From the IMG/VR virus record IMGVR_UViG_3300042321_001506, positions 1-21,284 of that record: 21,284 nucleotides of DNA; one strand, 5' to 3'. The stretch is from a virus. The notes under the pieces are model-generated. The model was not told the DNA's origin. It saw nothing but the letters and a program-made list of their open reading frames with translations, and ran no database searches. The position numbers and the translations under genes were made by a program. Below are positions 1 through 21,284 of this stretch, in pieces (position 1 is the stretch's first letter; the number at the start of each line of letters is the position of its first letter).

Positions 1-819
1 AATCTTCTTCTTACAGGTGGTCCCGGCGTAGGTAAGACTACAATCGCCAAGGCCATGTGCAATGAAGTGGGTTGTGATTTCATGGTGATCAATGGTTCAG
101 ATGAACGTGGTATTGACGTTCTTCGTACCAAGATCAAGTCATATGCCTCGTCAATGAGTTTTTCTGGTGGTAGAAAAGTCGTTATCATTGACGAGGCAGA
201 CTATCTGACACCAGAAGCACAGGCAGCAATGAGAGCAGCAATCGAAGAGTTTTCGGCAAACTGCTCTTTCATCTTTACTTGCAATTACAAGGCGCGATTG
301 ATTGATGCGATTCATTCACGCTGCTCTGTGATTGAATTCAAGATCAAGAACGGAAACAAGGTCAAGATGGCTGCTGGATTTCTAAAGAGAATCCAGCACA
401 TCCTCGATATCGAAAAAGTAAAGTACGATAATACCGTTCTTGTTCAAATCATACAAAAGCACTTTCCTGACTATCGTCGTGTATTGAATGAGCTACAGAG
501 ATATTCGGTAAAGGGTGAAATCGACACGGGTGTATTAGCACAAGTTGCTGATGTCAATCTCAAAGATCTTGTCGCGCATCTAAAGGAAAAAGACTTTACA
601 TCCATGCGTAAGTGGGTGGGTGTGAATAATGATGCAGATCAAGTCAAGATTTTCCGTTTGATCTATGACTCATTATATGATATTCTACAACCACAGTCTA
701 TTCCTCAGGCTGTCGTAATTCTTGCCGACTATCAATATAAGTCGGCATTTGTTGCGGATCAGGAAATCAATATGGTTGCGTGTTTGACCACGATCATGAT
801 GGAGTGTTCATTCAAATGA
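1..819 (+). CDS. 44: Sliding-clamp loader large subunit gp44, 5' truncated
   Basis: AAA+ ATPase that, with gp62, loads the gp45 clamp onto primer-template DNA for the phage polymerase. The frame is open from base 1, so the N-terminus lies outside the window. The visible 272 residues start just before the Walker A loop (GGPGVGKTT, visible residues 6-14). Walker B is IIDEAD (residues 62-67), a sensor-1 stretch FTCN follows, and the SRC arginine-finger motif is near residue 106. T4 gp44 is 319 aa, so roughly 45 residues are missing. The C-terminal half has the T4-like pattern of FPDYRRVLNELQRYS and PQSIPQAVVIL. The stop overlaps the next ATG (ATGA at 816-819), which suggests translational coupling. 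I am confident of the family; only the left end is uncertain. Confidence 0.95.
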   Translation, partial: NLLLTGGPGVGKTTIAKAMCNEVGCDFMVINGSDERGIDVLRTKIKSYASSMSFSGGRKVVIIDEADYLTPEAQAAMRAAIEEFSANCSFIFTCNYKARLIDAIHSRCSVIEFKIKNGNKVKMAAGFLKRIQHILDIEKVKYDNTVLVQIIQKHFPDYRRVLNELQRYSVKGEIDTGVLAQVADVNLKDLVAHLKEKDFTSMRKWVGVNNDADQVKIFRLIYDSLYDILQPQSIPQAVVILADYQYKSAFVADQEINMVACLTTIMMECSFK

Positions 820-1271
820 AAACTCGTGAAAGAGACATTGATATTCTTGGTAGAATTGGTGAAAAGATAATCATCAATATGCTAAGTAGTCAAGGCAAGA
901 TTGTTCAGGAATCGATTGATCCTTATGATCGCGAGAAGGACATGACATGTGATGGTCAAACGATTGAGGTGAAGACGCAAGTTCCGTTTATTCTTGAGAA
1001 AGCATTTACATTCAAACCAAATCAATTGAACAAATGTAGAAATGTTGACGTTCTATATTTCATATCGGTTCCTGCGCCACGACATAAATTCAAGTGGGAT
1101 GGGTATATTTTTGAGGCAAATCCACAATCTTTTAAAACAAGAAAGAGGACTACGAAAGATGGTAGAACAATGATTCTAGTCAACATTGAACAGGATGCTA
1201 TAAAACCAGTCAAAAAGCTTACGAAAGAAGAAGCTGATACTTTAAGAAAATATACTGTATCTGAGTATTGA
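816..1271 (+). CDS. PD-(D/E)XK nuclease-like protein between clamp-loader genes
   Basis: A 151-aa protein with a restriction-endonuclease-like core. A helix carries G15-E16 (GRIGEK). The Asp-rich segment PYDREKDMTCDG (acidic D42) is followed by the IEVK strand (E51, K53). A hydrophobic strand NVDVLYFISVP (residues 77-87) comes next, and a lysine-rich C-terminal tail closes the protein. Together D42, E51 and K53 fit the PD-(D/E)XK catalytic signature. The ATG at 816 overlaps the gp44 stop, and GGAG at 801-804 lies upstream; an in-frame GTG at 780 is a less likely start. The nuclease fold is inferred from motifs, and substrate and partner are unknown. Position inside the clamp-loader operon suggests a role in replication, recombination or repair, perhaps branch or flap cleavage. 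A non-catalytic DNA-binding role is possible. Confidence 0.75.
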   Translation: MKTRERDIDILGRIGEKIIINMLSSQGKIVQESIDPYDREKDMTCDGQTIEVKTQVPFILEKAFTFKPNQLNKCRNVDVLYFISVPAPRHKFKWDGYIFEANPQSFKTRKRTTKDGRTMILVNIEQDAIKPVKKLTKEEADTLRKYTVSEY

Positions 1272-1272
1272 A

Positions 1273-1701
1273 ATGGATCTATTCAAAGATATATTGCCTG
1301 CAATTCAAAAGACGAAGAAGGATCTATCGAATGAGCCAGACTTTGAGAAATCGTATAATGCATTTGTGGTCAATCGTGCGCTATCATATCACGTTGATTC
1401 TATATTACATGCCAATGAAATGAACTTGAGACACGGTTTGGACGAAAAGCTACAATTCCAATATTATCTAAATAGTATTAGATCTATGAAACGCAAGTTT
1501 CAGCCGTGGGTCAAGAAAGAGAAGAATGATATTCTGGATGCTATCAAAGAGTACTACCAGTGTTCAAGCGCAAAAGCACTAGAAGCAATGCGAATCCTCT
1601 CCTCTGATCAGGTTGATCATATAATAACTATAACAAAAAAAGGTGGAGTGGGTAATGTGGAGCGTAGAAGACATGGTGGAGGTGACGCTAAAAGAGCGTG
1701 A
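1273..1701 (+). CDS. 62: Sliding-clamp loader small subunit gp62
   Basis: A 142-aa protein that I read as gp62, the non-ATPase subunit completing the clamp loader with gp44. It opens with MDLFKDILPAIQKTKKDL. It keeps a segment of the gp62 type seen in T4-like phages: NAFVVNRALSYHVDSILHANEMN, a KRKFQPWVKK block and a late alpha-helical EYYQCSSAKALEAMRIL stretch, ending near TKKGGV. It is shorter than T4 gp62 (187 aa) and closer in size to cyanophage versions. It begins 1 nt after the nuclease-like gene. Its last 47 nt overlap the probable regA start, so the final basic residues (ERRRHGGGDAKRA) are encoded within that overlap. Sequence conservation in this family is weak, and operon position carries much of the call. 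Confidence 0.85.
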   Translation: MDLFKDILPAIQKTKKDLSNEPDFEKSYNAFVVNRALSYHVDSILHANEMNLRHGLDEKLQFQYYLNSIRSMKRKFQPWVKKEKNDILDAIKEYYQCSSAKALEAMRILSSDQVDHIITITKKGGVGNVERRRHGGGDAKRA

Positions 1702-2062
1702 TGACTTCCTTAAAGTCAAAGAAACATTGACTAGAATTGGCGTAGCTTCAAAGAAAGATCAGACACTCTATCAGTCTTGTCACATTCTTCACAAGCAGGG
1801 CAAATACTATATCGCACATTTCAAGGAATTGTTTGCACTTGACGGTAAACCAACTAACTTTTCAGAAAGCGATATAGGTAGACGTAATTCAATTGCTAAT
1901 CTTCTTGCTGAGTGGGAGCTAATTGCTCTAGTCAAGCCGGAGAAAACAGCAGAACCTATTTGCCCATTAAATCAAATCAAGATATTGGCATTCAAGGACA
2001 AGAACGATTGGCAACTAGTAGCAAAGTATAATATTGGTAAAAAGAAAATTGAAACTGAATAA
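1655..2062 (+). CDS. regA: RegA translational repressor
   Basis: RNA-binding repressor that blocks translation of early phage mRNAs by occupying AU-rich sites around start codons. The match to T4 RegA is close: MVEVTLKERDDFLKVKETLT against MIEITLKKPEDFLKVKETLT in T4, followed by the shared LYQSCHILHKQGKYYIAHFKE region and a C-terminal WQLVAKYNIG. The start is a choice. ATG 1655 has a well-placed Shine-Dalgarno (aggtggag, 1641-1648) and gives 135 aa. ATG 1673 matches the T4 N-terminus exactly but has a poorer ribosome site. I prefer 1655 on ribosome-site grounds. The gene overlaps the end of gp62 out of frame. In T4 the next gene is 43; here it is dUTPase. Confidence 0.95.
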   Translation: MWSVEDMVEVTLKERDDFLKVKETLTRIGVASKKDQTLYQSCHILHKQGKYYIAHFKELFALDGKPTNFSESDIGRRNSIANLLAEWELIALVKPEKTAEPICPLNQIKILAFKDKNDWQLVAKYNIGKKKIETE

Positions 2063-2079
2063 ATCATGGAGATTTTGTT

Positions 2080-2625
2080 ATGGCAATCAAATTGAAATTC
2101 CACAAGCTACATCCCGAAGCACAAGCACCCGTATATTCAACAACAGATGCCGCTTGTTTTGACATCTCCCTATGCACATATGGAAAGATGGCATTCAAAG
2201 GTTATGATGAGTCGGGTAAAGAGTTTACAAGACTATTGACTACTGATGGTGGCGTTCTATTATGTCCAAAAGATAGAGTTCTTGCACCAACTGGACTCAT
2301 TTTTGACATTCCTAAAGAATACTCTATTCGCATTCACCCTCGTTCTGGTCTTTCTTTGAAAGAGGGATTGACACTTGCAAATGCACAAGGTGTCATTGAT
2401 TCAGATTATATGGAAGAAACATTTGTCATGCTAACGAATCTTTCTTCAAGAAATATCAACATCCCTAATCTAAGCAGAATTTGTCAAGGTGAACTTGTAA
2501 AGAACAATAGAGCCTCTTTCGAGGAGATTAAGGAAAGACCGACTCGCGATAATACAAATCGCAAGGGTGGATTCGGTTCTACGGGCACGAAAGCCCTTGA
2601 CAAACCGTCAGCAAATACTATATAA
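2080..2625 (+). CDS. dut: dUTP diphosphatase (trimeric dUTPase)
   Basis: Hydrolyses dUTP to dUMP and PPi, lowering uracil incorporation and feeding dTMP synthesis. All five motifs of the homotrimeric family are visible in this 181-aa protein. Motif 1 is DAACFDI (23-29), motif 2 PRSGLS (87-92), motif 3 GVIDSDYMEE (104-113) with the uracil-site Asp and Tyr, motif 4 RICQ (133-136), and the C-terminal lid motif 5 RKGGFGSTG (161-169). Motif 3 has Glu where Gly is usual after YM. About 25 extra residues (34-60) lie between motifs 1 and 2 compared with short bacterial enzymes, which is common in phage versions. A GGAG at 2068-2071 sets the ATG at 2080. The stop codon sits inside the -10 box of the hsp20 promoter. 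Confidence 0.93.
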   Translation: MAIKLKFHKLHPEAQAPVYSTTDAACFDISLCTYGKMAFKGYDESGKEFTRLLTTDGGVLLCPKDRVLAPTGLIFDIPKEYSIRIHPRSGLSLKEGLTLANAQGVIDSDYMEETFVMLTNLSSRNINIPNLSRICQGELVKNNRASFEEIKERPTRDNTNRKGGFGSTGTKALDKPSANTI

Positions 2626-2626
2626 T
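2597..2626 (+). promoter_or_regulatory. Consensus sigma70-type promoter for hsp20
   Basis: TTGACA (2597-2602), an 18-nt spacer and TATAAT (2621-2626) match both consensus hexamers. The -10 box overlaps the dut stop codon. Transcription should start near 2633, leaving a leader of roughly 50 nt before the hsp20 ATG at 2686. This looks like a host-RNA-polymerase (early) promoter. Activity is inferred from sequence alone. Confidence 0.75.
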
Positions 2627-2629
2627 ACA

Positions 2630-2661
2630 CATACTAGAGCCATACTGGGCTAGTATGTTTT
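2630..2661 (+). terminator. Hairpin plus short T run after dut
   Basis: CATACTAG (2630-2637) pairs with CTAGTATG (2650-2657), plus two inner G-C pairs after a small bulge, and TTTT follows. It could be a weak terminator for the upstream replication/dut transcript. The predicted start of the hsp20 promoter falls inside the 5' arm, so in hsp20 mRNA the hairpin would be partly lost. The stem is AT-rich, hence the modest confidence. Confidence 0.4.
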
Positions 2662-2685
2662 CAACTTGCTTAAAAGGAGTTAAAC

Positions 2686-3150
2686 ATGACATTCGCATAC
2701 GGACGTAATCTGCTTCCATCAACTGTTGGGTTTGATAGACTTCTATCTACCCTGGACGAAGCACTAAATATTCCCGACAAGGTTCTAACGTCATTTCCAC
2801 CATACAATATCGCAAAGATTAGCGAAGATAAGTATGTGATTGAGCTAGCAGTTGCTGGTTTCAAGAGAGAAGAAATCGACATTACCTTGGAAGACAACAA
2901 ACTAACAGTTCAAGGGAACGCAAAGAAAGATGAGGACAACGGCAAAACTTATTACCATCGTGGCATTGCTCTTCGTAATTTTACCCGTGTATTTACTCTC
3001 GCTGACACGGTAGTAGTAAAGTCCGCTGATCTTGTTGACGGAATGCTTGTGATTGAACTTGAAAATGTGATTCCGGAAAATAAGAAGCCTCGCAAGATTC
3101 TTCTGAACGACAAGAACTTTACAACCGAAAAAGTTCTCGCTTCAAAATAA
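2686..3150 (+). CDS. hsp20: Small heat-shock protein, IbpA/Hsp20 type
   Basis: An ATP-independent holdase chaperone of 154 aa. The alpha-crystallin domain runs from about residue 38 to 140, starting FPPYNIAKISEDKYVIELAVAGF. It contains the IbpA-type block GIALRNFTRVFTLADTVVVKSAD and then DGMLVIELENVIPENKKPRKILL, where the KIL stretch resembles the C-terminal I-x-I/V anchoring motif. The N-terminal region begins near FDRLLSTLDEAL, as in IbpA. AAGGAG at 2674-2679 lies 6 nt before the ATG. The gene stands alone between its own promoter and the terminator at 3191, so it is probably monocistronic. hsp20 is a known accessory gene of marine T4-like phages, thought to help virion assembly or host proteostasis during infection. 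Confidence 0.95.
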   Translation: MTFAYGRNLLPSTVGFDRLLSTLDEALNIPDKVLTSFPPYNIAKISEDKYVIELAVAGFKREEIDITLEDNKLTVQGNAKKDEDNGKTYYHRGIALRNFTRVFTLADTVVVKSADLVDGMLVIELENVIPENKKPRKILLNDKNFTTEKVLASK

Positions 3151-3157
3151 TTTCTGA

Positions 3158-3167
3158 CTAAATAATC
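3158..3167 (+). promoter_or_regulatory. CTAAATA late-promoter-like box
   Basis: CTAAATAATC at 3158-3167 resembles the TAAATA core of T4-type late promoters and lies in the 40-nt gap between the hsp20 stop and the terminator hairpin. Transcription from it would run straight into that hairpin. The motif is short and AT-rich, and similar strings occur inside genes (for example near 3907), so this is weak. Confidence 0.2.
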
Positions 3168-3190
3168 TCACTTAATCTTAACATCTAACC

Positions 3191-3227
3191 AGTCACCGTG
3201 GGTATTGTACTCACGGTGACTTTCTTC
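3191..3227 (+). terminator. Rho-independent terminator after hsp20
   Basis: A perfect 10-bp stem, AGTCACCGTG (3191-3200) with CACGGTGACT (3212-3221), extends inward by one G-T and one G-C pair around a 7-nt loop. It is followed directly by a T-rich tail (TTTCTTCT). This is the clearest terminator in the window and separates hsp20 from the speD pair. Confidence 0.85.
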
Positions 3228-3243
3228 TAGAAAGGATACTTTG

Positions 3244-3600
3244 ATGGAACAATACTGGGGTTATCACGCAATGCTTGATTGTCGCGCCTGCGATATTGAA
3301 TTAATCAAGAGTTATGATAATGTTTATAATTTTGCAAAGAGTCTTGTGAATGCTATTGATATGAAAGCCTTTGGAGAACCTCAGATTGTTCATTTTGGCG
3401 AAGGAAATAAAGCTGGATTTACTCTCGTTCAACTCATCGAAACAAGTAATATCTGTGCTCATTTCTGCAATGATACAGGTGACGCATACATTGATGTGTT
3501 TTCCTGCAAGCCCTATGATCGTGATGTGGTAAGAGATCAGATCATTCAATTCTTCAATCCACGACAGATCACAGTCAACTACATTGAACGTCAGGCATGA
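3244..3600 (+). CDS. Divergent SpeD-family pyruvoyl decarboxylase paralogue
   Basis: A 118-aa protein of the AdoMet decarboxylase fold (WGYHAMLDCRACD at the start, YIDVFSCKP near the end). Gapless alignment with the SpeD encoded next door puts TSNICAH (67-73) over the autocleavage segment ESHISIH. S68 aligns with the Ser that becomes the pyruvoyl group, H73 with the processing His and C88 with the catalytic Cys. The Glu before the cleavage site is Thr, and the His after it is Asn. The TWPE segment is replaced by FCND. It may therefore still self-process but act on another substrate. From memory, phage SpeD homologues with L-ornithine or L-arginine decarboxylase activity have been reported. 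A regulatory partner of the neighbouring SpeD is the other option. AAAGGA at 3230-3235 supports ATG 3244; an in-frame TTG at 3241 is less likely. Confidence 0.8.
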   Translation: MEQYWGYHAMLDCRACDIELIKSYDNVYNFAKSLVNAIDMKAFGEPQIVHFGEGNKAGFTLVQLIETSNICAHFCNDTGDAYIDVFSCKPYDRDVVRDQIIQFFNPRQITVNYIERQA

Positions 3601-3603
3601 GAG

Positions 3604-3948
3604 ATGACTGTATCATACATGGGTCGGCATGTTATTGCTGATTTGCATGATGTATCTGCGGAACTTCTTGGCTCAATTGATTTTTGGAAAGAAATCCTAA
3701 TTGATGGAGCCAAGAAGTCTGGCGCAACAGTATTAAGCGATCACTTTCATCACTTTGGTGATGGATATGGTCTTACTGGTGTAATCGTTCTTGCAGAGAG
3801 CCATATTAGCATTCACACATGGCCAGAAAAAAACTACGCGGCAATCGATGTATTCATGTGCGGGACATGTGATCCTGAAGTTGCAGTAGATCATATTACA
3901 AGCAGACTAAATAGTATTGTCAAAAAAGACTTGATTTATCGAAAGTAA
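3604..3948 (+). CDS. speD: S-adenosylmethionine decarboxylase proenzyme
   Basis: Makes decarboxylated AdoMet, the aminopropyl donor for spermidine. The 114-aa protein matches short bacterial/archaeal SpeD. It has the N-terminal GRHVIADLHD, a GATVLSDHFHHFG stretch, and the diagnostic VLAESHISIHTWPEKNYAAIDVFMCG. Autocleavage is expected between E65 and S66 to give the pyruvoyl group; H71 and C86 are the other conserved active-site residues. It starts 3 nt after the divergent paralogue, so the two are probably co-translated and may act together. No spermidine synthase is visible here, so the product would depend on a host or distant phage enzyme. Its first third contains a long inverted repeat (3663-3718). 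Confidence 0.96.
   Translation: MTVSYMGRHVIADLHDVSAELLGSIDFWKEILIDGAKKSGATVLSDHFHHFGDGYGLTGVIVLAESHISIHTWPEKNYAAIDVFMCGTCDPEVAVDHITSRLNSIVKKDLIYRK
3663..3718 (+). repeat. 12-bp perfect inverted repeat inside speD
   Basis: ACTTCTTGGCTC (3663-3674) is the exact reverse complement of GAGCCAAGAAGT (3707-3718). After one A-G mismatch the arms continue with seven more pairs (3676-3682 with 3699-3705, two of them G-T). The result is a 20-position stem with an apical loop of about 16 nt, within codons for LLGSIDFWKEILIDGAKKS. Confidence 0.8.
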
Positions 3949-3959
3949 TTTGATATACT
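3931..3959 (+). promoter_or_regulatory. Sigma70-type promoter heading the glycan operon
   Basis: TTGATT (3931-3936), a 17-nt spacer and TATACT (3954-3959) match four and five of six consensus bases. It overlaps the end of speD. A start near 3966 would leave a leader of about 20 nt containing the GGGAGA ribosome site for ATG 3985. No other gap of useful size occurs before gp43, so this may drive the whole downstream cluster. Confidence 0.6.
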
Positions 3960-3984
3960 TGCTTGATAATTGGGAGATTATATT

Positions 3985-4308
3985 ATGAGATATATTGGCT
4001 ATTCAGTCTCTCGCTGTGTGCGCGATATCGTAAAGAAGCGTGTGAATATTTTAGCAATTGAAGTCGTCATTGGTCGCACAATGATTGAGAATGAGCAACA
4101 CATTGCCGAAGTTTCTCGTGGCTATCATTCACTACCAAAATCTGATTATAGATCATGGGCTGATCTAGATCTTGACGCTTGTCAGAAAGTATTGCTTGAA
4201 CTATATCGTGATGGCAAGCTTCATCAGCCAAGACTATATGGCAAATATCCTATTCGCATGGATAATCATTGGGGTGTGATTGCTCCATTTCCCATGAGCG
4301 CCTTCTAA
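3985..4308 (+). CDS. Hypothetical phage protein, 107 aa
   Basis: I do not recognise this protein. It is 107 aa, basic in its first third (SRCVRDIVKKRVN), then has a mixed segment RGYHSLPKSDYRSWADLDLDACQKVLLELYRDGKLHQPRLYGKYP with one predicted amphipathic helix, and ends HWGVIAPFPMSAF. There is no signal peptide or membrane segment. GGGAGA at 3972-3977 lies 7 nt before ATG 3985; an in-frame TTG at 3970 would sit before that site and is rejected. It is the first gene after the promoter at 3931-3959, and its stop overlaps the next start (TAATG). Leading position suggests an early-expressed protein, but no function can be assigned. Confidence 0.75.
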   Translation: MRYIGYSVSRCVRDIVKKRVNILAIEVVIGRTMIENEQHIAEVSRGYHSLPKSDYRSWADLDLDACQKVLLELYRDGKLHQPRLYGKYPIRMDNHWGVIAPFPMSAF

Positions 4309-5024
4309 TGAAGGTTGTAGTTATTATTCCAACTACAGGTGACAACAAAGTTCTGCGGGCAATCAAGAGCGTAGAAAATCAAACATATGAAAACACAAGT
4401 TATCTTCTTGTTGTTGATGGAAATAAATTCAAACCAAGATTTGATGATTTATTCGTAAATAGCGATCCATATGTACCACCAAAAGATGTCGTATATCTAA
4501 AGCACAATACTGGCGCCGATGGATTCTATGGTCATCGCATATACGCAGGTTTCTCCCATCTTGTTAACGAAGACATCGTGCTATTTCTTGATCAGGATAA
4601 TTGGTTTGAACCCGATCATGTTGAAAAGCTTGTAAAGATATTGCAAGCTAGCAATCTAGCATGGGCATATAGTCTAAGAAACATATATGACAAAGATGAT
4701 AATTTTCTTTGTCGCGACGATTGCGAAAATCTAGGAAAATATCCTGTGTGGAATGGTATGCACTATCACGTTGATACTAGTGCATATGCGTTTCGTCGTG
4801 AGTTTCTAATTCGCGTTGCTTCGGTGTGGCATTCTGGCTACGCCGGAGATAGACGCTTTTTCAACACAATAAAAGATCTTGCTCCATTTGATACGAGCGG
4901 AGCATATACATTGAATTATAGATTAGACGGCAATCCTAATTCTGCATCGCCTGAATTTTTCATTCATGGCAACAAGATGAATGAGCAAAAATATAATGGT
5001 AATTATCCTTGGAGAAAATCATGA
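4308..5024 (+). CDS. Family 2-like glycosyltransferase (GT-A)
   Basis: Predicted to transfer a sugar from a nucleotide-sugar donor. The 238-aa protein begins MKVVVIIPTTGDNKVLRAIKSV, followed by VENQTY and LLVVDG, the typical first strands of the GT2 Rossmann-like fold. The metal-binding DxD motif appears as D95-Q-D97 in VLFLDQDNW. Downstream, DTSAYAFRREFL and SVWHSGYAGDRRFF correspond to the acceptor half. It is shorter than many GT2 enzymes and has no membrane segment, so it should be cytoplasmic. The ATG at 4308 overlaps the preceding stop; a longer in-frame start at 4269 would lie inside the upstream gene and lacks support. Donor and acceptor cannot be read from sequence. Confidence 0.85.
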   Translation: MKVVVIIPTTGDNKVLRAIKSVENQTYENTSYLLVVDGNKFKPRFDDLFVNSDPYVPPKDVVYLKHNTGADGFYGHRIYAGFSHLVNEDIVLFLDQDNWFEPDHVEKLVKILQASNLAWAYSLRNIYDKDDNFLCRDDCENLGKYPVWNGMHYHVDTSAYAFRREFLIRVASVWHSGYAGDRRFFNTIKDLAPFDTSGAYTLNYRLDGNPNSASPEFFIHGNKMNEQKYNGNYPWRKS

Positions 5025-5599
5025 GCAACATTAAAATTGAGTATATGCAAAAATATGGTTCGGGCAAAATCTTTGTAGAGACTGGGACTTATCTTGGTGA
5101 TACAGTTCAGCTTGCTCTTGATGCGGGATTTGATCTTGTTCATACAATTGAAGTTGATCAAGATATGTTTGACAAATGTCACGCTCGTTTCAAGGATAAT
5201 TCAAACGTAAAATTGTGGTTTGGTGACTCTGTAGATATAATTCCTCAAATTGCAGATCAACTAGTAGAGCCAGCCACATTTTGGCTTGACGCTCATGCAA
5301 GCGGTCCACTTCAGGGCGGTCGTTATGCTCCGTGTCCTCTTGTTCTGGAACTTGAGTCGATCTATGGAAAAAAGAAATTGCGTTTTACTGAAAACGGTTC
5401 AGAAATGTATCGTGAAAAGTCATCTATTGACACGCACACAATCATGATCGATGATCGTCGTTTGCTTGGATCAGCTGAATGGGGATTCGTGCAGGAAAAG
5501 CAAATCATGGATCTTCTTTTTGCAATCAATCCAAATTATAAGATCGTTTATCTCGATGGCCATCAGGCAAACGATATCATTTGTGCTACGGTAAAATGA
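5021..5599 (+). CDS. Class I SAM methyltransferase-like protein
   Basis: A 192-aa protein with a Rossmann-like motif I at residues 17-27 (IFVETGTYLGDTV), an acidic strand end IEVDQ (about 44-48) and a WLDAHASG segment near residue 85. Together these suggest an AdoMet-binding fold. The WLDAHASGPLQGGRYAPCP loop and the later MIDDRRLLGSAEWG stretch are distinctive, and the Asp/His residues there might bind metal. Proteins with the VETGT-GDT pattern are common in surface-glycan clusters, which suggests O-methylation of a sugar, but substrate is inferred only from context. GGAGA at 5011-5015 and the ATGA overlap at 5021 fix the start. Confidence 0.7.
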   Translation: MSNIKIEYMQKYGSGKIFVETGTYLGDTVQLALDAGFDLVHTIEVDQDMFDKCHARFKDNSNVKLWFGDSVDIIPQIADQLVEPATFWLDAHASGPLQGGRYAPCPLVLELESIYGKKKLRFTENGSEMYREKSSIDTHTIMIDDRRLLGSAEWGFVQEKQIMDLLFAINPNYKIVYLDGHQANDIICATVK

Positions 5600-5600
5600 C

Positions 5601-6470
5601 ATGAAGAAAGATCTAATTCTTGGTTGTATCACAAATTATACTTTTGACAAAGTTGCAAATTGGGCAAATTCAATTGATCGTTCAGGATTTGATGGTCATA
5701 AGCTTGTCATAGCATATAATGTCGGATTTGATATTGTTGATGAACTGACAAAAAGAAACTTTACTGTAGTCACATTCAATCGTGATGACGCAAACAAGAA
5801 ATTTACATATCGCGAAAATTTCAATATCGTCGTTGATCGTTTCTATCATTCTTGGAAAGTATTGAATGATATTGAAGATCAAGTAAGATACGTTATTGCT
5901 ACTGATGTTCGCGATGTTGTATTTCAGACTAATCCTACTGAATTCTTGAACAGGCATATGGGACCTCAGTTTTTTACAAAGATAATTGCTTCTACTGAAG
6001 GCATTCGTTACAAGAATGAAACTTGGGGAAACAACAATATGAAGTTGAGTTTTCCTTTCATTCATGAATATATGTCGAATCATGTAATCTACAATGCTGG
6101 AGTAATGGCAGGTTCTATTGATACAATCAAGGATCTATTTCTCAATATTTACATGATATGTGCAAATATGCCACATACAATTCCCGGAGGCGGTGGTCCA
6201 GATCAAGCAGCGTACAACGCTTTGCTATCGATGAACAACTATTCCAATTTAACTATGTTCACAAGTGCTAAACAGGCGTGGGCAGCTCAGTTAGGAACAG
6301 TTGCTGATCCAAGCAAGATAAATCAATATAGACCGTATCTAACAGATCATGAACCCATAATTGAGAATGGTGAAGTGTTTAACAATGAGGGTCAAAAATA
6401 TTGCATCGTCCATCAGTACGATAGGGTTCCTAGTCTTTTACCTTTAATCAATCTTAAGTATGGGAAGTGA
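5601..6470 (+). CDS. Putative glycosyltransferase (GT-A, DxxD type)
   Basis: A 289-aa protein that reads as a nucleotide-sugar glycosyltransferase. An N-terminal strand (LILGCITNYTFDKVANW) is followed by YVIATDVRDVVFQTNP, where D102 and D105 would form the metal/donor site. YNAGVMAG (about 164-171) and GGGGPDQAAYNALL (about 204-217) resemble the acceptor-side motifs of GT8/GT32-like and related bacterial transferases. The C-terminus carries CIVHQYDRVP, a typical late His. It starts 1 nt after the preceding stop. Family assignment is by motif pattern; donor and acceptor are unknown. Confidence 0.75.
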   Translation: MKKDLILGCITNYTFDKVANWANSIDRSGFDGHKLVIAYNVGFDIVDELTKRNFTVVTFNRDDANKKFTYRENFNIVVDRFYHSWKVLNDIEDQVRYVIATDVRDVVFQTNPTEFLNRHMGPQFFTKIIASTEGIRYKNETWGNNNMKLSFPFIHEYMSNHVIYNAGVMAGSIDTIKDLFLNIYMICANMPHTIPGGGGPDQAAYNALLSMNNYSNLTMFTSAKQAWAAQLGTVADPSKINQYRPYLTDHEPIIENGEVFNNEGQKYCIVHQYDRVPSLLPLINLKYGK

Positions 6471-6471
6471 C

Positions 6472-7107
6472 ATGAGTGATATCATCAAAATAAACACAAA
6501 AACAAATCAATTTCAAAAAGTAGAACAGCCCCTTACAATAGCTGAATATAAAGAGCAAGGAAAGTGGCCATTCGATTTCATTACTGCAAAAGGTCTTGTT
6601 AGTGTAATTAATGATCTTTCTACTCGTTTGAATAGAAATGTTGTTGGACTTGAAATTGGAGTCTGCAAGGGAGAAAATATCGTTCATTTTCTTGAGCAGA
6701 CGAATAGAATAGATAAGATTCATTGCATTGATCCATATCTTCCATATATGGATTGGATTGGTCCTGTAACTCAGGAAGATGTGAATTTGCATTATGAAAT
6801 TACGATGAAGAACTTTGAGCCGCATAAAGACAAGATCGTATTCTATAAGGATATGTCAGATAATTGCGTAAGCAAGTTTAGCAATGAACAGTTTGACTAC
6901 GTGTTCATTGATGGTGATCACTCTTACGAAGGCGTCAAGAAAGACTTGAATAACTATTACAGTAAAGTCAAAACTGGTGGAATATTTTCTGGACACGACA
7001 TAAATCTACAGTCAGTACAACAGGCAGTTCGTGAATTTAGAGAGCAAAATTTGATCACAAATCAAATTCAGTTTACTGACGTAAACGTTTGGTATTGGGT
7101 AAAGTGA
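6472..7107 (+). CDS. Class I SAM methyltransferase, family 24-like
   Basis: A 211-aa methyltransferase. Motif I is LEIGVCKGENIVHFL (60-74), a second acidic strand is KIHCIDPYLPY, and the late block FDYVFIDGDHSYEGVKKDL is diagnostic of Methyltransf_24-type enzymes. It is followed by VKTGGIFSGHDIN. The DGDHSYEG loop can bind a divalent metal in related sugar O-methyltransferases, including macrocin- and cephalosporin-hydroxylase-like enzymes. The position between two glycosyltransferase genes makes a sugar O-methyltransferase the best guess. The chosen ATG at 6472 follows the previous stop by 1 nt; another in-frame ATG at 6460 overlaps that gene. Confidence 0.85.
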   Translation: MSDIIKINTKTNQFQKVEQPLTIAEYKEQGKWPFDFITAKGLVSVINDLSTRLNRNVVGLEIGVCKGENIVHFLEQTNRIDKIHCIDPYLPYMDWIGPVTQEDVNLHYEITMKNFEPHKDKIVFYKDMSDNCVSKFSNEQFDYVFIDGDHSYEGVKKDLNNYYSKVKTGGIFSGHDINLQSVQQAVREFREQNLITNQIQFTDVNVWYWVK

Positions 7108-7973
7108 TGCAAAAAAAGCCACTAAAAATAGGATTTGCTGATGTCTGCACATCCGAATTCTATGAAACTATTCTAAGTCAAAGATATGAATTGACTATTG
7201 ATAATGAAAATCCAGACTTTCTTTTCTTTGGCGATGAAAATTTTGGAACAAGAAATCTTCAATATTCAAAAGATAAGTGCATAAAGATATTTCATACTGG
7301 CGAAAATCGTAGACCAGAAAACTATGATTGTCATTATGCGATGACATTTGATCACAATCCAAATCAATGGCATTATAGACTTCCCGGCTGGGCATTAGTT
7401 CCTTTCTTTTACAAGAAATTTGATTTTAATCATATATTCAAAGCACACGAATTAAAATATGAAAAAGACAAGTTTTGCGTCTTCATTCATAGAAATGGAA
7501 GCAATAACATAAGAAACGCCGTGTTTCATGAATTATGTAAATATAAAAAAGTAGATAGTGCCGGACCTCTATTTAACAATATTGGACAAATTATTAGTCC
7601 AGATTATGATGCAAAGCTTGATTTTATCAAAAGCTATAAGTTTGTTCTTTCATTTGAAAATAGTCCACATCCAGGATATGTGACTGAAAAAATCATGGAT
7701 GGATTCTATGTGAATTCTATTCCAATTTATTGGGGATCAGCAACAGTAGATTTAGATTTCAATGAAAATAGTTTCATCAATGCAGGTAAATTTAACACAA
7801 TAAAAGACTTGATTGATGAAATAATTCGTATTGACAATGATGATCAATTATATTATAATATAATTTCTCAAACAAAATTTAAACACAATATTCCGCCATC
7901 ATGTATGATATATGATAACTTTTTGAATTGGTTTGACGCAATTGTGTACAATAAACTATATGTGAGAAACTAA
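7107..7973 (+). CDS. GT10 alpha-1,3/1,4-fucosyltransferase
   Basis: Transfers fucose from GDP-fucose to a glycan acceptor. The 288-aa protein has the GT10 hallmarks. The N-terminal half contains IFHTGENRRP (61-70), with the conserved Glu E66 aligned to the proposed base of the Helicobacter enzymes. The donor-binding block is FENSPHPGYVTEKIMDGF (183-200) followed by IPIYWG (205-210). Then come FNENSFINAGKF and LIDEIIRID, as in bacterial FucT. There is no membrane anchor and no C-terminal heptad repeat as seen in H. pylori. The TGATG junction fixes the start at 7107. GDP-fucose synthase is encoded four genes downstream, which supports fucose or a close 6-deoxyhexose as donor sugar. Confidence 0.92.
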   Translation: MQKKPLKIGFADVCTSEFYETILSQRYELTIDNENPDFLFFGDENFGTRNLQYSKDKCIKIFHTGENRRPENYDCHYAMTFDHNPNQWHYRLPGWALVPFFYKKFDFNHIFKAHELKYEKDKFCVFIHRNGSNNIRNAVFHELCKYKKVDSAGPLFNNIGQIISPDYDAKLDFIKSYKFVLSFENSPHPGYVTEKIMDGFYVNSIPIYWGSATVDLDFNENSFINAGKFNTIKDLIDEIIRIDNDDQLYYNIISQTKFKHNIPPSCMIYDNFLNWFDAIVYNKLYVRN

Positions 7974-8950
7974 TGCAAAAACATAAAAAGATAATAGTAT
8001 GGGGTGCAAAATATGACACCGGACATACACATGCATTTACACATGCTGCATTCGTAAAAGGTGCTCAATATCTTGGAGAAGAAGTCTATTGGCTTGATGA
8101 TCGTGACAATGTTGATCCATCATTCTTTGACGATGCAATAATCTTGTCCGAGCATTGGATTGCAACGACACATCCAGCAAGTCATAGATTGCCACTAAGA
8201 AAGTCTTCGACATATATCATGAACTATCTTGGAAACAAGAAAGGAACTAATAATCCCGGTGCATATTATTATCTTGGTCGTGTTGGTAGAATAATCGATT
8301 TTCGATTTGCAAATGATTGGTCCGACAAATATTGGGAATACAAATACGAACCTGAGAAATATACTCCAATAAATGATGGTATATCGCATCTTGAAAAAGG
8401 TCAAGAATATGATAATTTCTATAGCATGTGGGCAACAGATCTCATGCCAAATGAAATCAATTTTGATGATAGACTAGTACCATGGCAAGAACCAAAACAT
8501 GCGTTTTTCTCTGGTACTATTCGTGAAGATAATCATGATCAGTTTGAACCATTCATTCGTGCTTGCAATGAAAACAATATGCAGTTTCGATTCAACAATG
8601 TTTGGCAGCAAGTTTTGACCATTGATTCAGTAAAGAAACTATCGCTTGATGCATTTCTTGCTCTTGAACTTCGTCCAAGATTTCATGTGAACAATGGATA
8701 CAAGTCGTGTCGAGCATTCAAGGTGATTAGTTACGGCCAGCTTGGTATGACAAATTCTCGCGCAGTCTATGATTATTTTGATCAAGAGATAGCGTTTCAT
8801 GAAGATCCATATCAATTGTTTTATGTTGCATCGCAGATGAGAAATGATCCCAAGACGAAAGATCTAATTCTAAATCAAATGAAGAAGGTTAAAGAAAAGC
8901 ATACATATGCTAGTAGGATGAAGGATATTATTACAGCTTGTGAAATGTGA
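7973..8950 (+). CDS. Putative GT-B glycosyltransferase
   Basis: A 325-aa protein with the look of a GT-B fold. The N-terminal half begins KKIIVWGAKYDTGHTHAFTHAAFVKGAQYLG, with glycines and histidines near the first strand. The C-terminal half has HAFFSGTIRED (interdomain strand) and FHVNNGYKSCRAFKVISYGQLGMTNSRAVYDYF. That last stretch resembles the E-x7-E / RxxE(I/V)xxxG donor region of CgeB-like and family 1 glycosyltransferases, then a helical end. The early HTHAFTHAAF segment is unusual. The TAATG overlap links it to the GT10 gene. The family call is tentative and comes partly from context. Confidence 0.6.
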   Translation: MQKHKKIIVWGAKYDTGHTHAFTHAAFVKGAQYLGEEVYWLDDRDNVDPSFFDDAIILSEHWIATTHPASHRLPLRKSSTYIMNYLGNKKGTNNPGAYYYLGRVGRIIDFRFANDWSDKYWEYKYEPEKYTPINDGISHLEKGQEYDNFYSMWATDLMPNEINFDDRLVPWQEPKHAFFSGTIREDNHDQFEPFIRACNENNMQFRFNNVWQQVLTIDSVKKLSLDAFLALELRPRFHVNNGYKSCRAFKVISYGQLGMTNSRAVYDYFDQEIAFHEDPYQLFYVASQMRNDPKTKDLILNQMKKVKEKHTYASRMKDIITACEM

Positions 8951-8958
8951 GGTTTATT

Positions 8959-9900
8959 ATGGGCACTATTTTAGTTACTGGCGGTGCAGGATACATTGGT
9001 AGCATTTTCGTAGAGAAATTGCTACAGCTTGACGGGCACAGAGTTTGTGTTCTTGACAATCTATACTACAATAATCAATCATCTCTAAATCATCTAATGC
9101 ATGACACGCGCCTTGAAGTTAGGCGCGGAGATGTTCGTAAACCAAGTGATATTGATCCACTACTAAGAAAAGCAGATATCATATTTCCACTAGCTGCCCT
9201 TGTAGGAGCTCCTATTTGCAATAGGGATCCTATCGCAGCATCATCAACGAACAAAGATGCTATTTTTTACATGCTGGACAAGATTAGTCCAAATCAAACG
9301 GTAATTATGCCTACGACAAATAGTGCATATGGATCGGGCGATAAAGATAATTTTTGCACGGAGGAGTCGCCTCTAAATCCAATTTCTCTTTATGCTCGCG
9401 ATAAAGTTGAAGTTGAAAAAAGATTGATTCAACATCCAAATGCAATTAGCTTTAGACTTGCAACTGTATTTGGAATGTCTCCTCGTATGCGTATTGATTT
9501 GCTTGTGAACGATTTTACATATCGTGCAGTTCATGATGGATTTGTCGTTTTGTTTGAGAGTCATTTCAAGCGCAATTATATTCATGTTCGCGATGTGTGT
9601 AATGCATTCATTCATGGAATCAATAATTTTGAAAAGATGAATGGTCAAATCTACAATGTTGGTCTTTCTAATGCGAATATATCAAAACTAGAACTTTGCA
9701 AAATGATTCAAACATTTATTCCAAAATTTACTTTCATGGAAGCACCTTACGGTCAAGATCCAGATCAACGAAACTACATAGTATCAAATGCCAAAATTGA
9801 GGCTACAGGATTCAAGCCAGAATTTTCACTTCAAGATGGCATCGTTGAATTGATCAAGGGTTACGAATTGCTTCGTAATACTCGCCATGGAAATGTATGA
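8959..9900 (+). CDS. Extended SDR NAD-dependent sugar epimerase/dehydratase
   Basis: A 313-aa nucleotide-sugar modifying enzyme. The NAD(P) site is TGGAGYIG (7-14) and an acidic strand end VLDN (31-34) suggests NAD preference. A PTTNSAYG segment precedes the catalytic Y145-ARD-K149. Later RNYIHVRDVCNAFIHGI and YNVGLSNANISKLELC are typical of the extended SDR substrate domain. It resembles UDP/GDP-sugar 4-epimerases or reductases; the exact reaction is not readable. GAGG at 8949-8952 selects ATG 8959; a GTG at 8947 is unlikely. A GC-rich 7-bp hairpin lies at 9107-9127 inside the gene. It is coupled by ATGA to the sugar kinase that follows. Confidence 0.85.
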   Translation: MGTILVTGGAGYIGSIFVEKLLQLDGHRVCVLDNLYYNNQSSLNHLMHDTRLEVRRGDVRKPSDIDPLLRKADIIFPLAALVGAPICNRDPIAASSTNKDAIFYMLDKISPNQTVIMPTTNSAYGSGDKDNFCTEESPLNPISLYARDKVEVEKRLIQHPNAISFRLATVFGMSPRMRIDLLVNDFTYRAVHDGFVVLFESHFKRNYIHVRDVCNAFIHGINNFEKMNGQIYNVGLSNANISKLELCKMIQTFIPKFTFMEAPYGQDPDQRNYIVSNAKIEATGFKPEFSLQDGIVELIKGYELLRNTRHGNV

Positions 9901-10883
9901 TGATTATCATTAGAACTCCTTATAGAATTTCATTCTTTGGTGGCGGCACAGATTATCCGGCATGGTATCGCGAGTACGGCGGCTGTGTTTTGTCCACCTC
10001 AATAAACAAATGTAGTTTTCTTGTTCTTAGAAAACTGCCAGAGATATTTGACTATCGTTACAAGATTCGCTATTTCAATGATGAAGTAACGAAGTCGGTA
10101 GACGATATCCAAATGCCCACCATTCGTGAAGCGATAAAATACATGAATTTTGAAGAAGGTCTTGATATCACGCATCACGGAGATCTGCCTAATCGCACGG
10201 GAATTGGATCAAGTTCAAGCTTTACAGTTTCCTTGATTCATGGTCTATCGACTTTGAAAAACGAACAAATTACTAAAAGAGATCTTGCAAGAAAAGCGAT
10301 CTATTTGGAGCAAAACATATTGCGTGAATCAGTAGGATCACAAGATCAAGTTGCTGCAGCATTTGGTGGATTCAATCGAATTGAATTTGGTGGATATACT
10401 GAATTTACAGTTCTTTCATTGCATATCAAGAAAGAAATCTTGCAGGAACTTGAATCGTGGGTTCAGCTATTCTTTACCGAGAAACTTCGCAATTCATTTG
10501 ATATTGCCGAGAAAAAGATAACGAACATTAGTTCAAAAAAGATAGATCTGAATATCATGAAGGATCTTACGCATGAAGCCGAGCGTGTTCTCTTCGAACA
10601 TAGAATATATGATTTCGCAAATCTTCTCAATGATCAATGGAAACTAAAGAAGAGCATGGAGTCATCAATCACGAATACTGAAATAGATGATATCTATGAT
10701 AAAGGAATTCAAGCAGGAGCCGTGGGCGGAAAACTACTTGGCGCGGGTGGTGGTGGATTTATTCTATTTCTTACTCCACCGCATATGCAAAAGAAAGTTG
10801 CAGAAAGGTTGAAGTTGAGACAAGTTCCTTTAAACTTCGACTATTTGGGAAGTCAATTGATTTATCACGATTATCAGAATTGA
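9897..10883 (+). CDS. GHMP sugar kinase, HddA-like
   Basis: Phosphorylates a sugar or sugar phosphate. The 328-aa protein opens with IRTPYRISFFGGGTDYPAWYREYGG, the signature of D-glycero-alpha-D-manno-heptose 7-phosphate kinase (HddA) and related C1 sugar kinases. The ATP loop is PNRTGIGSSSSFTVSLIHGL (about 100-119) and the C-terminal GHMP motif is GAVGGKLLGAGGGGFILFL (about 275-293). The start is ATG 9897 (overlapping the previous stop) or the adjacent ATG 9900. HddA acts in GDP-heptose synthesis, but no GmhA, GmhB or HddC is visible here. Either the pathway uses host enzymes or this is a fucokinase- or heptokinase-like enzyme of different specificity. The HxGH nucleotidyltransferase at 12806 could use its product. 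Confidence 0.88.
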   Translation: MMIIIRTPYRISFFGGGTDYPAWYREYGGCVLSTSINKCSFLVLRKLPEIFDYRYKIRYFNDEVTKSVDDIQMPTIREAIKYMNFEEGLDITHHGDLPNRTGIGSSSSFTVSLIHGLSTLKNEQITKRDLARKAIYLEQNILRESVGSQDQVAAAFGGFNRIEFGGYTEFTVLSLHIKKEILQELESWVQLFFTEKLRNSFDIAEKKITNISSKKIDLNIMKDLTHEAERVLFEHRIYDFANLLNDQWKLKKSMESSITNTEIDDIYDKGIQAGAVGGKLLGAGGGGFILFLTPPHMQKKVAERLKLRQVPLNFDYLGSQLIYHDYQN

Positions 10884-10890
10884 GGTTATC

Positions 10891-11841
10891 ATGAAAAAGA
10901 TATATGTTGCTGGTCATAGCGGTCTTGTCGGATCGGCTATCGTAAGAGTGTTGCGTCAGCAGGGTGAAACGAATATCATTACCCGTACATCAAAGGAATT
11001 GGATCTTACTAATCCTATCGCCGTTGAGAAATTCTTTGAACAAGAAAAACCAACTGAAGTTTATCTAGCAGCTGCGAAGGTCGGTGGTATCGTTGCTAAT
11101 AATACTTTTCCTGCAGACATGATCAATGTCAATCTTCGAATTCAGACAAATGTAATAGACACAGCATATAGATATGGTGTTCAAAAACTCTTGTTCTTGG
11201 GTTCGACATGCATTTATCCAAGAGAATGTCCGCAACCAATTAGGGAAGAGTATTTGCTAACTGGGCATCTTGAGATTACAAATGATGCATATGCAATCGC
11301 GAAGATTGCTGGTATAAAGATGTGTCAGGCATATAATCGTCAACATGGTACAGATTATCGTGCAGTGATGCCAAGCAACGTATATGGTCCGGGAGATAAT
11401 TTTCATCCAGAAAATAATCATCTTGCCGCTGGATTGATGCGTAAATTTCATGAAGCAAAGATCAATGGCACAAAGGCAGTCTTATGGGGAACAGGAACAC
11501 CTCGTCGTGAATTCCTATATTGCGAAGATCTTGCTCGCGGATGTATTCATGTATTGAATGCGCCAAAGGAAGATTTTGCAAAGACTGGAGGTTTCGTGAA
11601 TCTTGGTCCAGGATACGATCTTGAAATTCGCAACTTTGCAGAAATTCTTGCAAAAGTAGTTGAATATAATGATGATTTTCTTTATGACTCTTCTCGCCCA
11701 GATGGAACAATGCGTAAGTTGACCGATGTGTCAAAAGCTACAGGATTGGGATGGAAACCTCAGATTTCTCTTGAGGAAGGTTTGAAAAGAATGTATAATT
11801 GGTACACTCAAGGCTTAAAAGATGGAACTGTGAGAATATGA
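10891..11841 (+). CDS. fcl: GDP-L-fucose synthase
   Basis: NADPH-dependent 3,5-epimerase/4-reductase that turns GDP-4-keto-6-deoxymannose into GDP-L-fucose. The 316-aa length equals the family norm. It has GHSGLVGS (8-15) for NADP, AAAKVGGIVANN (60-71), the GSTCIYP segment (104-110) with the catalytic Ser/Cys pair S105 and C107, and Y134-AIA-K138. It also has PSNVYGPGDNFHPENNH (161-177) with the substrate-site His H177. These align with E. coli Fcl (S107, C109, Y136, K140, H179). A GAGG lies before ATG 10891. The GT10 gene upstream is the natural user. No GDP-mannose 4,6-dehydratase is found in the window, so the substrate must come from elsewhere; a GDP-6-deoxyheptose reductase is a possible alternative function. 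Confidence 0.93.
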   Translation: MKKIYVAGHSGLVGSAIVRVLRQQGETNIITRTSKELDLTNPIAVEKFFEQEKPTEVYLAAAKVGGIVANNTFPADMINVNLRIQTNVIDTAYRYGVQKLLFLGSTCIYPRECPQPIREEYLLTGHLEITNDAYAIAKIAGIKMCQAYNRQHGTDYRAVMPSNVYGPGDNFHPENNHLAAGLMRKFHEAKINGTKAVLWGTGTPRREFLYCEDLARGCIHVLNAPKEDFAKTGGFVNLGPGYDLEIRNFAEILAKVVEYNDDFLYDSSRPDGTMRKLTDVSKATGLGWKPQISLEEGLKRMYNWYTQGLKDGTVRI

Positions 11842-12809
11842 GATATCTTGTAACTGGTGGTGCCGGATACATCGGAAGTCACATTGTAGATGCATTGCTG
11901 TCCCGTAGACATGAAGTTATCGTTGTAGACAATATGTCTACGGGACAAGAGAAGTTCATTGAACATAACAAGGGAAACAAGAACTTTCAATTCATCAAGT
12001 GTGATTTAAACGATGATCTGTCGATGATGGAAGGTGTTGATGGCGTTTATCATTTTGCAGCACACGCTGATATTAGAAAAGGATTTCTTAATCCAAAAAT
12101 AGATATTCGCAACAATATTCTTGCGACATCAAACTTGTTGGAATCAATGCGAAAGCATAATGTACGAAAGTTGGTATTTGCATCTACAAGTGCTGTGCTT
12201 GGTGAAGTTGATAGAGCTATGCTTCCTGCATGGGAAACAATTCCGATGCCCGAGCAGACATCACTTTATGGTGCATCAAAGCTTGCTGGTGAAGGATTGA
12301 TTTCTGCTTATTGTGAGGGATATGATCTTGAAGCATATGCGTTTCGCTTTGTTACTGTACTTGGACCAAGATATCCTCACGGTTTTGCATTTGATTTTGT
12401 CAAGAAGCTATTGAATAATCCGTATCGCCTTGATGTTCTTGGCGATGGTCGTGGAGTCAAAAGTTCAATTCATGTCTCTGATGTCGTAAATGCAGTAATG
12501 ATGATCGGTGAAGACATTCGTCCTGCAAGAAACAAAAAGAGAAAGTATGAAGTTTTCAATATTGGCAACGATATGACATATCAGGTTTCCGATGCTGCGA
12601 AATGGGTTGCCGATGCGATGGGATTGAAACCTGAAATCGTATATGGCGATACTATCAAAGGATGGCCAGGGGACATTCCTTACATTCATTTGAATACTAC
12701 GAAGATAAAACAGTATGATTGGCGTGCTAATCATACTCCCAAGAAATCTATATATGAAACAGTAGACTGGTTGCTGGATAATCGTTGGATATACGAGGCA
12801 AGACAATGA
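11838..12809 (+). CDS. NAD-dependent nucleotide-sugar 4-epimerase-like SDR
   Basis: A 323-aa extended SDR close to UDP-glucose/UDP-GlcNAc 4-epimerases. The NAD site is TGGAGYIGS (6-14), with the VVDNMSTGQEK strand and loop (29-39). Then come HFAAHADIR (72-80), the ASTSAVLGE segment (115-123) with its Ser/Thr, and Y144-GAS-K148. SLYGASKLAGEG, AFRFVTVLGPR and SIHVSDVVNAV are typical of GalE-like enzymes. The ATGA overlap fixes the start at 11838. An in-frame start at 11799 lies inside fcl and is rejected. A perfect 14-bp inverted repeat spans the codons around the NAD-binding loop (11899-11947). Substrate is unknown; it is not a GDP-mannose dehydratase, which would carry a GxTGQDGSYL motif. Confidence 0.87.
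   Translation: MRYLVTGGAGYIGSHIVDALLSRRHEVIVVDNMSTGQEKFIEHNKGNKNFQFIKCDLNDDLSMMEGVDGVYHFAAHADIRKGFLNPKIDIRNNILATSNLLESMRKHNVRKLVFASTSAVLGEVDRAMLPAWETIPMPEQTSLYGASKLAGEGLISAYCEGYDLEAYAFRFVTVLGPRYPHGFAFDFVKKLLNNPYRLDVLGDGRGVKSSIHVSDVVNAVMMIGEDIRPARNKKRKYEVFNIGNDMTYQVSDAAKWVADAMGLKPEIVYGDTIKGWPGDIPYIHLNTTKIKQYDWRANHTPKKSIYETVDWLLDNRWIYEARQ
11899..11947 (+). repeat. 14-bp perfect inverted repeat inside SDR gene
   Basis: TGTCCCGTAGACAT (11899-11912) and ATGTCTACGGGACA (11934-11947) are exact reverse complements around a 21-nt spacer. The spacer contains another GTAGAC (11925-11930) that can pair with GTCTAC at 11936-11941 to give a smaller alternative hairpin. The repeat lies about 60 nt after the start codon. 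Confidence 0.85.
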
Positions 12810-13243
12810 AGATAGCAATTGTTTCTGGCGGATTTGATCCAATTCATTCTGGTCATATCGAATATTTTCGATGTGCCAAGATGTTTGCTGATAAATTAAT
12901 TGTCGGTGTTAATTCTGACAATTGGCTGGTTCGCAAGAAAGGAAATTTCTTTCTTCCGTTTGAAGAACGAGTATCAATTGTTAGATCCATTAGATGGGTC
13001 GATGAAACAGTTTCATTTAATGACGATGACGATAGTGCAGCTAGCTTTATTCGCGACACAAGAAGAAAATATCCTGACACTCTAATCATATTTGCTAATG
13101 GTGGAGATAGAATAGGTGATACGAGACAGAGCAAATTGGAAATGGAGGCGGCCGATGATAGAATGCTTTTTGCAGTTGGTGTCGGCGGAACCGATAAAAA
13201 GAATTCTTCGTCATTGATTTTGAATAGATGGAAAAAACTATGA
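12806..13243 (+). CDS. HxGH nucleotidyltransferase, HldE C-terminal-like
   Basis: A 145-aa cytidylyl/adenylyltransferase-like protein. The first strand and loop read IVSGGFDPIHSGHIEYF, with the H14-SG-H17 nucleotide-binding motif. DKLIVGVNSDNWLVRKKG and PFEERVSIVRSIRWVDETVSF follow the pattern of the HldE adenylyltransferase domain and of glycerol-3-phosphate cytidylyltransferases. The C-terminal KKNSSSLILNRW takes the place of the usual ST-rich ISTT-type motif. Likely role: joining a nucleotide to a sugar 1-phosphate, plausibly the product of the GHMP kinase two genes upstream of this one's neighbour. The ATGA overlap sets the start at 12806. Nucleotide and sugar specificity cannot be read. 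Confidence 0.82.
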   Translation: MKIAIVSGGFDPIHSGHIEYFRCAKMFADKLIVGVNSDNWLVRKKGNFFLPFEERVSIVRSIRWVDETVSFNDDDDSAASFIRDTRRKYPDTLIIFANGGDRIGDTRQSKLEMEAADDRMLFAVGVGGTDKKNSSSLILNRWKKL

Positions 13244-13986
13244 CAAATAAAGCAATAATTTTTGTTCCTACAGGAAACTACCCCGACAAGTTCGATGATA
13301 GATACGACAAGAATGCACATTGGAGATCAAAGCATCCTGATCGCACATATGAAATTGTAAGTTGTGTGTATAAGGAGGGATTTGAACCAGATCCTAACAC
13401 ATATGATTATGTCTATCATATTCGTGGTCATAAGTGGCACATGGTTCGCGATGTATTCAATCAGTTTGATTACACAAAGTATGATTATGTTGGTTGCATT
13501 GATGACGATGAAATCACAGATGTTTGGAACTTGAACAGAGGTCTGGAGATGGCTCGTCGTTTTGATTTTCGTCTATGGCAGTTATCGATGGCTGAAGGTT
13601 CTGATATATTCTATGATTGCTTGAAGCAGGATAAAAGAATAGATTTTTCGGAAACAAATTTTATTGAAATGGGTGTTCCTGTATTTAGAACTGATGTTTT
13701 TACAAAAATCCTCAAAGCTTTGAATAACTGGAAAGAGTTTGAAGTTGGATATGGATTGGACAAGGCATATTGTGATATTGCACAGTCTCATGCTCACGTT
13801 GTCCATAATGCCTCAATCTATCATCCGCCAAGAAATGCATATTATGATAAGACTAGTTCAATGAAAGAATTAAATGATTTCATGACCACTATATATCCTA
13901 AGATGGCTCGTGAAGTTTTTGGTCATGATTCGATGATGATTGATCAGCAAGTAACATATCATAGATTTAAAATGGGGAATTGGTGA
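13240..13986 (+). CDS. Putative GT-A type glycosyltransferase with DDD motif
   Basis: A 248-aa protein that looks like a nucleotide-diphospho-sugar transferase fold. The N-terminal strand is AIIFVPTGNYPDKF. YDYVYHIRGHKWHMVRDVF leads into YDYVGCIDDDEITDVWNLN, where D88-D90 would be the metal-binding DxD site. FIEMGVPVFRTDVF and VGYGLDKAYCDIAQSHAHVVHNASIYHPPR provide an acceptor region and late His residues typical of such enzymes (the last block resembles DUF707-like proteins). There is no membrane segment. The start at 13240 follows from the ATGA overlap. I rate the glycosyltransferase fold as likely, donor and acceptor unknown. Confidence 0.68.
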   Translation: MTNKAIIFVPTGNYPDKFDDRYDKNAHWRSKHPDRTYEIVSCVYKEGFEPDPNTYDYVYHIRGHKWHMVRDVFNQFDYTKYDYVGCIDDDEITDVWNLNRGLEMARRFDFRLWQLSMAEGSDIFYDCLKQDKRIDFSETNFIEMGVPVFRTDVFTKILKALNNWKEFEVGYGLDKAYCDIAQSHAHVVHNASIYHPPRNAYYDKTSSMKELNDFMTTIYPKMAREVFGHDSMMIDQQVTYHRFKMGNW

Positions 13987-14534
13987 TGATTATTGATCTT
14001 GGTTCTGGACCATGGCCTAAGCCAGATGCGACAGTTCGCGTCGATGTAAATCCTTGGCCTCATGTAAACGTACAACATGATTTGTCAAAAGTGCCATATC
14101 CTTTTGAATCAAATGTTGCTGACAAGATTTACTTTGGGGATGTAATTGAACATCTTTCAAAGTTTATTGTTGATGATGTTCTTAAGGAAATTCATCGTGT
14201 TTTAAAACCCGGCGGATTCGTGGAAATCACAACTCCAGACATCGAATGGATTGCCGAACGCATCTACAAGAAAGATTGGCACATCATGGCCAATGTTGAT
14301 TGGCTAAACAAGAACAAGGATCCGTTTGAAGATGCAATGGAAGTAATATTTGCAGGATGGTTGCATGAGACCGATCACAAGATTCCTGGCATGGGTCATA
14401 TCAATGGATTCAATGAAGACAAGCTAAGAAAGTATTTGATGCGAGCTGGATTCAAGGAAATGATGCGCGTTCCTGACATGAGAAACCCAGAACCTGCTCG
14501 CGGCAGCGTTCTAAAAATGCTGGCATACAAATGA
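13986..14534 (+). CDS. Class I SAM methyltransferase, Methyltransf_11-like
   Basis: A compact 182-aa methyltransferase. Motif I is IIDLGSGPWPK at the extreme N-terminus (2-12), an acidic strand end is VRVDVNPW (18-25), then DVIEHL (52-57) and RVLKPGGFVEITTPD (71-85), the standard order of the ubiE/Methyltransf_11 group. The start is unusually close to motif I. ATG 13986 is set by the TGATG overlap, while TTG and GTG codons just before it would add only two residues. It probably methylates a sugar or glycan in this cluster; a small-molecule or protein substrate cannot be excluded. Confidence 0.87.
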   Translation: MIIDLGSGPWPKPDATVRVDVNPWPHVNVQHDLSKVPYPFESNVADKIYFGDVIEHLSKFIVDDVLKEIHRVLKPGGFVEITTPDIEWIAERIYKKDWHIMANVDWLNKNKDPFEDAMEVIFAGWLHETDHKIPGMGHINGFNEDKLRKYLMRAGFKEMMRVPDMRNPEPARGSVLKMLAYK

Positions 14535-15475
14535 AAAAGATTCTTGTTACGGGTGGTGCTGGGTTCATAGGCATCAACTTTGTCAAATACATGACAGATG
14601 TATCAAACGCACAAATCGTTGTTGTTGACAAGTTCACTTATGCAAGCAACTCGGATGAACTTGTCAACGTAATGAAAATACCAACTTATTGTGTCGATAT
14701 ATCAGACAAACAAGATCTTGAAGAAGTATTCAAGGAAAATCAATTTTCTTGCATAGTTCATTTTGCTGCAGAAAGTCATGTTGATAGATCTATTAAGGAT
14801 TGCTTACCATTTGTACAATCAAACATCATAGGTACTATCAATCTACTTGATCTTGCACTAAAGTATAAAGTAGAAAAATTTGTGCAAATATCAACTGATG
14901 AGGTGTTCGGCGAAGTTCCATATCCCGGAAAATTCAATGAATATTCTAACATTTGTCCGCGCAATCCATATTCAGCCAGCAAAGCAGCGGCTGAACATTT
15001 TGTAGAAGCGTATGGTAATACCTATAAACTACCATATATCATAATCAATTCTTCAAATAATTATGGTCCATGGCAAAATGCCGAGAAGTTCATTCCCCTG
15101 ACTATTTCTAGGATCATGAAGAATCAAAAGATTCCTGTGTATGGAACTGGAAGTCAAGTGCGTGATTGGATCTATGTGAAAGATGCTGTCGAAGCAATAT
15201 ATCTCATAATGCAAAATGGTCAGATGCAACAGAGATATTGCATTGGCGGTGAAAACGAAATAAGAAACATTGATCTTGTTCGTCATATTCTAATGAAGAT
15301 GGGAGCTGATGAATCATTGATTGAATATGTCAATGATCGACCAGGACACGATGCTAGGTATTCCATGTCGATAGACATTGTTAAAAGTCAGTTGAAGTGG
15401 TCTCCTCGTTATAGTCTCTCTGAGGGACTGGATGAAACTATAAAATGGATGAAAAAAAATGAAGATAGGATTTAA
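14531..15475 (+). CDS. rmlB: dTDP-glucose 4,6-dehydratase-like (RmlB)
   Basis: Makes the 4-keto-6-deoxy sugar intermediate of dTDP-rhamnose and related deoxysugars. The 314-aa protein carries TGGAGFIG (7-14), HFAAESHVDRSI (77-88), the dehydratase triad ISTDEVFGE (T122, D123, E124) and Y147-SAS-K151. It also has the RmlB-specific NNYGPWQNAEKFIPL and RDWIYVKDAVEAI stretches and RPGHDARYSM near the end. It is a little shorter than the usual 340-360 aa. The ATGA junction ties it to the methyltransferase. RmlA and RmlC are absent from the window, so either the host supplies them or the substrate is another NDP-glucose. The last 17 nt overlap the next gene. Confidence 0.92.
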   Translation: MKKILVTGGAGFIGINFVKYMTDVSNAQIVVVDKFTYASNSDELVNVMKIPTYCVDISDKQDLEEVFKENQFSCIVHFAAESHVDRSIKDCLPFVQSNIIGTINLLDLALKYKVEKFVQISTDEVFGEVPYPGKFNEYSNICPRNPYSASKAAAEHFVEAYGNTYKLPYIIINSSNNYGPWQNAEKFIPLTISRIMKNQKIPVYGTGSQVRDWIYVKDAVEAIYLIMQNGQMQQRYCIGGENEIRNIDLVRHILMKMGADESLIEYVNDRPGHDARYSMSIDIVKSQLKWSPRYSLSEGLDETIKWMKKNEDRI

Positions 15476-15938
15476 TTGTAGTAGTTTTGATCTGTTACAT
15501 GCCGGTCATGTGACGATGCTCAAGATGGAAAAGGAATTGTGTGACTATCTAAAGGTTGCACTTCAAGTCGATCCTACAATTGATAGACCCGGAATCAAGA
15601 ATAAGCCTATTCAAAGCATTTATGAAAGATATGTTCAATTGCAAGCCTGCAAGTATGTAGATGAAATTCTTGTATATGAAACAGAATTTGATCTATTGCA
15701 ATTGCTAATGACACAGACAATTCACATTAGATTTCTGAGCGATGAATATTTGAATAGAGATTTTACAGGAAAGCAATGGTGTATTGACAACGGCATCGAA
15801 TTGCATTATCATAAGAGACAGCACATATATGGTTCTTCGGAATTGAGAAAGAGAACGTATGAAATGGAGAAAAAGCGTCTTGATGAAATCATTAACAAAG
15901 AGATACCACAACATCATCCGGGATTGTTGAAATCATGA
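15459..15938 (+). CDS. Cytidylyltransferase, TagD/glycerol-3-phosphate-like
   Basis: A 159-aa HxGH-family nucleotidyltransferase. The nucleotide loop is FDLLHAGHVTMLKM with H14-AG-H17. IQSIYERYVQLQACKYVDEILVYE is the typical mid-domain helix/strand. The C-terminal GSSELRKRTYE takes the place of the RTEGISTT signature. It would activate a polyol or sugar phosphate with CTP (or ATP). It is the second HxGH enzyme in the cluster, and the two are clearly different (the one at 12806 has HSGH). The ATG at 15459 lies in an A8 run inside the end of rmlB. A weak GGA 9-11 nt upstream is the only ribosome-site candidate. Confidence 0.85.
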   Translation: MKIGFNCSSFDLLHAGHVTMLKMEKELCDYLKVALQVDPTIDRPGIKNKPIQSIYERYVQLQACKYVDEILVYETEFDLLQLLMTQTIHIRFLSDEYLNRDFTGKQWCIDNGIELHYHKRQHIYGSSELRKRTYEMEKKRLDEIINKEIPQHHPGLLKS

Positions 15939-16717
15939 TTACATTGATTGGACATGGATATATTGGTGAAGCAATTTGGAATAAGCTACAATATCAGAGC
16001 TACATTCCAGCTTACTGGTTGACACATAATGAAAGTATTCCAAAAGATACAACAATCATTGTAAATGCAGCTGGCTATACTGGTTCACCTAATGTAGATG
16101 CATGTGAAATTCATAAAGAAGATACGATTGCAGGAAACGTATTGTGGCCATTGAAACTTGAGATGGAAAACAAGAATACACCAATCATTCATATTTCAAG
16201 TGGATGTGTATATACGGGATATGAAAAAGATTTTACAGAAGAAGATGAGCCAAATTTTAACTTTGACAATGGCAGTTTCTATAGTGGGTCAAAGGCTCTA
16301 GAGCAGAAATTGCTTGCATCATATATGAACAAGTCTTATCTATTGCGTATTCGTATGCCATTTGGGTCAGAAAAACATCCAAAGAATTTTCTCACAAAGC
16401 TACAAACATATGCAAAGCTAATTGATTTTCGCAATAGCTTGAGTCATGTTGATGATGTAGCTAATGTTGTATTTCATTTCATCGCGAAAAGACCAAAGAC
16501 GGGAATCTATAATCTTACAAATGGTGGTAGCAAGACAACGCGCGAAATAGTAGAAATGATGGGCATGAAGAAGGATTGGTTTACTGAAGCTGAATTTTTT
16601 TCTGCAGTTAAAGCACCAAGATCTAATTGCGTACTTGATAATAACAAGCTAAAGAACATTTTTCCTATTCGTAATATAGATGAAGCATTGAAAGATGCTA
16701 TTGAAAACTACAAATGA
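15935..16717 (+). CDS. RmlD-like dTDP-4-dehydrorhamnose reductase
   Basis: A 260-aa SDR of the RmlD sugar-nucleotide reductase type. It has a reduced NAD(P) loop IGHGYIGEAI (5-14), the NAAGYTGSPNVDACE stretch (44-58) that marks RmlD, ISSGCVYTGYEK (87-98) and Y116-SGS-K120. SHVDDVANVVFHFI and GIYNLTNGGSKTTREIVEMMG follow as in RmlD. It would reduce the 4-keto group of the sugar made by the RmlB-like enzyme two genes upstream. RmlD enzymes are typically 280-300 aa, so this one is compact. ATGA overlaps couple it to both neighbours. The exact sugar (rhamnose or another deoxyhexose) is undetermined. Confidence 0.85.
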   Translation: MITLIGHGYIGEAIWNKLQYQSYIPAYWLTHNESIPKDTTIIVNAAGYTGSPNVDACEIHKEDTIAGNVLWPLKLEMENKNTPIIHISSGCVYTGYEKDFTEEDEPNFNFDNGSFYSGSKALEQKLLASYMNKSYLLRIRMPFGSEKHPKNFLTKLQTYAKLIDFRNSLSHVDDVANVVFHFIAKRPKTGIYNLTNGGSKTTREIVEMMGMKKDWFTEAEFFSAVKAPRSNCVLDNNKLKNIFPIRNIDEALKDAIENYK

Positions 16718-16998
16718 AATCCGAAAAAATCATCACATCAAGCTTTTCCGAAAACGGCGCCAAAAGCATGGCGAAGTTGTTGACAACCAAGTACAATTGT
16801 ACTATAATAGACAATCCAAAATTTGATAAGAATAGTGGTATGTGGATTACCACGTATCATGATCCCTCGTTAGGAAAAGATGATGAAACTAAAATTACTA
16901 AAAACAGACAAACTATTGAAAGCATTGGAACCAATAAAAGAACCGGCAGATCTAAGCTCGGAGCAATGGAGAATTTGGGAAAAAGAACAAAGAAGTAA
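16714..16998 (+). CDS. Hypothetical phage protein, 94 aa
   Basis: Not recognised. The 94-aa product is lysine-rich and polar, with no membrane segment (SSFSENGAKSMAKLL, then WITTYHDPSLGKDDETKITKN, ending GKRTKK). Its ATG overlaps the preceding stop as at most junctions here, which favours a real gene. Its last 119 nt lie inside the following gene in another frame. The overlap is larger than elsewhere in the cluster, so the C-terminal third may have been gained by extension of the upstream frame. The basic tail could bind nucleic acid, but that is a guess. Confidence 0.55.
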   Translation: MKSEKIITSSFSENGAKSMAKLLTTKYNCTIIDNPKFDKNSGMWITTYHDPSLGKDDETKITKNRQTIESIGTNKRTGRSKLGAMENLGKRTKK

Positions 16999-17617
16999 TC
17001 GCCCTATTGCGTTTTTCTTCCATGTGACGGTCAAAGAAAGTGTTTGCAATCTATGGACAAGCTTTGTCTATAATTGTTGGACGACACCAATTTATGCAAT
17101 AAAGTATCGTACTACACACAGATACAATATTCTCGATACTGGATTAAAACCAAATTACTATGATCTTGATCATCGTATTCTGCACGGCCTATTTAATGAA
17201 CTGGTCAATCATGTTGAATGTGAAAAAGCTTGGTTAAATAGAGTTTTTTCAAAAAAGAAATATAAGCGCGGTCTTTTTGAGAAATTTCGTTCTCCAGAAC
17301 TTGGTCTGGAATATCTTCAGTGGGAAATAGATCTAGAAGAAGATTATAATAAATCACAGACCGAAACAGCTAGAGAAACTCTTGCACTGTACAAATGGTG
17401 GAAAGAAGTTTATTTAACTCGCAAAGATATTCAAGATGAATGCGGATTGAGTGAATATTATTCAAGATTTCCTCAAAAGGATTGGTCCTCATTAAAGATG
17501 GATGAAGAATATAAAGCACTTATAGACAAATCTAGACAAATTGAAATAGATCGTGATATCGAAGAAACTGAAATGTTGATTCGCCTTATCAAGATCAGAA
17601 GATGTTTATGGTCATGA
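16880..17617 (+). CDS. Conserved phage protein of unknown function, 245 aa
   Basis: A 245-aa protein I recall only as a conserved, uncharacterised type in T4-like environmental phages. Its signature is HRYNILDTGLKPNYYDLDHRILHGLFNELVNHVECEKAW (about residues 79-117). An N-terminal KLKLLKTDKLLKALEPIKEP stretch precedes it. The C-terminal third is acidic and helical (LEEDYNKSQTETARETLALYKWW and EIDRDIEETEMLIRLIKIRR) and suggests a coiled coil. There is no signal or membrane segment, and no enzymatic motif that I recognise. An AGGAAAAG at 16872-16879 lies immediately before the double ATG at 16880/16883; no later Met could replace them. It is coupled by ATGA to the oxygenase. Confidence 0.8.
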   Translation: MMKLKLLKTDKLLKALEPIKEPADLSSEQWRIWEKEQRSNRPIAFFFHVTVKESVCNLWTSFVYNCWTTPIYAIKYRTTHRYNILDTGLKPNYYDLDHRILHGLFNELVNHVECEKAWLNRVFSKKKYKRGLFEKFRSPELGLEYLQWEIDLEEDYNKSQTETARETLALYKWWKEVYLTRKDIQDECGLSEYYSRFPQKDWSSLKMDEEYKALIDKSRQIEIDRDIEETEMLIRLIKIRRCLWS

Positions 17618-18297
17618 TTACACATCCTTTGTTTCCGACTCTTGTCACAGAATTTCACTATGACAAAAAAGAAGATTTCAAGAATCGCTTCTTCAATCGC
17701 GTTCTTCATCATATGGATGATCATGGCTACTCGATGGAAACTACAGGAAACGTAGACATACATTTTGATGATGATCTAAGTGATCTATTTGATTTTGCTG
17801 CTTTGAATGCATTTCAGTATTTGAAGACAATGGAAGTGAACGATGAGTTTGATTTGAATCTTGTGAAGACTTGGTTGAACATCATAACAGAGTTTCATAC
17901 TCCATATCACAATCATCAGGATTCTCATCTATCTTTCGTATATTATGTTCAGATTCCAGAAGGAATGGATAAGCCAGTAAACTTTGCTATTCACGAAAAG
18001 CCAAATGAATTATTTCATGGCATGACGAATGCAAACATTGTAAAATGGAACATGTGGAATAGTCCTACATGGTTCTTCAATCCCGTTGAAGGACAAATGT
18101 TCATGTTTCCAGGTAAGCTATATCACTACACATCGGGTTCTGGTTCTGGGTCTCCCGATATGCCAGTCAAAACGCTGGATGATCTAAAACCTAGACGTAT
18201 ATCAATAGCAGGAGACTTTGTCCTAACTTACAAGAAAAGAATAGGTAGAGCATATGGTATCATGCCTGTTTCAAATTGGAAAGTTTATAGACAATAA
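17614..18297 (+). CDS. 2OG-Fe(II) oxygenase, phage type
   Basis: A predicted 2-oxoglutarate/Fe(II)-dependent dioxygenase of 227 aa, probably a hydroxylase of a protein, nucleotide or sugar. It starts MITHPLFPTLVTEF, like many phage 2OG oxygenases (hence ATG 17614, which overlaps the upstream stop, rather than 17602). Iron ligands are H101-Q-D103 in YHNHQDSHLS, followed by FVYYVQIPEG, and distal H171 in MFMFPGKLYHYTSG. R195 in RRISIAGDF should bind 2-oxoglutarate. Between H171 and R195 sits an extended loop with SGSGSGSP, longer than the usual 8-14 residue gap. Such enzymes are abundant in cyanophages; their substrates are mostly unknown. Confidence 0.85.
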   Translation: MITHPLFPTLVTEFHYDKKEDFKNRFFNRVLHHMDDHGYSMETTGNVDIHFDDDLSDLFDFAALNAFQYLKTMEVNDEFDLNLVKTWLNIITEFHTPYHNHQDSHLSFVYYVQIPEGMDKPVNFAIHEKPNELFHGMTNANIVKWNMWNSPTWFFNPVEGQMFMFPGKLYHYTSGSGSGSPDMPVKTLDDLKPRRISIAGDFVLTYKKRIGRAYGIMPVSNWKVYRQ

Positions 18298-18307
18298 GGA
18301 GAATATG

Positions 18308-18475
18308 ATGAATAAAGTTGAATTTACGCAACGCAAGTATGATGGTAAGTGGGTCATGTGGTCATATGAAGTGGACCCGACCATTGACTTTGAAGACTTT
18401 CGTGGTCGTGAAATGCTGATCCCATATCGCTGGGTTCCGCGTGGTGTTTATGATTATATTGTGGAGTTCGAATAA
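18308..18475 (+). CDS. Small hypothetical protein, 55 aa
   Basis: A 55-aa acidic, aromatic-rich protein (KVEFTQRKYDGKWVMWSYEVDPTIDFEDF, ending VYDYIVEFE), probably a small beta-rich fold. It is not recognised. AAGGAGA at 18296-18302 is one of the strongest ribosome sites here. It lies 5 nt before ATG 18308 but only 2 nt before ATG 18305, so 18308 is preferred. The stop overlaps the next start (TAATG). The good ribosome site and tight packing argue that it is real. Confidence 0.7.
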   Translation: MNKVEFTQRKYDGKWVMWSYEVDPTIDFEDFRGREMLIPYRWVPRGVYDYIVEFE

Positions 18476-18774
18476 TGGCTAATATCAAAATCATCAAGCT
18501 TCTAACTGGAGAAGAACTTATCGGAGACATTGAAGATAAGGGCCTCTCTTATTCCGTAAAGAACGCTGTATTGATTGCACTTGTGCCAAGTCGTAACAAT
18601 CCACAGCAACCATCAATCGGTCTTGGACCTTGGCTGCCATATGCAGAAAATGAACCAGTCATGATCTCAAAGCAGAGCATCGTATATGAAGCAAAGCCAG
18701 TCAAGGAAATGATCAACAACTATAATTCAATCTTTGGAGGAATTATCACTCCACCTAAGACTCTTCTTGTTTGA
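18475..18774 (+). CDS. Small beta-rich conserved phage protein, Sm/LSm-like
   Basis: A 99-aa protein with the pattern of small conserved proteins found near replication genes in cyanophage-type genomes. It has an N-terminal IKIIKLLTGEELIGDIED strand-turn-strand, then YSVKNAVLIALVPS, a GLGPWLPYAE strand, ISKQSIVYEAKPVKEMINNY and GGIITPPKTL. The TGEELIGDI start resembles the first strands of an Sm/LSm-type barrel, so an RNA- or protein-binding role is conceivable, but the fold assignment is my inference. It precedes gp43 with only 27 nt between the genes. Its 3' end carries one arm of the repeats that enclose the gp43 start. Confidence 0.7.
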   Translation: MANIKIIKLLTGEELIGDIEDKGLSYSVKNAVLIALVPSRNNPQQPSIGLGPWLPYAENEPVMISKQSIVYEAKPVKEMINNYNSIFGGIITPPKTLLV

Positions 18775-18776
18775 TC

Positions 18777-18813
18777 CATCATTCTATGATATCATTCAAT
18801 AATGATGAATGAT
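18777..18813 (+). promoter_or_regulatory. Alternative hairpins enclosing the gp43 start codons
   Basis: CATCATT (18777-18783) can pair with AATGATG (18801-18807), burying both candidate ATGs. Alternatively ATCATTC (18791-18797) can pair with GAATGAT (18807-18813), leaving the ATGs in a 9-nt loop. ATCATTC is present twice (18778-18784 and 18791-18797). No Shine-Dalgarno precedes the start. T4 and RB69 gene 43 are autoregulated through an RNA hairpin at the ribosome site, so an operator role is plausible but inferred. Confidence 0.5.
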
Positions 18814-21284
18814 TTTTACACAAACGTTTCCGTTCTTGGAAACAATATTCTCTATCGTGGTGTAAGAGATGGTAAACGTGTTCGAGGTAAAATCGAATAC
18901 AGACCAACTCTATATGTGCCATCGAAGAAACCAACAGAATACAGAACTCTGCATGGCGACTATGTGGATACTGTTCGTCCTGGTGGTTTGAGAGACTGTC
19001 GTGAATTCGTTGACAAGTACAAGGATGTCAGCGGATTCACGATATATGGTAACACCAACTATCAATATGCATTCATATCGGATGCTCATCCAAATGATAT
19101 TGATTGGGATATTGAAAAGATCAATATTGCGTTTCTTGATATTGAGGTTGCTTCCGAGAACGGTTTTCCAGATCCTAACGTTGCAAGCGAAGAAGTCACT
19201 GCCATCACGATCAAGATTAATGGGACCTACGTTACTCTAGGTTGCAATGATTTTGATTGCCCAGATGGCGTCGAATATCTTCAATGCAAAAATGAGACTG
19301 AACTTCTAAAGAGATTCCTTGAACTCTGGACTTTGAGTTATCCTGATATTGTTACTGGATGGAGTGTCAAGTTCTTTGATATTCCATATCTTGTCAATCG
19401 CATTAATAGATTGCTTGGTGAAAAGGCGATGGCTACGCTATCTCCTTGGGGTCGCGTAAGCCAGAGAACAAATACAGTCATGGGTCGCGAGAAGGGATTC
19501 TATGATATTCTTGGAGTATCTACTCTGGACTATATCGAACTCTATCGCAAGTTTGCTCCTGGTGGCGCTTCTCAGGAATCATACAAGCTAAATCACATTG
19601 CCAACATTGAAGTTGGTGAGAAGAAGATCTCGTATGAAGAATATGATAATCTTCATCATCTATATCGCGAGAACTATCAGAAGTTCATAGAGTATAACAT
19701 TCATGACGTTAAACTTGTTGAAAAGATTGACGACAAGTTAAAGCTAATTGAACTGGCACTCACTCTCGCATATGATTCCAAGACCAATTATGACGATGTG
19801 TTCTCACAGGTTCGCATGTGGGATGCACTAATCTATAATCATCTTCGTACAAAAAACATCGTCATTCCGCCAAAGAACGACAATGTAAAGAATGCTGCTT
19901 ATGAAGGTGCTTTTGTAAAGGATCCGATTATTGGTATGCACAACTGGATGGCAAGTTTTGACTTGAATAGTCTATATCCGCATCTAATCATGCAATACAA
20001 TCTTTCACCAGAGACGCTTGTCGAACCACAGACTTACACACACAAGATGATTTCCATTCTATCGCAAAAGATAACAGTGGATCAATTGCTTAATCAAATG
20101 GTGAACACATCCGATCTCAAGGAAGAGAAAGTTACTCTAACGCCGAATAAGCAACTATTTCGCGTAGACAAATATGGCTTTCTTCCAGAGATGATGCAGA
20201 AGATGTATGATGATCGTTCTGTGTACAAGAAGAAGGCCATCGAAGCCAAGAAAGAACTTGAAACCTGCAAGAATGAAGACGAAAGATATGAGATTGAAAA
20301 GCGAATTGCCAGATATAACAATCTACAGTTGGCCAAGAAAGTCTCGCTAAACTCGGCTTATGGTGCGATGGGCAATCAATATTTCCGATTCTTTGATATT
20401 CGTATTGCCGAAGCAATCACGCTTGCTGGACAGTTATCTATTCGTTGGATTGAATTGCGTATCAATGAATATATGAATAAATTGTTGAAGACGGAGAATG
20501 TCGATTATGTCGTTGCATCGGATACAGACAGTATTTACCTTACGCTTGACGAAATTGTACGTCGGGCTTTTGCGGACAGTTTTGAAGCAGCAGCAGCTTC
20601 ACGAATCATCGCCTTCATGGATAAGATCTGTGAAAATAAGATTCAACCTTTTATTGATCAAAGCTATAACAATCTTGCTGACTATGTAAACGCATATGCT
20701 CAAAAGATGCAGATGAAGCGAGAAGCATTGGCTGATCGTGGAATTTGGACTGCGAAGAAACGCTACATCATGAACGTCTATAACAATGAAGGCGTTCAAT
20801 ATGCAAAGCCAAAGTTGAAGGTGATGGGTCTGGAAATGATCAAGTCATCCACTCCTTCGGCTATTCGCGAGAAAATGAAGGATGTGATTGAACTTATTCT
20901 TCAGGGTACTGAAAGTGATGTCCAGAACTTCATTGAGAATTTCCGCAAGGAGTTTTCAAAGTTGCCACCAGAAGAAATCTCTTTTCCTCGTGGCGTCAAT
21001 GGATTAAAAGAATACTCGGATCCCGCATCCATCTACAAAAAGGGTACGCCAATTCATGTCAAGGGTGCGTTGATCTATAACAATCTTTTGGACAAGAAGC
21101 AGCTATCAAAGAAGTATCCAAAGATACAAGAAGGAGAAAAGCTAAGATTTACATACCTGAAGCTACCAAACATAGTAAACGAAACTGTCATCTCATATCC
21201 AGGTCGTCTTCCTCAAGAATTCGATCTACATAGATTCGTAGACTATGATATGCAGTTTGAAAAGGCATTCATTGAACCGATCAA
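18802..21284 (+). CDS. 43: Family B DNA polymerase gp43, 3' truncated
   Basis: Replicative polymerase with 3'-5' proofreading. The frame is open from ATG 18802 (or the adjacent ATG 18805) to the window edge: 827 codons, against 898 aa in T4, so about 70 C-terminal residues are missing. Exonuclease motifs are ExoI FLDIEVASENGFPDP (D113, E115), ExoII TGWSVKFFDIPY (D193) and ExoIII YNIHDVKL (D302). Polymerase motifs are A FDLNSLYP (D387), B KKVSLNSAYGAMGN (K512/K513, N517, Y520) and C SDTDSIY (D574, D576), plus KKRY (652-655). The N-terminus MNDFYTNVSVLGNNI parallels T4 MKEFYISIETVGNNI. All catalytic residues are present, with no intein or frameshift. In T4 it follows regA directly; here 16.7 kb separates them. 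The start lacks a ribosome site and lies in a hairpin-forming region. Confidence 0.97.
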   Translation, partial: MMNDFYTNVSVLGNNILYRGVRDGKRVRGKIEYRPTLYVPSKKPTEYRTLHGDYVDTVRPGGLRDCREFVDKYKDVSGFTIYGNTNYQYAFISDAHPNDIDWDIEKINIAFLDIEVASENGFPDPNVASEEVTAITIKINGTYVTLGCNDFDCPDGVEYLQCKNETELLKRFLELWTLSYPDIVTGWSVKFFDIPYLVNRINRLLGEKAMATLSPWGRVSQRTNTVMGREKGFYDILGVSTLDYIELYRKFAPGGASQESYKLNHIANIEVGEKKISYEEYDNLHHLYRENYQKFIEYNIHDVKLVEKIDDKLKLIELALTLAYDSKTNYDDVFSQVRMWDALIYNHLRTKNIVIPPKNDNVKNAAYEGAFVKDPIIGMHNWMASFDLNSLYPHLIMQYNLSPETLVEPQTYTHKMISILSQKITVDQLLNQMVNTSDLKEEKVTLTPNKQLFRVDKYGFLPEMMQKMYDDRSVYKKKAIEAKKELETCKNEDERYEIEKRIARYNNLQLAKKVSLNSAYGAMGNQYFRFFDIRIAEAITLAGQLSIRWIELRINEYMNKLLKTENVDYVVASDTDSIYLTLDEIVRRAFADSFEAAAASRIIAFMDKICENKIQPFIDQSYNNLADYVNAYAQKMQMKREALADRGIWTAKKRYIMNVYNNEGVQYAKPKLKVMGLEMIKSSTPSAIREKMKDVIELILQGTESDVQNFIENFRKEFSKLPPEEISFPRGVNGLKEYSDPASIYKKGTPIHVKGALIYNNLLDKKQLSKKYPKIQEGEKLRFTYLKLPNIVNETVISYPGRLPQEFDLHRFVDYDMQFEKAFIEPI

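Follow-up and report, generated by a model that had tools for sequence, protein, structure and literature searches.

A candidate polyamine module in a T4-like phage: tandem genes for a predicted SpeDC-type ornithine decarboxylase and an S-adenosylmethionine decarboxylase

What would a phage do with two genes of the AdoMet decarboxylase family placed side by side? An earlier note on this DNA had described a tandem SpeD pair at 3244-3948 of a 21,284-base virus record, the whole of which we refer to as the window, with one canonical copy and one copy with a rewritten active site. Both frames were found at that place, head to tail on the same strand and separated by a 3-base gap, and both matched the Pfam family AdoMet_dc (Table 1). 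We call the upstream gene copy 1 and the downstream gene copy 2; their spacing suggests that translation of copy 2 may be coupled to that of copy 1. In the window the pair comes next after T4-like genes for clamp loader subunits, dUTPase and Hsp20. The clamp loader has 2466 relatives in total, and the 15 listed, with identities up to 58%, are from T4-like phages of Synechococcus, Pelagibacter and Stenotrophomonas and from unnamed marine viruses. The gene after copy 2, at 3985-4308, gave no Pfam match at E 0.01, and has a counterpart also in two of the related viral loci (L015 and L017).

Table 1. Features of the tandem pair and of the sequence before it. Positions are those of the window. Invariance over 28 rows refers to an alignment that joins the window to 27 viral loci picked from the 80 for diversity.
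Feature	Position	Strand	Remarks
CTAAATA, T4-type late-promoter-like motif	3158..3164	+	AATAAATA or TATAAATA in five relatives
Stem-loop with T-rich tail, between hsp20 and copy 1	3191..3221	+	Terminator or leader hairpin; z -5.35
Ribosome-binding site-like GAAAGGA	3230..3236	+	7 nt before ATG 3244; in 8/8 aligned sequences, window included
Copy 1 ORF	ATG 3244 to TGA 3600	+	118 aa; predicted SpeDC-type pyruvoyl L-ornithine decarboxylase
Q63	3430..3432	+	Fits SpeDC diagnostic residue 1 (Gln); invariant in 28/28 rows
T67-S68-N69	3442..3450	+	Signature Thr, Ser predicted to form the pyruvoyl, then Asn; T67 and S68 invariant in 28/28 rows
H73 and F74	3460..3465	+	Processing His; F74 fits diagnostic residue 3; invariant in 28/28 rows
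Y82	3487..3489	+	Fits diagnostic residue 4 (Tyr); invariant in 28/28 rows
C88	3505..3507	+	Catalytic Cys, equivalent to T. maritima C83; invariant in 28/28 rows; role as given in the accessible text of PMC10407285
Copy 2 ORF	ATG 3604 to TAA 3948	+	114 aa; canonical class 1b S-adenosylmethionine decarboxylase proenzyme
E65-S66-H67 of copy 2	3796..3804	+	Predicted cleavage site, from the sequence and the alignment to 1tlu

Judged by its sequence, copy 2 is an ordinary AdoMet decarboxylase (AdoMetDC). It matched Pfam AdoMet_dc with an E-value of 1.2e-32 (112.9 bits at a cut-off of 25 bits, profile positions 1-95 of 107), and its score of 121.3 bits against TIGR03330, the NCBI equivalog for AdoMet decarboxylase, is over the cut-off of 75.65. 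The frame holds the motif ESHISIHTWPE and is alike in sequence to cyanophage SpeD and to the class 1b AdoMetDC of Thermotoga maritima (1tlu, 1vr7), with an E-value of 3.2e-23 for 1tlu. Among named phages 139 records matched copy 2, mostly cyanophages; identity was 37-44% in the 40 records listed, and one record outside these lay at 60-80%. For the SpeD of phage S-PM2, restoration of spermidine in E. coli has been reported (PMC9992855).

Copy 1 matched the same Pfam family (PF02675; E-value 1.3e-19, 70.9 bits at the same cut-off of 25 bits, profile positions 1-106 of 107), and scored 35.1 bits against TIGR03330, under the cut-off of 75.65. In a gapless alignment S68, H73 and C88 of copy 1 are spaced exactly as S66, H71 and C86 of copy 2, the E-S-H of copy 2 is replaced by T-S-N and HTWPE by HFCND; the retained processing residues, the changed triplet and the loss of TWPE were thus found as the earlier note had read them. 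A structure prediction, which the note had also called for, was run on copy 1, and the AlphaFold model (pLDDT 95.6) was predicted to have the fold of T. maritima AdoMetDC (1vr7 and 1tlu; TM 0.86-0.87, rmsd 1.5, 19% identity). The likeness to the T. maritima enzyme is one of fold (TM 0.86, 19% identity); copy 1 is without the ESH...TWPE motif. When solved structures were searched by sequence, copy 1 found one AdoMetDC entry, 2iii, with an E-value of 0.005. Its relatives in named phages comprise 23 records, all distant with at most 33% identity, and the best match among them is Sinorhizobium phage phiN3 (32%).

The changed residues of copy 1 correspond to a published enzyme class. SpeDC enzymes are pyruvoyl-dependent L-ornithine decarboxylases (ODCs) derived from SpeD, which keep the processing residues and for which Gln, Thr, Phe and Tyr in the central region are given as diagnostic in the accessible text of PMC10407285. 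Q63, T67, F74 and Y82 of copy 1 are these four residues in the published order. The four positions were mapped by means of residue, order and SpeD-SpeDC fusion proteins, of which the assayed Desulfotignum fusion has 278 aa and serines 79 and 229, and loses its ODC activity when changed to S229A (PMC10407285). In the family of one Desulfamplus locus (L187) we found AdoMet_dc genes in 80 of 86 genomes. The survey of fusions took in the 30 best-matching loci from a longer list, and 29 of these were inspected (L262-L290). At 16 of the 29 the fusion frame can be 278 aa with serines exactly at 79 and 229, and it is by this length and these serine positions, not by name, that they are tied to the assayed Desulfotignum enzyme. 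All 16 carry Q, T, F and Y around S229 with the spacing found in copy 1. Two fusions of different length (L264 and L281) also have all four residues, and in three others (L268, L270 and L290) Arg replaces Gln. At six inspected loci the second site was not recognisable, the second domain being decayed, as is likewise described for fusions in PMC10407285, and at two there was no fusion frame.

All four residues were present in 207 of 420 rows, a redundant count as several loci were entered twice. Within these, Asn follows the serine in 99 of 101 viral rows (redundant), and T-S-N is found in 54 of 106 bacterial rows (redundant and partly selected by motif). As T-S-N occurs in bacterial as well as viral rows, we regard it as normal for the SpeDC class. 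The rewritten active site, for which the earlier note had proposed a new substrate, is hence not a new one; it agrees with the SpeDC signature of PMC10407285 and is common to phage and bacterial relatives.

In a tree of 63 rows, 24 AdoMetDC-like rows stand on one side of a branch with support 100/98, and copy 1 lies outside. The AdoMetDC side holds copy 2 and the SpeDs of T. maritima and phage S-PM2, while copy 1 belongs to a group of 13 rows (12 viral and one MAG; support 96/89) on a side shared with SpeDC rows from bacteria and with two ODC domains of fusions. After removal of eight signature columns the AdoMetDC branch was still at 100/98, with the bootstrap not settled. The forks within the SpeDC side are weak, the columns being few. 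PhiN3, on a long branch, is placed among the SpeDC rows, which by themselves therefore make no single clade; SpeDC plus phiN3 as a single clade was not rejected by the AU test (p 0.23). The same test gave p 0.03 when the 12 phage copy-1 rows were joined to the AdoMetDCs. It should be noted that the tree program warned of long branches meeting. The earlier note had named a place inside the ordinary AdoMetDC clade as a result that would refute its reading; copy 1 came out on the other side at 100/98, but joining copy 1 alone to the AdoMetDCs gave p 0.24 in the AU test, and 0.16 without the signature columns, neither of which is significant.

The 63 rows were taken from a set of 104, from which rows shorter than 85 aa, rows sharing at least 72% identity with an earlier row of the set, and nine loci present twice (that of the window and others reached by the genome searches) had been excluded. 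The rest of the 104 were dropped by hand, in part as long or degenerate, namely the SpeDs of L057 and L260, decayed second domains of fusions and four viral AdoMetDCs without a parsable motif, and further rows were thinned to shorten the run. A quick tree of all 104 rows gave a comparable split, with 39 rows on the AdoMetDC side (SH-aLRT 98) and a weak branch (77) setting off the SpeDC side. An ordinary AdoMetDC was rejected as an identity for copy 1 on its TIGR03330 score together with the tree placement.

Relatives of copy 1 were encoded in 234 viral stretches, of which 80 were kept, making up 37 groups at 95% copy-1 identity. Ser, His and Cys along with the four specificity residues are kept in 79 of the 80 loci, the sole exception (L029) having Arg for S68. 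An AdoMetDC-clade gene is directly adjacent in 36 loci, 33 times downstream and 3 times upstream: a canonical AdoMetDC stands directly downstream in 28 and directly upstream in 3, and in five a distant AdoMetDC-clade protein is encoded downstream, two of the five distant alleles being placed in the AdoMetDC clade by the tree. As the five adjacent pairs with a distant allele show, it seems that an AdoMetDC-type partner is kept although the allele differs. In two more loci the AdoMetDC-clade protein is on the opposite strand, and in the fetched stretch of 42 loci, 5 of them with a flank of at most 400 bases, no second SpeD was seen. At the level of groups, the first members of 8 are adjacent pairs. 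Seven long records (58-197 kb) were available; three have two AdoMet_dc genes, about 31 kb apart in one of them, and in the other four copy 1 was the only one found. Spermidine synthase, arginase/agmatinase and PLP ODC/ADC families were found in none of the seven, which may be incomplete records.

Of ten comparisons, six gave an estimate of dS for both genes, and in these dN/dS lay at 0.019-0.055 in copy 1 and at 0.015-0.075 in copy 2; the four wider ones had a saturated dS for copy 1. Copy 1 is under strong purifying selection. Chance or a pseudogene was excluded as an account of copy 1 by the low dN/dS and by the retention of residues in 79 of 80 viral loci.

At three of the loci where a distant AdoMetDC with an HWYNE motif replaces copy 2, a convergent gene for an HNH endonuclease lies directly behind it (L015:3615-4340, L016:3709-4350 and L028:3712-4437, minus strand). 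The frame in L016 matched HNH_3 with 47.5 bits, and those in L015 and L028 look alike. Despite the replacement of copy 2, copy 1 is little changed, at 97% in L015 and L016, and so is the next gene of L015; the HNH gene behind the replaced allele looks like a homing-type exchange of speD. L029 and L063 have a replaced allele with no HNH gene visible. The L029 locus ends soon after, and its copy 1 (2923-3354), which reads ETRN and adjoins the replaced AdoMetDC allele, is a dead copy or a sequencing error. At L057:1793-2887 (minus strand), and also in L058, a 365-aa frame combines an AdoMetDC domain (71.6 bits) with a GIY-YIG-like endonuclease domain, the latter with 23.1 bits in L057, below the cut-off of 27. 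The L057 frame adjoins a copy-1 relative on the opposite strand.

From bacterial genomes 80 of 327 loci with copy-1 relatives were kept. The signature was found in 78 of them, a figure that is partly circular as the search motifs held part of the signature, and some of the top matches (L163-L170) may be MAG sequence of phage origin. The flanks of 32 of the 80 loci hold a canonical AdoMetDC together with SpeE, which is on the SpeDC strand in 28. In one alphaproteobacterial MAG a 457-aa frame (L209:4863-6233) fuses a SpeDC domain to spermidine synthase, with a further speE and a speD nearby.

We consider it highly probable that the pair is a polyamine module of a T4-like phage, in which a SpeDC would make putrescine, an AdoMetDC would make decarboxylated AdoMet, and the SpeE of the host would make spermidine. 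Copy 1 would cut itself between T67 and S68, with S68 turning into the pyruvoyl cofactor, and decarboxylate L-ornithine to putrescine. Copy 2, probably co-expressed with copy 1, would decarboxylate AdoMet to the aminopropyl donor, and the host spermidine synthase would presumably join the two products to spermidine during infection. Taken together, the observations favour the first of two proposals in the earlier note, a self-processing decarboxylase of ornithine or arginine next to a true AdoMetDC, and of the two substrates ornithine seems the likelier.

That copy 1 is instead an arginine decarboxylase (SpeDA), or a dual arginine/ornithine enzyme, is in our view unlikely; the agmatine would then need a host agmatinase or AIH/NCPAH. 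The SpeD homologue of pelagiphage HTVC201P is an arginine decarboxylase, and among the phage SpeDC ODCs assayed in PMC9992855 UCP01 also used arginine, with a trace in UCP04, so phage precedents for such activity exist. However, the homologues of pelagiphages HTVC104P and HTVC109P have the Thr but are without Q, F and Y at these positions, the full set of Q/T/F/Y is published for ODCs (PMC10407285), and the arginase/agmatinase family was seen in 0 of 7 long relatives. SpeDA enzymes are recognised as AdoMetDC-like proteins without the conserved Pro, and copy 1 is without this Pro, yet the ODC signature is there.

The main caution on reading copy 1 as an ODC comes from phiN3, whose SpeD has three of the four residues. 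It is reported to be a true AdoMetDC that complements delta-speD and restores spermidine, yet it is placed in the ODC clade of the published tree (PMC9992855), and it stands beside the SpeDC rows on a long branch in our own. Should copy 1 be a divergent AdoMetDC of the phiN3 kind, the phage would have two AdoMetDCs, and two such genes adjacent to each other would be redundant. PhiN3 has Q, F and Y in common with copy 1, but Asp for Thr, so that its D-S-H stands against the T-S-N of copy 1; with this difference and the 35.1 bits of copy 1 against an equivalog cut-off of 75.65, we regard this possibility as highly improbable.

The second proposal of the earlier note was a dead activator partner like the trypanosome prozyme. 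Copy 1, with little or no catalysis of its own, would then activate copy 2 within a heteromer; this is disfavoured by the data, and we give it very little credence. Class 1b AdoMetDCs are oligomeric, the genes are tandem and closely spaced, and the L029 copy without the pyruvoyl Ser still has its partner. Prozyme-like activators are, on the other hand, defined by loss of the processing residues, which copy 1 has not lost and which are present in 79 of 80 viral loci. No second SpeD lies in the fetched stretch of 42 of the 80, the gene is the sole AdoMet_dc gene in 4 of 7 long records, and a dead partner need not retain the ODC signature. The trypanosome system likewise has two paralogues in one organism, and a chain of the heterodimer 5tvm is in the fold list of copy 1, but unlike the prozyme copy 1 keeps all processing residues and often occurs with no partner nearby.

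Returning to the pair as a decarboxylase module, we speculate, as an elaboration that is itself improbable, that the paralogues form a mixed oligomer with two pyruvoyl cofactors, where each decarboxylase, that for ornithine and that for AdoMet, regulates the other. Phages would thereby have an equivalent of the SpeD-SpeDC fusion of bacteria and of the AdoMetDC/prozyme pair. A mixed oligomer would place the pairing under selection, and a copy-2 slot with a distant allele would then still hold an AdoMetDC-clade protein, as seen in five loci.

Just before copy 1, at 3158-3221, a late-promoter-like motif is followed by a covarying terminator-like hairpin in all eight close sequences. The hairpin has 13 stem pairs in 8 of 8 sequences, and in 4 of these pairs both bases differ in one sequence or more; it was not seen in L030. 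Terminator-like sites in the window are not in excess (14 against 10.3 expected). The late-promoter-like motif occurs 5 times in the window against 3.6 expected by chance, a count so near chance that the case for it rests on conservation. The call of CTAAATA depends on a late-promoter consensus, and the window contains no ATAAATA, the core of T4 late promoters. Perfect 12-of-12 matches to a sigma-70-type promoter lie at 2597-2626, 7831-7859 and 16780-16808, one of them ahead of hsp20, and promoter-like sites as a whole show no excess (81 against 74.7 expected).

Several known systems resemble the pair in part. The SpeDC enzymes, including those of phage LBP and UCP01-04, have the same Ser/His/Cys and Gln/Thr/Phe/Tyr as copy 1 (PMC10407285, PMC9992855), and the phage enzymes, compared by description, are alike in length (117-122 aa) and in their phage setting. 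Unlike copy 1, they are not described with an adjoining AdoMetDC gene in the accessible text of PMC9992855. Bacterial speD1/speD2 pairs and SpeD-SpeDC fusions (Desulfotignum phosphitoxidans, Ca. Omnitrophica; PMC10407285) have the AdoMetDC and ODC paralogues clustered or fused, as here. The bacterial clusters hold speE, whereas none was found in the phage window and its long relatives, and the ODC-type gene comes first in the phage pair, unlike in the bacterial clusters as far as these are described in the accessible text of PMC10407285.

Tandem SpeD paralogues are also present in Microcystis phage MaAM05 (MW495066), where the second SpeD is without the Gln, the Thr and the Pro of TWPE and has speE and a gene of the arginase family for neighbours, an arrangement that fits a route from arginine. 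The cluster (L246:1486-4264) consists of a canonical AdoMetDC, the second SpeD, SpeE and the arginase-family gene, and possibly encodes a complete route from arginine to spermidine in a phage record. For phage PhiMa05, which is perhaps the same as MaAM05 although the names differ, one SpeD is mentioned in the accessible text of PMC8093824.

One phage genome with more than one polyamine enzyme is described in PMC9992855, the enzymes being AdoMetDC plus SpdSyn. In the literature searched, supplements aside, we came across no phage described with an ODC/AdoMetDC pair. The SpeDC class, its presence in phages and the bacterial speD/speDC pairs are already published, and each of the two enzymes is ordinary within its family; the pair in a phage appears to be unreported. 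Both genes are short and assayable by published methods, and close relatives in which the AdoMetDC allele is swapped or the genes are fused offer a way to probe interaction of the partners. A phage module for both precursors of spermidine, one from ornithine and one from AdoMet, would extend the picture of AdoMetDC plus SpdSyn, and it predicts that the phage needs spermidine and relies on the spermidine synthase and the ornithine of its host.
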